Positions 1 to 64,000 of a DNA stretch of 64,000 bases are shown here, piece by piece. The notes below the pieces were generated by a model, which made no database searches, was not told the origin of the DNA, and saw nothing but the letters and a program-made list of their open reading frames with translations. Positions within the stretch are counted from its first letter, which is position 1. Each line of letters begins with the position of its first letter. The position numbers were made by a program, and so were the translations under genes. Source of the DNA: SAR202 cluster bacterium bin87. GTDB lineage: Bacteria; Chloroflexota; Dehalococcoidia; Lucifugimonadales; UBA3495. The DNA lies in the NCBI GenBank assembly GCA_002238825.1, contig MPNC01000007.1:1-64000 (forward strand), given 5' to 3'.

Positions 1-111
1 ATCGACGCCTATGAGATCCGACGCAACGCCGCCAAAGCCACTATCAACTGGGGTTTCAGCACCCAGGACGCCCGCTCCAAACTCCATCGCCTCTATCCAT
101 GCAATTCCTAG
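1..111 (+). pseudogene. C-terminal fragment of a transposase-like ORF
   Basis: The first frame is open from base 1 to a TAG at 109-111 and encodes 36 residues ending NWGFSTQDARSKLHRLYP plus three residues. The run of basic and aromatic residues resembles the C-terminus of IS630-type DDE transposases, but this is recognition by eye only. The gene enters from outside the window, so the 5' part cannot be judged. It lies antisense to the last codons of the STAND-ATPase frame on the other strand, which suggests that an element inserted at about 112-130 and clipped that gene. It could instead be an unrelated short C-terminus. Confidence 0.4.
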
Positions 112-1855
112 ATTGACCCGGTACTAGTATCACCAGCCCCGCGAGCACCTCGAAGTCCTGCATTACCTTGGTACGGCTGGCGATAAGACCAAGCAGGCAC
201 CGTTCAGCCCTTTTCAGTGCATCTTTATCGAGGGTTCCAACGGTTCTCTCAGCTTGTCGTAGCATCCGGAGGGCGTCTGCCGGATCGCCTAGCCCTGATC
301 CCCATCTGTTTGCGAGTGTCTCCAGAGCCGAAATTACTGCCTCAGCTGCTGATAGATTGTCCCGATGTTGAACCGATATGGACGCAAGGAACTCTGTCCG
401 TCGTTCCAAGTTCATCGGTTCTCGCTCGCAGTAGAACTCCCCGCGGTCCCAGTTCCGGGAAACCACCGGACTGCGGCTCTCGAAAAGTTCGGTTGCTCGA
501 CTGACCGCCTTTTCGAAACTAACGACACGCTGGATTCCGGCATCACTTTTTTGCTCCTGGTTGAGTCTGTTTGACACGGATCCAGAATGCAACGCGCCTT
601 CGTATAGGATCACGCACTGCTCAAAGAAGATCGCTCCGTCCAGCAACATGTCTGCCTCACCGGCAACTGCTTTGAAGCGGCCCCACAAATAGTCGCGGAC
701 CGAAGGATCTCGGATCGTTACGAGACGTTCTTGATTTCCAGAGCCAGGGGTAGCTTCGTCGATGTTTATGAATGTCCCCTCCAGCATGCGTAGCGCATTA
801 CTGAATTCACCGGGATCGAAATCATTAGGCCAAATATGTCTCACTACGCCCATAACATCCCCGAGAAAGGTTTCGGTAGGCAGGGTCGCGACCGCCTGTA
901 GAACACGCCTTCCCATGAGGGACAGGTTGTCAAAAATTTTCCCCCACACACCACTAGGATTCTCGAGGGTCGATATCAAGTTGGAAGCAAATTCCTCCGG
1001 CACAACGTCAGAGGCGTGCGCGAGACCCACCGCGTGTTCAATCACGCGTGGACTGTAATTCGGATGTCGAATTACATCCCAGTATTTCTTATCGGGAAGT
1101 AAGGCGGATTTGAGGGAATGGGAAAGATCTGTGAAGAACAAGTGATTGTATAAGATCCGTGCCCGAACTGGTTCTGTATAGTCTTCCAATGATATTACGT
1201 TTTTGAAGCCAGCAATCGCCGAATCGGGCAAATGCTCGTATCGACCTACTGCTTCCGACAAAATGTACTCTCTCGTAGTCAAAATAAACCGCTTGTTTTG
1301 GCTATCACGCACGCGTTGCATAAATCGCGCCAAGTCTGAAGGCTCGTTTTTGCGTAGGTGGAGTTCCCCGTAAGTTACGTGTCCGAGGAAGTCATCGTAC
1401 AAGAATATTTGTCGTCGCTCCGACTGCCAAGCTCGTACCCCCTCTTCGATGTCCTCGGAAATCGCGATCGGTTGGTATCCGAGTGAAACATACCCAGCAA
1501 AGAGCACGTCGGCTAGCATTGTTTTGCCTATACCTGGTGCTCCGGAGATGATGCATACCTGGTTTTCATCAATTACGTCTCGCGCCCGGTTGAAACTCTC
1601 ATTTGGCACCCATAGGCGCAGTTGGCGCTTGGCGTGTTCCGCCGCGTATTCACTCCGGTTTGCGACGGCACTGTTTAGGAGCGCGTCTACCACCTCACCT
1701 GAGGTAAGCCACAATTTTATGTGACGACGCTCAACCTCAGGATGCCGCGCCAGTAACCCAGTTAGATCATCTCGGCCTTTAATGTCGTCTGGGGAACGAA
1801 CCCACGGGGCCAATGCGCCGACAATTTCAGATTTCCGACGCGGGTTCAGCTCCAC
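56..1855 (-). CDS. STAND/AAA-type P-loop NTPase module of a broken defence protein (nSTAND3-like)
   Basis: The 599-residue frame has a Walker A motif GAPGIGKT at residues 105-112 and a Walker B-like IFLYDD at 150-155, followed by a long helical region typical of STAND regulatory ATPases. The N-terminal stretch with GRDDL and LARHPEVERRHIKLWL resembles the linker joining a restriction-endonuclease domain to the novel STAND 3 ATPase in single-chain defence proteins. It starts at a GTG directly after the TAG that ends the endonuclease frame, in the same frame, so the two are most likely one original gene. No good ribosome binding site precedes the GTG. The last ~20 codons run antisense through the transposase fragment at 1-111, so the natural C-terminus is probably lost. 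Base composition is visibly more AT-rich than the neighbours, which suggests acquisition by transfer. Confidence 0.75.
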   Translation of the reverse strand: MELNPRRKSEIVGALAPWVRSPDDIKGRDDLTGLLARHPEVERRHIKLWLTSGEVVDALLNSAVANRSEYAAEHAKRQLRLWVPNESFNRARDVIDENQVCIISGAPGIGKTMLADVLFAGYVSLGYQPIAISEDIEEGVRAWQSERRQIFLYDDFLGHVTYGELHLRKNEPSDLARFMQRVRDSQNKRFILTTREYILSEAVGRYEHLPDSAIAGFKNVISLEDYTEPVRARILYNHLFFTDLSHSLKSALLPDKKYWDVIRHPNYSPRVIEHAVGLAHASDVVPEEFASNLISTLENPSGVWGKIFDNLSLMGRRVLQAVATLPTETFLGDVMGVVRHIWPNDFDPGEFSNALRMLEGTFINIDEATPGSGNQERLVTIRDPSVRDYLWGRFKAVAGEADMLLDGAIFFEQCVILYEGALHSGSVSNRLNQEQKSDAGIQRVVSFEKAVSRATELFESRSPVVSRNWDRGEFYCEREPMNLERRTEFLASISVQHRDNLSAAEAVISALETLANRWGSGLGDPADALRMLRQAERTVGTLDKDALKRAERCLLGLIASRTKVMQDFEVLAGLVILVPGQSRNCMDRGDGVWSGRPGC

Positions 1856-2143
1856 CTAGGTCATCAGAATGTAGCGTTCGGGAGCGAGGTTGCGAATTTT
1901 CGGAAGTTCCGCATTCAGCAAATGTCTGAGAAACGAAGCGTAGGAGTTTTGAGCCCAGCGTTTACACTGCCCCACGATCGTGGAGCGGCCGTTGCCGTCA
2001 GCACCGAAATTTCGGATGTCGATACCTTGGTCCGGCCCAGGAGTGAAGAGTTCGAGTGATACTCCTAGCTCTGCCTGAAGCAGATCACGGCTCAACTCTT
2101 CGAACTCGAAGTCCGAAATCTCTGAGAAATTATACCTGGGCAC
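1856..2143 (-). CDS. Mrr-like restriction endonuclease module, N-terminal part of the nSTAND3-like gene
   Basis: This 95-residue frame starts at GTG (2143) behind an AGGA-type ribosome binding site. It carries a PD-(D/E)xK nuclease pattern: GPDQGIDIR supplies the acidic residue and VGQCKRW the QxK element. The family role is DNA cleavage controlled by the attached STAND ATPase in antiphage defence. The frame ends ...RYILMT then TAG, and the ATPase frame resumes at the next codon in the same phase, with sequence expected to continue the same polypeptide. The gene is therefore either interrupted by one nonsense mutation, a sequencing error, or translated as two pieces. About 200 bp without a gene lie upstream; a TATAAT-like hexamer on the minus strand near 2250 could be its promoter, but no -35 is evident. 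Confidence 0.7.
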   Translation of the reverse strand: MPRYNFSEISDFEFEELSRDLLQAELGVSLELFTPGPDQGIDIRNFGADGNGRSTIVGQCKRWAQNSYASFLRHLLNAELPKIRNLAPERYILMT

Positions 2144-2349
2144 TGTCCTACCTACAGCCCTACGAAACCGTCATACAGAGAGCCTACTGCAATTTCACGT
2201 CACGATTCGTGGGTATTCCGTTTGTCCTGAATGCGCACTTGAACATTATATCGCGTTCAGGAAGCGTAGTACTCCGAGTCGGGGTGTCGCGCTTCAGTCG
2301 GGATCGACTGGTTGTGGTATCGCAAATGAACGAAGATGCGTCGACCCGT

Positions 2350-2910
2350 TCACCCATGCCAAAACCCCGCCGCCGTGCGATCCGTCGCATCCTCGCCGTG
2401 GCCCAGGTACTTCGCTCGTAGCCGGTCCCACAGGTATAGGCGGCTCCAGACGGGTTGCTTTTCGTATTGCTGGTGTTCGTCGAGGTGGGGGTTGGGGAGG
2501 AGGACGGTGATCTGCTGCTGGCCGCCGCCGTTGAAGAGGCGGAAGCCCCATGACGTGGGCTGGTGGTCGGGGTTGAGGCGGCGGTAGAGTTCGGCGCGGC
2601 CGGTGCGGCGCAGGTGGGCCACCTCGGGCGGCGCGGACGTGTGCTCGCCGATGCACAGGTGCAGGTGCCACTCCTCGAAGTCGACGGTCAGGTAGCCGTC
2701 GAGGAAACCGGTGCGGGGCGGGCGCGGCGGCTTGATCTCCCACACGGCGCCGGGGATCAGCAGGCCTATGCGGATGCGCTCCCACTCGGCCAGGCAGTCG
2801 GTGAGGATGCCGTGGAGGGTGTCCTGGTCGGTGGGCACGGGGAAGAGCTCGTGGGTGCCGTCCATCTGCTGGACGATCTGGCCGCGGGGCAGGGGCTGGG
2901 CGGTGGTCAT
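2350..2910 (-). CDS. Conserved hypothetical protein, 186 aa
   Basis: The start is set at the ATG at 2910, preceded by GGGAG about 8 bases upstream; the longer frame back to 3285 runs through a palindromic repeat and is unlikely to be coding. The protein is soluble with no signal peptide. It contains GTHELFPVPTDQDTLHGIL and a His-rich segment WHLHLCIGEH, which could bind metal but is unproven. The C-terminal half is rich in Trp, Arg and Tyr. I recognise the architecture as a conserved DUF-type family but cannot name a function. It stands alone between the defence gene and a repeat cluster on its 5' side. Confidence 0.65.
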   Translation of the reverse strand: MTTAQPLPRGQIVQQMDGTHELFPVPTDQDTLHGILTDCLAEWERIRIGLLIPGAVWEIKPPRPPRTGFLDGYLTVDFEEWHLHLCIGEHTSAPPEVAHLRRTGRAELYRRLNPDHQPTSWGFRLFNGGGQQQITVLLPNPHLDEHQQYEKQPVWSRLYLWDRLRAKYLGHGEDATDRTAAGFWHG

Positions 2911-2993
2911 GGCGTCGCTCCCGGTGGGATGGGTCCGGTCGGTTCGTGGGCGTAATGTACTACAACCTGCGGATGGGGACGGAGTGTGGGCGC

Positions 2994-3161
2994 GCTCATA
3001 CGAACACGGTGTGCGCCGCGAAGTCGTCAGAAGCAGGATTTGCTGGATTGAAGGGTTTTCGGGATTGGGGGTTCTTTCCCATCGGACGGCACCAATCCTG
3101 TCAATCCCTAAATCATGAAAATCCTGCTTCTGACGGCCCCCACAAGCGGGTACGCATGAGC
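2994..3161. repeat. Palindromic element, core B with outer repeat 1 (degenerate)
   Basis: The core runs from CGTCAGAAGCAGGATTT near 3033 to AAATCCTGCTTCTGACG ending at 3135, an inverted pair, with the motif CAATCCTGTCAATCC inside. The outer arms are GCTCATACG on the left and CGGGTACGCATGAG on the right, a degraded form of the ACGCGTACCCAG outer repeat seen elsewhere. Related copies lie near 7362, 24866 and 26495. Together with the half-element just downstream it fills most of the gap between the 2910 and 3409 genes. Confidence 0.7.
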
Positions 3162-3164
3162 CTG

Positions 3165-3275
3165 TGCGCGGGAGGGACGTTGCTACGCCGACGGGATTGC
3201 CGCGCTGCGCTCGCAATGACAACTGGGCTCGGCTCGCAATGACCATTGGAGTGGAACGGGGTACGCGTGGGCGCC
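3165..3275. repeat. Partial palindromic element, core A right half
   Basis: This stretch carries only the right arm of the core A repeat (GATTGCCGCGCTGCGCTCGC followed by AATGAC) and then a second short GGCTCGCAATGAC copy. An outer arm GGGGTACGCGTG follows near 3260. It looks like a truncated or rearranged copy abutting the core B element at 2994-3161. Confidence 0.55.
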
Positions 3276-3408
3276 GTGGCTCCATCGCCCGCTCGCGCTA
3301 TTCGCGTGATACTATCTGGCGCACCCGCCGGACGCCTGCGATTTCGCGTGGCACTGCGATCCGCCAGGGTAAGTTGATAGCTAGACAGAATAGACAAGGA
3401 GCAATCCG

Positions 3409-3879
3409 ATGCCGGAGATTGAGAACAAGCTGAAGGAACTGGGCTACGAGCTGCCCCCTCCCCGGACGCCGGGAGCCGGCAACATCATCCCCTACGTGCG
3501 AACCGGCAACCTGGTGTTCCTGTCGGGAACCGGGCCGGGCCTGCCCGGAGGCGGGCTGCTGCACACGGGCAAGCTGGGCGGAGAGGTCACTGTCGAGCAG
3601 GGCTACGACTGCGCGCGGCAGACCATGCTGAACCTGCTCACCGTTCTGAAAGGCGCCATCGGCGACCTGGACAACGTCAGCCACATCGTCAAGCTGCTGG
3701 CCATGGTCAACTCCACGCCGGACTTCGGCGACACGCCGCGGGTGGCCAACGGCGCCTCGGACCTGCTGATCAGCCTCTACGGTGACCGGGGACGGCACGC
3801 CCGTTCCGCCGTCGGCATGGCCACATTGCCTGGCGGGATGCCCATCGAGATCGAGATGATCGTCGAGGTCAACGACTAG
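3409..3879 (+). CDS. RidA/YjgF-family protein
   Basis: The 156-residue protein belongs to the Rid (YjgF/YER057c/UK114) superfamily, in the longer ~155-residue subfamily. Canonical RidA hydrolyses reactive enamine/imine intermediates released by PLP enzymes; this subgroup's substrate is not established. The C-terminal block HARSAVGMATLPGGMPIEIE holds the conserved Arg that contacts the substrate carboxylate in RidA and the Glu-rich strand after it. The start ATG follows AAGGAG with good spacing. Rid proteins act as cytosolic trimers. It is monocistronic, converging with the M20 gene and separated from it by a palindromic repeat. Confidence 0.85.
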   Translation: MPEIENKLKELGYELPPPRTPGAGNIIPYVRTGNLVFLSGTGPGLPGGGLLHTGKLGGEVTVEQGYDCARQTMLNLLTVLKGAIGDLDNVSHIVKLLAMVNSTPDFGDTPRVANGASDLLISLYGDRGRHARSAVGMATLPGGMPIEIEMIVEVND

Positions 3880-3885
3880 GTCGCT

Positions 3886-4022
3886 CTCACGCGTACCCAG
3901 TTTGTCATCGCGAGGAGCGCAGCGGCGTGGCGATCTCGTTGCTGAAAACGACCCTGATACCGCTACGAGATTGCCGCGCTGCGCTCGCAATGACAGTTCG
4001 TGTGCAACTGGGTAGGCGTGAG
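3886..4022. repeat. Palindromic element, core A with outer repeat 1
   Basis: The left arm is CTCACGCGTACCCAGTTT followed by GTCATCGCGAGGAGCGCAGC. The right arm is GCTGCGCTCGCAATGAC and, after a short spacer, AACTGGGTAGGCGTGAG. It is about 137 bp and sits between the convergent RidA-like and M20 genes. Similar copies occur at about 10588, 15854, 18300, 29713 and 40121. Confidence 0.8.
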
Positions 4023-4092
4023 CCAGTCACGCCGCGATGAAGAACGCGCCGGTTAGCAGGATGAACCGCGAGCCGGCGCGTCCGCACAGTCT

Positions 4093-5328
4093 CTAGTTGC
4101 TGCGTTCGGCGAACTCGCTCTTGGCGGCCTCGACCAGCGTGATGTCGCGCAGCAGGTCACTGGCGGTCAGGCTCAGCGCCTTGGCGACGGACAGCGCGTT
4201 GGACAGAGCGAAGTCCGTGATCGCCGTGTCGCACATGTCGCGGGTGTGGGACGCCACCGGGGTCTCGCTGACGGCGTAGCGCAGCTCGAAGGCCGGCATG
4301 GCCTGGCTGACGTTGCCGAAATCGGTGGACGCGCCGCTGCCGGCGCGGCCGGCCGCGGGCTCGTCCAGCCGGACCCCCAGGGCCTGGATGTTGTCGGCCA
4401 TCGCCTGGGCCAGCACCACGTTGGGCTGCACGTTCTCGTAGAAGGGATAGAACTCCTCGACCTCCAGACGCGCGCCGGTCATGGCCGCCGCGCCCTCGGC
4501 AATCGCGGCCACCTTGCCAACCACCTCGCTGCTGAGATATTGGCCGTCCCGGGAGCGCAGCATGAAGTTGGTGGCGGCGAACTCGGGCACGACGTTGGGC
4601 GCCAGGCCGCCGTCGGTAATCACGCCATGCATCCGCACGTCGTCCCGCAGGTGCTGGCGCAGCGCGTCGATGCCGGTGAACAGGTGGATCACGGCGTTCA
4701 GCGCGTTGATGCCGGCCTCGGGCGCGGCGGCGGCGTGGGCGGCCCGTCCGTGGAACATGTACCGGTAGCCGACCATGGCCAGGCTCCAGCTCTCGCCCTT
4801 GGGCGACGTCGCGGGTATCACGGTACGGTTGGAGAAGGGGTGGGACGAAAGGGTGGCGTCAACGCCGTCAAACACTCCCGCCTCCAGCAGGCGGATCTTG
4901 CCGCCGCCGCCCTCCTCGGCCGGCGTGCCGATGATCTCAATCCGGCCGGGCAGGTCGGCCGCGTTGGCCTTCAGCCCCAAGGCCGCGCCCATTGCCGCCA
5001 TGGCGATCAGGTTGTGGCCGCACCCGTGGCCGATTTCGGGCAAGGCGTCGTATTCCGCCAGCACCGCGATGGTCGGGCCGTCGCCAGCGCCGCCAGGGAT
5101 GGTGGCCCGGAACGCCGTTTCGACTCCGCCGATGCCACGCTCCACCTGTAGGTTGTGTTTCTCGAGGAATCCGGCCAGGGCGTTGGACGAATAGTATTCC
5201 TGGTAGTTAAGTTCCGGATGGGCGTGGACGTCCTTGGAAAGGTCGAACAGTTCCGCTTTCGACGCTTCGATGGTGGAATTGGAACTGCTGGCGAGCGCGT
5301 CCTTGGCTTCCGCGTTTCGGCTGGTCAT
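4093..5328 (-). CDS. M20 family metallo-amidohydrolase (M20D/AbgB-like)
   Basis: The 411-residue enzyme matches the M20 amidohydrolase family, which cleaves N-acyl or p-aminobenzoyl-amino-acid amide bonds with two bound divalent metals. Visible metal and catalytic motifs are HPELNYQE near residue 37, LAEYDALPEIGHGCGHN around 90-107 and PAEEGGGGK around 137-145. The dimerisation (lid) domain lies in the middle. The ATG at 5328 follows a strong GGAGGG ribosome binding site. It is divergent from typA with about 100 bp between the starts. The YDALPE-GHGCGHN pattern is closest to the AbgB/YxeP group, but the substrate is unknown. Confidence 0.85.
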   Translation of the reverse strand: MTSRNAEAKDALASSSNSTIEASKAELFDLSKDVHAHPELNYQEYYSSNALAGFLEKHNLQVERGIGGVETAFRATIPGGAGDGPTIAVLAEYDALPEIGHGCGHNLIAMAAMGAALGLKANAADLPGRIEIIGTPAEEGGGGKIRLLEAGVFDGVDATLSSHPFSNRTVIPATSPKGESWSLAMVGYRYMFHGRAAHAAAAPEAGINALNAVIHLFTGIDALRQHLRDDVRMHGVITDGGLAPNVVPEFAATNFMLRSRDGQYLSSEVVGKVAAIAEGAAAMTGARLEVEEFYPFYENVQPNVVLAQAMADNIQALGVRLDEPAAGRAGSGASTDFGNVSQAMPAFELRYAVSETPVASHTRDMCDTAITDFALSNALSVAKALSLTASDLLRDITLVEAAKSEFAERSN

Positions 5329-5429
5329 GTTGCTGTCCCTCCTGCCCGCCGAGGATGTGGCCTCGGTGGCGTGCTCTGCGTGTGCGATGAAATGGATGAT
5401 ATCCTTGATTCCGCGCGAGGTGAATACGC

Positions 5430-7268
<1,839 letters not shown>

Positions 7269-7361
7269 CCAGTCAGAAAGGAAAGGCCGAACATTTACCA
7301 GGATTGACAGGATAAACGGGATGCAGAGGATGTCTTGGGTTAATCGTAATCAGGGCAACCC

Positions 7362-7526
7362 CGTGCATAGCCGGTTTGCGGCGGGGAACGTCAGAATCCG
7401 GATTTTCAAGATTTGAGGATCATCAGGATTGGAACCGTTCCGCAATAGGCCTCTCCCAACCGTGCCCAGTCACAAAATCTCGTAAATTCTGCTTCCGACG
7501 ATATATGAAAGCGGGCACGCATCAGG
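7362..7526. repeat. Palindromic element, core B with outer repeat 1
   Basis: The left outer arm CGTGCATAGCCGGTTTG precedes the core start CGTCAGAATCCGGATTTTC at about 7389; the core ends with AATTCTGCTTCCGACG near 7500 and the right outer arm GCGGGCACGCATCAGG follows. Upstream (7295-7330) lies a further AGGATTGACAGGAT fragment. The repeat occupies the gap between typA and the opposing DinB-like gene. Confidence 0.65.
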
Positions 7527-7570
7527 GTTCTCCCTCGAGCGTAGCGCGTTGGCTTCCCGGGAGCCTGAAC

Positions 7571-8425
7571 TCAGCCTCCCACGAAACGGTCGCCAAAGGT
7601 TGCGGCCAGGTAGGACTCGCCGTCTGCCACCGATAGCCGGCGCGCCGCTACGGCGTCGTGCGGCGTCAGCCGTCCATACAGGATCAGGACGCAGGTCTCG
7701 CCGTCGCATTCGAAGGTAACGTCGGCCTGTCCCGCCGGCGAGTTAGGCGCCATCTCTTCAATAATCTCGGCGTCCCTGTCGCTCAGGACCAGGTCGATCA
7801 CTCGCTCCTCAGGTCGGCTGATGTTGAACCGGTACCGCAGGGGTCTCTCCGCCAGCAACGGATCCGGACGGAAGGCGCGGCGGGCGGCCCGGTCGACGGT
7901 ATCCAGAAGAGCGGTGACGCTGCCGTCGGAAAGATGGTAGTCGTCCTCCAGCCGCGAGCGAATGTCCCACCCGTGCATGGTCAACTCGGCGATGCGTTGG
8001 GTCAGGAGGGTGTCCATGCGCATGGGCCCGGCCGGCCAGTAGACCAGGTTGTTCCACTGGTCGGGCTGTACCTGGCGGAAGAGCGCCACGGTTTCGTCGA
8101 TGCGTTGGGTGAAGTCTTCCAGCAGCCCATTGCCCAGCCGCTGGCTGGCGTCCACGGCCCGCTGGTAGATGCTCCGGGCGAAGGCGTCTTCGTCGTGCTG
8201 TTCCGGTGCCGGCGAGCCTTCGGGAGGGGAGTAGTCTCCGTCCAGCCCGCGGACCAGGCGGGTGGACAGGTCGACGCTGGTGAGATGGCCGATGACGTCG
8301 GCGACGGTCCAGCCTTCGCAGGCGCTGTCGGTCGCCCAGGCTTCCTGGGGAAGGTCTCCGAGGAAATCGAGAAGCATCTCTGCTTCGTGTTCCAGCAGGT
8401 CGATGCGGCTGGCCAGGGCGTTCAT
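7571..8425 (-). CDS. DinB-superfamily protein with maleylpyruvate-isomerase N-terminal domain
   Basis: The ATG at 8425 is chosen because GGAG lies about 8 bases upstream and it gives the usual N-terminus MNALASRIDLLEHEAEMLLD; the longer frame to 8482 adds 19 residues without support. The 284-residue protein has the four-helix DinB-like fold signature WTVADVIGHLTSVD and a later TMHGWDIRS, the metal-ligand regions of MDMPI_N proteins. Actinobacterial members use mycothiol as cofactor; whether this organism makes mycothiol is unknown, so a specific isomerase role is not claimed. The C-terminal ~100 residues resemble the accompanying SCP2-like domain. Cytosolic. Confidence 0.75.
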   Translation of the reverse strand: MNALASRIDLLEHEAEMLLDFLGDLPQEAWATDSACEGWTVADVIGHLTSVDLSTRLVRGLDGDYSPPEGSPAPEQHDEDAFARSIYQRAVDASQRLGNGLLEDFTQRIDETVALFRQVQPDQWNNLVYWPAGPMRMDTLLTQRIAELTMHGWDIRSRLEDDYHLSDGSVTALLDTVDRAARRAFRPDPLLAERPLRYRFNISRPEERVIDLVLSDRDAEIIEEMAPNSPAGQADVTFECDGETCVLILYGRLTPHDAVAARRLSVADGESYLAATFGDRFVGG

Positions 8426-8760
8426 GCTGAGCTCCGTCGGTGGTGTGATAGTGTGGCGCCGGAGGATCCGCGCCATGTGCAATGCAGGGGTTGGCTACAC
8501 TATACCGCCAACGGCACTCGGCGGCGGCGCGGCCGTATCCGCTCGCCCAGGCCGGGATTTGCGGCAGGGTTTCATGGGCACGTTGCTATATAATCTGCGA
8601 CGCAGCCGAGTGCTTAGAACCCAAGAGATCAAACGAAGCGGCCGTCCCCGGATTGACCCGAAACCTGTTGGACCGCCGCGGGCCGTCGCCTCCAACGAGC
8701 CTGAGGCATGGTCGATCAAGCCTCTGCCCAGCGTAGCCAGGCTCCAAGGTAGAACGCCAG
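8426..8760. other. Divergent intergenic region
   Basis: These 335 bp separate two divergent genes and must hold both promoters. A plus-strand TATAAT at 8589-8594 is the best -10 hexamer, but no convincing -35 lies 16-18 bases upstream. No repeat, tRNA or small gene was recognised. Confidence 0.4.
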
Positions 8761-10545
8761 ATGAACGAGGCCATCGTATTCGCAGTCCTCGCGCTCTCGC
8801 TGGTGTTGTTCGTAGTCGGCAAGTGGCGCTACGACATTGTGGCCATCCTCGCCCTGCTCGTGCTGGCGATCGCAGGAATCGTGCCCGCAGCGGAGGCGTA
8901 CAAGGGGTTTGGGCACCCCGCAGTGATCACGGTGGCGGCGGTGCTGGTCCTGAGTCGCGCCCTCTACAACTCCGGCGTGGTGGACGTGATCGCCGGTTGG
9001 TATTCGCGCGTACCGGAACTCCTCACGGTCAGGATCGCGGCGCTCTCCGGCATGACGGCATTCCTCTCGGCGTTCATGAACAACGTGGGCGCGGTCAGCC
9101 TCCTGCTGCCCGTCGCGATTCGAGTATCGAACCGGAGCGAACATCCGCCCTCGCGATTTCTCATGCCCCTGGCTTTCACGTCGCTGTTGGGCGGCATGAC
9201 TACTCTCATCGGCACCCCACCGAACGTCATCATTTCTAACTTTCGCGAGGAGCAGGTCGGTGTTCCGTTCCACATGTTTGACTTCACGCTGGTCGGGTTG
9301 GCGATAACGGCAGCCGGCGTCGCTTTCATCGTGCTGGTGGGCTGGCGTTTGATCCCGACACGGCAAACGCCCCTCACCCTGGGAGAAACGGTTGATATCG
9401 AGAGCTACATGACCGAAGTGCGGGTGCCGGAAAACTCAAGGTTCGTCGGCCGGCGCCTTCGGGACATCGAAGAGTTCGCGGAAGAGGATGTCACCATCGC
9501 CGGACTCCTCCATCGGGGCATCGTGTACGGCGCGCCGTCCAGCTACCAGATCATAGACGCCAACGATGTCCTTATCATCGAGGCCGACCCCGAGGAACTG
9601 GCCGCCTTTGTGGTCAATACCGGGTTTGAACTGACGGGGTCGGCTGACGCGCAGTCGGAGATCAGCCAGACGCTGGACTCGGCGAATGTGTCGATAGTCG
9701 AGGCTATCGTCACTCCCGGCAGCCTGGCCCAGGACAGGAACGCTCGCGTACTCCGGCTGCATTCGGAATACGGATTGAACCTCCTGGGAGTGTCCCGGCG
9801 CGGTCAGCGATTCGTCCGCCGGCTGCGCCACATCAACTTCAGGCTGGGCGACGTTCTGCTACTCCAGGGTCAGGAAGAGGCGGTGCAAACGGCCCTGCCC
9901 CGACTCGGCCTGCTGCCCCTTGCCGAGCGCGAGCTGCGCATCGGCCAACGCCGGCGTCTCCTGTTCCCCATCGCGGTGTTCGCCACCGCCCTGCTGCTGA
10001 CCTCGTTCGGCCTCTTGTCGGTCCAGGTTTCCTTCGTGGCCGCCGTGGTCATCCTGCTGCTGACCCGAATCGTCAGCCTGCAGGAAGCCTACGAAGCCAT
10101 AGACTGGCCGGTGATTGTCCTGCTCGGCGCCATGATCCCGGTGGGAGAGGCACTGGAAACGACCGGCGGCGCGGCGCGGATCGCGACGACGTTCGGGGGC
10201 CTGGGCGGCGCCCTGCCCCCCTGGGCCATGCTCGGCATTGTGCTGGTGACGACGATGCTGCTATCGGCCGTGATCAACAACGCGGCCGCTGTGATCCTGA
10301 TGGCGCCCATCGGCATCAAGGTGGCCGAAAACCTTGGAGCGGCCATCGACCCGTTCCTGATGGCGGTGGCCATCGGCGGGTCGTCGGCATTCCTGTCGCC
10401 TATCGGTCACCAGTCCAACACCATCGTGATGGGACCCGGCGGCTACCGGTTCGCGGACTATTTGAGGATGGGACTTCCGCTGGTGGTGGTCATCGTCGCG
10501 GTCTGCATCCCCGCGATCATGTGGGTATGGCCGCTGGGCATCTGA
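8761..10545 (+). CDS. SLC13/DASS-type anion permease with two TrkA-C domains
   Basis: The 594-residue inner-membrane protein has an N-terminal transmembrane half (about residues 1-205), a cytosolic insert with two RCK/TrkA-C-like domains (about 215-285 and 305-385), and a second transmembrane half to the C-terminus. The repeated signatures MNNVGAVSLLLPVA and INNAAAVILMAPI, and GGMTTLIGTPPNVIIS and GGSSAFLSPIGHQSN, are the paired hairpin-tip motifs of the ion-transporter superfamily (SLC13, CitMHS, ArsB). Such proteins move sulfate or dicarboxylates, usually with Na+; the substrate cannot be read from sequence. The ATG start gives the natural first helix. It precedes the carboxylase operon but is separated from it by a repeat and a promoter. 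Confidence 0.85.
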   Translation: MNEAIVFAVLALSLVLFVVGKWRYDIVAILALLVLAIAGIVPAAEAYKGFGHPAVITVAAVLVLSRALYNSGVVDVIAGWYSRVPELLTVRIAALSGMTAFLSAFMNNVGAVSLLLPVAIRVSNRSEHPPSRFLMPLAFTSLLGGMTTLIGTPPNVIISNFREEQVGVPFHMFDFTLVGLAITAAGVAFIVLVGWRLIPTRQTPLTLGETVDIESYMTEVRVPENSRFVGRRLRDIEEFAEEDVTIAGLLHRGIVYGAPSSYQIIDANDVLIIEADPEELAAFVVNTGFELTGSADAQSEISQTLDSANVSIVEAIVTPGSLAQDRNARVLRLHSEYGLNLLGVSRRGQRFVRRLRHINFRLGDVLLLQGQEEAVQTALPRLGLLPLAERELRIGQRRRLLFPIAVFATALLLTSFGLLSVQVSFVAAVVILLLTRIVSLQEAYEAIDWPVIVLLGAMIPVGEALETTGGAARIATTFGGLGGALPPWAMLGIVLVTTMLLSAVINNAAAVILMAPIGIKVAENLGAAIDPFLMAVAIGGSSAFLSPIGHQSNTIVMGPGGYRFADYLRMGLPLVVVIVAVCIPAIMWVWPLGI

Positions 10546-10587
10546 CGAACGAACGCGAGAGCATTGACTTCATGGTACGTCCGCCGC

Positions 10588-10721
10588 CCACGCGTGTCCG
10601 GTTAGTCATCTCGAGGAGCGCAGCGACGTGGCGATCTCGTTGCCAGAGCAGCGACCGTTACCCCGAGGAGATTGCCACGCTGCGCTCGCAACGACCGTTG
10701 GGGAAAATAGGCACGCCTGTG
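10588..10721. repeat. Palindromic element, core A with outer repeat 1
   Basis: The left arm CCACGCGTGTCCGGTTAGTC runs into TCGAGGAGCGCAGCGACGTG; the right arm is CACGCTGCGCTCGCAACGAC with the outer part TAGGCACGCCTGTG. It is imperfect at both ends. It lies directly upstream of the promoter for the methylcrotonyl-CoA carboxylase genes. Confidence 0.7.
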
Positions 10722-10734
10722 ACATCCGGCGGTT

Positions 10735-10763
10735 CTGACAGGCTAACCAGGTACGCATATAAT
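10735..10763 (+). promoter_or_regulatory. Sigma-70-type promoter of the carboxylase locus
   Basis: A -35 hexamer CTGACA (10735-10740) and a perfect -10 TATAAT (10758-10763) are separated by exactly 17 bp. Transcription would start near 10770, about 44 bases before the chosen ATG at 10814, and would avoid the upstream TTG-initiated extension being mostly leader. This is among the best promoters visible in the window. Confidence 0.65.
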
Positions 10764-10813
10764 GGGGTATACATTTGGCGACCCAGTCTCTGCGATCCTC
10801 GCGTGAAGTCAGC

Positions 10814-12421
10814 ATGGAAGTAATCGGCTCCAACATCCGCACCGGCGACCGGGATTTCGCGGACAACCAGGCCCGCATGGAAGCCCTGGTCCGCGACCTG
10901 AAAGACCGGTTGACCCAGGTGCGCGCCGGCGGCGGCCAACGGGCGGTTGACCTCCACCGCAGCCGCGGCAAGCTGCTGGCCAGGGAGCGGATCGACGCAC
11001 TGGTGGACCCCAACACACCCTTCCTGGAACTCAGCCCTCTGGCGGCCTGGGAAATGTACGACGGTGAAGAAGCATCCGCCGGGATCGTGACCGGCGTGGG
11101 CGTCGTCCAGGGCAAGGAAGTGGTGATCCTGGCCAACGATGCCACGGTCAAGGGCGGCACCTACTACCCGATAACCGTCAAAAAGCACCTGCGCGCCCAG
11201 GAGATCGCGCTGGAAAACCACCTGCCCTGCATCTACCTCGTCGATTCCGGAGGAGCGTTCCTGCCGTTGCAGGCGGAAGTCTTCCCCGACCGCGACCACT
11301 TCGGGCGAATCTTCTACAACCAGGCCCAGATGTCGGCCCTGGGCATTCCCCAGGTGGCAGTGGTCATGGGGTCGTGCACCGCCGGCGGCGCGTACATCCC
11401 CGCCATGAGCGACGAGGTGGTGATGGTGCGTCAGCAGGGCACCATCTTTCTCGGCGGGCCGCCGCTGGTCCGCGCCGCCACTGGCGAGGAAGTTGACCCG
11501 GAGACCCTGGGCGGCGCCGAAGTGCATACCCGCGTGTCCGGCGTGGCCGATCACCAGGCCGCGGACGACGAGGACGCACTGGCCATCACCCGGGACATCG
11601 TCGAAAATTTCGTGCGCCGGCGCGACCTGCCGTTTGAAGTCACCGCCCCCGAGGCTCCGGCCCACGACCCGGCAGATCTCTACGGCATCGTGTCTCCGGA
11701 CAACCGGCGCCAGTACGATGTCCGCGAGGTGATCGCTCGCATCGTGGACGGCAGCCGGTTCCATGAGTTCAAGGGGAGCTACGGGGAAACCCTGGTCTGC
11801 GGCTTCGCTCGCATCTGGGGGTATCCGGTGGGCGTGGTCGCCAACAACGGCGTCCTGTTCTCCGAAAGTGCGCTGAAGGGCACTCACTTCATCGAACTGT
11901 GCAGCCAGCGCGGAATACCGCTGTTGTTCCTGCAGAACATCACCGGCTTCATGGTGGGCAGTCAGTACGAGGCCGGCGGCATCGCGAAGGACGGCGCCAA
12001 AATGGTGATGGCGGTTTCCAATGCTGCCGTGCCCAAGTTCACCGTGATCATCGGCAGTTCCTTCGGGGCCGGCAACTACGGCATGTGCGGCCGCGCCTAT
12101 CAGCCCCGTCTCCTGTGGACGTGGCCCAACTCCCGCATATCCGTGATGGGCGGACAACAGGCCGCCGAGGTGCTGGCCACCATCAGGCTCCAGCAACTGG
12201 AGCGGCAGGGCCGCACCCTGGAACAGGAGGAGCGCGATGAGCTCCAGCGCCCCATCCTGCAGAAGTACGAAGAAGAGGGCGACCCTTATTACAGCACCGC
12301 CCGCCTGTGGGACGACGGCATCATCGACCCGGTGGACACACGCACCGTGGTCGGTCTGGGAATCGCCGCGTCCATCAACGCCCCATTCCCGGAGCAGAAA
12401 CGGGGCGTATTCCGGATGTGA
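10814..12421 (+). CDS. mccB: Methylcrotonyl-CoA carboxylase, carboxyltransferase (beta) subunit
   Basis: The 535-residue protein is an acyl-CoA carboxyltransferase that moves CO2 from carboxybiotin to 3-methylcrotonyl-CoA in leucine degradation. It has both crotonase-like halves. [22 protein letters not shown] is the block that distinguishes MCC-beta (and geranyl-CoA carboxylase) from propionyl-CoA carboxylase; [16 protein letters not shown] and [18 protein letters not shown] form the acyl-CoA and carboxybiotin oxyanion sites. The ATG at 10814 gives the usual MCC-beta N-terminus and length; a TTG at 10775 in the same frame would add 13 residues but lies almost on the predicted transcription start. 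The biotin carboxylase and carrier genes follow downstream. Confidence 0.92.
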
Positions 12422-12478
12422 AGCCCTACTGCTCCCGCACGGGCGGCAAGCGCAGTCCGGCGGCTGGAGAGAAAGCCC

Positions 12479-13663
12479 ATGCAGTTGATGACGTGGCAGC
12501 GGTTTCTGGTATTAGTGTTGGCTGCCCTGACGGTCTTGACAACCCTGGCTTGCGGCAGCAGCGATGACGTTCAGCAGGGCGCCCCGTTTCGGATTGGCGT
12601 TATGGAATCCCTGACCGGGGTCGGTGAGACCTACGGCACGGTAGCCAGCCAGGCCAAGCAGATGGCCGCAGACGAAATCAACGCCGGCGGCGGCATCAAC
12701 GGGCGTCGGTTGGAACTGGTGGTCGAAGACTCCCAGTGCAGCGCCCAGGGGGCGGTCGTGGCATACAACAAGCTGACCGACGTAGACGGCGTGAAAATCA
12801 TCCTGGGCACCTCGTGCAGCAGCGCGATGCTCGGCGCGGCTCCGTTGGCCGAAGCCGACGGGGTTGTCCTCTTTTCGGGACTGGCCAGCAACCCCGACAT
12901 CGCCAACGCCGGCGACTACATCTTCAGAACCCAGATCAGCGACGTACAGGTGGGCATCGACACCGGCAACCAGTTGTGGGCCGACGGCATACGCCGGCTC
13001 GCCACCATCACCGAATCCACCGACTACGCCGAGGGCGTCCGGCGAACCTCGGTAGCCCAGTTCGAGAAACACGGAGGCGAGGTCGTGGCCGAGGAGTATT
13101 ACGCGTCCGACGTTACCGATTATCGGACCCAGCTCAGCAAGCTGTTCGATGCCGATCCGGATGCGCTGCACCTGGCTCCCCAATCCGAGTTCGCGGCCGG
13201 CACCATCGTCAAACAGGCGCGTGAGCTGGGATATGTCGGCCCCATCTACGCTGAGACTATCTCAGTTGGCACCACCGCCCTGGAAATCGCCGGCGCCGCC
13301 GCCACCGGCATGAAGGCCATCACGGCCGACCTGGACCCAGACAACGCGAAAGCGCAGGAGGTCCTGGCGAACTTCCGGGAACGATACGATTACATCACCC
13401 TGCCCTGGCACCTGGGCTCGGCATACGACAATGTGTACATCGCCGGGGAGTGTCTTAAAAAGACCGACGACGATCAGGATGCGGACGGCTTCCGCGACTG
13501 CATGTATGGCATCAACTGGAGCGGGGCCATCGGCGAAAACTACAGTTTCGACTCCGATGGGGAAGTGGTTGGTCTGTCGAGGCTGGTGGTGGAAGTTTTA
13601 CCCGTTGACGAACGGGACGCTGACCGGAAATACCGCGTGCTCGGGCCCGCGCCAACGCAGTAG
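12479..13663 (+). CDS. Branched-chain amino-acid type ABC substrate-binding lipoprotein (LivK-like)
   Basis: The 394-residue protein begins with a basic and hydrophobic signal ending LTTLACGSSDD, a lipobox-like cleavage site at Cys25, so it is probably lipid-anchored outside the membrane. The rest is a type I periplasmic binding protein (Peripla_BP_6): FRIGVMESLTGVGETYG, AADEINAGGGINGRRLELVVED and SCSSAMLGAAP are characteristic. Family members bind leucine/isoleucine/valine, amides or aromatic acids. No LivHMGF permease or ATPase genes are near; it sits between the two carboxylase subunit genes, so leucine or a related branched acid is the plausible ligand, but that is inference. GGAGAG precedes the ATG. 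Confidence 0.87.
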   Translation: MQLMTWQRFLVLVLAALTVLTTLACGSSDDVQQGAPFRIGVMESLTGVGETYGTVASQAKQMAADEINAGGGINGRRLELVVEDSQCSAQGAVVAYNKLTDVDGVKIILGTSCSSAMLGAAPLAEADGVVLFSGLASNPDIANAGDYIFRTQISDVQVGIDTGNQLWADGIRRLATITESTDYAEGVRRTSVAQFEKHGGEVVAEEYYASDVTDYRTQLSKLFDADPDALHLAPQSEFAAGTIVKQARELGYVGPIYAETISVGTTALEIAGAAATGMKAITADLDPDNAKAQEVLANFRERYDYITLPWHLGSAYDNVYIAGECLKKTDDDQDADGFRDCMYGINWSGAIGENYSFDSDGEVVGLSRLVVEVLPVDERDADRKYRVLGPAPTQ

Positions 13664-13775
13664 GACCAGGTTGATTTGAACTCGCTTCTGCCCCTGGGGG
13701 ACGTCGCATGTCGCGCTCGATCACTATATTTCAACGACTAACAGGCCTAACTCGGGACCGCTCCGGTATTCGCTG

Positions 13776-15278
13776 ATGTTCTCTAAAGTTCTCGTAGCCA
13801 ACCGGGGCGAAATTGCGGCCCGCATCAATCAGACCCTCCGCGCCATGGGGATTGCACCCGTGGCGGTGTATTCCGAGGCCGACGCCGGCAGTCCGCACGT
13901 GACGACGGTGGATCAGGCGGTGTCCCTGCCGGGCAATACCGCTGAAGAGACCTACCTGAACATCGACCGTCTTGTCCAGGCCGCCTTAGACTGCGGCGCC
14001 GACGCCATACACCCTGGCTACGGCTTCCTTTCAGAAAATCCGGCTTTCGCCCGTGCCTGCCGCGAGGCACAGATTACTTTCATAGGTCCGACTCCCGAGA
14101 GCATGGAAGCCCTGGGAGATAAGCTGCACTCCAAAGAAATCGCCATGGCCGCCGGAGTGTCGGTAGTTCCCAGTTCCCCTGAGTGTCTCCCGGGAAACGC
14201 CGCAGCCGCAGAATTCGTGAGGCGATGGGGTTTTCCGCTGATGGTCAAGGCCGCCGCCGGCGGGGGCGGGCGCGGCATGCGCGTCGTGAGCGCGCCGCAG
14301 GGGTTGGACGCGGACATGGAGGCGGCCAGCCGCGAGGCCCGAGCGGCATTCGGCGATGGCCGCGTGTTCCTGGAGCGCTACGTTTCCAACCCTCGCCACG
14401 TGGAAATACAGGTGCTGGCCGACGGCAACGGCCACACCATCCACCTGGGCGAGCGGGAATGCAGTATCCAGCGCCGCCACCAGAAGATAATCGAGGAGAC
14501 TCCGTCGCCGGCGCTGACGCCCGAACTGCGCCGGCGCATGGGCGAAGCCGCCGTCGCCGTGGCCCGCGAGGCCGGGTACGTCAACGCGGGGACCGTCGAG
14601 TTCCTGCTGGACTCTCGCACCAACGAGTTCTACTTCCTGGAAATGAACGCCCGTCTCCAAGTGGAGCACCCGGTCACCGAGGCGGTGCTCGGTCTGGACA
14701 TGGTGGAGTGGCAGGTACGCATCGCCGCCGGGGAGTCCCTTACCCTGCAGCAGGAGGACATTCAGCCCCGCGGCCATGCGGTTGAGTGCCGCATCTACGC
14801 CGAAGACCCTTACCACGACTTCGTTCCGTCCACCGGCCCGCTCCTGCGCTGGCGTCCTCCCAGCGGCCCGGGGCTCCGGCTGGACAGCGGAGTGGACGAA
14901 GGGCAGGAGGTGTCGATTTACTATGACCCCATGCTGGCCAAGCTGATCGCCTGGGCGCCGGACCGGGAATCGAGCCTGCGCCGGATGGACGTGGCACTGT
15001 CCCAGTTCCTGGTCCTGGGCGTGATCACCAACATCCCCCTGTTGCGGTCAATCATGGGACACGCTCAGTTCCAGAGGGGCGAATACGACACCGGCTTTTT
15101 GGAGTGGAACCCCACAGTTACGCGGCCCTCCATTACCGACGAGCAACGGACAATGACGCGAGCCCTTGCGGCCTGGGCGTCCAGCCAGCCGGTTGGCCCG
15201 GTGTCTCCCACCGCCCCGACTGATGCGCTGCCCAGCGCCAACCCCTGGCAAACCGCCGGGCAGCGAAGGCTACCATGA
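13776..15278 (+). CDS. mccA: Biotin carboxylase subunit of an acyl-CoA carboxylase (MCC-alpha N-terminal part)
   Basis: The 500-residue protein is a biotin carboxylase: FSKVLVANRGEIAARI at the start, the Gly-rich ATP-grasp loop AAAGGGGRGMR, HIHLGERECSIQRRHQKIIE-type HCO3-/ATP site and EMNARLQVEHPVTE. It carboxylates biotin using ATP and bicarbonate. Classical MCC-alpha is a single ~660-residue chain; here the frame ends just after NPWQTAGQRRLP, the segment that opens the BT domain in fused proteins, and the remainder is in the next gene, whose ATG overlaps this stop (ATGA). The split is probably a real gene fission with translational coupling, although a frameshift cannot be excluded. Confidence 0.9.
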   Translation: MFSKVLVANRGEIAARINQTLRAMGIAPVAVYSEADAGSPHVTTVDQAVSLPGNTAEETYLNIDRLVQAALDCGADAIHPGYGFLSENPAFARACREAQITFIGPTPESMEALGDKLHSKEIAMAAGVSVVPSSPECLPGNAAAAEFVRRWGFPLMVKAAAGGGGRGMRVVSAPQGLDADMEAASREARAAFGDGRVFLERYVSNPRHVEIQVLADGNGHTIHLGERECSIQRRHQKIIEETPSPALTPELRRRMGEAAVAVAREAGYVNAGTVEFLLDSRTNEFYFLEMNARLQVEHPVTEAVLGLDMVEWQVRIAAGESLTLQQEDIQPRGHAVECRIYAEDPYHDFVPSTGPLLRWRPPSGPGLRLDSGVDEGQEVSIYYDPMLAKLIAWAPDRESSLRRMDVALSQFLVLGVITNIPLLRSIMGHAQFQRGEYDTGFLEWNPTVTRPSITDEQRTMTRALAAWASSQPVGPVSPTAPTDALPSANPWQTAGQRRLP

Positions 15279-15832
15279 CCCAGAGCCAGGGCCAGCTGCG
15301 CGAAACTTACCCTGCGGAGGGCGAAGTCTTTCGCTACCGCACGGAAGATCAGGATGGCTTGTTCGCCTTTAGCCTGGAGGGCGATGGGGCTACCGGTTTG
15401 GACGCCGCCACCACTCTGAGCATCGAGACCCGGCAGATCGGAGAAGGATTGTGCCGCACTGAGTCCGGTCGGACGCATCACTTCGCCTGGGCATGGGTCG
15501 GCTCCGAACTGCACCTGTGGCTGGACGGCTCTCTGTGGGTGTTCCAACGGGCGGAAACCCGACGACGCGGCGCCGGCACGACCACGGACGCGTCCGGCGA
15601 TATCCTCGCTCCCATGCCCGGCGCGGTGCTGGAGGTACTGGTCGCCGAGGGAGACCGCGTGGAGCGCAACCAGACCGTGGTGCTGATGGAGTCCATGAAG
15701 ATGGAGTTGGTGATCACCGCGCCGCGCGACGGTGTTGTACGCCGCGTGTCTGTCGAGCCGGGCCAGCAGGTGGACCGGGGCATGCGCCTGCTGGAACTGG
15801 GTTCCGAGGGCGATTCCGAAAACGGTAGCTAA
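15275..15832 (+). CDS. Biotin carboxyl carrier protein with BT-like domain (MCC-alpha C-terminal part)
   Basis: The 185-residue protein has an N-terminal beta-rich region (about 10-95) corresponding to the BT domain of fused MCC-alpha and a C-terminal biotinyl domain (about 108-178). The biotinylation motif is ESMKME with Lys142. The Pro-rich linker is replaced by RRRGAGTTTDASG. It carries the biotin between the carboxylase (preceding gene) and the carboxyltransferase at 10814. The ATG lies in a 4-base overlap with the preceding stop. Reading frame relative to the upstream gene is shifted by one, consistent with either gene fission or an ancestral frameshift fixed by the new ATG. Confidence 0.88.
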   Translation: MTQSQGQLRETYPAEGEVFRYRTEDQDGLFAFSLEGDGATGLDAATTLSIETRQIGEGLCRTESGRTHHFAWAWVGSELHLWLDGSLWVFQRAETRRRGAGTTTDASGDILAPMPGAVLEVLVAEGDRVERNQTVVLMESMKMELVITAPRDGVVRRVSVEPGQQVDRGMRLLELGSEGDSENGS

Positions 15833-15853
15833 CTCACCGTGCCCGTTGCCATG

Positions 15854-15990
15854 CTGACGCGTATCCAATTTGTCATCGCGAGGAGCGCAGCGACAGGGTG
15901 ATCTCGTTGCCGACAGAAACGCGGTTACCCCGACGAGATTGCCGCGTTGCGCTCGCAATGACGGTTCGGGCGAAACAGGGTACGCGTCAG
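15854..15990. repeat. Palindromic element, core A with outer repeat 1
   Basis: The outer arms CTGACGCGTATCCAATTTG and AACAGGGTACGCGTCAG bracket the core GTCATCGCGAGGAGCGCAGC to TTGCGCTCGCAATGAC. Length is 137 bp, the same as the copy at 3886. It separates the biotin carrier gene from the aminotransferase. Confidence 0.8.
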
Positions 15991-16099
15991 CGCCGCACCG
16001 CCGTCGACGCCCGGCGGTGGCGGTGTTAGGATGCTGGCGACCGCTTCGGCCTCATTGCGACGGAGCCAGGGCGTCCCAACTGAATCGGAGGATCAACTC

Positions 16100-17305
16100 A
16101 TGCCAGGGAACGGTTTAGACTATTCCGCGCTATTCAACCGGGAGTTGCCTCCCCCGGCCGGCTCATGGGAAGGTCACCCCCGGTACAACTTCATCGGCGG
16201 TCACAGCGATCCTGACATGGTGCCCACGGAAGGATTTATCGAGTCGGCCGAGAGGGTGTTCCGCGGCGACCCCCGGAACATCTCCATGTACAACTTCTCC
16301 GGCGGACCGCAGGGCATCCTCCCGTTGCGGGAGTTCCTGGTCGAAAAGCTGGGTCAGCATCGTGGCATCAATACGACCATTGACGACGTGCTGATCACGT
16401 CCGGCTCCGGTCAGGCCATCGAGCTCATCAACGAAATCCTGCTGGAGGAGGGCGACACGGCAATCGTCGAGGCGTTCAGTTTCTCCGGGGCCCTGGGCAA
16501 TCTGCGGCGCCGGAAGGTCAACATCGTAGGCATCGACGTGGACCAGGACGGCATGCGGATGGATCACCTGGCCCGGGCCCTGGAAGACCTGCGCAACCGT
16601 GGCGTGCGTCCCAAGTACATCTATACGATCCCGACGTTGCAGAACCCCACCGGCACCGTTTTGACCATGGAGCGCCGCTACCAGATGCTGGAACTGAGCG
16701 AGGAGTACGGCGTGCCCATTTTCGAGGATGAGTGCTACGCCGACCTCATATTTGAGGGCGAGTACGAGAACGCGATCCGGTCGCTGGACGACAGCAACCG
16801 CGTGCTGCACATCGGCTCATTCTCAAAGACGCTGGGCCCCGGCACTCGCCTCGGGTATGTCGTGGCTCCTTGGGATGTGATGAGCCGCCTGCTGTCTCGC
16901 AAGAATGACGCCGGCACCGGCGTCATGGACCAGATGATCGTGGGGGATTACTTCATCCACCACTACGAGGACCATATCCTGGAGGTCCGGTCGGCATTGC
17001 AGCGCAAGTGCGACGTGCTGGGCAGCGCGCTGCGCGAGTCCTTCGGGCCCAGTGTCGAATTCGAAGTGCCCCGGGGCGGCATGTACCTGTGGGTCAAACT
17101 CCCGGATGGCGTCGATTCCCGAGACTTGAACGCCCCCGCGCTCCGGGAAGGCATCGCGTTCAACCCCGGGCCGGACTGGTCCGCGGACCCCGATGCGGCG
17201 GCCGGCTACATCCGGCTCTGCTTCGCCCTGCCGTCCGAGGCAGAAATTCGCGAAGGCGTGGAAATGCTGGCCGACGTGTTCCGCCGAGAGGGCGCCGTGC
17301 CCTGA
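16100..17305 (+). CDS. PLP-dependent aminotransferase, fold type I (2-aminoadipate/MocR-like catalytic domain)
   Basis: The ATG at 16100 follows CGGAGG with 8-base spacing; the frame extends further upstream but without a better start. The 401-residue protein shows YNFSGGPQGILPLREFL, TSGSGQAIELI, IPTLQNPTGT and the PLP-lysine segment IGSFSKTLGPGTRLGYVVAP. It resembles the aminotransferase half of MocR proteins and stand-alone 2-aminoadipate or branched-chain aminotransferases, without the GntR DNA-binding domain. Substrate is not certain; placement next to leucine-catabolic MCC genes makes a branched-chain or adipate amino acid plausible. Cytosolic homodimer. Confidence 0.87.
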   Translation: MPGNGLDYSALFNRELPPPAGSWEGHPRYNFIGGHSDPDMVPTEGFIESAERVFRGDPRNISMYNFSGGPQGILPLREFLVEKLGQHRGINTTIDDVLITSGSGQAIELINEILLEEGDTAIVEAFSFSGALGNLRRRKVNIVGIDVDQDGMRMDHLARALEDLRNRGVRPKYIYTIPTLQNPTGTVLTMERRYQMLELSEEYGVPIFEDECYADLIFEGEYENAIRSLDDSNRVLHIGSFSKTLGPGTRLGYVVAPWDVMSRLLSRKNDAGTGVMDQMIVGDYFIHHYEDHILEVRSALQRKCDVLGSALRESFGPSVEFEVPRGGMYLWVKLPDGVDSRDLNAPALREGIAFNPGPDWSADPDAAAGYIRLCFALPSEAEIREGVEMLADVFRREGAVP

Positions 17306-17363
17306 TCTGCGGCTCGGTCACTGATCGACCCGTCAGCGAATTCGCTGGTCGCTACCAAGGAAA

Positions 17364-18176
17364 CTACAGTCTCGCGTCGACCTCGTTGACGAACCGGAGC
17401 GTCCGGTCCGCCAGGGCGTCGGGTATCTCCACCTTCATGTTGTGACCCACGCCCTCGATGAGCTCGAGTTGCGCATCGGGCATCTGCTCCGCCATCAAAT
17501 GCTGGATCTCTACCGGCGTGATGTCGTCGTGTGACGCGCCCAGGATCAGCGTGGGAACGGCGATATCCGGCAGGAGCGGGGTGAGGTCCGCCGCCAACAG
17601 GCAGCCCTGCAGCGCGATCACCTCCGACGCAGCGGTCTTGCTGCCTTCATCCGCGTACCACTGCACCACCTCGTCGGGCGTGTCGGGACCGAACCTCTTG
17701 TCGGTATCGGCCAGCAGCCAGGCTCGCGTCCCCTGCTGTTCGAGGATTCCACGCCAGGGCGCGGCGTCCATGTTGGCGCCCATCTGGGCAAGTTTGGGCG
17801 TGGACGCCACCAACGTCAGACTAAGCAGCCGGTCGGGATGATCGTGGGCGAAGCGCAGGCTGACGATGCCACCCGCCGACGCGCCGACCAGATGCGTTTT
17901 ATCCATCCCCAGTCCGTCCATGACGCGGGCGATATCTCCAGCCAGGTCAGCCAGGTCGAATGGATCTCCAAGGCTCTTGCGCGTGCCGGCGTGGCCACGC
18001 ATGTCGAACCGGACCACCTGGCGATGCCGCGCCAGCGTCGGCACCCAGGGTCGCCACCGGTGCAGATTCCCGCCGGCGGCGTGGTGGAGCATGATCGGAT
18101 GGTCCTGACGCCAGGGGTCCGAAAAATCGTCCACGTGATAGTGAAACTGGTCACCGTTCAAATCGAGGATCGGCAT
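17364..18176 (-). CDS. Alpha/beta hydrolase
   Basis: The ATG at 18176 with GGAGGA directly upstream defines a 270-residue protein; the longer frame lacks support. It has the nucleophile elbow GASAGG (Ser in G-x-S-x-G), an oxyanion HHAAGGNLHRW region, an acid region LGASHDDITP and the catalytic His in VGHNMK. This is the architecture of 3-oxoadipate enol-lactonase and related esterases. No signal peptide. The gene overlaps nothing and is convergent with the aminotransferase; it is divergent from the amidohydrolase at 18566 with a palindromic repeat between them. The natural substrate is unknown. Confidence 0.85.
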   Translation of the reverse strand: MPILDLNGDQFHYHVDDFSDPWRQDHPIMLHHAAGGNLHRWRPWVPTLARHRQVVRFDMRGHAGTRKSLGDPFDLADLAGDIARVMDGLGMDKTHLVGASAGGIVSLRFAHDHPDRLLSLTLVASTPKLAQMGANMDAAPWRGILEQQGTRAWLLADTDKRFGPDTPDEVVQWYADEGSKTAASEVIALQGCLLAADLTPLLPDIAVPTLILGASHDDITPVEIQHLMAEQMPDAQLELIEGVGHNMKVEIPDALADRTLRFVNEVDARL

Positions 18177-18299
18177 TGCTCCTCCGCGTGATATTCGATG
18201 TACTCGCGTCTCTGGCCTACGTTTCCCGCGCAAGCACGGCGGCCGGCGCTGGGGACAAGCATATTCTAAGCGACGATCGTGGACATGACCCTCCGCCCG

Positions 18300-18442
18300 A
18301 GGCGTACCCATTTTCGGCAAACCTGTCATTGAAAGGCGGGAAGCGACGCGGCAATCCCGTTGGCGTAGCGATCGCTCCGGCCCCCACGAGATTGCCGCGC
18401 TGCGCTCGCAATGACGGTTCGGTTCAAACCGGGCACGCGTTA
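18300..18442. repeat. Palindromic element, core A with outer repeat 1
   Basis: The left arm AGGCGTACCCATTTTC precedes a degenerate core half (GTCATTGAAAGGCGGGAAGC); the right core half GCCGCGCTGCGCTCGCAATGAC is intact (shown in part) and the right outer arm is AACCGGGCACGCGTTAGG. The asymmetry in decay suggests an old copy. It fills the 389-bp gap between the divergent hydrolase and amidohydrolase genes. Confidence 0.7.
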
Positions 18443-18565
18443 GGACCCTTCGCAGAAGTATCGCGGAATGGTGTCCCCTCCCGCCATCGCCGGGGGTGTG
18501 TAGAATGCGGCCAGAGACATTCCTACTTGGGCCAGCATTGCGCGAGGCATTCGCGAGGAGGGGGC

Positions 18566-20116
18566 ATGGCGCTATCTCTGATACGGGGCAAGCACGTCGT
18601 CTGCAAGGTCACCGGCCCCGACTCGGCCAATGTGGTCGCCGACGGGGCGGTGCTGCAACGCGACGGAGTCATCGAAGCGGTCGGCGACTACCGGGAACTC
18701 AGCCGCCAGCACCCTGACGCCGAGGTCATCGGCACGGGCAACCATATCGTCATGCCCGGCATGGTTAACGACCACTTCCACGTCGGCCTCACTCCGTTCC
18801 AGATGGGCGCGCCGGACCTACCGCTGGAAATGTGGAGCCTGCACCGCATCGGAGTTCGGGCCATTGACCCCTACCTCGACCAGCTTTACGGCGCGGTCCA
18901 GATGATCGAGACCGGCACCACCACCGTGCAGGCGATCCACTCGACCCCGCGCGGAACCGGCCCGGTGAGCATGGAGATCGCGGACAAAGTCGTGGGCGCG
19001 TACCAAACCTCCGGGATGCGGGTTTCTTACGCCCCGTCCGTGGTGGACCAGAATTCAATGGTTGCCGGCCCGGGCGGCGGCGAAGCCGACTTCGCCGCGC
19101 AGATGCCTCCCGAACTGGCCGAAAGGTACCTATCCTTCATGGCGGCCGGCTACCGGCCCGTGGCTGAGATCATGCCCGTGCTGGAGGAGATCTGCCGGAA
19201 ATACGGCGACAACCAGCACGAACGCGTGCAGGTCACGATGGCTCCGAGCAACGTGCATCGCTGCTCCGACGAGTTGCTCATGGCCATCAAGGACCTGGCT
19301 GGACGCCACGGCACCGGCATTCACATCCACCTGCAAGAGACCGTTTACCAGAAGCTGTACGGCCACACCGCCTACGGCAAAACGCCGCTCCAGCACCTCC
19401 ACGAGATAGGGTTTCTGGGGCCGGAAGTGGTATGCGGCCACAGCGTCTGGGCCACCGAGGAAGACCTCAGCATCATGGCGGCCACCGGAACCAACATCTG
19501 CCACAACGCCAGCTCCAACCTGCGCTTGCAGAGCGGGATCGCGCCGATGGGAAGGATACTGGCAGCCGGCATCAAGGTGGCCATCGGCAGCGACGAGGCC
19601 GGCCTGAACGACGACAAGGACCTGTTCCAGGAGATGCGGCTGGTGCTCAAGCTCCACCGGGTGCCCGGCATCGACCTGGAGCCACCCACGTCCCACCAGG
19701 TGCTGGAGATGGCAACGGCCAATGGGGCTTACGCCAGCTGGTTCGGCGATCGCATCGGCTCCCTGGAGCCGGGGAAGCGAGCGGACATGACGCTGGTGGA
19801 CATGCGGAACATCGAGGAACCCTTCCTGGACCCACGCGTATCGGTGGTGGACGCTCTGGTGCACCGGGCGCGGGGTATCGACGTTGACACGGTGCTGGTG
19901 GACGGTGAGGTGATACTGCGCGACGGGCAGCACACGCGGGTGGACAAAGACGATCTGTTCCGAGAGATCAAGGGCGCGCTGGACCGGCCGCTGACGGCCC
20001 AGGAGGAGGAGCGGCGAGAGTTGGCTTCGCTGGTCGAGCCCCATCTGCGGCGTTTCTACAGCGGCACTATGCCGCAGGATGCCGAGCCGTTCACTGCGTA
20101 CAACGCTCGTTCCTGA
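18566..20116 (+). CDS. Amidohydrolase-superfamily deaminase/hydrolase (TrzA/SsnA-like)
   Basis: The ATG at 18566 follows GAGGAGGGGG, giving 516 residues. Metal ligands of a mononuclear amidohydrolase are visible: HFHVG in place of HxH near residue 73, HIHLQET near 255, GHSVW near 290 and the Asp in GSDEAGLNDDKD. A composite beta-sandwich of N- and C-terminal segments is typical of cytosine/guanine deaminases, chlorotriazine hydrolases and SsnA-like proteins. The substrate is unknown; a role in processing N-heterocycles or guanidino compounds is possible. Transcribed together with the hydrolase at 20270 (about 150-bp gap). Confidence 0.83.
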   Translation: MALSLIRGKHVVCKVTGPDSANVVADGAVLQRDGVIEAVGDYRELSRQHPDAEVIGTGNHIVMPGMVNDHFHVGLTPFQMGAPDLPLEMWSLHRIGVRAIDPYLDQLYGAVQMIETGTTTVQAIHSTPRGTGPVSMEIADKVVGAYQTSGMRVSYAPSVVDQNSMVAGPGGGEADFAAQMPPELAERYLSFMAAGYRPVAEIMPVLEEICRKYGDNQHERVQVTMAPSNVHRCSDELLMAIKDLAGRHGTGIHIHLQETVYQKLYGHTAYGKTPLQHLHEIGFLGPEVVCGHSVWATEEDLSIMAATGTNICHNASSNLRLQSGIAPMGRILAAGIKVAIGSDEAGLNDDKDLFQEMRLVLKLHRVPGIDLEPPTSHQVLEMATANGAYASWFGDRIGSLEPGKRADMTLVDMRNIEEPFLDPRVSVVDALVHRARGIDVDTVLVDGEVILRDGQHTRVDKDDLFREIKGALDRPLTAQEEERRELASLVEPHLRRFYSGTMPQDAEPFTAYNARS

Positions 20117-20269
20117 ATCGCTCCTGCCTGTTGCGATCTCGCTATCCAACCTGCGGGTACCAATTGCGCCCCAGGACGCGTTCACCAGTGCTAATATCAC
20201 CGGCAGAACCAGTTGGCACAATTTGGGGATCCCGTACTCACTCTCGGCTGTCAGCCCACCGGAGGCATC

Positions 20270-22258
20270 TTGGCAATTACAGAACTGGAAATCACCAACC
20301 GCACCAGTTTCGCATCGGGCGAGAGCTTCGGCGACGTGGGCGCGTATGAACTGCTGGAGGGCACCGCCCACTACGCGGTGGACCCGTCACATCCTCGCAA
20401 CCAGGGGATCACGGACCTCGACCTGGCGCCGCGCAACGCCGCCGGCCTGGTGGAGTTCTCGTCGGATTTCGCCATGCTGCAGCCGGCCAACGTCGACCGG
20501 GGCAACCGCCGCATCCTGTTCGACGTGGTGAACCGGGGCCGGAAGACGGCCCTGAGCCTGAATAGCGTGCCCACGGCCAACGACCCGACCTCGCCCCTGG
20601 AGGCCGGCAACGGCTACCTGATGCGCCGGGGCTACACCGTGGTCTGGGGCGGGTGGCAGGCCGATGTGCCGCCCACGCCCGGGCTCATCGGACTGCACGC
20701 GCCGGAAGCCGTCGGACCCCAAGGGCAGCTGACCGGCCGGATCATGTGCCAGTTCCAGTGCAACGAGCCGACCCAGGTGTTCCTGCTGGCCGACCGGCAG
20801 CACCTGCCCAATCCCGCAGCCGATCCGGAGGAAGCGGAGGCCACGCTTACGGTGCGCGACCTGCCCAACAGTCCGGCCACACCGGTTGACCGCGACCAGT
20901 GGTCATTCGTCCGCGTCGAGGACGCCGACCTGGAGCCGCAGCACAACCACATCTACATGCCCTCCGGTTTCGAGCCGGGAAGGATCTACCAACTGGTTTA
21001 CACCACCACCGGCAGCCGGATTGTGGGCCTGGGGTTCGCCGCCATGCGGGACGCGGTGTCCTTCCTGAAACACGCCCCGGCAGCCTCGGGGAACCCCTGC
21101 GCCGGCGCCATCGACCACGCCTACGCCATGGGCCGTTCCCAGAGTGGCCGGTTCCTGCGCCAGTACATCCACGTGGGCATCAACGAGGATGAGGACGACC
21201 GACCGGCGCTGGACGGGATCATTCCCCACGTGGCGGGAGCGATGCGCGGCGAGTTCAACCTGCGCTTCGGTCAACCCTCCAAGGACGTCTGCTACATCAT
21301 CCCGGAGATGTTCCCCTTCACCGACACCACGCAGACCGACCCGGTGACGGGGGCGCAAGGCTCGCTCCTCGATTCGATCGAGCGGCGGGGTTCCGTGCCT
21401 AAGATCATGTTCACCAACACTTCGGCGGAATACTGGCGTGGCGACGCCGCGCTGATCCACACCGACCTGGAGACCCTGACCGACGCGGCTGAATCCGTGT
21501 CGGTGCGGCGGTACCACTTCGCCGGCTGCATGCACGGTTCGGGTGAGTTCCCGCCGATCGAAATCCGGGCCAACGACGGCATCAAGGGCCAACTTCCCTT
21601 CAACAGCGTGGACTACGCGCCCCTGCTGCGGGCCGCGTTGGACAACCTGGACCGCTGGGTCACCACGGGTGAGGAGCCTCCGGCCAGCCGTCACCCCAGC
21701 CTGGACGACGGCACGGCGGTGGAGTCGCACACCCTGCTGGAACGGTTCCGCCAACTCCCCGGCGTGCGGGTTCCCACCGAGACCACCCGGGCGATCCGGC
21801 TGGACTACGGGCCGGAGTCGCACCTGGGCCGCACCATCAATCTGCCGGCCGACGAGGGAGAGGAGTTCCCAGCGCTGGTGGCCGACATCGACGAGTCGTT
21901 CAACGAACGGCGGGGCATCTGCCTGCCGGATCTGACGGTGCCGGTGGCCACCTACACCGGCTGGAACCTGCGGGACGAGAGCATCGGCAACCCCAACCTG
22001 TTCATCGGCATCACCGGCGGCCTGGCTGGCTGGTCTCTCCCGCTGCCGGCGACCCGGGCCGAACGGGAGGCCTCCGGCGACCCCCGCGCATCCATCGAGG
22101 AACGCTACGCCGACCGCGAGGACTACCTCGAAAAGGTGACCCGCGCCGCCATGGACCTGGTGGACGAAGGCTACCTGTTGGAGGAAGATGTCGGGGAAGT
22201 GGTGGACCTGGCGGGGCGCAAGTACGACTACTGGGCGGGAGATGCCGACCGATGTTGA
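20270..22258 (+). CDS. Alpha/beta hydrolase domain-containing protein (Abhydrolase_10 family)
   Basis: The start is taken as TTG at 20270 because GGAGG stands just before it and the resulting N-terminus (LAITELEITNRTSFASGESF) fits the family; a TTG at 20213 would add 19 residues. The 662-residue protein is a large alpha/beta hydrolase with nucleophile motif GRSQSGRFLRQ and a late His in CMHGSGEF. Members are poorly characterised and often secreted, but no signal sequence is seen here. It lies between the amidohydrolase and a VOC gene and probably shares their transcript. Confidence 0.8.
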   Translation: MAITELEITNRTSFASGESFGDVGAYELLEGTAHYAVDPSHPRNQGITDLDLAPRNAAGLVEFSSDFAMLQPANVDRGNRRILFDVVNRGRKTALSLNSVPTANDPTSPLEAGNGYLMRRGYTVVWGGWQADVPPTPGLIGLHAPEAVGPQGQLTGRIMCQFQCNEPTQVFLLADRQHLPNPAADPEEAEATLTVRDLPNSPATPVDRDQWSFVRVEDADLEPQHNHIYMPSGFEPGRIYQLVYTTTGSRIVGLGFAAMRDAVSFLKHAPAASGNPCAGAIDHAYAMGRSQSGRFLRQYIHVGINEDEDDRPALDGIIPHVAGAMRGEFNLRFGQPSKDVCYIIPEMFPFTDTTQTDPVTGAQGSLLDSIERRGSVPKIMFTNTSAEYWRGDAALIHTDLETLTDAAESVSVRRYHFAGCMHGSGEFPPIEIRANDGIKGQLPFNSVDYAPLLRAALDNLDRWVTTGEEPPASRHPSLDDGTAVESHTLLERFRQLPGVRVPTETTRAIRLDYGPESHLGRTINLPADEGEEFPALVADIDESFNERRGICLPDLTVPVATYTGWNLRDESIGNPNLFIGITGGLAGWSLPLPATRAEREASGDPRASIEERYADREDYLEKVTRAAMDLVDEGYLLEEDVGEVVDLAGRKYDYWAGDADRC

Positions 22259-22360
22259 TTTTGCCGGCGCGTTCAATCCGCTCCGCGCTGTGAGGCCATC
22301 CCAACAAGCGCCCACGCTAATGCAGTGACGCTCGGTACAAACTCGAAGAGGAGGACAACC

Positions 22361-22738
22361 ATGCCGTTGCAATTGGACCACACAATCGTACCCGCCTACG
22401 ACAAGGTGAAGTCCGCGGAGTTCATCGCCCGCATGTTCGGCCTGAAGTACGAGGGGCCCTGGGGCCACTTCGCGCCGGTGAAGGTCAACGATATCCTGAC
22501 GCTGGACTTCGACGACTCGGACAACCCGCGCTCCAATCATTACGCCTTCCTGGCGTCAGACGGCGAGTTCGACGCGATCCTGCAACGGATCAGGGACGAG
22601 GGAGTCGTGTTCGGCAGCGGACCCCGCTCGCGGACGGATGGCGAAATCAACCACCTGCACCAGGGTCGCGGGTTCTACTTCGAGTGCGAGAATGGCCACG
22701 TCTGGGAGGTCATCACCCACACGTACATCACCGACTGA
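22361..22738 (+). CDS. VOC-superfamily (glyoxalase/dioxygenase fold) protein
   Basis: The ATG at 22361 has a strong GAGGAGG upstream, giving 125 residues. The fold signature is the paired beta-alpha-beta-beta-beta pattern: LDHTIVPAYDKVKSAEFIAR, then DFDDSDNPRSNHYAFLASD and FYFECENGHVWEVITH. His (DHT), His (NHYAF) and Glu (CENGHVWEV) could form the metal site. Members include glyoxalase I, fosfomycin-resistance and extradiol dioxygenases; this short single-motif form is unassigned. It ends 30 bp before the LLM oxidoreductase, so the two are probably co-transcribed. Confidence 0.83.
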   Translation: MPLQLDHTIVPAYDKVKSAEFIARMFGLKYEGPWGHFAPVKVNDILTLDFDDSDNPRSNHYAFLASDGEFDAILQRIRDEGVVFGSGPRSRTDGEINHLHQGRGFYFECENGHVWEVITHTYITD

Positions 22739-22768
22739 AGCGCACGGCAACGGATTGAGTTGGCACCA

Positions 22769-23770
22769 ATGGAAGTAGGACTTTACATCCGCGATTACAT
22801 GGATGATCCCGACCGACCCATGCACCAGCAGGTGGAGGAGGCCGCCGAAGTATGCCGGCGCGCCAAATCTCTGGGCTTTTCGGTCATCTACATGCCCCAG
22901 CACTACATTGCTCATCCCACCGTCTGGATGCAGCCGATGCAGACGCTGGCACGATTGGCTCCCGACGCCGAGGGTCTAACGCTGCTGACCGGCATCCTGC
23001 TGCTTCCCTACCACAATCCGGTGGACATTGCCGAACAGACGGTGACGCTGGACCACATCAGCAACGGGCGGTTCGTTCTCGGAGTGGGGTTGGGTTACCG
23101 GGTGGCCGAGCTGTCCGCGTTCGGAACCAACCGACGGGATCGCGTAGCACGGTTCGAAGAGTCCATCGAGTTGATGAAGCTGCTGTGGAGCGGAGAGGAG
23201 GTGAACCATAACGGAAGGCACTGGCAGGTTCATGATGCCAGGCTGGCGTTGACACCGGTGCAGGAACCGCATCCCCCAATATGGATCGCAGCGCAGAGTC
23301 GAGGCGCGGTGCGCCGCGCTGCCGCCCTGGGTGACCGGGTGATCCTGGGTCCCCAGCCGGGATGGAAGGATATCAGCGTCCTCACTCGCCAATACAAGGA
23401 GGCGCTGGAAGAGTTGGGTCGGGACCCCGCGGGGCGGATCGGCGCCCACCGCTCCATCGCCATCGCCAGGGATCGCGAAACGGCCATCACCGAAGCGAGG
23501 GAGATGGCCGCCAAGAAAGCCGGCATGTACGGCGCTTTCAATATGCAGGAAAGCACTACGGTGGATTTCGGCCTGGGAGGCCAGCGGGATTTGGCCGACT
23601 GGGCGGTTGCGGGCAGTCCGCAGGACTGTGCAGAGATCATCAACCGCTGCCGGGAAGAAGAGGGCCTGGATTACATCGGGTTGGCCAGCCTGAACCTGCC
23701 CAGCGAATTCTCCGCCCGGCTGGACTACCTGCAGCTCATTTCCGAGGAACTGCTACCCCGTTTGCAGTGA
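22769..23770 (+). CDS. LLM-class flavin-dependent oxidoreductase (bacterial luciferase-like)
   Basis: The 333-residue protein starts at ATG 22769 (TTG at 22760 in frame is the alternative). It shows the luciferase-like TIM-barrel pattern: MEVGLYIRDYMDDP, LLTGILLLPYHNPVDIAEQ, LDHISNGRFVLGVGLGY and PIWIAAQSRGAVRRAAALGD. Members use FMNH2 or F420 with O2 to oxidise alkanes, ketones, sulfonates or similar. SAR202 genomes are known for paralogous expansions of this family, and two further members occur at 28449 and 29943. The substrate is unknown. Confidence 0.88.
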   Translation: MEVGLYIRDYMDDPDRPMHQQVEEAAEVCRRAKSLGFSVIYMPQHYIAHPTVWMQPMQTLARLAPDAEGLTLLTGILLLPYHNPVDIAEQTVTLDHISNGRFVLGVGLGYRVAELSAFGTNRRDRVARFEESIELMKLLWSGEEVNHNGRHWQVHDARLALTPVQEPHPPIWIAAQSRGAVRRAAALGDRVILGPQPGWKDISVLTRQYKEALEELGRDPAGRIGAHRSIAIARDRETAITEAREMAAKKAGMYGAFNMQESTTVDFGLGGQRDLADWAVAGSPQDCAEIINRCREEEGLDYIGLASLNLPSEFSARLDYLQLISEELLPRLQ

Positions 23771-23826
23771 GGCGCGTTGGTCTGGCTGCTGGCGCCGCCC
23801 ATCGCGGGAACGGCTTTCCAGGTGAA

Positions 23827-24693
23827 TTAGGAGACCAGTTGCCAGTAGCGGCGGCCCTCGGCGCGGACCACGCGCCCGAATCCACCGTGGTGGCAGATGG
23901 CCATGATTGCGTCCTCGGCTTCCGCCCGTTGGATGATGTCGGCGCGGGTGGCCGCACCCTGGTCGCCGTCCATGTCAAAGCTGAATCTCCACGCAGTCTC
24001 GGTCACCTGGGCCGGGCCGTGGAAGACGTCGCCGAGGATGTAGGCCCGCTGTCCGCCGGATACGATGGCCAGACTCATGGACCCGGGAGTGTGGCCAGGG
24101 GTGGGGATGGCGGTGATTTCGCTGGTCAGCGCGTGTTCCCCGTCCAGCAGGTCCAGGACACCGAGGCTCTGAAGTGGGCCGAGGGTCTGGTCCCAGTGGG
24201 GTGGGAAGAGATCCCTGACCTCCGGCCGCTGGAACACCTCCCAGTCGGCGCGGTGAGCCACGTACCGGGCGTTGGGAAAGGTGGCGCGTGTTGGCCCGTC
24301 AGGTTCGTGGGTGAGATTCCAGCCGACATGGTCGAAATGAAGGTGACTGAAGAAAATGGTGTCGATATCGGCGGGGCTAACGCCGGCTGCCTCCAACTCC
24401 TGCAGGAGTCGGCCTTCGACGCCACCCACCATCGCCTGGACTGAGTTGGGGTTGGTGGCCGCGCCGCCAATGCCGGTGTCCACGAGGATGGTCTGGCCCT
24501 GAGATCGTATGAGATAGCACTCAAAGTGGGCCACGAGGTGATCGCCGCGAAAGCCAGAAGGATAACGCTCCTGGTAGGGCGCCCACGCCTCAGCAGGAAC
24601 CTCGGGAAAGACGTCGCTGAGGGGCAGCGCGGACTCGTTGTCGTTCAGGGACAATATCTCGACGTTGCCGACGGTCAGTCTGGCTTCTGGCAT
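23827..24693 (-). CDS. MBL-fold metallo-hydrolase (AHL-lactonase-like)
   Basis: The ATG at 24693 is preceded by TAGGAGGG; the 5' extension to 24846 is dropped. The 288-residue protein has the dinuclear zinc motif SHLHFDHVGW (HxHxDH), later His in TPGHTPGS, Asp in ILGDVFH and a C-terminal CHHGGFG. The nearest recognisable group is quorum-quenching lactonase/AttM-like MBL hydrolases, but the true substrate may be any lactone or ester. A related copy is encoded at 36174. It converges with the LLM gene. Confidence 0.85.
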   Translation of the reverse strand: MPEARLTVGNVEILSLNDNESALPLSDVFPEVPAEAWAPYQERYPSGFRGDHLVAHFECYLIRSQGQTILVDTGIGGAATNPNSVQAMVGGVEGRLLQELEAAGVSPADIDTIFFSHLHFDHVGWNLTHEPDGPTRATFPNARYVAHRADWEVFQRPEVRDLFPPHWDQTLGPLQSLGVLDLLDGEHALTSEITAIPTPGHTPGSMSLAIVSGGQRAYILGDVFHGPAQVTETAWRFSFDMDGDQGAATRADIIQRAEAEDAIMAICHHGGFGRVVRAEGRRYWQLVS

Positions 24694-24865
24694 GGTGTTC
24701 CCTCCTACCAACCCGTCCTCCCGCAAGCAGGAGACGGATCGGGTACGCATCTGCTTGACTCTACCATCGTCCGTGCTCGCTGCGGAACGATTGGGTAGCG
24801 ATTGGCGGATAGACGCTTCCCCATGGTCGCGCCACCCGGCAACCACCGTGTTCGAGCACTAACTT

Positions 24866-25030
24866 CGCGCGTATGCACTTTCGTAAATCGTCAGAATCAG
24901 GATTTGCGGGATTTTATGATTTGACAGGATTGGGAGAAATCCATCATGAGACGGTTCCAATCCTGATAATCCCTGAATCTTGAAAATCCTGGTTCTGACG
25001 ATAGCACCGCCCCAACCGGGCACGTGTGGG
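24866..25030. repeat. Palindromic element, core B with outer repeat 1
   Basis: The core runs from CGTCAGAATCAGGATTTGC near 24889 to AAAATCCTGGTTCTGACG near 25000, with the inner inverted pair GACAGGATTGG and CCAATCCTGATAATCC. Outer arms CGCGCGTATGCACTTTCG and CCGGGCACGTGTG are degraded. It occupies the middle of the 485-bp gap between the divergent MBL and MFS genes; nothing else was recognised there. Confidence 0.7.
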
Positions 25031-25178
25031 CACACGAGGACATTGACGGGCAGACATCAACCTGATACTGCTCAGTCCTCTACGCGCCCAACGCAGCAGG
25101 ATTTCCACGGATATCGCCGCCTGATGACCCGGAAAACCGCATCGAAATGAAATTGACACGCGAGATCGGGTGAAATAG

Positions 25179-26408
25179 TTGGCCCAGATTCTCGCCATCG
25201 GACGCCGGCTCCAGACCTTCCGGGCGCTGCGGCACCGGGATTACCGCTGGTTTTGGATCGGCGCCAACGCGCAGGCGTTGGGCCGGGGCATGCAGTTCCT
25301 CATCCTGGGTTGGCTGGTGTTGGAACTGACCGAGTCCGCCTCCCGCATGGGTTTCATGATTTTCCTCTACGGCATGCCCACGCTGGGTTTCGTGCTGTTC
25401 GGGGGCACCTTCGCCGACCGGTTTGATCGCCGCGGGCTGCTGATGCTGACCCAATCGCTGGTGGCCGTCCTGATGCTCGGCATCGCCCTGCTGGAGACCG
25501 CCGGACTGGTCGCCCTGTGGCACGTTTACACGGCGGCTTTCGTCCTCGGCACCCTGCAGGCGATCAACACCCCGGCCCGACTGGCCATAGTCCGCGACCT
25601 GGTCGAACGTGACGACCTGATGAACGCGGTCGTCCTCAATTCAGCGGTGATGAATTCGGGACGCATCCTGGGTCCGGCCGTGGCCGGAGTGGTGATCGAA
25701 CTGACCGGACTGGCTCCGGCGCTATACCTGGCAACCGGCTGCTTCTGCGTGGGCACGGTTACGCTACTCATGGTGCGGCGGGTGCCGACGGCCGCCCGGG
25801 ATCAACGCTCCGGCATCTTTGCGGAACTGTGGGGCGGACTGCGGTATTGCTGGTCAAACCCGGTCACCTTCACCGTGATCGGTATCGGTTTCGCCTTCGG
25901 CTTCTTCGCTATGCCCTATGCCCAGCTGCTTCCCGCCTTCGCCAAGCTGGCGCTGGACACGGGCGCCGGCGGGGCCGGTCTGCTGATGACCGGCGCGGGC
26001 ATCGGCTCCCTGTCCGGAACCTTCATCATGGCGTCGATGGGCAACTCGCCGCACAAGAACTGGCTGCTGCTGGGCTGCATCTTCCTGTTCGGGATAGCCC
26101 TGTTTTGCCTGGCCTGGTCTCACTGGTTCTGGGTGACGTGGGCGATTTTATTCCTGGTCGGAATGGGCAGCATAGTGCCGATGGGGACGACCGTGTTGCA
26201 ACTCTCTGTGCCCGCCGAGTACCAGGGCAGGGTGATGAGCGTCTGGTACGTTTCCGCCGCGCTGATGTTCATCGGCTCCTACCCCATGACCCTGGTAGCA
26301 GAGTACATCAGCTGGACGGCCGCCTTCGCGGGCGGAGCGGCGATCTACCTGACGATTGCGTTCGTGCTGGGAGTCTGGCGGCCCACGCTGCGCCAGCTGC
26401 GCGTGTAA
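25179..26408 (+). CDS. MFS transporter (DHA3/EntS-like)
   Basis: The 409-residue inner-membrane protein has about 12 hydrophobic segments. The start is TTG at 25179, which gives the cytosolic lead RTFRALRHRDYRWFWIGANAQ before helix 1. The loop 2-3 signature is FADRFDRRGLLM, and TFIMASMG-type Gly-rich helices follow. It belongs to the MFS_3 drug/siderophore exporter group, related to the paralogue at 32405 (same LRHRDYRWFW/LAYRNYRLLW pattern). Direction is probably export; substrate unknown. Codon use and GC fit the surroundings. Confidence 0.85.
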   Translation: MAQILAIGRRLQTFRALRHRDYRWFWIGANAQALGRGMQFLILGWLVLELTESASRMGFMIFLYGMPTLGFVLFGGTFADRFDRRGLLMLTQSLVAVLMLGIALLETAGLVALWHVYTAAFVLGTLQAINTPARLAIVRDLVERDDLMNAVVLNSAVMNSGRILGPAVAGVVIELTGLAPALYLATGCFCVGTVTLLMVRRVPTAARDQRSGIFAELWGGLRYCWSNPVTFTVIGIGFAFGFFAMPYAQLLPAFAKLALDTGAGGAGLLMTGAGIGSLSGTFIMASMGNSPHKNWLLLGCIFLFGIALFCLAWSHWFWVTWAILFLVGMGSIVPMGTTVLQLSVPAEYQGRVMSVWYVSAALMFIGSYPMTLVAEYISWTAAFAGGAAIYLTIAFVLGVWRPTLRQLRV

Positions 26409-26494
26409 TCCGGCACGGCCTCGCGAGATTGGCGTGCCAATGAACCGACCGGCGGCACATGCGCCGCCGGTCTACTCGGCGTCCCTTGCCTCAC

Positions 26495-26663
26495 GCTCAC
26501 GCGTAGCCAGTTCGGGGGATCGTCAGAAGCAGGATTTACGGGATTTTACGATTGGACAGGATTGGGGGATCTCCACCAAGGAGCGGTTCCAATCCTGCCA
26601 ACCCCGAAATCTTGAAAATCCTGATTCTGACGATCCACTGCCGCAAACTGGGTACGCGTGAGC
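26495..26663. repeat. Palindromic element, core B with outer repeat 1 (well preserved)
   Basis: The outer arms are GCTCACGCGTAGCCAGTT and AAACTGGGTACGCGTGAGC, almost perfect inverted repeats. The core starts CGTCAGAAGCAGGATTTAC and ends AAATCCTGATTCTGACG, with a nested GACAGGATTGG / CCAATCCTG pair. It is 169 bp and is the reference copy for this arrangement. The next element begins four bases further on. Confidence 0.8.
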
Positions 26664-26666
26664 TAC

Positions 26667-26810
26667 CAGGGCCTTTCAAAGTCATCGCGAGGAGCAAAGC
26701 GACGTGGTGATCCCGTCGATGAAACAATGCTTTCCCGTATGAGTCATGCTCCCGGAGCGAGATTGTCGCGCTTCGCTCGCAATGACAAAAGCTACTTTGG
26801 AAAGGCCCCG
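26667..26810. mobile_element. MITE-like element, core A with outer repeat 2, 9-bp target duplication
   Basis: The element is bounded by CAGGGCCTTTCAAAGT and ACTTTGGAAAGGCCCCG (imperfect 17-bp terminal inverted repeats). Inside are the core A arms GTCATCGCGAGGAGCAAAGC and GCGCTTCGCTCGCAATGAC. GTGAGCTAC occurs immediately on both sides (26658-26666 and 26811-26819), as expected for a 9-bp target-site duplication. A near-identical element lies at 57996-58140. No ORF of its own, so it would need a transposase in trans. Confidence 0.85.
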
Positions 26811-27066
26811 GTGAGCTACCTCACGTTCTTGACAGATGTTCCAATATCCGACCGTGAGTTTGTGCCAAAGGTTGAGATTGCAAAGGAATTTCCGTCATCT
26901 CAGGCCCTTCCGCCGAGGGGAGAAGGGTCAAGATACAAGGGCCGGCGCTGACACGGGAATGGCAGCGCGCATCCCGCAACCCGGAACATTCACATAATGC
27001 CGGGCGTGTGGTTCGTGGGCCACGGGGTTGCTAAACTGCACCGCCAGGACAGGAAAGAGGTGAACC

Positions 27067-28242
27067 ATGACCAGAGCTCCCGCGACGCGTATCCAACGAG
27101 TACAACCCCCGGCCACCCTGGCCGCCGGCGAAAAAGCCCGACAACTGGCCCGGCAGGGTCACGACGTGATTGACCTGGGTCAGTCAAGTCCGCACCACGT
27201 AACCCCGCAGCACATAATCGACGCCGGGATTCAGGCCCTGAACGCAGGACATACCAACATCAGCTCGTCCCGCGGGCTCCCCGCGCTGCGCCACGCCATG
27301 TCCGCAAAGCTGGAAACCCACAATGGCCGGGCCATCGATCCCGACGGCGATATCCTGGTCACTCCCGGCAGCAAGATGGGGCTGTATGAGGCCATCAACG
27401 CCTACATCGAGGCCGGAGATGAAGTGCTGGTGCTTGAGCCCACGTGGGTCAGCTTCAGCCAGCAGGTGGAGATGGCTGAGGGTGTGCCCGTAGCCGTGCC
27501 ACTGAGCGAGGAGGAGGAGTACCACATCAGCTACGAGCAGTTGAAGGAGTACGTCACCCCGCGCACCAAGATGGTTGTCATCAACAACCCCAACAATCCC
27601 ACGGGCCGGGTTTACACCGAGGAAGAATTGGCAGCCGTAGCGCGTTTGGCCCGGGAGGAGGACCTGCTGGTCCTTTGTGATGAGACCTACGAGTATTTCC
27701 TCTACGACTCCAGCCGGCACGTTACCATCGCGAATTTGGAGGGTATGGCGGAACGAACCCTGACCAGTTACACCTTCACCAAGGCCTATTCGATGTCCGG
27801 CTGGCGGTTGGGCTGCATCGTGGCTCAGTCAAACCTGCTGGAGCCATTGCTGAAGATACAGGAACAGACGGCCAGTTTTGTTTCGCCCTTCGTGCAGATG
27901 GCCGGGGTGGCCGCCCTGGAAGGGCCCCAGGATCACCTGGCCAGGTGGCGGGAGGACTGCGATGAACTGCGCGTGCGCTGCGCCGGCCGGCTGTCCCAGG
28001 TCCCCGGCGTACACTGTCCGCTCCCGGAAGGGGCAACCTTCCTGTTCCCTCGGTATTCGGCAGACCTGTCATCCACCGAGATGGCCGAGCTGCTGGTGGA
28101 GCGGGAAGGAGTGGTGGTAACCCCGGGCATAGGCTTTGGCGAAAGCGGGGAAGGCCACTTCCGCATTGCCCTGATGCGGTCTCCCGCTGACCGAGTTCTG
28201 GAAGGGGTGGAGCGCATAGCGCGAGTCCTGGACAGTCTCTAG
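27067..28242 (+). CDS. PLP-dependent aminotransferase (aspartate aminotransferase family)
   Basis: The 391-residue protein starts at ATG after GAGGTG. It has the class I/II aminotransferase pattern: LGQSSPHHVTPQHI, TPGSKMGLYEAINAYIEAGD, NNPNNPTGRVYTEEEL, CDETYEYFLYD and the PLP lysine in SYTFTKAYSMSGWRLGC, then the carboxylate-binding Arg in GEGHFRIALM. It transfers amino groups between an amino acid and a 2-oxo acid; the exact amino donor is not predictable. It stands alone downstream of two stacked palindromic elements. Confidence 0.87.
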   Translation: MTRAPATRIQRVQPPATLAAGEKARQLARQGHDVIDLGQSSPHHVTPQHIIDAGIQALNAGHTNISSSRGLPALRHAMSAKLETHNGRAIDPDGDILVTPGSKMGLYEAINAYIEAGDEVLVLEPTWVSFSQQVEMAEGVPVAVPLSEEEEYHISYEQLKEYVTPRTKMVVINNPNNPTGRVYTEEELAAVARLAREEDLLVLCDETYEYFLYDSSRHVTIANLEGMAERTLTSYTFTKAYSMSGWRLGCIVAQSNLLEPLLKIQEQTASFVSPFVQMAGVAALEGPQDHLARWREDCDELRVRCAGRLSQVPGVHCPLPEGATFLFPRYSADLSSTEMAELLVEREGVVVTPGIGFGESGEGHFRIALMRSPADRVLEGVERIARVLDSL

Positions 28243-28296
28243 CCGGCTTGATAATGCGGCGCCCGCCTTGCGCTAAACTAACCCCGACATGTACCT

Positions 28297-28335
28297 GCCC
28301 CGGTAGTTCAGTTCGACAGAACGTCGGCGTCCCGG
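28297..28335 (+). pseudogene. 5' half of a tRNA (tRNA-Arg-like) remnant
   Basis: GCCCCGGTAGTTCAGTTCG and the following ACAGAACGTCGGCGTC match the acceptor 5' strand, D arm and 5' anticodon stem of a tRNA (the GTTCAG..AGAAC D stem is intact). The sequence stops resembling a tRNA at the anticodon loop, and no matching T arm or CCA end follows. This is a truncated tRNA gene or integration scar between two convergent genes. Confidence 0.5.
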
Positions 28336-28448
28336 GAGGGTGTTCAAGAAGTCAGCCGTGAATTTCGGGCGAGGGACGGCATTGCGAACGAGTTGCCCCT
28401 CGCCATAACCATCTCCCGCCAAGGGGAGTTGGAGTGTTTGATACCCTC

Positions 28449-29570
28449 TCAGACGTAATGCGGCATGACCTCCGTCGCAAACAAGTCCAATGAGCGCATG
28501 GTCTCTTCATGGGACAGGTGGCCCCACTGGAAGGCGGCCACGAAGTAGTTGGCCCCGGTTTCGAGATACGCGTCCATGTAGTCCCGTATGGCGTCGGGGG
28601 AACCGGCGACCACATTGAACCCGCCGCCGCCCGGCGCAGCGTGCTCCTCAAGCCCTGCCGAGCCGGATCGGCGCGCCCCTGCGCTCCGACTTGCCTCCGC
28701 CTCCCGGGCCGGCAGGTTGGACGGCCTGGGATTGGCCTCGCTCCCGAGGAACTGGGTGAGACCCCGCCTCTCTGCTTCGAGCCGGCGCGGCGCGGCCAGG
28801 TTCCATTTGTACTGGTCCCAGGCCGGCTGCGCTATGGTCGCGGCTTCCGCGTCCGTCTCGGCCAGGTACAGGTGGTTGACCAACCCGATTTTGGGCGCTT
28901 CGCCCTGGGCGTTCAGGGCTCCCGGCCCCTGGTGCTCGTCCCAGAGTTCGAAATAGCGTTCCACGTTGGCGCCGAAGGAATCCAGGTTGCCCACGATGAT
29001 GGTGTGCATCCCGTTCATGGCTGCGGTTTCCACGTTGCGCATGTACCACAGGGGCGGGTGCGGGTCCTGCTTTGGCCGCAGTCGCATGGGCAGGTCGTCA
29101 AAGTTGTAGAACTCGCCCTGATAGGTCAGGGAGTCGTTGCTCAGTCCCTCACGTACTACGTCCAGCGTTTCAAGGTAGCGGGCGTAGTTGATCTCCACGT
29201 CCGAGTCCTGCCCCCAGAAGTGGGCCTCAATGACTCCGCCTCGACCCACCCCGATGTCCATACGGCCGCCGCTGAGGTTGTCCAGCATGCAGATTTCCTC
29301 GATTAGGCGCACCGGGTGGTGCAGCGGCAGCACATAGACGCATGGGCCCAACCGCATGGTGTTCGTCCGCTCAGCCGCGGCCGCCAGGAACACGTTCTGG
29401 GACGGCGCAAGGCTGTGTACCGCGGGCGTGTGATGCTCCGCCAGGTGGTAGGAGTAAAAACCGGCGGACTCCAGCGTTTCCAGTTGGTCCAGTCGTTCCC
29501 GGTAAATCTGGTCCAGCTGTACGCCGGGAATCGGTTCAATGTGGTCGAATACGCCAAACTGCAATGCCAT
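28449..29570 (-). CDS. LLM-class flavin-dependent oxidoreductase with low-complexity insert
   Basis: The ATG at 29570 (AAGGA upstream) gives 373 residues. The luciferase-like pattern is clear: LQFGVFDHIEP, YSYHLAEHHTPAVHSLAPSQ, LGPCVYVLPLHHPVRLIEEI and LDNLSGGRMDIGVGRGG. The H-rich block places it with LuxA-like alkanal/alkane monooxygenases. Between about residues 275 and 310 there is an unusual run rich in Ser, Ala, Gly, Arg and Glu (REAEASRSAGARRSGSAG) in a position where homologues have a short loop. Its DNA (28637-28722) is strongly GC-rich and may be an in-frame repeat insertion. Probably co-transcribed with the LLM gene upstream at 29943. Confidence 0.85.
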   Translation of the reverse strand: MALQFGVFDHIEPIPGVQLDQIYRERLDQLETLESAGFYSYHLAEHHTPAVHSLAPSQNVFLAAAAERTNTMRLGPCVYVLPLHHPVRLIEEICMLDNLSGGRMDIGVGRGGVIEAHFWGQDSDVEINYARYLETLDVVREGLSNDSLTYQGEFYNFDDLPMRLRPKQDPHPPLWYMRNVETAAMNGMHTIIVGNLDSFGANVERYFELWDEHQGPGALNAQGEAPKIGLVNHLYLAETDAEAATIAQPAWDQYKWNLAAPRRLEAERRGLTQFLGSEANPRPSNLPAREAEASRSAGARRSGSAGLEEHAAPGGGGFNVVAGSPDAIRDYMDAYLETGANYFVAAFQWGHLSHEETMRSLDLFATEVMPHYV

Positions 29571-29712
29571 CAACAGGTTCCTTCGTGTAATGCGTTCTTG
29601 TCGCGACTGGTTGGTTCCCTTGTCACCGCGAAGCGCGAGGCCGGGCTCAAGTCGCCGCTGCAACTTTAAAGTGGGCTTTTTCACCTGTCAAACGCCCGGC
29701 TGTCGTCGGATG

Positions 29713-29850
29713 CCCACGCGTGCTCGGTATGTCATCGCCAGAAGCGCCGCCACGCGGATATCTCGTTGTCACGGCGACCCCTATACCAGCAACGAGATCG
29801 CCACGCTTCGCTCGCAATGACAACTCAGCAAAAACTGGGCACGCTTGAGC
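29713..29850. repeat. Palindromic element, core A with outer repeat 1
   Basis: The left arm is CCACGCGTGCTCGGTATGTC and the right arm GCTTCGCTCGCAATGAC with outer AAACTGGGCACGCTTGAG. The left core half has changes (GTCATCGCCAGAAGCGCCGC). It lies in the 372-bp gap between the two LLM oxidoreductase genes. Confidence 0.7.
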
Positions 29851-29942
29851 GCCCAACGGAGGCCCGTCACCCCTACGAACTCACCGACATTGCCATCTCG
29901 GAAGTGAGCTGACCGTCTCCCAAATGAGATCCGCTGCGCCGA

Positions 29943-31007
29943 TCAGAGTGCCGGTATCACCTCGTCGCACAGCAAGGCCAGGGCTTCGTCCACGTCGGGA
30001 CCGAGCTCCGAGAATAACAGCTGCCCAAAGCCCTGCTCTCGCGCCGTGTCTCTAACCTCCAGCATCCTCTCGATGCAGTCGCCGGGCGTGCCGGCGATGA
30101 AGATGGCGTCGATCATGGAGTCGGTGACCAGGTCGTCGAACTCCTGCTCGGTTGCGCCGTTCCGATCCGCGCGGTCCAGGCGCTCCACGTCCGGCAGGGC
30201 CACACCCAGGCGTTCGATGTCCTCGGTCGTATAGCCCTGGCGGTACATATTCAGAACCCGGTGACCCGAGCTTTCCTTGACGAATTCCCGAGCCGCTGAT
30301 GCGTTTCGAGACAGCGATATCTTGATCTCCGCCACTTTGGGGGCCGGTTCGCCCTGCCGTTCCGGTGGCAGCGCAGTATCGAAGGCATCCAGCAGTTCCG
30401 GGACTCTGCCGGTGCGCAGGGCCGCCATGTAGTGGCCGCCGAAGATCAGTCCGTCCATGGTTGCGCCGCCGACGGCCATGCCCAACGGCCCGTTGCTGCC
30501 GCAGTAGAGCCGCACCGGCGACGCGGGCCTGAAATTCAACTGGAAGCCGGCCGATGGATTGAAGTGGTAGTAGTCCAACAGGTTCGGGTAGTCTGCGAAA
30601 CAGACCTCGTCGCCATCCAGGAGGCGGCGCACACTCTGGGCGGTCTCCCGCAGCACGCTGACCGGACGCGGCGTGCGGATCAGCGATGGCGTTCGGGGGT
30701 TGCCCCGGCCCAGGCCGATGCTCAATTCCCGTCCGTCCATCAACTCGCTGAGGGTGGCAATCGAGTCCGCCAGGTCAACCGGGTTGCGGAAGTACTGGAC
30801 GGTGACCGCCGTGCCCAGCTTCATGTCAAGCCGGCAGGCCATGGCGGCCAGAGCCACAAAGGACTGGCGGCTTCTCAGGTTATCGGTGACCCACATCTGG
30901 GCAACGCCTTTGGCCTCAGCCTGGGCAGCCAGGTCCACCAAGTGGGGCAGCGGAACGTGAGCGTAGGTGGGCAGGTGAAATTGGATACCGGTTTCCAGTG
31001 GGGGCAT
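29943..31007 (-). CDS. LLM-class flavin-dependent oxidoreductase
   Basis: The ATG at 31007 follows GGAGAG, giving 354 residues; the upstream extension to 31229 overlaps the next gene and is rejected. Motifs are LETGIQFHLPTYAHVPLPHL, WVTDNLRSRQSFVALAAMA, LGTAVTVQYFRNPVDLADS and MDGRELSIGLGRGNPRT, the flavin-binding barrel of luciferase-like enzymes, plus FIAGTPGDCIERM near the C-terminus. F420- or FMN-dependent; substrate unknown. It starts 79 bp after the NHL-repeat gene ends, so both are likely on one transcript. Confidence 0.86.
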   Translation of the reverse strand: MPPLETGIQFHLPTYAHVPLPHLVDLAAQAEAKGVAQMWVTDNLRSRQSFVALAAMACRLDMKLGTAVTVQYFRNPVDLADSIATLSELMDGRELSIGLGRGNPRTPSLIRTPRPVSVLRETAQSVRRLLDGDEVCFADYPNLLDYYHFNPSAGFQLNFRPASPVRLYCGSNGPLGMAVGGATMDGLIFGGHYMAALRTGRVPELLDAFDTALPPERQGEPAPKVAEIKISLSRNASAAREFVKESSGHRVLNMYRQGYTTEDIERLGVALPDVERLDRADRNGATEQEFDDLVTDSMIDAIFIAGTPGDCIERMLEVRDTAREQGFGQLLFSELGPDVDEALALLCDEVIPAL

Positions 31008-31086
31008 GATCTCTCCTTCGTTGGGATGCGCTCGTTGGGATACGCTCACGACTATTCGCGCAATATTGTTGTCCGGCGGAAGTTGC

Positions 31087-32121
31087 TCACAGGCCGACCA
31101 CGCGGACCCGGTGGTTGTGGGTGTCGGCGATGAAGAGGTTACCCTCGGCATTAATGCCGCAGCCGTGGGGATGAAACAGCCCGGCCTCGACGGCAGGCCC
31201 GCCATCGCCTCCGCCACCCTCACGCCCACCGGCGATGGTGGCTACCAGGCCGGTGACAGCATCGATACGCCTCACGGCGCTGTTGTCCGAGTCGAGCACG
31301 ATGATGTTGTCATTCAGGTCGCAGCGCATGGCCTTGGGTGAACCCCACACGGCTGCCAGCGCCGGGCCGCCGTCCCCCGCATAGCCATAGACCCCTTCGG
31401 CTCCGGCGATGGTGGTCAAGACACCGTCCGGCGATATCCGGCGGACACCGTTTCCCTCCCGCTCGCACACGTAGACATTGCCCTGGCTGTCCGCACACAC
31501 CGCCCGAGGACCCATCAGGCTCGCCCCGGTGGCTGCCCTGCCTTCGCCGGCGCGGGATTTCTCGCCCGTTCCGGCGAAGGTGCTGATGATCCCCGTCGCC
31601 AGATCCACCCGACGAATGCGCTGGTCCTGCACGTCGGCGATCAACAGGCCGCCCCGACGGTCCAGGCATAGATCGTTGGGTTCACGCAGCATGGCTTCGT
31701 TGCCGGGCCCGCCGTCGCCGCTGTACCCGAATTCGCCGGTGCCGGCGACGGTGGAGACCATGCCCGTGCGTCCGTCGATCCTGCGCACCGCCGGGTCAAA
31801 TCTCTGGGCGAAGTAAATGTCTCCGTTGGCGTCGATTGCCAACCCGTATGGCTGGTTGATGACCGCATCGACCGCGGGCCCGCCGTCGCCGGCGTACCCC
31901 GGTTCGCCAGTGCCGCAAATGAGCGCGACGGTGCCGGTCGTCGCATCGACGCGGCGGATCCGGTGATGGCGGCCCATGCACACGACCATGTTCCCCTGGG
32001 GATCGAATTCGCAGGCGTAGGGCGTTTGGCAAGCGGCGGCTGTCGCCGGGCCGCCATCGCCCTCCCAGCCCTCGGATCCGTTTCCCAATACAGTTTGGAT
32101 TATGCCTTTCTCAGCGGGCAT
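31087..32121 (-). CDS. NHL-repeat beta-propeller protein
   Basis: The 344-residue protein starts at ATG 32121 after GGAGGT. It consists of about six repeats of the form GTGEPGYAGDGGPAVDAVINQP then LAIDANGDIYFAQ..RVRRID (shown in parts), the signature of six-bladed NHL/SMP-30-like propellers. There is no signal peptide or membrane anchor, so it is predicted to be cytosolic. Such propellers bind ligands or partner proteins; some are lactonases or lyases but no catalytic residues can be assigned. It is the first gene of a likely operon with the LLM oxidoreductase. Confidence 0.82.
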   Translation of the reverse strand: MPAEKGIIQTVLGNGSEGWEGDGGPATAAACQTPYACEFDPQGNMVVCMGRHHRIRRVDATTGTVALICGTGEPGYAGDGGPAVDAVINQPYGLAIDANGDIYFAQRFDPAVRRIDGRTGMVSTVAGTGEFGYSGDGGPGNEAMLREPNDLCLDRRGGLLIADVQDQRIRRVDLATGIISTFAGTGEKSRAGEGRAATGASLMGPRAVCADSQGNVYVCEREGNGVRRISPDGVLTTIAGAEGVYGYAGDGGPALAAVWGSPKAMRCDLNDNIIVLDSDNSAVRRIDAVTGLVATIAGGREGGGGDGGPAVEAGLFHPHGCGINAEGNLFIADTHNHRVRVVGL

Positions 32122-32404
32122 GTATACCTCCAGTGGGCGCCGGGGTTCCGGCGCAATCAGTCAGGCATTGCATTGTATATCGCGCGCGACGCCGGGCAGA
32201 TCCGGAACCTGTTCCGAAAGTTATGCTGTCGCCGTCAGCTCGACTACCGGACAAATTCCGGCGCCCAACGTTTGAAATATTGTTGGCATCCCAGCATTGA
32301 CAGGGGAAATCGCGGATTCCAGAATGGCCCGTTCACGACCCCCCGAAACGATGTCCACAGTTTGGTTTGACGTTCCTGGAGGAAAGATCTTCCGAATCGG
32401 ATCA

Positions 32405-33640
32405 ATGCCCCGATTGCACACGCTGGACGCGTGGCTGGCGTACCGCAACTACCGGCTGTTGTGGTGCGGCAATTTCTTCGCGAACAACGCCCAGTGGATC
32501 CAACTCCTGAGCGTCGGCTGGTTGGTGCGGGAACTTTCCGAGGGCTCCACCGTCGCCGGGCTGCTGGTGGTAACCGTGGGTGGGATTAACACCCTGCCCG
32601 GCCTGGTGGTTGGACCCTGGGGCGGTGTCCTCAGCGATCGCTTCGATCGCCGCAAACTGGTCATCGCGCTGCAATTGACTATGGCCGCTCTGGCTTTGTG
32701 CTTCGCGCTGCTGGTGCTGTCCGGGCGGGTGGCCGTATGGCACGCCTACCTGTACGTGATCCTGGCCGGCGCGTGCCGCTCCATGACCCAGCCCATGCGC
32801 CAGTCCCTCATCGCCGGCACGGTGCCCCGGGAGATGCTGGGCAACGCCATGGCCGCCAACGTCCTGACCATCACCGGTACCCGCATTGTCGGGCCGTTTG
32901 TCGGCGGGATCCTGATATTCACGTTGGGGTTCTTCTGGAATTTCGTCATCGAATCCGCGCTTTACGTAGTAAACGTGGCGATGATCTTCCCGCTGCGCAC
33001 CCCTTTTCATCGGCCCGGCAATGCTCGTCAGCGCGGTTCGGCGCTGGCCAACATGGTGGAGGGTCTGCGCTACGTTTGGAGCGGCGAGCGCGCCTTCTTC
33101 CAGTTGATGGTGCTGTCGGTGATCCCCAACATCATCCTCCATCCGGCCTGGTTCCTGTTCCCGGTGTTCACCACCGAGGTGTTGCAGCGCGACGCCGACG
33201 TGGGCGGGTACCTGCTTTCGATCACCGGAGTTGGCGGACTGCTTGCCGCGCTGTTCGTGGCGTCCTTCGGGTTCGTCTTCCCCAAGGGTAGGGTGGTGCT
33301 GGGCGCGGCCATCGCCAGCTCAGTGATGCTGATCCTGTTCGCGTTCTCCAAGTGGATGGTGCTGGCATTCGTGGTCATCGCCGCCATGGCGTCAAGCCAG
33401 TCCCTGTTCCGCACCACTCGCGGCACGTTGATACAGACGTTGGCGCCGGACAGTCTTCGGGGCCGGCTCACCAGCCTGCAGAGCATCGACCGGGGGTTTC
33501 TGGTGGTAGCCAGCCTGGGCGTTGGCCTGATTTCCGACCTCACGACGCCGTCAACGGCCATGGCCATCATCGGTATCCTGGGGCTGGGATTGGCTCTGGT
33601 TTGCTGCGTCGTCCTCGGTCGGGTTCGACAGCTGGACTGA
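32405..33640 (+). CDS. MFS transporter (DHA3/EntS-like)
   Basis: The ATG at 32405 is preferred because it aligns with the start of the paralogue at 25179 (LDAWLAYRNYRLLWCGNFFANN); ATG at 32351 would add 18 residues. About 12 hydrophobic segments fill the 411 residues, with the loop LSDRFDRRKLVIAL between helices 2 and 3. It is an inner-membrane carrier of the MFS_3 group, probably an exporter. It is divergent from the NHL gene. No partner for a specific substrate is nearby. Confidence 0.84.
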   Translation: MPRLHTLDAWLAYRNYRLLWCGNFFANNAQWIQLLSVGWLVRELSEGSTVAGLLVVTVGGINTLPGLVVGPWGGVLSDRFDRRKLVIALQLTMAALALCFALLVLSGRVAVWHAYLYVILAGACRSMTQPMRQSLIAGTVPREMLGNAMAANVLTITGTRIVGPFVGGILIFTLGFFWNFVIESALYVVNVAMIFPLRTPFHRPGNARQRGSALANMVEGLRYVWSGERAFFQLMVLSVIPNIILHPAWFLFPVFTTEVLQRDADVGGYLLSITGVGGLLAALFVASFGFVFPKGRVVLGAAIASSVMLILFAFSKWMVLAFVVIAAMASSQSLFRTTRGTLIQTLAPDSLRGRLTSLQSIDRGFLVVASLGVGLISDLTTPSTAMAIIGILGLGLALVCCVVLGRVRQLD

Positions 33641-34044
33641 CGGGAAGCTAGAAGTTGTGTAATCCCGAATCACACGCTGTTCTCTCTGATATGGCCTGTC
33701 TTCGCCTGCGGTACCTCTTCTCCAAGCTATCTCGGACGCCAACATCGATACCGGTTCGGTTTTCGGGAGTCGGGTGACCCGGCGCCCGCACAGTCATAGG
33801 CGGAGATTCGTTGGCTTAGGCGGCGGTTGGGGGAAGCAGGCCCCCTGAATGCGCAGCGAAGTGAGGCCATCCCTCACCACCCCAACTGAAATGCTCTCGC
33901 CATTCCCGCAGGACTTGCCCGCAACTGCTGCAGGCCGTAAAGTGTGGGCGCCGTCAATTTTACTCTACCCATTGAAAACGCTGCCCATACTCTGATGACG
34001 GGCGGGGAGCAGCGGGTAGGATACGTCACCAAAGGGAGGTCCAG
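33641..34044. other. Intergenic region without recognised feature
   Basis: These 404 bp between the MFS carrier and the alpha-hydroxy-acid oxidase contain no conserved ORF, tRNA or palindromic element I can recognise. A promoter for the next gene must lie here; no consensus pair was found. Short GC-rich tracts such as GGTTGGGGGAAGCAGGCCCC occur near 33823. Confidence 0.35.
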
Positions 34045-35145
34045 ATGCGACTCGACCCCATCAACCTCTACGACTACGAGGAACGTGCCAGGCTGGTCCT
34101 GCCCCACGACGATTGGGACACCATCGACGCCGGGGCTATGGACATGTTCACCACGCGGCGCAACCGCACCGCCTTCGAGGAACTGACGTTGCGCCCCAGG
34201 TTCCTCCGCGACATCGGGGAACGGGACCTGTCGACCACCATGCTGGGTAATGAAATCAGCATGCCGGTGTTCGTCAGCCCCGCCGGTTCCCATCACCGTG
34301 CCCATCCTGAGGGAGAGGTGGCCACCGCCCGCGGGGCAAGCATGTCCAACACCCTGATGATGCTCAGCACCGGTTCCAACTGCAGCATGGAAGAGGTCGC
34401 CGAGGAGGCCACCAGCCCCCTCTTTTTCCAGCTCTACCACCGGGGTTACGACCTCACCGAAATGCTCGTCCGCCGCGCCGAAGAGGCCGGGTTCAAGGCC
34501 ATCACCCTGACGGTGGACACACCCACGCCCAGTCCCAAGGAGCGCGACCTGCGCAACCGGTACAACCGTAACTTCGAGCAGGGCAACTTCAGGGGCGTCA
34601 ACAAGCCGGAGAACGTGCTGCGCGGCACCGACGAGTCTGTCGGCTGGAATGTCAACCGGACCGTTCCCCTCACCTGGCATGAGCTCGAATGGCTGCGCGG
34701 TCTCACCGGCCTGCCCCTGGTGCTCAAGGGCATCCGGACCGCCGAGGACGCCCACGTCGCCGCCGAGAGCGGTGTTGATGGCGTCCTGGTATCGACCCAC
34801 GGCGGACGGCAACTTGACATGACCATGGGCGCGATCGAGATGCTGCCCGAGGTCGTCGATGCGGTCAAGGGCAATTGCGAAGTCTACGTTGACTCCGGCG
34901 TCCGCCGCGGCAGCGACGTCGTCAAGGCGCTGGCCCTGGGAGCCAAGGCCGTTGGCATCGGGCGTCCCCTATTCTGGGGGCTGGCTGTCGACGGGGCCGA
35001 TGGTGTCCACGGCGTCCTGGAACTGCTCCGGGAAGAGATCGACCGGGCCATGGCCTACTGCGGCCAGACTTCCGTCGAGGCCCTGGAGCCAAACCTGCTC
35101 AACATCCCCCAGGGCTGGGGAGCCCCGCCCCAACCCGACTTCTAG
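34045..35145 (+). CDS. FMN-dependent alpha-hydroxy-acid oxidase/dehydrogenase
   Basis: The 366-residue protein starts at ATG after GGGAGG. It is an FMN TIM-barrel enzyme oxidising L-2-hydroxy acids to 2-oxo acids. Visible sites are FVSPAGSHHRAHPEGE (FMN and substrate entry), LTVDTPTPSPKERD, VLKGIRTAEDA (Lys contacting N1/N5 of FMN), VSTHGGRQLD (catalytic His and Arg) and the phosphate loops YVDSGVRRGSDV and KAVGIGRP. The oxidase class (lactate oxidase or glycolate oxidase) is not resolved. Length matches the ~360-residue soluble forms. It is followed by a decayed IS3 element. Confidence 0.88.
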   Translation: MRLDPINLYDYEERARLVLPHDDWDTIDAGAMDMFTTRRNRTAFEELTLRPRFLRDIGERDLSTTMLGNEISMPVFVSPAGSHHRAHPEGEVATARGASMSNTLMMLSTGSNCSMEEVAEEATSPLFFQLYHRGYDLTEMLVRRAEEAGFKAITLTVDTPTPSPKERDLRNRYNRNFEQGNFRGVNKPENVLRGTDESVGWNVNRTVPLTWHELEWLRGLTGLPLVLKGIRTAEDAHVAAESGVDGVLVSTHGGRQLDMTMGAIEMLPEVVDAVKGNCEVYVDSGVRRGSDVVKALALGAKAVGIGRPLFWGLAVDGADGVHGVLELLREEIDRAMAYCGQTSVEALEPNLLNIPQGWGAPPQPDF

Positions 35146-35229
35146 GCAACTATCTCCAAACCTGGCGGTCTCGAAGAGGGGACGACCTGCCCCAGTGGTT
35201 ATCCTGCTTCCGGCGCCGGTCCTGGTCGG

Positions 35230-35700
35230 ACCGGTGCCGGACCCTCGGGGCGGATGGTCTCCGGCGGCGGGACGGGCAGCGCAGGGAAGTGTGCGTTCTG
35301 ATGCGATTGCAGAGGTCGGCGCTGGCTGAGTAGCGCCGACCTCTGCGGTAGCGTATAGAACAACTCCCAACCCAGCGGATCATCTCACGACCTGCCGTTG
35401 GATCTCTCCACGTAGCGGTTTCCCCGCGTCAGCCGCGGCTCGATGCACCGGGTTGTGGCTCCAATCCCACCGACCTATTCCCGCCGACCCGGCGGTGAAC
35501 TCCGGTCCATCGTCCGAGCGGATGGGTTCGAGCGCTCCCCGGATCGCCATCAGCCCAGCGAGGGTTTCGCACACAACCACGGACCGTATGCTGCGTTCGG
35601 CTCGAGTCGCCAGGCGCTCCCCGGTGTACTGGTCGGTTTTGGTCAATGGGCGCACCACGCGCCCGCCATGAGTGTTGACCCGCCAGAACGCGCCAGGTCG
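35230..35700 (-). pseudogene. IS3-family transposase (OrfB) remnant
   Basis: On the minus strand, fragments in two frames match the DDE core of IS3-type OrfB: NTHGGRVVRPLTKTDQYTGERLA, then AGLMAIRGALEPIRSDDGPEFTA (both abbreviated here to their key parts THGGR, DQYTGERLA, IRSDDGPEF), and after a stop the C-terminal piece GVVLYATAEVG with a degenerate RPHSALGYRPP-like tail near 35260. The catalytic Asp of IRSDDGPEF is kept, but frameshifts and a stop break the gene. No terminal repeats or target duplication were found, so only a core remnant remains. Confidence 0.6.
35309..35346. repeat. Perfect 15-bp inverted repeat with 8-nt loop
   Basis: GCAGAGGTCGGCGCT is followed by GGCTGAGT and then AGCGCCGACCTCTGC, a perfect hairpin. 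It lies inside the IS3 remnant and interrupts what should be the C-terminal coding part. No T-run follows on either strand, so a simple Rho-independent terminator is unlikely. Confidence 0.65.
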
Positions 35701-35919
35701 GGCATCCGGCGATGCAGGTCGGATCAGAGGGGCCACCGGCGCCGAAAGTGGCGACCACCAAGACGAGCGATGTGCCGGTCGCTCGCAAATCGCCGTCCCG
35801 ACGAACCAAATCGGTGGAACGGGTCTTGGCGGATACACCGTTGGAAATTTCCATCTCTCGTCGCGTCGATGCCGGTGACCATTTGCCGACCTCCGGCGGT
35901 AACTGTTCAGGGTTGCGGG

Positions 35920-36040
35920 GGAGGTGTCATTGCGAGCGCAGCGCGGCAATCCCGTTGGGGCAATAGATTCCTTCGGGACAGGCGTGGCTGCTACGGCGTC
36001 GAGATTGCCACGGCGCAAGCGCCTCGCAATGACGACCTCC
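35920..36040. repeat. Palindromic element, core A with short GGAGGT outer arms
   Basis: GGAGGTGTCATTGCGAGCGC on the left and GCCTCGCAATGACGACCTCC on the right form the ends. The outer arms differ from both outer repeat 1 and outer repeat 2. It separates the IS3 remnant from the MBL-hydrolase gene. Confidence 0.65.
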
Positions 36041-36173
36041 TAAATTCTGGACAATTGCCTCCGGCGTTTTCTCTCAACAGGGCCGGTGTTTTGGGGTAAT
36101 ATGCTGCTCGGAACGATGCGCCATTAGAAAGCCAACTCATCAGAAAGCCAACTCATCGAGAGGCGATACCCAT

Positions 36174-36974
36174 ATGCCCAACTACACCACCAACGTCGGC
36201 AATGTTCAATTGCTGGCGCTAAACGACGGAGGGCCCGTCCGGTCTCCCTTGATCCCGTTCCCGGATACCACCATCGAGCAATGGCGGGAGTTCCCCGACC
36301 TGCTGGACGAACACGACCAGACCAGAAGCAGGTATGGAACCACGGGCGTTCGGTCGCAGGGAAAGCTGATCATCGTCGATACCGGCCTGCAGGCCCCCGA
36401 CGGCACCCTGATGTCCGACATGCGCGCCAAGGGCGTCGACCCGGAGGCCGTCGACCTGGTGGTTCATACCCACCTGCATCCCGACCACGTGGGCTGGAAC
36501 CTGACCGATGGCAAACCCAACTTCCGCAACGCCCGCTACCTCGTGCCGAGGAGAGACTGGGACTACTGGACCCAGCCCGATGTGCTGGCCGGCGCCACCC
36601 ACGTCCAGAACCAGGTGGTTCCCCTGCAGGATCTGGGGTTCATCGACCTGATCGACGACGATCACGAGATCACCGACGAACTCACCACGGTCTCCACGCC
36701 AGGGCACACCCCGGGCCACGTCTCGATCATGATCGCCTCGGGCGGCGAGCGCGGCTACATCCTGGGCGACGTGGCGCACAACGCGGCGCAGGCCCATTAC
36801 ACCGACTGGTGTCCCATCTTCGACATCCAGCCGGACGTTTCCCGGAGCACCCGGCATTCGGTGCTGGATATGCTGGAGAACGAGCAGATCCTGGTCTCCG
36901 CGGGACACTTTCCCGACCCTGGCTTCGGACATTTCGTCCGGGTCGAGGGACGGCGCTCCTGGCGGGGCATCTAG
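36174..36974 (+). CDS. MBL-fold metallo-hydrolase (AHL-lactonase-like)
   Basis: The 266-residue protein has HTHLHPDHVGWN (HxHxDH) near residue 99, TPGHTPGHVS, ILGDVAHN and a C-terminal AGHFPDPGFGHF, the dinuclear zinc site of lactonase-type MBL hydrolases. It resembles the protein at 23827 in motif layout and length. The ATG at 36174 follows GAGAGGCG. It is the first of five co-directional genes (with two hotdog hydratases, an SDR and an amidohydrolase), which suggests a catabolic operon in which it opens a lactone or thioester; the substrate is unknown. Confidence 0.86.
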   Translation: MPNYTTNVGNVQLLALNDGGPVRSPLIPFPDTTIEQWREFPDLLDEHDQTRSRYGTTGVRSQGKLIIVDTGLQAPDGTLMSDMRAKGVDPEAVDLVVHTHLHPDHVGWNLTDGKPNFRNARYLVPRRDWDYWTQPDVLAGATHVQNQVVPLQDLGFIDLIDDDHEITDELTTVSTPGHTPGHVSIMIASGGERGYILGDVAHNAAQAHYTDWCPIFDIQPDVSRSTRHSVLDMLENEQILVSAGHFPDPGFGHFVRVEGRRSWRGI

Positions 36975-37020
36975 CTGGTTTGGCATCTCAGTTCCAAGCG
37001 AAACCAAAGGAAGTGCAGCT

Positions 37021-37440
37021 ATGGTCGAAGCGGATGCGCGAATACTTCTGGACTGGGACGCTCTGGAGGTCGGCGAGACCTTCGAGACGTACCAATACCT
37101 CCTCACGCAGGAGATGATCGACACCTATCGCCAGGGGGTGATGGACCCGGAGGCCAGCTTCCCGACCATCTCCCACAAGGTGGACGTGAAGCAGTACAAC
37201 GCCAGGTACCGGGACGCCGGTTCGGTCAACGCCAGGTGCGCCTTCTACTGCTACAACCCTCCCATCGGCGGCAAAACGATCACGGTGCGGGCATGGATCG
37301 CCGACAAGTACCTGCGGCGGGGCAAGAACTACATCGTCACCGAGGCGGTTTCGGTTGATGAAGACGGCCGGCTCATCGACCGTGTGATCACCCACGAGCT
37401 CAAACAGCCCACGGAGGTCGGCAAGAAATGGGGAGGCTAG
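37021..37440 (+). CDS. Hotdog-fold protein, MaoC-like hydratase partner (first of a pair)
   Basis: The 139-residue protein resembles the N-terminal, often non-catalytic, hotdog half of double-hotdog enoyl-CoA hydratases: LEVGETFETYQYLLTQEMIDTYR at the start and LIDRVITHELKQP at the end. The canonical D-x-x-x-x-H hydratase motif is not visible. The next gene overlaps its last 13 bases and encodes a second hotdog, so a heterodimer is likely. Expected substrate type is an enoyl-CoA thioester; this is inferred from the fold and context. Confidence 0.7.
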   Translation: MVEADARILLDWDALEVGETFETYQYLLTQEMIDTYRQGVMDPEASFPTISHKVDVKQYNARYRDAGSVNARCAFYCYNPPIGGKTITVRAWIADKYLRRGKNYIVTEAVSVDEDGRLIDRVITHELKQPTEVGKKWGG

Positions 37441-37880
37441 TACGCGCCTACGAGGTGGGGGACGAGATTCCCCCGTTGATAAAGGAAATGACCCAGGAGG
37501 CCATAAACCTGTTCGAGGGCAGTTCCGGGGATCTGGAAGCCTCCCAGTTCACCGATGAAGAGACCGCCCGCGAGACCCTGGGAACCGAGGGCACGGTGGC
37601 CTCGGGGCGGATGTCTTTGTCCTTCGCCCTGGAACTGCTGCGCCGGTACTTCGGCGGCGATGTGTTCAACCACAGCGGCACGGTTGATTTGAGATTCCTG
37701 CGGCCGGTCCGTCCCGGCGACACCATCACCTTCACGGGGACGGTTACCGGCGTGAGCCGGGAGGTGAACGGCAGCCGGGTTTCGGTGGACGTCAAGGTCG
37801 AGAACCAGCGCGGCGATACCACCGGTGTGGGTCAGGGCAGCGCGGTGGTTCCCAATGCCTTTCTCCCCCAGGACGAGTAA
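37428..37880 (+). CDS. MaoC-family hotdog hydratase (second of a pair)
   Basis: The 150-residue hotdog protein carries TVASGRMSLSFALELLRRYFGGDVFNHSGTVDLRFLRPVRPGDTI (key parts ASGRM, FNHSG, RFLRPVRPGDTI), the characteristic MaoC helix and strand arrangement. The R-specific hydratase Asp/His pair is not clearly placed, so activity is unproven. Its ATG lies 13 bases inside the upstream gene, indicating translational coupling and a 1:1 complex. It is followed 18 bp later by an SDR, fitting hydration then oxidation of an acyl-CoA-like intermediate. Confidence 0.75.
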   Translation: MGRLVRAYEVGDEIPPLIKEMTQEAINLFEGSSGDLEASQFTDEETARETLGTEGTVASGRMSLSFALELLRRYFGGDVFNHSGTVDLRFLRPVRPGDTITFTGTVTGVSREVNGSRVSVDVKVENQRGDTTGVGQGSAVVPNAFLPQDE

Positions 37881-37898
37881 AACCCGCCAGGATGGTGA

Positions 37899-38687
37899 AT
37901 GGAAATGCAACTGGAAGGCAAAGTCGCCCTGGTAACCGGAGGGGGCCGCGGATTGGGCCGCTCCATGGCCCTGGCCTACGCAAGCGAGGGCGCGGACGTC
38001 GCCATCGTGGCCCGCACTCCCTCTGAGCTGGACGCCGTCGGTTCCGAGATTAGAGCCCTGGGCCGCCGCACCCACATGGTCAACGCGGAACTGACCACCA
38101 GCGAGGGCGCCAACCGGGCCGCCAGCGAGACCATCAGCGAACTGGGCAGGATTGATATCCTGGTCAACAACGCGGGCGGATACCGTCTCTTCACCAACGA
38201 CCTGTCCCACGCAGTGACGGTGCTGAATATCACCGAAGACGAGTGGCGACGGGTGATGGAGTCGAACCTGACGACAACCTTCATGACCTGCAAGGCGGTT
38301 CTGCCCCACATGATGGAGCGTGGCAGCGGCGTCATCGTCAACCTGACCTCGAAGAACGTGGCTCGCCGGGGCCGGGCCGGACAGGCGTCCTACGGAGCCG
38401 CCAAGGCCGCGGTGGAACGCCTCAGCGAGTCGCTGGCCGACGAGGTCAAAGACTTCGGCATCGCCGTCAACATCCTCGACCCCGGGTGGAACCTGACCAG
38501 GCCCAACGACGACTACGATGACGAAGTGCACAAGCGCATGAGGCTGCCGGACGACATCGCCGAAGTGGCCGTACACCTGGCCATCCAGACCCCTGATACC
38601 ATGACCGGCCAATTGGTCTCGGCACAGGAATACGACGAAGAGCATAGCATCGAGCGATTGTCAGCCTACGACCGGCTCCACTCCTAG
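37899..38687 (+). CDS. Short-chain dehydrogenase/reductase (SDR)
   Basis: The 262-residue classical SDR has the nucleotide motif TGGGRGLGRS near residue 14, NNAGG near 90, the catalytic Ser in NLTSKN and the YGAAK catalytic Tyr/Lys near 166-170. AR following strand 2 (VARTPSE) favours NADP(H), although this is a weak call. It would oxidise or reduce a hydroxyacyl or alcohol intermediate. ATG 37899 (or Met3) is used. It lies directly after the hotdog pair in the same operon. Confidence 0.87.
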   Translation: MEMQLEGKVALVTGGGRGLGRSMALAYASEGADVAIVARTPSELDAVGSEIRALGRRTHMVNAELTTSEGANRAASETISELGRIDILVNNAGGYRLFTNDLSHAVTVLNITEDEWRRVMESNLTTTFMTCKAVLPHMMERGSGVIVNLTSKNVARRGRAGQASYGAAKAAVERLSESLADEVKDFGIAVNILDPGWNLTRPNDDYDDEVHKRMRLPDDIAEVAVHLAIQTPDTMTGQLVSAQEYDEEHSIERLSAYDRLHS

Positions 38688-38779
38688 ATTGCATCCGGTA
38701 GATTGAATCCGGCGAGGCCAAGCATCCGCACGGTCAATTCCGCTATTAGCAAGGGACTCGGGCCCCAGAGGAGGATACG

Positions 38780-40072
38780 ATGAGCAGCAAGGGAGAGATG
38801 ACCACGATAATTCGCAACGGCACACTCATCGACGCTACGGGTCAACCTGCAGCCCCCAACGATGCGGTGGTGATCCAGGGCAACCGCATCCTCAGCGTCG
38901 GGCCGGTTCCTCCCCAGGTCAATGTTGAAGATCGCGAACACGTCGACACCATCGACGCGACGGGCAAGTGGATCATGCCGGGGCTCATCGAGGGCCACTG
39001 CCACCTGTCCTTCGGCCAGCCGGCCATGCCCGGGTTGAACATCGCCCGGGGCACCACCAGCCCCGAGTTCTCCACCATCAGGGCGGCCCGGAACGCCCGC
39101 GAGGTGCTGCGGTCCGGCGTCACCAGCCTGTCCATCCCGGGCGGCACGTGGTTCATCGACGTCGCCTTGCGGGAGGCGATCAACGCCGGCCTGATCGAGG
39201 GGCCCCGCATCTACTGTGCCGGACGTTTCATTGTCACCTACGGCAGCATCGCCGACAACGAGCCGTCATGGATGGGAACCCCGGAGCACGTCAACGGCGT
39301 GCTGGCCAACTCCGTGGCCGAGATGATCACCGAGGTGCGCCGTCAGTGCAAGCACGGCGTGGACTTCATCAAGATGGCTGACAGCACCTGGGGGGACTTC
39401 CAGACCATCTCCAGGGAGGAACTCGAGGCCGTGGTTGGAGAGGCCCACCGCCGCAACGCCCGCATCGCCATCCACTCACGGGGTTCCGACTCCACCCGCG
39501 CCGCTGCCGAAGCCGGCGTGGACTGGATCATGCACGCTGACCTAGCTACCGAAGCCGACCTGGAGGTCGTGGCCGAAAACGGCGTTCGCATCATGCCGAC
39601 GATCACGTTCCTGAAACACGCGGTCGCGGTCGGGCGCGAGTTCGGCAGGAGCGACAAAGAGGTCGACCAGATCAAGTACAACCTGGAGGGCGGCTACGGC
39701 ATGCTGCAACAGGCTCGCTCCATGGGAGTGAAGGTGCTGTGCGGCACCGACAGCGGCAACTCCCCGTTGATGCCTTACGGCGAACTGCACGCCAACGAAA
39801 TGGAAATCATGGTCAAGTACGGCGGCTACACTCCCATGGAGGCAATCATCGCCAACACCAGGGATAACGCCTTCGCCGTGGGTTTGGAGGGCGAGCTGGG
39901 CACGATCGAGGCCGGCAGGTTGGCCGACATCCTGATCCTGGACCGGGACCCCCTGGCCGACGTGAGCGTGCTCCAGAAGGGGGAGCACCTCTCCGCCATC
40001 ATCAAGGACGGCAAGCAGGTCAACCTCAACGGGCTCGCAGAGGACCACCTGGTGGCGCTGACGGCTGACTGA
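38780..40072 (+). CDS. Amidohydrolase family protein (imidazolonepropionase/prolidase-like)
   Basis: The 430-residue enzyme starts at ATG after GAGGAGG. Metal-site motifs of the amidohydrolase superfamily are EGHCHLSF (HxH), DFIKMADS with a Lys that may be carboxylated, IHSRGS, MHADLA and CGTDSGNSPL. The C-terminal LGTIEAGRLADILILDRDPL is typical of the group. Members hydrolyse cyclic amides, dipeptides or carbamates. It closes the operon starting at 36174; a repeat and then an MFS carrier follow. Confidence 0.87.
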   Translation: MSSKGEMTTIIRNGTLIDATGQPAAPNDAVVIQGNRILSVGPVPPQVNVEDREHVDTIDATGKWIMPGLIEGHCHLSFGQPAMPGLNIARGTTSPEFSTIRAARNAREVLRSGVTSLSIPGGTWFIDVALREAINAGLIEGPRIYCAGRFIVTYGSIADNEPSWMGTPEHVNGVLANSVAEMITEVRRQCKHGVDFIKMADSTWGDFQTISREELEAVVGEAHRRNARIAIHSRGSDSTRAAAEAGVDWIMHADLATEADLEVVAENGVRIMPTITFLKHAVAVGREFGRSDKEVDQIKYNLEGGYGMLQQARSMGVKVLCGTDSGNSPLMPYGELHANEMEIMVKYGGYTPMEAIIANTRDNAFAVGLEGELGTIEAGRLADILILDRDPLADVSVLQKGEHLSAIIKDGKQVNLNGLAEDHLVALTAD

Positions 40073-40120
40073 AGAGCAACGGTTGCACCTGAGTTCTGAC
40101 AGCCCGCGGGAGACAGATCT

Positions 40121-40256
40121 TCACGCGTACCGATTTCCGCTAGCACCGTCATTGCGAGCAAAGCGTAGCAATCTCGCGGGGGCAACGGGGTCTCTCTCGA
40201 CGACGGTATTCCCGCGTCGCTGCATTCCTCGCGATGACAAGCTGGGGACGCGCGAG
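40121..40256. repeat. Palindromic element, core A with outer repeat 1
   Basis: The left outer arm TCACGCGTACCGATTTCC precedes GTCATTGCGAGCAAAGCGTAGC; the right half (CTGCATTCCTCGCGATGACA and GCTGGGGACGCGCG) is degenerate. It lies between the amidohydrolase and MFS genes. Confidence 0.65.
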
Positions 40257-40552
40257 GAGACAGACCAGCCCGCCGGGCCGCGGCCCAGGATTTCCGGTGA
40301 TCGCGCGGTTCGCCCGCCGCCGGTCGTCCGGTTCAACGACCCTGGCGGTCCATGCATCGTTAGTCCCGATCGGATCCGCCGGTCAGGGCGAAACGCAATC
40401 GCCCACGGCTTGGAACAGAACCAGCTCCGGCTGTTTCAAACCGGCAGCCACGATCTGTTGCGGTCTGACGGCCCAGCCCGAATGAATGGCGCGCTCCCGG
40501 TTGTGCGATTGGGTCTCCCCGGCATCCGACCGCCGGCTTTCGAGGCCGGGCG

Positions 40553-41890
40553 ATGACCAACGCAACGGTTTGGCGGACGAGGCTGGCCCAAGCCTTGCCC
40601 TTTTATTATGGCTGGGTAATCGTGGGGAACGGGGTGGCGGTGAGCCTGTCCACCCGGACCGTGATGGCGGTGGCGACCCTGTCCGTGTTCGTGGTTCCGA
40701 TGACCCAATCCATGGGCTGGTCGGTGGGGATGTTCTCGGGGGCGGTCAGCCTGGGAGGGTTGGTCGCGGTTTTCATTTCTCCCGTCGTGGGGAGATGGCT
40801 GGACAAATACGGGGCCGGCGTCATCCTGGGGGCCGGTTCGTTGGCGACGGGCGCGCTGGCGATTGGGCTGGCTTTCGTTGCCCACCCGCTGGCCTTCTAT
40901 TGCCTCTACGTCCCGGGTCGGATGATCTTCTCGGGGCCGATGGAAATCGGGCTGCCCACGGCCGTCAGCAACTGGTTCATCCGACGGCGTCCGCTGGGAC
41001 TGGCCGTGGACGCCGTGGGCAAGGGGGCCGGCCTGGCCATCGTGCCCTGGGCGATGCAGCTGATCATCACCGGGTTCGACTGGCGAACCGCGTGGGTCAC
41101 GCTCGGGATCCTGACCTTGGCGCTGGGGGTTGTCCCGTCCCTGTTGCTGGTGGCCCGGCGACCGGAGGATATGGGGCTGGAGCCTGACCCGGCGCCGGCG
41201 CAGGATGCACCAGCCGGCCAGCGCTCCGAGGCCAGCAAGGGCTCCGGCAACTCGGGTAGTTTCGCCGAAACCAACTTCACGGTGGGGCAAGCGCTGCGAA
41301 CGCGGGCGTTCTGGATCCTGGCGATCTTCTCCGGCGCGGGGATGATGGTCCAGGCGGGGGTGAGCTTGCACCAGGTCTCCCACTACATCAGCCAGGGGGT
41401 CGACCCGCGATTTGCCGCGATGAGCGCGAGCACCTTCGCCCTGGCCCAAATGCCGGCGAGCGTCTTCTGGGCGGCCCTGGCGCGGCGCATGCCCATCCGC
41501 TACCTGATGATGTTCGCGGCGTTCGTGGTGGCGCTGGCCGCGGGGGGAACAGTCGTGAGCGACTGGCTGCTGCCGGAACTAGTCTCGGCGGCGGGGGTCG
41601 GGTTCGGCGTGGGGGGTCTGCACCTGCTGATCCGACTGGTTTGGGCGGATTACTACGGCCGGGAGAACCTCGGCACAATCCGGGGGCTGACCATGTCGGT
41701 GCAGGTGGGCGGTCAGGCGCTGGGGCCGGTAATCGCCGGGTTCATGTTCGACTATTTCGACAGCTACCGGATCCCGTTCACGTTTTTCGCCGTGGCCGTG
41801 TTCCTGGCAGGGATAATGGCGCTGGCAGCCAAACCGCCACAGGCTCCGACCGCGGCGCCTCCGGGGGAACCGGCGAGCGTTTCGGGGTAA
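40553..41890 (+). CDS. MFS transporter (OFA/monocarboxylate-like)
   Basis: The 445-residue inner-membrane protein has about 12 transmembrane segments, beginning FYYGWVIVGNGVAVSLST, with GRWLDKYGAGVILGAGSL between helices 2 and 3 and a central cytosolic loop (about residues 200-240). The pattern is that of oxalate/formate or monocarboxylate MFS carriers. Downstream of the catabolic operon, it is a candidate for importing that operon's substrate. It converges with a second MFS gene of the same type at 42002. The ATG has GAGG upstream. Confidence 0.86.
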   Translation: MTNATVWRTRLAQALPFYYGWVIVGNGVAVSLSTRTVMAVATLSVFVVPMTQSMGWSVGMFSGAVSLGGLVAVFISPVVGRWLDKYGAGVILGAGSLATGALAIGLAFVAHPLAFYCLYVPGRMIFSGPMEIGLPTAVSNWFIRRRPLGLAVDAVGKGAGLAIVPWAMQLIITGFDWRTAWVTLGILTLALGVVPSLLLVARRPEDMGLEPDPAPAQDAPAGQRSEASKGSGNSGSFAETNFTVGQALRTRAFWILAIFSGAGMMVQAGVSLHQVSHYISQGVDPRFAAMSASTFALAQMPASVFWAALARRMPIRYLMMFAAFVVALAAGGTVVSDWLLPELVSAAGVGFGVGGLHLLIRLVWADYYGRENLGTIRGLTMSVQVGGQALGPVIAGFMFDYFDSYRIPFTFFAVAVFLAGIMALAAKPPQAPTAAPPGEPASVSG

Positions 41891-42001
41891 CCCAACCGGC
41901 AACCTCCAATTGCGAGGAGGTTGATCACAGATCGAGCCATTGCGCTACTGCCGCGACAGCAACCCGGTGACTTGGACCAGCCGTTTCGTCCCCACCGCCG
42001 G

Positions 42002-43375
42002 TCAGGAAGCGGCGGGCGAAGATTGTCCCTCCCGGGGCAGGGAGTCTTCCCAGTTCGGTATGAGAACGCGGGAGGACGATTCGAGCAACAGGATGAAGAC
42101 GACTCCGGCGAGACTGGCGACAATGGAGATGGTCCAGGCGAGGTCGTAAGAGCCTCCCCCGACGTCGATGAAGCCGAGTAGCCGCGTCGGCGCCTCGCTC
42201 GTGCGGAAGTCGTAGATGACGCCGCCGACGAGTCCACCCAAGGCCATGCCGAAGCCTGACCCGAGGTGCTGGAATCCGAAAATTGACCGCACCGGACCCA
42301 TGCCATAGTACTGACGGTTGGCGATGAGGAAGGCGGACATTTCCCCGCCGAAACCGATGCCGAAGAGGACGGCGAAGAGGTAGAACTCCCACGCGCTCTG
42401 GGCCCAGAAGAGCATGATGACCGTGATGCCCTGCAGGGCGTAGGGCAGGATCATCGTCAACTTGGCGCCGAAGCGGTCGGCGAGGATGGGAATAAACAGC
42501 CGGCTGCTGACACTGGCCATGGTGTAGATGGTGACAATCCAGGCTGCTGCCGCCAGGGACAATCCCTGCTCGGTGGCGAAGAAGACGACGTGCCAGATAA
42601 CGATGGCATGGCCCATGCAGCCCAGAAAGTGAATGAAGGGGAGGTTCCAGAAGGCCCGAGTGCGGCGGGCATGCTGCAGGAATACCTTGCTGCGTAACTT
42701 GGCGGTTTCGGTATTAGCCGGTACCGGCGGCGGATCATCGTCGGTGGCTCCCAGGGGCTTCATCCCGCGGTCGGCGGGCTCGCTGTGGAAGAAGAACAAC
42801 AGGGAGAACAGGATTACTCCACCCACGGCTGCGATGATCCAGAACCCGACCTGCCATCCGGTCACCGACACGAGCAGCGCCAGCCCGGGGGCAGTTACCG
42901 ACGCTCCCATGCCTCCGATGGACTGCTGGATACCGACGGCGACGCCCAGCTTCCTCTTGAACCAGGCGGCGACGGTGGTGGGTATGTTGACGGTGAACAG
43001 GGCCTGGGCCAATCCCAAGAGCAGGCTGTAGTAGATGTACAGCTGCCAGATTTGCTCCACGGTGCTGAGGAGCAGCATACCGACCACGTAGAGGGCGGCC
43101 GCGACGAACAGGGACGGCCGCGCGCCGTAGCGGTCGCCGACCCATCCCGAGACCGGTGACAGGAGAGCGCTGGCCACGCTGCGGAAGACCTGGGCCAGGA
43201 CGATGGCGGTGACGCCCCAGGCGAAGTCGGTCTGGAGGACGACCAGGATGACGGCGAAGGCCTGGCTGACGAAATTGGCGGTGACCCGGAGCATGGTGCC
43301 CATTCCGACGACGAGCCAGGCGTAGTGGTACTGCTCCCGGCAGTAATTCGTCAGATTCGACAAGCCGATATTCAA
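42002..43375 (-). CDS. MFS transporter (OFA/monocarboxylate-like)
   Basis: The 457-residue protein starts at TTG 43375 with GGAGAG a short distance upstream. Helix 1 is YHYAWLVVGMGTMLRVTA; WVGDRYGARPSLFVAAAL is the helix 2-3 loop; LGVAVGIQQSIGGMGASV and FGFQHLGSGFGMALGG are later Gly-rich helices. Predicted 12 transmembrane segments with a cytosolic middle loop around residue 220. The family includes carriers for carboxylates. It is convergent with the MFS gene at 40553. The 220 bp upstream hold a weak CGGGCACGCGC outer-repeat fragment near 43458 only. Confidence 0.86.
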   Translation of the reverse strand: MNIGLSNLTNYCREQYHYAWLVVGMGTMLRVTANFVSQAFAVILVVLQTDFAWGVTAIVLAQVFRSVASALLSPVSGWVGDRYGARPSLFVAAALYVVGMLLLSTVEQIWQLYIYYSLLLGLAQALFTVNIPTTVAAWFKRKLGVAVGIQQSIGGMGASVTAPGLALLVSVTGWQVGFWIIAAVGGVILFSLLFFFHSEPADRGMKPLGATDDDPPPVPANTETAKLRSKVFLQHARRTRAFWNLPFIHFLGCMGHAIVIWHVVFFATEQGLSLAAAAWIVTIYTMASVSSRLFIPILADRFGAKLTMILPYALQGITVIMLFWAQSAWEFYLFAVLFGIGFGGEMSAFLIANRQYYGMGPVRSIFGFQHLGSGFGMALGGLVGGVIYDFRTSEAPTRLLGFIDVGGGSYDLAWTISIVASLAGVVFILLLESSSRVLIPNWEDSLPREGQSSPAAS

Positions 43376-43596
43376 ACCGGATCACTCTCCATTGCGAGAA
43401 ATCAGCAGGGGTCGCAATGCGCCGGGCCCGAATCCGTCGAGGAAGCAGGATGCCAAACCGGGCACGCGCAATTGCGGCATTGTAACCACCGCAGGGTTGG
43501 GTGGCAATTTGGCGTTGCCGACGCAACCGCACATAGTCGCCGGCGCGCCTGGACCACCGGGACGCAATCCGGTCGTCGGTCAACGGCGACCGCTTA

Positions 43597-45168
43597 CTAC
43601 TCGCCTGGCTGATAGACCTCGGTGTCCGGGTGGTACTGGAACCATCCAAACCAGAAGGAAGTCAGGCTGGGGATGCGGGGCAAAATCTCCGACGGGTCGG
43701 CCTGATTGACCAGCCCGGTTTCGGTGGTCTGCCACTGGACGCCGTTTTCATCCACCAGGACGGATGGCGTAGCATCGGGTTGGTCGGAGGCGGGCAGGCT
43801 GAATACTGTGTCGCCGCGCTCGTAAATGCGGCCGGCCCTGGAGTCGGGAGACGCGACGACGACCACGTTCAGGTCTCCCAGCGTGTCGTTGATCAACCGC
43901 ACCTGTTGCAGGTCTACGACGCTGTATGCTTTGGCGCTGTCGCCGATGGACAGTCCCACGATCACCGCCTTCGGTTCAAAAGTGACGTCCCGATTCCAGA
44001 CCGGGAACATCACCTCATCCGAGGTGAAATAGTCGTAGTAGATGGCGCGGGGATCGTTTTCGGGCACGTAGAAATCGGGTGGGTAGATATCGGTGTTCCG
44101 GTCCAGCACCGTGGTGTCCGGATGCTCCTCCAGCCATTCCTCCCAGGTGGTCACCACCGAAGGAAAGAAAGGTTGCCTGATGCCGGAATCGGCCAGGGGG
44201 CCGATGACCGGTTCGCCGATGAACTGGTTCCACAGTGATCGGGTCGCTCGGTCGTACATGACCTTGTTGCTGCGGTAGAGGAGGCCGGACGTCCCAAAGG
44301 TGGTCGCTTCGCCGTTGACGATGCCGGAATACACGATCCCGGTGCCACATAGCGTTCAATACACCAGCGAGATCGGTTCACCGCCCAGCACGTCGTTGGC
44401 CAATTCGTGGGCGTTCATAATGCGCAGCGGGTACGCGCGATGCTCCCCGTTGATGGACACGCCAAACACCCGATCCCCGGGCCACAGCCAGGTCGCCTGC
44501 TCGGGCAGGATGTGCGGCGGTTGCTCCAACGGGGGGATGCCATCCAGCCGCACGCCGCCCCAGACCACCTCCGTGAGGTCAACCCGCGAACGGGTGATGC
44601 CCGGTTCCAAGATCGCACCGATGGCGGGGTCGATCACTGCCAGGGAATCAACCTTCCACCGCGGGTAATCGGAAGGCGGGGCGTATTCATCCATGCGGGG
44701 CCCGACCCACTCCCGCCACAAGCGGCGGTCGAGATCGAAGTCCTGGCCGGTCAGCGCGGTCAGGGTTTTGATGGACTGGCGGGCCGCATCCAGGTTTCTG
44801 AAGAACTTTAGCGCTTCCAGAATTACTATGACCTGGGATTTATCCAGGTACTTTTCGGTGTCCGCCAACGCATCCAGGGTGGTTTCCGAGGGGTGATCCA
44901 GGCCGTGCCAGATGCGGAACATGGTCCGGTTGGAATCGTAGGAGACCGCGGTTGGCTCTGCCACGGGAGCGGGACCGGAAGCGGTCGCCTGCTGCGTGGG
45001 GCGCACCGCCGTCGCTGCCGGTTCGGCGGTTGGCACCGGCGGCGGCAGAGTTAAGGCGGGGTCGTCCGGTGGCGCGGACGCCTGGCGCGCGCAGGCCAGG
45101 GAGAGCAAACCGGCCAACAACAGCAGATAAGCGATTGTTCTGATCAACTGAGATACCTTGTTCAGCAC
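43597..45168 (-). CDS. DUF3179 lipoprotein with in-frame TGA: predicted selenoprotein
   Basis: Two frames (45168-44356 and a second ending at 43597) are in the same phase and joined by one TGA at 44358-44356, giving 523 residues. The N-terminus has a signal sequence ending LLSLACARQ, a lipobox-like site, then a Pro/Ala/Thr-rich linker; the rest is DUF3179, with GVSINGEHRAYPLRIMNAHE before the TGA and TFGTSGLLYRSNKVMYDR after it. The family normally reads TYCPLCGTG; here it reads VY-TGA-TLCGTG, so TGA replaces the first Cys of the CxxC motif (residues 271-274). A hairpin at 44342-44324 fits a bacterial SECIS. Function of the family is unknown, but UxxC suggests redox chemistry outside the membrane. 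If not recoded, the gene is a broken pseudogene. Confidence 0.7.
44324..44342 (-). promoter_or_regulatory. Candidate bacterial SECIS hairpin
   Basis: In the mRNA, CCGGGAU pairs with AUUCCGG (7 bp, one G-U) around the 5-nt loop CGUGU. The stem begins 13 nt after the UGA and the loop 20 nt after it, within the 16-37 nt window of the bSECIS consensus, and G is at the second loop position. It lies inside the coding sequence, as bacterial SECIS elements do. SelB binding is not demonstrated. Confidence 0.5.
44356..44358 (-). other. In-frame TGA codon, predicted selenocysteine site
   Basis: On the minus strand the codons read GTG TAT TGA ACG CTA TGT GGC: V-Y-U-T-L-C-G. The TGA stands where DUF3179 proteins have the first Cys of CxxCGTG. 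Confidence 0.6.
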
Positions 45169-45217
45169 GCCAGGCGGTGGGCAGAGGCCGGACCGAAATC
45201 ATGACGCCTGGATGTGT

Positions 45218-45847
45218 TCACGATGCCGGCGAGCTGTGCTGCCCGACTTTGATGATGGTAACGCGATCTGGCAACCGGGAACCGGCTCGCTGGAGTGCTC
45301 TGGTGAAACCCCTCACGTCGATCACATACAACTCCACGCGGTTCTCGGGAACGTTGATGCCGGACTCCACCGGCATCCCGGTGGCGGACGCTACCATATG
45401 GGCTTGTCTCTGCGCTTGTTTCAGGTACCGCAGGGAAACCCGGGCCTTGTGCGCCTTGATGATTCCCGACAGGTTAGTGTCTTGCACGTAGGCCGCCAGG
45501 GTGGCTTCAGGGTTTTCGGTGAACAGCACGGTCACGCCAAATTCCGGTTCGTGGTGGATCCACAAGCCAGCGAAGGTGTCGGGTTCTCCAGAACTGATCT
45601 CAGCATCCAATGGCCCGATTTGGTCCTGTACCGTCAATCGGCAGATGGCTTCCTCGACGCTGACCCCGAAATCTGCTGCGTAGAATTGGGCATCCTGCGC
45701 TAAAGCATCGGTGGCTGGCAAGGGCGGACAGGTCAGTGATGAGGTTGAGTCTGTTCGAGATGGCGGAACGGCCGACAGGACGAAGGCTGCAATTATGATT
45801 ACGGCCAGAATGCTGCTGAGGATGTATAACCGGGGTGAATTCGGCAC
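45218..45847 (-). CDS. Membrane-anchored protein resembling a serine-protease prodomain
   Basis: The 209-residue protein has one N-terminal hydrophobic segment (about residues 7-27) and a periplasmic or extracellular domain. The pattern DTFAGLWIHHEPEFGVTVLF and GMPVESGINVPENRVELYV resembles the inhibitory prodomain of alpha-lytic protease/streptogrisin enzymes. No chymotrypsin-like protease domain follows, so it is a stand-alone prodomain-like protein, perhaps an inhibitor or a truncated zymogen. It is encoded 50 bp upstream of the DUF3179 gene on the same strand and may share a transcript. The homology is recognised by eye. Confidence 0.6.
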   Translation of the reverse strand: MPNSPRLYILSSILAVIIIAAFVLSAVPPSRTDSTSSLTCPPLPATDALAQDAQFYAADFGVSVEEAICRLTVQDQIGPLDAEISSGEPDTFAGLWIHHEPEFGVTVLFTENPEATLAAYVQDTNLSGIIKAHKARVSLRYLKQAQRQAHMVASATGMPVESGINVPENRVELYVIDVRGFTRALQRAGSRLPDRVTIIKVGQHSSPAS

Positions 45848-45890
45848 ATTCAGGCCTCAACCGACGAACTGCTCGGATCGTATTCATGCG

Positions 45891-45921
45891 ATTGGGGGCA
45901 GGCTTCAGACCTGCCCCCAAT
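45891..45921. repeat. Perfect 12-bp inverted repeat (GGGGGCAGG hairpin)
   Basis: ATTGGGGGCAGG, loop CTTCAGA, then CCTGCCCCCAAT form a perfect stem. It lies between two minus-strand genes. No T-tract follows, so it may be a dispersed palindrome or a Rho-type/bidirectional structure rather than a standard terminator. Confidence 0.6.
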
Positions 45922-45946
45922 CAGAAGAGCTAACGCAGGCGGAGGG

Positions 45947-46357
45947 TCAGTCGGCCGCGGCGGCGGCTTCGGCGGCCGCGTACCACTCGGGGCCTTCCTG
46001 TCCCGGCTCGGGCAGAACGAAGCCGCCCTCCATAGTCCAGGAGGCAGGGTTCTCCGTGATCCGGCCAGGGATGTTATCGGGAGAAACGTTCGCGACCCGT
46101 GCGAAGGCCTGGGTCAGGTCGGACAGAAGCAGCTGCTTGACTTCCTCGGACCGGCCGGCGCGGTTGCCGCCGTCCAGGAAGTAGCCTTTCCCGTGCTCGT
46201 GGGTCTGGCCCTCGGGCGTCTCCAGGAAGGTGACCGACACGAAACTGCGCGGCGCGCCGGTTGAGCCGCAGTGGATGTCGGTGAAGGCCAGAGCGATCTC
46301 CTGCCTCTGGTCAAAGGACAGGGCGTTCTCGGGTATGAAACAGCGATAGTGCGGCAT
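45947..46357 (-). CDS. Tautomerase-superfamily protein with N-terminal Pro
   Basis: The ATG at 46357 follows AAGGAG; the upstream extension overlaps the next gene and is dropped. The 136-residue protein begins MPHYRCFIPENALSFDQRQE, so after Met removal Pro1 is available as the catalytic base of the 4-oxalocrotonate tautomerase superfamily (cis-CaaD-like group). Such enzymes isomerise or dehalogenate unsaturated acids. The C-terminus is Ala-rich. It is paired with a second tautomerase-fold gene 28 bp upstream, so the two may form a heteromer. Confidence 0.75.
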   Translation of the reverse strand: MPHYRCFIPENALSFDQRQEIALAFTDIHCGSTGAPRSFVSVTFLETPEGQTHEHGKGYFLDGGNRAGRSEEVKQLLLSDLTQAFARVANVSPDNIPGRITENPASWTMEGGFVLPEPGQEGPEWYAAAEAAAAAD

Positions 46358-46385
46358 GGTCTGCTCCTTGTGCCGAATTGTTGGG

Positions 46386-46715
46386 CTAGTTGTCGCGTCG
46401 GTCGCGGGCGGACACGACCAGTTCGTCGGTGGTGCAGCCGGTGAGGTCCATCCACATGTCCTGGATGGACTGCATGAGCTCCACGCGGGTTTCCTGCTGC
46501 AGGCCCGGGGGTATCTCACCGCGCACGGCGGACGTGGTGGACAGCCGACCACCGCGGAAGCCGAAACCGTGGGGGATCTCAATCCAGTTGACGGATACCT
46601 CGTCGGGGTTGCCGCCCACGAAACCCGTGGTAATGCGGGCCAGTTCCGAGGCCAGCCTGGGACGGATGTCTTCGGGGACAATCCCCTCCTGGATGGTGCA
46701 GTTGAACGTGATCAT
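46386..46715 (-). CDS. Tautomerase-superfamily-like protein lacking Pro1
   Basis: The ATG at 46715 (GGAAGG upstream) gives 109 residues. The strand-helix pattern ITFNCTIQEGIVPEDIRPRLASELARITTG and VNWIEIPHGFGFRGGR (shown in parts) is tautomerase-like, but residue 2 is Ile, not Pro, so the usual catalytic N-terminal proline is missing. It probably partners the Pro1-containing protein encoded next. It is divergent from the DUF2277 gene with about 98 bp between the starts. Confidence 0.7.
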   Translation of the reverse strand: MITFNCTIQEGIVPEDIRPRLASELARITTGFVGGNPDEVSVNWIEIPHGFGFRGGRLSTTSAVRGEIPPGLQQETRVELMQSIQDMWMDLTGCTTDELVVSARDRRDN

Positions 46716-46813
46716 CGACCCTTCCGAACGCGACAGATGATTGTTCCGGCAGGGTAACATAGCGTCCAGCAACGCGGCAATCGTCACTGTCGCTGCACAC
46801 AGGAGACAACCAC

Positions 46814-47038
46814 ATGTGCCGAAGCATCAAGACGCTGCGCAACGCGGATTCACCGGCCACCGACGACGACGTGCAAGAGGCGGCGCTGCAGTTCGTCCGC
46901 AAGATCAGCGGGTACCGCCAGCCGTCGCGCGCCAACGCGCCGGCATTCGACCAGGCGGTAGATGAGGTGGCGCTTGCTACGCGGACGCTGCTGGACGCGC
47001 TGGCTGCCCCGGGGACGCGCGAACGCGCGCTCAAATGA
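46814..47038 (+). CDS. DUF2277 protein
   Basis: The 74-residue protein MCRSIKTLRNADSPATDDDV.. matches the conserved DUF2277 family almost throughout (QFVRKISGYRQPSRANAPAF is the signature block). Function is unknown. The Cys, Arg and Lys rich N-terminus suggests nucleic-acid or nucleotide contact, but there is no evidence. ATG follows AGGAGA. It precedes the TPP enzyme by 76 bp. Confidence 0.82.
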   Translation: MCRSIKTLRNADSPATDDDVQEAALQFVRKISGYRQPSRANAPAFDQAVDEVALATRTLLDALAAPGTRERALK

Positions 47039-47114
47039 CAGGCCGGCAGCGCTGTGCTATCGTAGGCTGGCCCGCTTTGTCGGGCCCAATCATTGCATTC
47101 AGGAAGGTTTCATC

Positions 47115-48722
47115 ATGCCCACCATGACCGGCGGTCAGGCTCTCATGCGCTCTCTGTATCTGGAGGGGGTGCGCGTCATCTTCGGGTTGCCCGGCGTGCA
47201 GTTGTACCACGCGCTGGACGCGCTGAACGACGTGCCGGGCATCCGCCTGATCACCACGCGACACGAGCAGGCCACGGCCTACATGGCCGACGGCTACGCC
47301 CGGGCCAGCGGCGGCGTGGGCACGGCATTGATGGTGCCGGGACCCGGCCTGCTCAACGCGTCGGCGGCCATCAGCACGGCCTACTCGGCATCGTCGCCGG
47401 TGCTGGTGGTGTCGGGCCAGATCGAGCGCGACCTGATCGGCGCCGACCGGGGCATCCTGCACGAGGTCAACGACCAGCAGGACTGCATCCGGCCCATCAC
47501 CAAGTACGTGCGGCGGATGATGACCGCTGAGGAAGCGCCCGAAGCCGTCCACGAGGCCTTTCGGCAGCTGACCACCGGCCGGCCCCGTCCCGTGGAGATC
47601 GAGATGCCGCCGGAGACCATGGCGGAACAGCGCGAGGTCTCGCTTATGGAGGCCGAGGGCTACCCACGGCCAGCCGCATCCGACGAGCAGGTGGCCGAAG
47701 CTGCCCGCATCCTGGCCGGCGCGCGGCGCCCGCTGATCTGGGCCGGCGGCGGCGTGATCTCATCCGAAGGATCGCAGGCGCTGGTGAGGCTGGCCGAGCG
47801 GTTGCAGGCGCCGGTGATCACCACCGCCGAGGGCAAGGGCGTCATCGACGACCGCCATCCCCTGGCCCTGGGCGCGCTGCGGCTGCGCAACGACCCCGTG
47901 GCCAAGGAGGAGCCCAACTTCGACGTCATCCTGGGCGTGGGCAGCCGCATGGCCTTCCCCATGTGGTTGGACGGCCAGCGGGTGGTGCAGATCGACATCG
48001 ACGCCGACGAACTGGGCCGCAACTGGGAGAACACCTACGGCATCGCCGGCGACGCCCGCACCGTGATGGAGCAGGTGGACGCCAAACTCGCCGAGAGCAT
48101 CGACATCGGCTCCCGCCCGTCCTTTGCGGCCGAGACCGATGCCCTGCGCCGCCAGCGCGCAGAGAGCGCAATCCGGCCCGAGCCCCAGGAATCGTACCTG
48201 CAGGCCGTGCGGAACGCCGTGCCCGAGGACGGGATCCTGGTGTCCGGCATGACCCAGCTGGGCTACTACGCCCGCGCCTTCTGGCCCACCTACGAGCCGC
48301 GCACGTTCATCACGTCCAGCTACTCCGGCAACCTGGGCTACGCCTACCCCACGGCGCTGGGAGCCAAGGTGGCGCAGCCGGACCGGCCGGTGGTGGCCCT
48401 GTGCGGCGACGGCGGGTTCCTGTTCAACTCGCAGGAGCTGGCCACGGCGGTGCAGCACGGCATCAACGCGGTGGCGGTGGTGTTCAACGACAACGCCTAC
48501 GGCAACGTTCTGCGCGACCAGGTGAACCAGTTCAGCGGGCGGGCCGTCGGAGCCGAGCTGCACAACCCCGACTTCGTCAAGCTGGCCGAGGCCTACGGCG
48601 TCCGCGGCGCCCGCGCCGAAGGCCCAGAGGCCCTCGAGTCGGCCCTCCGCGAAGCCCTCGCCGCCGACGCCCCCAGCCTCATCGAGGTGCCGGTCAGCAT
48701 GATGCCGACGCCGTTTACGTAG
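47115..48722 (+). CDS. Thiamine-pyrophosphate-dependent enzyme (acetolactate synthase-like)
   Basis: The ATG at 47115 follows GGAAGG; a longer upstream frame overlaps DUF2277. The 535-residue enzyme has the POX/ALS three-domain layout: Glu of TTRHEQATAYMADGYAR (TPP activation), central FAD-like or nucleotide domain (LIWAGGGVISSEGSQALV) and the TPP motif GDGGFLFNSQELA..NDNAYG. It could be a biosynthetic ALS, a benzoylformate-type decarboxylase or an oxalyl-CoA relative. No small ALS regulatory subunit is adjacent, so a catabolic role is plausible. Confidence 0.85.
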   Translation: MPTMTGGQALMRSLYLEGVRVIFGLPGVQLYHALDALNDVPGIRLITTRHEQATAYMADGYARASGGVGTALMVPGPGLLNASAAISTAYSASSPVLVVSGQIERDLIGADRGILHEVNDQQDCIRPITKYVRRMMTAEEAPEAVHEAFRQLTTGRPRPVEIEMPPETMAEQREVSLMEAEGYPRPAASDEQVAEAARILAGARRPLIWAGGGVISSEGSQALVRLAERLQAPVITTAEGKGVIDDRHPLALGALRLRNDPVAKEEPNFDVILGVGSRMAFPMWLDGQRVVQIDIDADELGRNWENTYGIAGDARTVMEQVDAKLAESIDIGSRPSFAAETDALRRQRAESAIRPEPQESYLQAVRNAVPEDGILVSGMTQLGYYARAFWPTYEPRTFITSSYSGNLGYAYPTALGAKVAQPDRPVVALCGDGGFLFNSQELATAVQHGINAVAVVFNDNAYGNVLRDQVNQFSGRAVGAELHNPDFVKLAEAYGVRGARAEGPEALESALREALAADAPSLIEVPVSMMPTPFT

Positions 48723-48809
48723 GGGAAGACAGCGTCCGAATCTGATCCATAGTCAAGGCCCCAATTTGGTTGACAAGCGAGATTTGGTGCGCGAAGCGAG
48801 GACAACAGC

Positions 48810-50075
48810 ATGACCTTGCGAATCGGTGGCTCTACATCTTTGAGTGCAGAGGCAATTGGACCATTTCGCACATATCTACTCACTCATGGATTGTTACTTA
48901 ATTTCGCCGGAGAGGGCGCCCTGATTACCGATGGAGACGGTTCTTCTTTGTCGTTTCCCGAGTCGTCAGAACCGAATGAATTTGGAAGGTACTCAAATGA
49001 AGCTTATAAGCAATTGTTGGAAACGGTTGAGCGAGAAGTGAACGCCCGTCTAATCTGCATTAAAGGGGAATCCTCGTACGATGCAGCGTTCCGCACTCGT
49101 GAGGGGTTGACAACTGCACCGTGGCTCGCTGAGGCTCTGCTGGACAGACTATTGACTTTGGAAGTGTTGGTGAAACAGCGCGTTGTACAGGCAACCGGAA
49201 CCGGCGAAACCGAATTGATGGTGGCCTCCCATACCGTAGCGAACATTGAAGATGAGATTTCGCACGGGCGGATCGGGCCAATCGACTTGCAGCAATTAAT
49301 TGACAGTTTTGAAAGTGCCGGAATTCCTATGAGAGAAGCGTTCTTCATGGAAAACGCTACCAGCATAGCTGAAGATATGCGACATGCCATGCTCTCCGCT
49401 TGTCACCATTACGAAAATTTAGCCGGCGGAATTTTGGCAATGAATCATACTGGGCAATTTGGTAGACGGTCGGGCATCCCGAATAACGAGCCTTGGGAAC
49501 AACGGCTTTCTTCAGACGAAGTTGACGCTCTCTCGTTCGATTTCGCGAGTTCCGTGATAGCTTGTTATACCGCTTTAGATCTGATCTACCTCTTGTTCGT
49601 TTATCTTACCCGCGAGCCGTTTTTGAACCCTGAGTTCCCACGTAATTTGCATTTTCCGGATGCCCATGGTCGGCAGATTTTTCGGTACGGTGGAGCGCCC
49701 ATGTCTGGAGATGCTGGAACGGGTGACCTTCCCTATGCTGTAGCCAACATAGTTCCTGGTCAATTCGGGTCGCTTCGATACAGCAGAAATGCGCTCGTAC
49801 ATAGCATGATGCCAGATTCTATGCGCGCCAAGGTTTATCAAGGCTGGCAGATGCCACCTATCAACAACCAACCGCTTCTGTACGTTCAGTACCTGTCTCG
49901 GGATGTTGATATAGATGGCGAACCTATCGCTCACCCTTGGGTACGTCGATTTTACGAAAAACAAACCGACGCGCAAGAAAACCTCTTCGAATGGCTACAA
50001 CTCACTTGGCAATGCGCTTTTGATACCATCGAATGGCTGATCCAACGCTGGTCTAACCATGTGGACCAAGCTTAA
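48810..50075 (+). CDS. Unrecognised protein with a HEPN-type RNALVH motif
   Basis: The 421-residue protein has no family I recognise. It is distinctly more AT-rich than its neighbours, suggesting recent acquisition. RNALVH (residues 326-331) fits the R-x4-H catalytic signature of HEPN ribonucleases and is preceded by a helix-rich stretch (about 245-270 hydrophobic). The rest is mostly helical and soluble. GAGG precedes the ATG. Function in RNA-targeting defence is inference only; the motif is short and may occur by chance. A HicB-like antitoxin gene lies 80 bp downstream. Confidence 0.6.
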   Translation: MTLRIGGSTSLSAEAIGPFRTYLLTHGLLLNFAGEGALITDGDGSSLSFPESSEPNEFGRYSNEAYKQLLETVEREVNARLICIKGESSYDAAFRTREGLTTAPWLAEALLDRLLTLEVLVKQRVVQATGTGETELMVASHTVANIEDEISHGRIGPIDLQQLIDSFESAGIPMREAFFMENATSIAEDMRHAMLSACHHYENLAGGILAMNHTGQFGRRSGIPNNEPWEQRLSSDEVDALSFDFASSVIACYTALDLIYLLFVYLTREPFLNPEFPRNLHFPDAHGRQIFRYGGAPMSGDAGTGDLPYAVANIVPGQFGSLRYSRNALVHSMMPDSMRAKVYQGWQMPPINNQPLLYVQYLSRDVDIDGEPIAHPWVRRFYEKQTDAQENLFEWLQLTWQCAFDTIEWLIQRWSNHVDQA

Positions 50076-50152
50076 ATCCTGTACGAGTTTGAGACCCCAG
50101 GCCGTCGTCAGTCCAGCAATCGGGACCCTTACAAAAAAAGATGGAGTGGACA

Positions 50153-50347
50153 ATGGTCGGTAAACTGTCGTCAATTGTCGAGCGCGAAGACGCGGGATTC
50201 ATGGCCATGTGCCCTGAACTGGACGTCGCCAGCCAGGGCAACACCATCGACGAGGCCCGCGCCAATCTAGCGGAGGCCGTGGAGTTATTTCTTGAGACGG
50301 CATCCGATGAGGAGATCCAAAGCCGATTGGCGCAGCACCGCCTGTAA
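50153..50347 (+). CDS. HicB-like antitoxin-type protein
   Basis: The ATG at 50153 follows GGAG; an upstream ATG at 50141 lacks a ribosome site. The 64-residue protein has the partial RNase-H-like fold pattern of HicB/UPF0150 proteins: IVEREDAGFMAMCPELDVASQG, then IDEARANLAEAVELFLE (both abridged). No HicA toxin gene follows, so it is an orphan, a solo regulator or a degraded pair. No DNA-binding tail is visible. Confidence 0.7.
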   Translation: MVGKLSSIVEREDAGFMAMCPELDVASQGNTIDEARANLAEAVELFLETASDEEIQSRLAQHRL

Positions 50348-50385
50348 TGCTGGCAGCCTAATGCCCTGACATTTGATCGAATCCG

Positions 50386-51393
50386 ATGCCCACGATCACC
50401 CGCATCCTCATCACCGATTTCGTCTGGCCTTCCACCGCGCCGGAGCGGGAGGCGCTGGTGGCCGGCCTGGGCGACGGTGTGGAGGTGGTGGAAGCGCCGG
50501 ACGGGTCGGAGGCGACGCTGGCAGCGCTGGCGGTTGATTGCGACGCCATCATGACCTGCTTTGCGCAGGTTACGCCGGCGGTGGTGCGGGCGGCGGAGAA
50601 ATGCCGCGTCATCAGCCGCTACGGCGTGGGCGTGGACAACATCGCCGTGGACGTCGCCACCGAGTTGGGCATCCCCGTCACCTACGTGCCCGACTACTGT
50701 GTCGACGAGGTCAGCGACCATGCGATGGCGCTGCTGCTCACCTGGAACCGGCAGGTGGGTTTCTACGACGGTGTCGCCAAAGCCGGACGCTGGGAGGGCA
50801 CGCCGTCGCCGCACCCGCTGACCCGTCTGCGCGGGCAGACCATCGGCATCCTCGGGTTCGGGCGCATCGGTCGCGCCGTGGCGGACAAGGCCCGCGCCTT
50901 CGGCCTGGCCGTGCTGGTCTTTGATCCCTACCTGCCGGCCGACGCGACGCTGCCCGACGGAGTGTCGCCGGCGGCGATGGACGACCTGCTGGCGGAGTCC
51001 GACTATGTCACGGTACACACGCCACTAAACGAGCAGACGCGGGGGCTCGTCGGCGCGGCTGAGTTCCAGCGCATGAAATCGTCGGCGTACATCATCAACT
51101 GCGCCCGCGGTCCCATCATCGACGAGCCGGCGTTGATCGACGCGTTGCGGGACGAACAGATCGCCGGCGCCGGCTTGGACGTGATGGAATCGTCCGCGCC
51201 GCCGGCGGACCACCCGCTGTTTGGGATGGGCAACGTGATCGTCACGCCCCACGTCGCCTTCCTCTCCCAGCAGTCGGTGCTGGAACTGGAGGTGCGCACG
51301 GCAAAGGCCACGGTGGACGTGCTGCAGGGCCGGATGCCGGAGTTCCTGGTGAACCCCGCGGTGCTGCCCCACTCGCGGGTCAGCCTGAGCTGA
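50386..51393 (+). CDS. C-terminal-binding-protein-like D-2-hydroxyacid dehydrogenase
   Basis: The 335-residue protein is a D-isomer-specific 2-hydroxyacid dehydrogenase: GFGRIGRAVADKA is the NAD loop, NCARGPIIDEPALI has the catalytic Arg, DVMESSAPPADHPL the Glu and VTPHVAFLSQQS the His. The early MSRYGVGVDNIA block (RYGVGVDNIA) matches CtBP-like bacterial members. It reduces or oxidises a 2-oxo/2-hydroxy acid with NAD(H). The ATG is used; a ribosome site is weak. An MBL hydrolase follows in the same direction. Confidence 0.87.
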   Translation: MPTITRILITDFVWPSTAPEREALVAGLGDGVEVVEAPDGSEATLAALAVDCDAIMTCFAQVTPAVVRAAEKCRVISRYGVGVDNIAVDVATELGIPVTYVPDYCVDEVSDHAMALLLTWNRQVGFYDGVAKAGRWEGTPSPHPLTRLRGQTIGILGFGRIGRAVADKARAFGLAVLVFDPYLPADATLPDGVSPAAMDDLLAESDYVTVHTPLNEQTRGLVGAAEFQRMKSSAYIINCARGPIIDEPALIDALRDEQIAGAGLDVMESSAPPADHPLFGMGNVIVTPHVAFLSQQSVLELEVRTAKATVDVLQGRMPEFLVNPAVLPHSRVSLS

Positions 51394-51462
51394 TGGCGGC
51401 GCCCACGGTTGCAATTTGCATGAATGAACAGGATACGCAAGATATCCTGACTGGGGGATGAC

Positions 51463-52281
51463 TTGGCTGAAGCAGGATTTACCATCAGTTACCTGGGCAC
51501 CGGGGCGGGCGGCTGCATCATGCGCAACCACACCGCCATCGTTGTGGACTGCCCCACCGGCGAGCGGATCCTGCTGGATGCCGCGTCGGGCAACACGGTG
51601 CTGCGTCACGGGCAAGCGCTGGGCATGTCGCCCACCGATTTCGACCACTGCCTCCTCAGCCACAGCCATCCTGACCACTGCGAGGGGTTGCCGCACATCG
51701 AAATGCAGCGCGGCCGCCGAAATCCGGCCGAACAGCCGATGCAGCTCTATGGCTCCGAGCGCGCTTTGGCGGACATCGGCACTTTGCTGGCCCTGCCGAC
51801 GCGGGGGCTCGCCGTAGACGCCGACGGAGCAGTGCGCCGGGATGGCCGGCGGTCGATAACCTTTCGGCCGACCGATCCGGGAGATTGGGTCCAACTGACT
51901 CCGGGCGTGCGGGCCAGGTGCACGGAGGTGAACCACATCGGCGGTGCATTGGCGTGGCGGGTTGAGTCGGGCGGGCACGCGGTGGTCTTCTCCGGTGACA
52001 CCCGGTGGTGTCCGGAGTTGGCCGAGTTGGCGCAAGGGGCAACGCTGCTGATCCACGAGGCCTTCTGCACGGACGAAGACCGCAGCCGGGCGGACAACGT
52101 GGCGCACGCCACGGCGGCGGAGGCGGGACGCATCGCGCAGATGGCCGGTGTCGGGTCGCTCACCCTGACCCACATCGACAACGCGTTTCACGCGGATACC
52201 GAGCCGTTGGCGGCGGAAGCGCGGTCGGTGTACGGCGGGCCGGTGGCGGTGGCCGAGGACTGCTGGCAGCAGCGGGTTTGA
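51463..52281 (+). CDS. MBL-fold metallo-hydrolase (RNase Z/arylsulfatase-like)
   Basis: The 272-residue protein begins at TTG 51463 after GGGGG; N-terminus TISYLGTGAGGCIMRNHTAI is typical of RNase Z-like MBL proteins. Metal motif SHSHPDHCEG (HxHxDH), His in EVNHIGGALAWR, Asp in FSGDTRWCPEL and the terminal His in LTHIDNAFHAD complete the site. Tree-dwelling metabolic rather than RNA activity cannot be distinguished. It is 69 bp downstream of the dehydrogenase and likely co-transcribed. Confidence 0.83.
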   Translation: MAEAGFTISYLGTGAGGCIMRNHTAIVVDCPTGERILLDAASGNTVLRHGQALGMSPTDFDHCLLSHSHPDHCEGLPHIEMQRGRRNPAEQPMQLYGSERALADIGTLLALPTRGLAVDADGAVRRDGRRSITFRPTDPGDWVQLTPGVRARCTEVNHIGGALAWRVESGGHAVVFSGDTRWCPELAELAQGATLLIHEAFCTDEDRSRADNVAHATAAEAGRIAQMAGVGSLTLTHIDNAFHADTEPLAAEARSVYGGPVAVAEDCWQQRV

Positions 52282-52323
52282 GTTGATCGAAGCCGGTGGG
52301 CGCAGGCTGTCCCACCAGACGGC

Positions 52324-52352
52324 TTGACGTTTATCTCTATATATAATATACT
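52324..52352 (+). promoter_or_regulatory. Sigma-70-type promoter in an AT-rich island
   Basis: TTGACG (52324-52329) and TATACT (52347-52352) are 17 bp apart. The flanking 52327-52395 is strongly AT-rich for this genome and contains two related blocks, TGACGATATTT and TGACGCGATATTTT, which could be an operator. It would serve the YtxH gene starting at 52534. Confidence 0.55.
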
Positions 52353-52533
52353 GTATTCGCTGTGACGATATTTCGCTGACGCGATATTTTATCGACCCTG
52401 TACCCAGTCGAGCAACATGCAAATCGATCCTGCGCGACCCCAATTTGGTCATAACGGTGATGACGGGCCCGCCGGCCAAGGCGACCCCGCGTTGTATAAT
52501 TGGGTACGTACATTCAATTTCAGGAGGTCTTAC

Positions 52534-52752
52534 ATGAACCGCACCCAACGTGATTTGATACTGCTGGCCGCCGGCATCGGCATCGGGGTTGGCCTCGGCA
52601 TGCTGCTGGCGCCCCGCAGTGGACGGGAAACCCGCCAGGCGCTGACGCAGGGGGCGAACCAGGCCGTGGACCGCGGCCGCGATTACTGGCAGCGTATCCG
52701 CAGCCGAATCGCCGCTGGCGACAGCGACGCGGAGCTCGACTCCGAGGATTAG
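52534..52752 (+). CDS. YtxH-domain small membrane protein
   Basis: The ATG at 52534 follows AGGAGG. The 72-residue protein begins with one membrane segment (ILLAAGIGIGVGLGMLLAP) followed by the basic APRSGRETRQAL pattern of YtxH/gas-vesicle-GvpP-like proteins and an acidic C-terminus. These are stress-related membrane-associated proteins of unclear mechanism. It is followed by a strong terminator. Confidence 0.8.
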   Translation: MNRTQRDLILLAAGIGIGVGLGMLLAPRSGRETRQALTQGANQAVDRGRDYWQRIRSRIAAGDSDAELDSED

Positions 52753-52764
52753 CCTGGGCCGTCC

Positions 52765-52806
52765 GCCGGGGCGACGGTCTTTCCGGCCGTCGTCCCGGCG
52801 CTTTTT
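52765..52806 (+). terminator. Rho-independent terminator
   Basis: GCCGGGGCGACGG pairs with CCGTCGTCCCGGC (13 bp, one G-U) around a 9-nt loop and is followed two bases later by TTTTT at 52802-52806. It lies just after the YtxH gene. Confidence 0.85.
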
Positions 52807-52833
52807 GTGCCAATACGCGAAGGACAGCTGTAT

Positions 52834-53127
52834 ATGTCGCCTGACGTCGTATCGATTATCCGAGACATTGCAATCATCGTTATGGCGCTGATGGTGACCG
52901 TGTTGGCGCTGGCGCTCACCGTGGTGACGCTGAAGATCTACCCCAAGATCAGGCGGGCAGTGACAAATTTCGAGGCGTCGTCTTGCCTCATGCTCGACAC
53001 GGCGGCGCGGATCTCCGGCCTGGTGTCTGCGGGCAGCGAGGTGGGAGCGTTCGTCTGGGACCTCGTCACGCGGCTCCGCAGCCGCAACGACGACAAGTCG
53101 GACGATGCGGGCACCGCGTCCAGCTGA
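52834..53127 (+). CDS. Small membrane protein, unknown function
   Basis: The ATG at 52834 (AAGGA nine bases upstream) gives 97 residues; a GTG at 52807 in frame overlaps the terminator's T-tract and is rejected. One long hydrophobic segment (about residues 7-32, IAIIVMALMVTVLALALTVV) is followed by a soluble, slightly amphipathic tail ending in charged and Ser residues. The shape resembles the N-terminal membrane anchor of DUF948-like proteins. It sits between YtxH and prfA; function unknown. Confidence 0.65.
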   Translation: MSPDVVSIIRDIAIIVMALMVTVLALALTVVTLKIYPKIRRAVTNFEASSCLMLDTAARISGLVSAGSEVGAFVWDLVTRLRSRNDDKSDDAGTASS

Positions 53128-53216
53128 AAGGTCGTCGCGCAACCGTCGGGTCTGATTTACGACTCGTCGAAGTACTACCGGATTCACCTGGCGGAGCCGT
53201 TTGGAGTCTCTTCGCC

Positions 53217-53246
53217 TTGTAGACGTTCCGGGTGCTAAGTTATAAT
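53217..53246 (+). promoter_or_regulatory. Possible promoter of prfA
   Basis: A perfect TATAAT (53241-53246) lies 34 bases before the prfA ATG; the TTGTAG at 53217-53222 with 18-bp spacing is only a half-match to the -35 box. Confidence 0.4.
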
Positions 53247-53279
53247 CCGAGGGTAGTATCATAATTAGCGCGGTGTGCG

Positions 53280-54359
53280 ATGCCAGATATATTCGACAAG
53301 CTGCAGCCTATCGTGGATCGTTATCGGTCCATCGAAGATGAAATGGGGCAACCGGAAGTTGCTGCAGACTACGCCAGGCTCCGCGAACTGAACCGAGAAC
53401 GGTCCGGATTAGAAGAGCTGGTTGGAATCGAGAGCCGGCAGCGCAAGCTGTTTGAAGAAAAAGCCGATCTTAGGGCTCTGGTGAGCGAGGGCGGCGACCC
53501 CGAGCTGGTGGAGATGGCTCAGCTGGAGCTGGATGAGGTCGAGCAACGGATCTCCAAGTTGGAGCAGCAGTTGATGATCGCACTGCTCCCGAAGGACCCG
53601 AACGACGAGCGGGACGTCATCGTGGAGATCCACGCCGCAGCCGGAGGCGAAGAAGCCTCCCTGTTCGCCGGCGATCTGTACCGGATGTACCAGCGCTTCT
53701 CCCAGGAGCAGGGCTGGCCGGTGGAGATACTGGACTCCAATCCGTCGGACCGGGGTGGATTCAGCCGTATCGCCTTCTCCGTTGACGGGGACAACGCCTT
53801 CAGCCGACTGAAGTTCGAAGCCGGCGTGCACCGGGTGCAGCGCGTGCCCGAAACCGAGACGCAGGGGCGCATCCATACCTCCACGGTGACGGTGGCGGTG
53901 CTGCCGCAGGCCGATGAGGTCGAGGTGGCAATCAAGGAAGACGATCTCCGCATTGACATCTTCCACGCCGGGGGTCACGGCGGCCAGAACGTCAACAAGG
54001 TCGCCACTGCGGTCAGGATCGTACATGAACCCACCGGCGTCGTGGTCGTGTGCCAGGATGAACGGTCGCAGTACAAGAACAAGTCCAAGGCCATGACGAT
54101 CCTGCGCAGCCGGTTGTACGCGGCGGAACAGGAACGACACCAGGCCGCCATTTCCAACAGCCGAAAAGCACAGATCGGGAGCGGCGACCGCTCCGAGAAG
54201 ATCCGCACGTACAACTACCCTCAGGATCGCATAACCGACCATCGGATCGGGCTGTCGGTCCACGGTGTGCAGCGTCTGATGGACGGGGGCCTGGGCGACA
54301 TCATCGATCGCCTGATTGTCGCCGACCAGGAACGGGCCCTCGCCAGCGTGTCCGCCTGA
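53280..54359 (+). CDS. prfA: Peptide chain release factor 1
   Basis: The 359-residue class I release factor has the catalytic GGQ at residues 234-236 in HAGGHGGQNVNK and the RF1-type codon-recognition tripeptide P-x-T (PET, 190-192) in RVPETETQGRIHTS, which reads UAG and UAA. An N-terminal coiled-coil domain 1 occupies about residues 1-100. Length is standard. The ATG is at 53280; ribosome site weak. It is followed by prmC, which methylates the GGQ glutamine, a common pairing. Confidence 0.95.
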   Translation: MPDIFDKLQPIVDRYRSIEDEMGQPEVAADYARLRELNRERSGLEELVGIESRQRKLFEEKADLRALVSEGGDPELVEMAQLELDEVEQRISKLEQQLMIALLPKDPNDERDVIVEIHAAAGGEEASLFAGDLYRMYQRFSQEQGWPVEILDSNPSDRGGFSRIAFSVDGDNAFSRLKFEAGVHRVQRVPETETQGRIHTSTVTVAVLPQADEVEVAIKEDDLRIDIFHAGGHGGQNVNKVATAVRIVHEPTGVVVVCQDERSQYKNKSKAMTILRSRLYAAEQERHQAAISNSRKAQIGSGDRSEKIRTYNYPQDRITDHRIGLSVHGVQRLMDGGLGDIIDRLIVADQERALASVSA

Positions 54360-54422
54360 TCCCACTGTTGCAGACCAACATGTTCAGGGGCGGCCGTAGG
54401 GTCGCCCTTGCCGATTGAGCGT

Positions 54423-55307
54423 ATGCCCAGCCTTCGCACCGTAATCCAGGAAACCCACCGCACGTTGGAGTCCGCAGGTATTCCCGATGCCCGGCTCGAG
54501 GCTGAGGTGATGGTGATGGACGTGATGCGGATGCCACGCCAGGCCATCTTCGCGGAGCAGGAGTCCCAGGTCTTGCTGCCACAGGAGGAGCAACTGACCG
54601 CCATCGTGACGCGGCGGCTCACGCGGGAACCGCTGGCCTATATCTTGAATTATCGCGAGTTCTACGGCGTAAACCTGCTGGTGAACCGGGACGTGCTCAT
54701 ACCGCGTCCGGAAACCGAGACCATGGTGGAGCACGCGCTGTTCATGGCGCTAATGGGCATGGAAAGCCGTGAACTGGTGATTGCCGACGTGGGCACCGGA
54801 ACCGGGGCCATCGCCATCAACCTGGCCATCCACCTGCCGGCAGCCCGCATCTACGCCAGCGACGCTTACGACGCCACCCTGGACGTGGCCGCCTATAACG
54901 TGCGGATGCACAACGTTGCCGACCGCGTCACCCTGCTGAAGGGCGACCTCCTCGAGCCGCTGCCCGAACCGGTGGACGTCATAGTAGCCAATCTTCCCTA
55001 CCTGCCCACGGATCGCATCCCCACGCTGCAACCGGAAATCCAGTGGGAGCCGGTGGCCGCACTCGATGGCGGGGCCGATGGCCTGGACCACATTCGGCGG
55101 CTGCTATCCCAGGCGTCGGCATCGCATGGCGAAGAAAACGCCCGTTTGAAATCCCACGGCGTGATCCTGCTGGAGATGGATCCCGAGCAGATCTCCGAGG
55201 CCCGGTCGCTGGCATCCGCAGCCTTCCCGGATGCGGAAATCACCGTCGAGCCGGACCTGGCGAGGTTGGATCGAGTGCTGTCGGTCAGCCTGGGCGCCGA
55301 TTACTGA
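54423..55307 (+). CDS. prmC: Release factor glutamine methyltransferase
   Basis: The 294-residue SAM-dependent methyltransferase modifies the GGQ glutamine of RF1 and RF2. It has an N-terminal helical domain (about 1-85), the AdoMet motif VIADVGTGTGAIAINLA and the substrate loop DVIVANLPYLPTD, where NLPY replaces the usual NPPY. Because the catalytic Asn and final Pro-Tyr remain, activity is still expected. The ATG at 54423 is preferred; TTG at 54408 in frame is possible. It starts 63 bp after prfA, supporting the assignment. Confidence 0.92.
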   Translation: MPSLRTVIQETHRTLESAGIPDARLEAEVMVMDVMRMPRQAIFAEQESQVLLPQEEQLTAIVTRRLTREPLAYILNYREFYGVNLLVNRDVLIPRPETETMVEHALFMALMGMESRELVIADVGTGTGAIAINLAIHLPAARIYASDAYDATLDVAAYNVRMHNVADRVTLLKGDLLEPLPEPVDVIVANLPYLPTDRIPTLQPEIQWEPVAALDGGADGLDHIRRLLSQASASHGEENARLKSHGVILLEMDPEQISEARSLASAAFPDAEITVEPDLARLDRVLSVSLGADY

Positions 55308-55374
55308 GGCCAGAGGTCTCGGCCTTGTCCCTGCACCCCGGCCCGACCGCATCGCCACGCCAACGTGAGCGCCC

Positions 55375-56121
55375 ATGCGTGCCCTGATCGTCTCTGACAT
55401 CCACTCCAACCTGCAGGCCCTGGACGCGGTGCTGGCCGATGCGGAAGACGCGGGCGGGTACGACGTAGTTTGGTTCCTGGGGGATCTGGTGGGCTACGGG
55501 TCCGACCCCGGCGCATGTGTCGACCGACTGCGGGCGCTGCCTCACGTCGGGGTGGCCGGCAACCACGACCATGCCGTCACTGGTAAACTGAACCCAGACC
55601 TATTCAACGGCGCGGCACGCGCCGCGGCGCTGTGGACGACGCAACAACTTTCCGACGACGCAATGCAGTACCTGGCCGCGCTGCCCGAGGTGCGCGAGGC
55701 GGGACAGTTCACCCATGTCCACGGCAGCTTGCGCGACCCAATCATGGAATATCTCATCAGCGAGCCGGCAGCGCTGGCAACCTTTGGCCTGATGGAAACA
55801 CCCTTCTGCCTGGTCGGGCACTCACACTACCCGTTGGTCTGGTGTGAGGAAGCCGGCGGAGCCACTGTGGAACTGCTCGATCCCGCCAGCCCGCTGCAAT
55901 TGCAGTCCGACCGCAGAATGATCGTGAATCCCGGCAGCGTGGGCCAACCGAGGGATGGGGACTGGCGAGCGGCATATCTCCTTTACGACGGCGAGGCGGG
56001 AGGAGATGGTGGTGTGCTGGTGCACCGCCGCGTCGAATATGACCTCGCGGGGGCGCAACAGGGGATATTGGCCGCGGGTCTTCCGGAGTCGCTGGCGATT
56101 CGCCTGGGGAGCGGGCACTAG
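55375..56121 (+). CDS. Metallophosphoesterase family protein
   Basis: The 248-residue protein has all calcineurin-type phosphoesterase blocks: ALIVSDIHSNLQAL (DxH), WFLGDLVGYG (GD), GVAGNHDHA (GNHD) and VGHSHYPL (GHxH). Two metals would be bound. Substrates of this YfcE/ApaH-like group are phosphodiesters or small phosphates. The C-terminal ~50 residues hold VNPGSVGQPRDGD, typical of the bacterial clade. It lies between prmC and the NYN gene, all in one direction. Confidence 0.88.
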   Translation: MRALIVSDIHSNLQALDAVLADAEDAGGYDVVWFLGDLVGYGSDPGACVDRLRALPHVGVAGNHDHAVTGKLNPDLFNGAARAAALWTTQQLSDDAMQYLAALPEVREAGQFTHVHGSLRDPIMEYLISEPAALATFGLMETPFCLVGHSHYPLVWCEEAGGATVELLDPASPLQLQSDRRMIVNPGSVGQPRDGDWRAAYLLYDGEAGGDGGVLVHRRVEYDLAGAQQGILAAGLPESLAIRLGSGH

Positions 56122-56174
56122 CAAACTTGACGGTTTTCGTTCCGCACCATTAAACTTTTTTACGACACCCGCTC

Positions 56175-57899
56175 GTGAGTAGAGCAAGTCGAGGTACTAT
56201 CATCGCTAATCAACAGGTCAATGGCAACGCCGCATTCAGTGAAGACGTAGCATTATTCATCGATTGGGAGAATTTCAAAATCAGCCTGGCGGTACGGGGC
56301 AGGACGCCCAACGTGTCCGCGCTGAAGGAAGAGGTTTCCAACCACGGCCGCGTTGTCGTCGGCAAAGCCTATGCCGACTGGGTATCCCGCGCACCCGAAC
56401 TCAAAGGGGCCAGCCAGTTCATTCTTGACCCGCCGTCGCTGTATGCGGCGGGTATCGAACCGGTTTACGTGCCCACGCGGTTGCCCCTGCGCGGGTCCTA
56501 TCAGTCGGGTCGGACCGTCAGCGTCAAAAACAGCGTTGACGTCAAGATGACGGCTGATTGCATCGACACCGCACACAACTTCCCCAACATAAACACCTTC
56601 GTCCTCGTTTCCGGGGACTCCGACTTCATCCACGTCATCAACTCCCTGCGGGCGGTGGGCAAGCGCGTCCTCGTGGTGGGCGTGTCCTGGGCTACGTCCC
56701 GGCGGATGGCCGACCATGTGGACGGCCTGATCTTCTATGATGCGGACGTCGACCCGATTGACGCCGAAGAACCCGAAGCTACCTACAACCGTGGCCCGGC
56801 ACAGCGCGGCCGCCAGCAGCCGGCCGCCGCCCTGGCAAACCCGGGGCGTCACCAGTTGCCCGAGGTAATTCGCGCGATCGAAGACGTCATCCGAACCGAG
56901 CGCGCCGCCGGACATACCCTTCTGCTCACGTCGCTCAAGCAGCGATTGGTGCGCCGCATCGCCGGTTTCGACGAGCGCAAGCTGGGCTTTTCCGGTTTCA
57001 AAAAGCTGATGCTGCGCGTGGCCGAAGAGGGCAACATCAAGATACGCAGCGTAGATCTCGTGGACTGGATCCTGATGGCCGACGAACCGGACCCCGAACC
57101 GGTGGCCAGGGACGATGACGACGCGGATCTGGAGGCAGCCGAGTCCTACGACGAGCAAGAGGATGCAGAGGAATTCGGCGCCGAGTACGCCGTCGATTCG
57201 ACCGAACCGCTGGATGAGCCCGGGGACAGCGACTTCGATGACGAGGCGGAGTACGCCCGTTCGAGCGACCGGACGACCGCGCCGGCACGACCCGAGGTCC
57301 CGGAGCGGGTTGCTCCGGCCACTACGAGCCCAGACCAGGCTCGGTTTGAGCGATCCCTGGCCGACGCCATTGCCGCGATGGAGATTCCCGAATCTGACGA
57401 CCCGGAGGGGGACGCGGCGCGCATCGCCGACTTGGTGGTCATGAGCCACTATCTTGAAGATCGCGACGGCGCCGACTCGGTGATGTTCCAGGCGCTGTGC
57501 AACGAGATCAGCGAAGCCCTGACCGCCGGAATTGAGGCGGAGGACCTCACCGTCCGCAAGCACTGGGGGGACTCGCCTGAAATGGTGGCGCGCAACCTGA
57601 TTACGCGCTACGTGCGGACCCTGATGTCCAACGGCCTGTTCCAGTACCGGAACATCAATATCAGGGATCCGGAGACCAACCGCGCGCGTCGGCGACGGGT
57701 CTTCGGCCTGAATCGCGAACATCCCGTCGTGGGCTTCGCGTTGGCGGTGCGCCTGGGGCTGCCCTACGAGCCGCCAGCCGCCGACGATCCAACCCCCACC
57801 AACGACGCCATCGCCGCGCCGCCGGTGGATCATCACGGCTCGGCCGAGGCGGACAGCACCGAAACGGCCGACGAGGCGGAAGTGGTTGCCTTCAGCTGA
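56175..57899 (+). CDS. NYN-domain nuclease with LOTUS/OST-HTH domain
   Basis: The 574-residue protein has an N-terminal NYN (PIN-like) RNase domain: FIDWENFK with Asp30, SVDVKMTADCID and VSGDSDFIHVI (acidic metal site), then LRAVGKRVLVVGV. Next comes an OST-HTH/LOTUS domain (about 225-300; LPEVIRAIEDVIRTERA.., FSGFKKLMLRVAEEGNI) that binds RNA or protein. A long acidic linker (about 310-390) and a helical C-terminal domain with winged-helix-like look follow. Start GTG at 56175. It ends 97 bp before a MITE-like element. Confidence 0.85.
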   Translation: MSRASRGTIIANQQVNGNAAFSEDVALFIDWENFKISLAVRGRTPNVSALKEEVSNHGRVVVGKAYADWVSRAPELKGASQFILDPPSLYAAGIEPVYVPTRLPLRGSYQSGRTVSVKNSVDVKMTADCIDTAHNFPNINTFVLVSGDSDFIHVINSLRAVGKRVLVVGVSWATSRRMADHVDGLIFYDADVDPIDAEEPEATYNRGPAQRGRQQPAAALANPGRHQLPEVIRAIEDVIRTERAAGHTLLLTSLKQRLVRRIAGFDERKLGFSGFKKLMLRVAEEGNIKIRSVDLVDWILMADEPDPEPVARDDDDADLEAAESYDEQEDAEEFGAEYAVDSTEPLDEPGDSDFDDEAEYARSSDRTTAPARPEVPERVAPATTSPDQARFERSLADAIAAMEIPESDDPEGDAARIADLVVMSHYLEDRDGADSVMFQALCNEISEALTAGIEAEDLTVRKHWGDSPEMVARNLITRYVRTLMSNGLFQYRNINIRDPETNRARRRRVFGLNREHPVVGFALAVRLGLPYEPPAADDPTPTNDAIAAPPVDHHGSAEADSTETADEAEVVAFS

Positions 57900-57995
57900 C
57901 CGCGTCCACGAACCGATGCACAAGCGGGTCCCCCGAGCCGGGTGTGGCCCGCTTATGCTGTCGGAGCATCGTCCGGCGCGTTCCGCGCCCAACGG

Positions 57996-58140
57996 CAGGG
58001 CCTTTCCAAAGTCATTGCGAGGAGCGGAGCGACGTGGCAATCCCGTCGATGAAACAAGGCTTTCCCGTATGAGTAGTTTTACCGGAGCGAGATTGCCGCG
58101 CTGCGCTCGCAATGACAAACGCTACTTTGGAAAGGCCCTG
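57996..58140. mobile_element. MITE-like element, core A with outer repeat 2, 9-bp target duplication
   Basis: Perfect 17-bp terminal inverted repeats CAGGGCCTTTCCAAAGT and ACTTTGGAAAGGCCCTG bound a 145-bp element that is nearly identical to 26667-26810, including GATGAAACAAGGCTTTCCCG inside. GCCCAACGG is present on both flanks (57987-57995 and 58141-58149), a 9-bp target duplication. It lies between two convergent genes, and the minus-strand gene reads into it for its last codons and stop. Confidence 0.9.
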
Positions 58141-58604
58141 GCCCAACGGGCTAACGCCTTGTCGGATGCCGCGATTTCCGCAACGGACATGTAGTAGTAG
58201 TCCTGCCAACCCCGCTCCGGCAGGCCGGCGAACAGCATCAGGTTCAGCGGGTACTCCTCGCTGTCGGTGACCCGGCGAAAATCGTCGCGGAACAGGAAAG
58301 TCGGCTTGCCCAGGGCTATGGCGATGCCAAGCTCGACCATCACCCCCTCGTCGGGCGGCGTTCCGTTGACGACGGCAAAGATCGCGTCGGCATCGCGCAC
58401 GTCCTGGCAATCGGCCAGGGCGATCCGGTGAGCCCACCCAGGCTGAGTGGGGTCGACCTGGTTGTTGCGCTGGAAAGGCTCCCATACCTCGAGGCCGAGG
58501 TCTTCCAGGGCTCCGATGAGTTCGGGGAGCAGGCGCGTCTTCTGCTGCTCCGAGAAGCCATACGGGTTGGCCAGGTAGACGGTCTTGCGCTGCGGGGATG
58601 TCAT
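58122..58604 (-). CDS. Nucleoside 2-deoxyribosyltransferase-like protein
   Basis: The 160-residue protein has the family pattern VYLANPYGFSEQQK at the start, WEPFQRNNQVDP and TPPDEGVMVELGIAIALGKP, with the catalytic Glu region (DEGVMVELG) and an acidic ADCQDVRDADAIF. It exchanges or hydrolyses the base of 2'-deoxyribonucleosides. It is the last gene of the purL operon, consistent with purine salvage. Its final residues AFPK and TAG come from the inserted MITE (57996-58140), so the original C-terminus was replaced; the rest looks intact. Confidence 0.85.
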   Translation of the reverse strand: MTSPQRKTVYLANPYGFSEQQKTRLLPELIGALEDLGLEVWEPFQRNNQVDPTQPGWAHRIALADCQDVRDADAIFAVVNGTPPDEGVMVELGIAIALGKPTFLFRDDFRRVTDSEEYPLNLMLFAGLPERGWQDYYYMSVAEIAASDKALARWARAFPK

Positions 58605-58628
58605 ATCGGCCTGAGCCTCAGCTTCGCC

Positions 58629-59063
58629 TTACGCGTTGGAGGATTCTCGCCAGAGCCGGCATCCGGTGACGCCCAGGATTATCGGCAGCCCGGTGTCCAC
58701 CACTGCCCAGATAATCCACGGTATATGGTTGTCGCCCTGGCTCACGTCACCCGTGGCGAGGAAAACGAGCCAGTTGTGCAGGAACAGGATGGTGATCACC
58801 GTGGTGATGTAAAAGGTGACGTTGGCTTCCAGGTACTGGCGTGTCACCGCGTCTCCGGCATCGCGCCCGCCCACCCGCTGCTTGTGGGCGTAGTTGAACC
58901 CCATACCCAGCGCGAGGCCGACCAGCATCAGCACGTCAAGCACGTGCCACACCGCGAGGACGCTGATTGCTTGCTCGAGGAAAATGCTGATTATGAAGAA
59001 AACCGCGACGGCTATTGAGACGCCGACCAGATATGCGCCGGCAAGTTTCTTTATCGCTTCCAT
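58629..59063 (-). CDS. Four-helix membrane protein, unknown function
   Basis: The 144-residue protein has four hydrophobic segments (around residues 8-28, 38-56, 82-104 and 115-133) and no recognised family signature. Start ATG after GGAGGA. Genes on either side overlap closely (14 bp to purL, 24 bp to the deoxyribosyltransferase), so it is translated from the purine operon message. A role in transport or anchoring is possible but unsupported. Confidence 0.7.
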   Translation of the reverse strand: MEAIKKLAGAYLVGVSIAVAVFFIISIFLEQAISVLAVWHVLDVLMLVGLALGMGFNYAHKQRVGGRDAGDAVTRQYLEANVTFYITTVITILFLHNWLVFLATGDVSQGDNHIPWIIWAVVDTGLPIILGVTGCRLWRESSNA

Positions 59064-59076
59064 CTCTCCTCCGTTG

Positions 59077-61320
59077 CTATTGCAATGCGTTGTTCAATCC
59101 TCCATACCATGCGCCGGCCAACTCCTCCACCGGCAGGTCAATCAGGCCGTCGATGCGCAGGCTGTTACCTACTGTGCGCCCCGATATAGTGGCCGGCACA
59201 CCGGCCGTTTCCGCTGCAGCTATTATCCTATGCACATCTGCGGCGTCCACACTGATCACGATGCGAGATGCCGCCTCTCCGAATAGCGCGGCATCCCATC
59301 GGGCCGGAATGTTACGAGACATTTCGTCTGACGCAACGAAACCTACGCTTCCAGCTCCCCCAATGCGGCCGTCGCCAAGGATACAGCACTCGGCCAAGGC
59401 GACCGCCAATCCCCCGTCCGAGCAGTCGTGGGCGGACCTGGCCAGTCCGTCCGAAATGAGGCTGCGGCAGAAGGACTGCACGCGCCGCTCCAGGGCCAGA
59501 TCGATCCTGGGACGGCCCCGAACCATACCGTGCATAGTGTTCAGGTACTCACTGCCGGCCAGGTCGGACGCGCGGGCCGTGAGCTGGCTCGCGCCCAGGA
59601 GCACAACCGTCAACCCTTCCTCTGGGAACCCCGAGCCACAGTGTCGCCGGGCATCTTCAAGCAGCCCCAAACCGCCGACGATGGGCGTGGGGTATATGGC
59701 CGTTCCCTGGCTCTCGTTGTACAGACTGGCGTTTCCACTCACCACCGGCACTCCCAGCGCTCGGCACGCCCGTGCCATGCCGCGAATGGACTGCTCGAGC
59801 TGGTGGTAGATCTCCGGCCGCTCCGGGTTGCCAAAGTTGAGGCAGTCGGTGAGCGCCAGGGGTTCCGCGCCGACGCAGGACAGGTTGCGCGTAACTTCCG
59901 CGACGACCATTTGCGCGCCGCGATAGGGATCCAGGAAGCACTGACGGCCGTTGCCGTCGATGGCCACCGCGATGGCCTGGCCGGTGCCCTTGATCCGGAG
60001 GACTGCAGCGTCTCCCGCGCCCGGCGCGACCACTGTGTTGGTCTGGACCTGGTGGTCATACTGGCGGTACACACCCTGCCGGCTGGCTATATTGGGAGCG
60101 GCCATCAACTGTAAAAGGACCGCTCCGGCGTCGGCCGGCAGGGGCACGTCCCGCAGCCGAAGTCGCTGCCGCTCCACCGACTCCGCCGAGGGTTGGCCGT
60201 TCAGCCGGTAGCGCGGCGCGTCGGTCAGATGGGAAACGGGCGCAGAGGCGATGGGTTCCGCTCCATCGGTCACCAGCGCGTAGGGTTCGTCGGTCACGGC
60301 GCCAACGGGATGGCAAGGGATGTCCCATTTGTCGAACACCTCGCGGATGGCGGGCACGTGTTCCGGCGCGGCGGCCAGGAGCATCCGTTCCTGGGATTCC
60401 GACAGCATAACCTCGTAACCGGTCATGCCGGACTCCCGTCGGTGCACCTGGCTGATATCCAGCGCGATGCCCCGTCCGCCACGCGCCGCGGATTCCACGG
60501 CCGCACTGGTGAGGCCGGCCGCGCCCAGATCCTGCAGCGCACGCACCCTGCCGGTGGCAAGGGCTTCCAGGCAGGCCTCGATCAACGATTTCTCCAGGAA
60601 GGGGTTGCCGACCTGCACCGTGGGCCGGAGTTCCTGTTCCTCCTCGAAGGTGCGCGACGCCAGTCCGGACGCGCCGTGGATTCCGTCGCGGCCAGTTCCC
60701 GCGCCGGCCAGCAGCAGGACATCTCCAGTCCGGTCGGCGGCCGCGCTGGCCAAATCTTCGATGCGCGCGATGCCGACGCACATGGCGTTCACCAGCGGGT
60801 TTTGCGAATAGCAGTGGTCGAAGTAAATCTCGCCGGCCACATCGGGCACGCCGATGCAGTTGCCATACCAGCCGATGCCGTCAACGACGCCTTTCAGCAG
60901 CCTCCGGTTCGCGGCCGTGTCCGGCGGTCCGAAACGGAGCGAGTTGAGCAGGGCGATGGGCCGCGCGCCCATCGCCAGTATGTCGCGCACGATGCCGCCG
61001 ACGCCGGTGGCGGCACCCTGCAGCGGCTCCACTGCCGACGGGTGGTTGTGGGATTCCACCTTGAAGACCACCGCCAGCCCGTTGCCGATATCGATGGCTC
61101 CGGCATTCTCAGCGCCGGCCTGCGAGAGGGTCCGGTCGGACCGAGACGGTAGCAATCCCAGCAGCGGCCTGGAGTGCTTGTAGCCGCAATGTTCGCTCCA
61201 GAGAGCGCCGAACATGCCCAACTCGACCGGGTTGGGCTCCCGGTCCAGCCGGTCCACGATCATGTCGTATTCCGCCTGGGACAGGGCGATTTCGTCGAGG
61301 ATTTCCTTGTTGACGGGCAT
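59077..61320 (-). CDS. purL: Phosphoribosylformylglycinamidine synthase, large subunit
   Basis: The 747-residue protein is the small-type PurL, the ATP-dependent synthetase of FGAM synthase in purine biosynthesis, which converts FGAR to FGAM using ammonia from PurQ. Motifs include GMFGALWSEHCGYKHSRPLL, VFKVESHNHPSAVEPLQGA, ALLNSLRFG and AHDCSDGGLAVALAE. The ATG follows GGAAGG. PurS, normally required with this form, is not encoded in the window; purQ is two genes upstream, separated by an EamA transporter. Confidence 0.95.
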   Translation of the reverse strand: MPVNKEILDEIALSQAEYDMIVDRLDREPNPVELGMFGALWSEHCGYKHSRPLLGLLPSRSDRTLSQAGAENAGAIDIGNGLAVVFKVESHNHPSAVEPLQGAATGVGGIVRDILAMGARPIALLNSLRFGPPDTAANRRLLKGVVDGIGWYGNCIGVPDVAGEIYFDHCYSQNPLVNAMCVGIARIEDLASAAADRTGDVLLLAGAGTGRDGIHGASGLASRTFEEEQELRPTVQVGNPFLEKSLIEACLEALATGRVRALQDLGAAGLTSAAVESAARGGRGIALDISQVHRRESGMTGYEVMLSESQERMLLAAAPEHVPAIREVFDKWDIPCHPVGAVTDEPYALVTDGAEPIASAPVSHLTDAPRYRLNGQPSAESVERQRLRLRDVPLPADAGAVLLQLMAAPNIASRQGVYRQYDHQVQTNTVVAPGAGDAAVLRIKGTGQAIAVAIDGNGRQCFLDPYRGAQMVVAEVTRNLSCVGAEPLALTDCLNFGNPERPEIYHQLEQSIRGMARACRALGVPVVSGNASLYNESQGTAIYPTPIVGGLGLLEDARRHCGSGFPEEGLTVVLLGASQLTARASDLAGSEYLNTMHGMVRGRPRIDLALERRVQSFCRSLISDGLARSAHDCSDGGLAVALAECCILGDGRIGGAGSVGFVASDEMSRNIPARWDAALFGEAASRIVISVDAADVHRIIAAAETAGVPATISGRTVGNSLRIDGLIDLPVEELAGAWYGGLNNALQ

Positions 61321-61336
61321 TACTACCTTCCGCGGG

Positions 61337-62254
61337 TTATGAAATGAGGCCGCCGACCACCACCAGAGCCACGCCTCCCACAGCCATCAGCGTGCCGATG
61401 ACCAGTTCCTTGGTGATCGTTTCGGTGTGCCGCAGGAACAAGCGTGCCATGACCATTGTGACCAGCGGGTTGCAGGAGACGATGGGCGCGATCATCAGGA
61501 TGTTCGAACCCTCGCGGGTCACGGCAAAATACAGGGACATCACGGCGCAGGCCGCGGCAAATCCGGCCAGAAACACGAACAGCGTTGCCCAGCCGGAACT
61601 GGTGGATTTCTGTACTGCCTCGCGTCCGAACACCGGTGACAGCACCAGGGTGGCGAAGAACATGCTCCCAGCCGCCATGATCAGCGGGGAGCCGAACTGG
61701 ATGCTCAGCACCCGACCGCTCAGGGTTGATGCGCCGTAGCAGGCGGCCGCCAGTATCGCCAACCCGTATCCGGCCACCGATTTCCAGTCACTGCCCCAGC
61801 TCTGGCGCAGGAAGTTTCCCCCGGTCAGCGCGAGGCCGGCCACCACCACCACGGTGCCGAGACCCAGCAGCAAGTTCAGATGCTCGTTGAAACCGGGGAC
61901 CTCGAGCCGAGTGAGGGTAATGGCGTACAGCGCGGAGAAAAGCGCGGCGCTGCCGACAATGGGCGTGACGCGCGATGCGCCGATCAGGCTGATGGCGATG
62001 TACTGTTGCGATCGGCCGCCCATGTAGGTGAGTATGCCGTTGCCCAGCAGCCACGCCAGGGCGATGGCCGGCATGGCGATTATCGCGTCCAACTCGAAAA
62101 TCAGCGCCAGCGTTCCCGCCAGCAGGGTGGACCCCACCAGAGAGATCAGGGACGCCGGCATGGGACGCATTGCCCGCATCCCCAGGCGGGCCAGCACCGC
62201 CGAACTGCCGAACCCCAGCACCGCGATGCACGCCAGTCCCAGCGACAGCAGCAT
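61337..62254 (-). CDS. EamA/DMT-family transporter
   Basis: The 305-residue inner-membrane protein has ten predicted helices in two EamA repeats (SLGLACIAVLGFGSSAVLAR.. and AGYGLAILAAACYGASTLSG..). The DMT superfamily exports amino acids, purines and other metabolites. It begins 3 bp after the purQ stop, and purL follows 16 bp later, so its translation is coupled to purine synthesis; a purine or nucleoside substrate is a reasonable guess but unproven. Start is ATG with GGGAG about 12 bases upstream. Confidence 0.85.
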   Translation of the reverse strand: MLLSLGLACIAVLGFGSSAVLARLGMRAMRPMPASLISLVGSTLLAGTLALIFELDAIIAMPAIALAWLLGNGILTYMGGRSQQYIAISLIGASRVTPIVGSAALFSALYAITLTRLEVPGFNEHLNLLLGLGTVVVVAGLALTGGNFLRQSWGSDWKSVAGYGLAILAAACYGASTLSGRVLSIQFGSPLIMAAGSMFFATLVLSPVFGREAVQKSTSSGWATLFVFLAGFAAACAVMSLYFAVTREGSNILMIAPIVSCNPLVTMVMARLFLRHTETITKELVIGTLMAVGGVALVVVGGLIS

Positions 62255-62256
62255 CC

Positions 62257-62982
62257 TTAGTGATGGGCTCCCGGGCGGCCGGCTCCCGCGCGATTGGCTC
62301 CTGCGTCGATCATGGAACCGAAGATGAGGTTCCCGTCGTCCGAGCCCAGCAGCGCCTCGCAGCTTCTTTCAGGGTGCGGCATCATGCCCAGGACGTTTCG
62401 GCCCTCGTTGATTATGCCCGCGATATTGTCCACGGACCCGTTGGGGTTGGCATCCGGCGTCACCGTGCCGTCAGGCTCACAATATCGGAACAGAATCCTG
62501 CCCTGCTCTTCCAGTTGGGCGATGGTGGATGCATCCGCGTAGTAGTTGCCCTCACCGTGGGACACCGGCACGGCCAGCGACTGTCCCGCACCGCAGCGGT
62601 TGGTGAATGGCGTGTCCGCCCGCTCAGTGCGCAGGTGGGTCCACTGGCAACGGTATTCCAGGTGTCCGTTGCGGCGCAACGCGCCCGGCAGGAGACCGGC
62701 CTCGCACAGGATCTGGAAGCCGTTGCAGATGCCGATGACCAATCCACCTTGAGCGGCAAAGTCCCGCACCGCGCCCATAACCGGGGAGAAGCGGGCAATG
62801 GCGCCGGCGCGCAGGTAGTCACCGTAGGAGAAACCGCCCGGCACGATGATGGCGTCGTAGCCGTCGACGCTGTCCTCTTTGTGCCAGATGTAATCAGCTT
62901 CCTGCCCCAACACTCCGCTCACGGCGTGGTGGCAGTCGGTATCGCTCCAGGTTCCCGGGAAGACCAGGATGCCGAAACGCAT
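62257..62982 (-). CDS. purQ: Phosphoribosylformylglycinamidine synthase, glutaminase subunit
   Basis: The 241-residue class I glutamine amidotransferase supplies ammonia to PurL. The nucleophile is Cys86 in [11 protein letters not shown], with the His/Glu in [15 protein letters not shown]. The N-terminus [15 protein letters not shown] is standard. A short Gly/Ala/Arg-rich tail ending HH extends past the domain. It overlaps neither neighbour: yqeY ends 9 bp upstream and the EamA gene starts 3 bp after its stop. Confidence 0.95.
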
Positions 62983-62990
62983 GGGTGGGG

Positions 62991-63446
62991 TCAGCCCGCA
63001 GCTTCCAGGAGTCGGGATACGATGGCGTTGACCTGGTTGCCATCGGCCTTGCCACGCACCTGCGGCATGATGCGGCCCATGACCTTGCCGCGGTCTCCCG
63101 GCCCGGCTGCTCCGGCATCGGCGATGGCCTGGCGGGCAATCGTCTCGATTTCGTCTTCGCCGAGTTGCTCGGGCATGTATTCCAGGAGGATTGCCAGGGA
63201 CGCTTCCTCTTTGGAGACCAGGTCGGCGCGCCCACCCTGGCCGAACATCTCGATGCTCTCCCGGCGGTCCTTGACCTGCTTGGCGACCACGTCGGTGACG
63301 CCGCTCTCGTCAAGCTCTTTGAGGTTGTTTTTCTCGGTAAGCTGGATCTGGCTCTTGAGGAACCGCAGCGTCTCCAGGCGCTCACGGTCGCGAGCGCGCA
63401 TGGTGTTGCGGATGTCTTCTTCCAACCGGTCCTTGAGGGTAGCCAT
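62991..63446 (-). CDS. yqeY: GatB/YqeY domain-containing protein
   Basis: The ATG at 63446 with GGCGGAAG a few bases upstream gives 151 residues, the normal size. The pattern is [25 protein letters not shown] and [17 protein letters not shown] (shown in parts), a fold also found in the C-terminal of the GatB amidotransferase subunit. Its cellular role is not settled; it may be tRNA-linked. It heads the tight minus-strand operon with purQ and purL, 9 bp from purQ. Confidence 0.9.
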
Positions 63447-63551
63447 AAAGCTTCCGCCTTTCGCGCTTTTCAAGTGCTGCCGGAGCCGCGCTTTACACGT
63501 TGATGGGGTCGTTAAATGCTACAACGCGACCGGGCTCAGACGCAACCGTGC

Positions 63552-63557
63552 TATACT
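63552..63557 (+). promoter_or_regulatory. Possible -10 element of tRNA-Leu
   Basis: TATACT stands 10 bases before the tRNA 5' end. No -35 box is evident. Confidence 0.4.
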
Positions 63558-63567
63558 GAATTCCCCG

Positions 63568-63654
63568 GCCGAAGTGGCGGAATGGTAGACGCGCCGGTCT
63601 CAAAAACCGGTGGGAGAATATCCCGTGTCGGTTCGAGTCCGACCTTCGGCACCA
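63568..63654 (+). tRNA. tRNA-Leu (anticodon CAA)
   Basis: The 87-nt sequence folds as a class II tRNA. The acceptor GCCGAAG pairs with CTTCGGC, the anticodon stem CCGGT/ACCGG holds loop CTCAAAA with anticodon CAA at 63601-63603, and there is a variable arm after TGGGAGAATATCCC and a T arm GTCGGTTCGAGTCCGAC. CCA is encoded. It reads UUG. A remnant of an ISAs1-like transposase begins shortly after its 3' end. Confidence 0.95.
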
Positions 63655-63667
63655 ATTTGTCTATCCA

Positions 63668-63715
63668 AGGGCGGCGCACGCTTGTTGATACTACAAGCAA
63701 TCGGTGGGCCGCCCT
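63668..63715. repeat. Nested inverted repeat downstream of tRNA-Leu
   Basis: AGGGCGGC (63668-63675) pairs with GCCGCCCT (63708-63715), and inside it GCTTGT pairs with ACAAGC. It could act as a terminator of the tRNA transcript, although the T-tract is missing. Confidence 0.4.
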
Positions 63716-63789
63716 CTTGCACGCCCCGCTGGGGGACCAATTTCATTTTGCCACAGTTCCCGGCACGGTAGCGCCGCTTCGAACGGCGA

Positions 63790-64000
63790 AGAGAACCCGT
63801 TGACTAGCAGGGCGTTGGTGTTCTGCAGCTGGTGATCCTTGCGGATGCGGCATCGGTCTTCTCGAAAGGTCTCGTACAATGTCCAGTGCAGCGAGTGTTC
63901 GGTGTCCCGTGGCTTCTGATGGCGGGCAGCAGTCGTTCCGCTGAGCCGGCCTGGCTGCTGAAGCAGTAGCTGCGCCGGCTGGTACCGCCCTCATCAGTTT
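63790..64000 (-). pseudogene. ISAs1-family-like transposase remnant
   Basis: On the minus strand the phrase TEHSLHWTLYETFREDRCRIRK and DHQLQNTNALLV (each in part) matches the C-terminal block of ISAs1 transposases (normally ENSLHWVLD..FREDASRIRKGHGPENFALL). Upstream residues AARHQKPRD are degenerate, and downstream of NALLV the frame loses similarity. The gene continues past the window edge, so its length is unknown; it is at least partly decayed and lies just 3' of the tRNA gene. Confidence 0.5.

Follow-up and report, generated by a model that had tools for sequence, protein, structure and literature searches.

A predicted DUF3179 selenoprotein with a UxxC motif and a bacterial SECIS hairpin in a SAR202 cluster bacterium of the Chloroflexota

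In the draft genome of SAR202 cluster bacterium bin87, a DUF3179 gene on the minus strand seems to be interrupted by a stop codon. As judged from sequence comparison, the gene is almost certainly intact, and its single in-frame UGA is very probably translated as selenocysteine (Sec) by the usual bacterial route. Annotation is liable to treat a gene of this kind as a damaged or shortened lipoprotein, though it would represent a complete selenoprotein. The window studied here is the whole analysed stretch of 64,000 nucleotides (contig MPNC01000007.1, positions 1 to 64,000), and its genome is designated G000. The features of the window discussed below are the following.

45168..43597, minus strand: DUF3179 selenoprotein gene (predicted), GTG start at 45168, stop at 43599-43597, 523 residues, Sec at 271
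44358..44356, minus strand: in-frame UGA, read as Sec (U271), the first residue of UxxC (U271-T-L-C274), in a column shared with relatives
44324..44342, minus strand: putative bacterial SECIS hairpin, 7-bp stem, loop CGUGU at 44335-44331, based on folding and on comparison across relatives
43621..44544, minus strand: DUF3179 domain (profile match), two tandem repeats, UxxC in the first and absent in the second
45086..45168, minus strand: N-terminal lipoprotein-like signal (LLLLAGLLSLAC), read from the sequence, with a similar hydrophobic stretch ending in Cys in orthologues
45218..45847, minus strand: 209-aa protein of no Pfam or NCBIfam family, with an N-terminal hydrophobic stretch, about 50 bp upstream of the selenoprotein gene on the same strand

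Under the standard code, translation of 45168..43597 (minus) gives 270 residues up to the TGA and then continues in the same phase, while reading TGA as a residue results in a single protein of 523 aa, in which the only TGA is codon 271 (44358..44356; context GGEPISLVY-U-TLCGTGIVYSG). This agrees with the first-pass annotation, which described two same-phase halves joined by one TGA at VY-U-TLCGTG; its coordinates were right as well, and the strand, which it left unstated, is the minus one. The plus-strand frame at 43597-45168 was considered and rejected as a gene.

Since TGA is one substitution away from TGC and TGT, and the window comes from a draft assembly (4.96 Mb, 67 contigs), the codon might be a true stop in a pseudogene or a miscalled Cys codon. 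We regard this as exceedingly improbable, because the orthologue is present in 13 of the 14 genomes of the window’s genus, all 13 with the TGA, which also occurs in separate assemblies: the TGA-bearing named orthologues span several accession series, and a single sequencing error is thereby excluded. Moreover, purifying selection is similar on either side of the codon. In comparison with four close orthologues (dS 0.7-0.9), dN/dS amounts to 0.06-0.08 for the part before the TGA and to 0.09-0.11 for the part after it, and more distant orthologues are constrained on both sides too, a pattern not expected of a dead second half. The window’s orthologues carry no other frame-breaking mutations, which would have counted against the Sec reading. 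The third argument against a pseudogene or an error is the retention of the SECIS element only where the TGA is present, as described below.

The distribution of the TGA form was analysed in 60 relative genomes, of which 45 have DUF3179 and 41 of these have the TGA form. selA was found in 39 of the 41, and the two genomes without it are MAGs of 67% and 71% completeness. The alignment of homologues that had been proposed to see whether TGA or Cys is kept at this codon gave one column occupied by UGA in 65 distinct genes and by Cys (TGC/TGT) in 40, and Cys is indeed a normal residue of this position, as the annotation had supposed. Within the aligned domain of same-order relatives, every in-frame TGA falls on that column and none elsewhere. 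Orthologues from nine Sec-type Chloroflexota MAGs (Dehalococcoidia and others) are 63-87% identical to the window protein in the best segment, over most of its length, and the orthologue from a Cys-type SAR202 MAG shows 45% identity and the motif CVLC; the ten named relatives are partly the same records as genomes among the 60. In 121 genomes drawn from across the phylum, the TGA is absent from the majority of DUF3179 genes, apart from a few in other classes. A separate case is a DUF3179 gene from another Chloroflexota class (G156:C73:386425-387361), in which a TAG, a TGA and two overlapping matched pieces point to what is probably a pseudogene or a frameshift. In viral contigs, no relative was found by the patterns searched.

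The search for selA, selB, selC and selD that had been recommended for this genome recovered all four: selA (544 bits against a cut-off of 268), a full-length selB (353 bits against 242), selC (tRNA-Sec with the anticodon TCA) and selD (373 bits, L024:1474-2571). The last has its own active-site UGA in HCAGUAAK, Sec-containing SelD being a known kind. As selA is above the cut-off in 55 of the 60 relatives, the G000 copy does not represent a stray contig. The absence of the machinery, which would have told against Sec, is therefore not observed. The complete sel set also argues against a general reassignment of UGA (to Trp, Cys or Gly) in this organism with selenium uninvolved. A frame that is open under TGA read as a residue is compatible with such a reassignment, but TGA terminates other G000 genes, for example the DUF3179 paralogue L001 after VVYPATG (L001:2467-2469), which contradicts it directly, and the recoded TGAs fall on Cys/Sec columns (UxxC of DUF3179 and TlpA-like proteins, SelD). 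We give this explanation practically no credence.

The hairpin downstream of the UGA is exactly as the first-pass annotation described it (7 bp, 5-nt loop, 13 and 20 nt, G at loop position 2). Positions 44342-44336 pair with 44330-44324 around a five-nucleotide loop with G in its second position; the stem begins 13 nt and the loop 20 nt after the UGA. For a bacterial SECIS element, the published limits are a loop of 3-9 nt, a stem of 4-16 bp, G in the first two loop positions, a spacing of 16-37 nt and MFE of at most -7.5 kcal/mol (PMC13188914), and the window hairpin lies within all of them (loop 5 nt with G in second place, stem 7 bp, spacing 20 nt, MFE -9.8 kcal/mol). The suggested check of the mRNA fold thus gave the expected hairpin, yet its stability is ordinary (z = -0.72 against shuffles), and all seven pairs are formed by 3.3% of synonymous recodings of the window gene alone. 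A single hairpin is unremarkable by these measures, and its significance arises only through the comparison of relatives.

In this comparison a stem of six pairs (positions 17-22, in either of two registers one base apart, picked after inspection, with the identical choice allowed to the null model) is complete in 45 of the 65 distinct UGA genes, which share ancestry and so do not represent 45 independent cases, while 300 synonymous recodings give a mean of 1.1 and a maximum of 5. It is complete in none of the 40 Cys genes, in which pairing stays at the recoding level (3.42 vs 3.34 pairs). At least eight different stem sequences occur across the UGA genes, the subfamily stems including CCGGAAU/AUUCCGG, CGGGCAU/AUGCCCG, CCGCCU/AGGCGG and CCGGUC/GACCGG, and the pair 18:34 is seen as CG, GC, UA and AU among relatives. 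The second base of the five-base loop is G in all 65 UGA genes, and in 36 of the 40 Cys genes as well, so the protein code partly explains this G. These data favour the early proposal of a SECIS-like element.

We suggest that SelB and Sec-tRNA-Sec would read the UGA at 44358..44356 as Sec, the hairpin 13 nt downstream directing the insertion, and the second half of the protein would be made in this way. In bacteria, Sec insertion at a UGA has to compete with termination, and the UGA might for this reason serve as a switch, the 270-residue N-terminal half being functional under selenium shortage. This is very improbable: such a product is without most of DUF3179, and selection downstream of the codon is about as strong as upstream. 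Most probably, the codon serves for the synthesis of the full-length selenoprotein.

The match of the Pfam profile PF11376 (DUF3179) to this protein extends over residues 209-516, on both sides of the TGA, scores 245.7 bits (cut-off 27) and takes in profile positions 2-292 of 292. The two halves of the domain are homologous to each other (profile comparison: probability 99.5%, E 4e-23): RAYP...ND..GG.P...-U/C-xx-C of the first repeat aligns with KAYS...ND..G..NVVVVASP of the second, which has no Cys at the motif and in several relatives carries Asp or Glu there. This comparison points to a tandem duplication in DUF3179, with U/CxxC apparently lost from the second repeat. Since the repeats are homologous and the motif is kept only in the first, one active site would be present within the duplicated unit, the second repeat probably being structural or substrate-binding.

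Ahead of the domain, the N-terminal hydrophobic signal ends in Cys, with a lipoprotein box that is imperfect relative to the consensus, and is followed by a Pro/Thr/Ala-rich linker; hence, we infer that the protein is probably exported and lipid-anchored. A helical region at about residues 79-201 is seen in the predicted model with low confidence. AlphaFold, run with 11 sequences, gave a mean pLDDT of 59 (whole protein) or 57 (isolated domain), with low values around UxxC. No Foldseek match with E below 0.1 was found for the first low-confidence model, no solved homologue in a sequence search of PDB and no NCBIfam model matching the protein; neither Pfam nor NCBIfam gave a match to thioredoxin families, and DUF3179 was the only family found.

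From the UxxC motif, the Sec/Cys exchange and the export signal, we lean towards U271 and C274 being the thiol/selenol redox centre of an exported oxidoreductase. Most likely, Sec and the Cys three residues on (UTLC) would form a reversible selenenylsulfide, acting as a redox centre outside the cytoplasm. The other possibility, to which we assign a clearly smaller but real weight, is that Sec is inserted and the two residues bind a metal or other cofactor, the protein being no thiol oxidoreductase. All three G000 paralogues share Glu, Asn and Asp residues next to the motif (E120, N123 and D124 in L003 numbering), and no thioredoxin-type profile or fold was found (the models are of low confidence). 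However, the nearby His (NAHELAND) is replaced by Arg in L003, so a His ligand is not general, and the repeated exchange between Sec and Cys is typical of redox residues. In addition, one paralogue adjoins a gene for a TlpA-like UxxC redoxin, though such a neighbour stands beside only 2 of 16 genes of the paralogue’s clade (strict pattern, short flanks); the idea of a constant TlpA-like partner of DUF3179 was dropped. A bolder reading, which we put forward tentatively and at somewhat below even chances, is that DUF3179 represents a family of exported selenoenzymes with a non-thioredoxin fold, two repeats, one active UxxC and several Sec gains or losses within one Chloroflexota order. If true, its reaction would be new to selenoprotein biology.

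The evolutionary variability of the site is evident within G000 itself: of its three DUF3179 genes, the window gene (UTLC) and L001 (UPLC) have UGA, and L003 (CPLC) has Cys. At least four Sec/Cys changes are required by a tree of 103 domains; the clade of the window gene comprises 36 Sec and 2 Cys forms, and L001 belongs to a Sec clade nested among Cys forms. The Sec subfamilies of this lineage are UTLC, UPLC, UPIC and UIKC. The unusual UIKC, instead of UPLC or UTLC, was observed in the DUF3179 gene L131 (G014:C19; ITYUIKCSSG). With many genes of either form, and both forms even as paralogues of a single genome, the lineage is a rich natural resource for comparing Sec with Cys in a domain without an assigned function.

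DUF3179 with the motif UxxC/T is listed as a predicted prokaryotic selenoprotein family (PMC9312934 Table 1; PMC13188914), the former source crediting the entry to Zhang & Gladyshev 2007 and an Olavius algarvensis symbiont. The first-pass annotation, which was not aware of DUF3179 as an established selenoprotein family, was therefore wrong with regard to prediction, and novelty of the family cannot be claimed. The published entry shares with our gene the Pfam family (PF11376), the UxxC motif type and the replacement of the family Cys by Sec. Compared by table entry, it differs in being one row per table of deltaproteobacterial symbiont origin, while several Sec subfamilies are present here in Chloroflexota (Dehalococcoidia). 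The Cys-type DUF3179 proteins (CPLC, CVLC) have the same domain, the duplicated architecture and the second motif Cys, and differ in TGC/TGT at the site and in having no SECIS-like stem in any of the 40 genes. The exported thioredoxin-like UxxC selenoproteins (AhpC-TSA/TlpA type) resemble the window protein in the export signal, UxxC and Sec/Cys exchange; the likeness is one of working only, as no sequence relation of DUF3179 to thioredoxin families was found. Three points are new as far as our literature search goes: the subfamilies in Chloroflexota, the test of the SECIS across relatives and the duplication inside the domain. The search revealed neither a paper combining SAR202 with selenoproteins nor an experimental study of a DUF3179 protein. 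Selenoprotein use is hereby recorded for a SAR202-related lineage of the Chloroflexota (Dehalococcoidia).

In the window, the gene for the 209-aa protein is syntenic in 4 of the 10 named relatives (L057, L058, L059, L066), with 65-76% identity. Downstream of the selenoprotein gene lies an MFS transporter gene, which was not found in the 3-kb flanks of relatives. Two overlapping frames at 45947-46787 on the minus strand (45947-46681 and 46386-46787) are highly conserved in relatives; identity of the longer one jumps near residue 102 (L057, L058), so the true start probably lies downstream of the mechanical one.

Elsewhere in G000, an AhpC-TSA/TlpA-like gene is located directly after the second DUF3179 selenoprotein gene (L001:2479-3192; G000:C42, about 645.3-646.0 kb). 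It carries an export signal at the N-terminus and one TGA in frame, in WAPWUPHC, matches Pfam AhpC-TSA with 82 bits and is a candidate for a further selenoprotein. A second TlpA-like gene, 44% identical, has one in-frame TGA (L148; G000:C32:485468-485740, minus). Counting the TlpA-like genes, two DUF3179 genes and selD, G000 probably encodes five or more selenoproteins.
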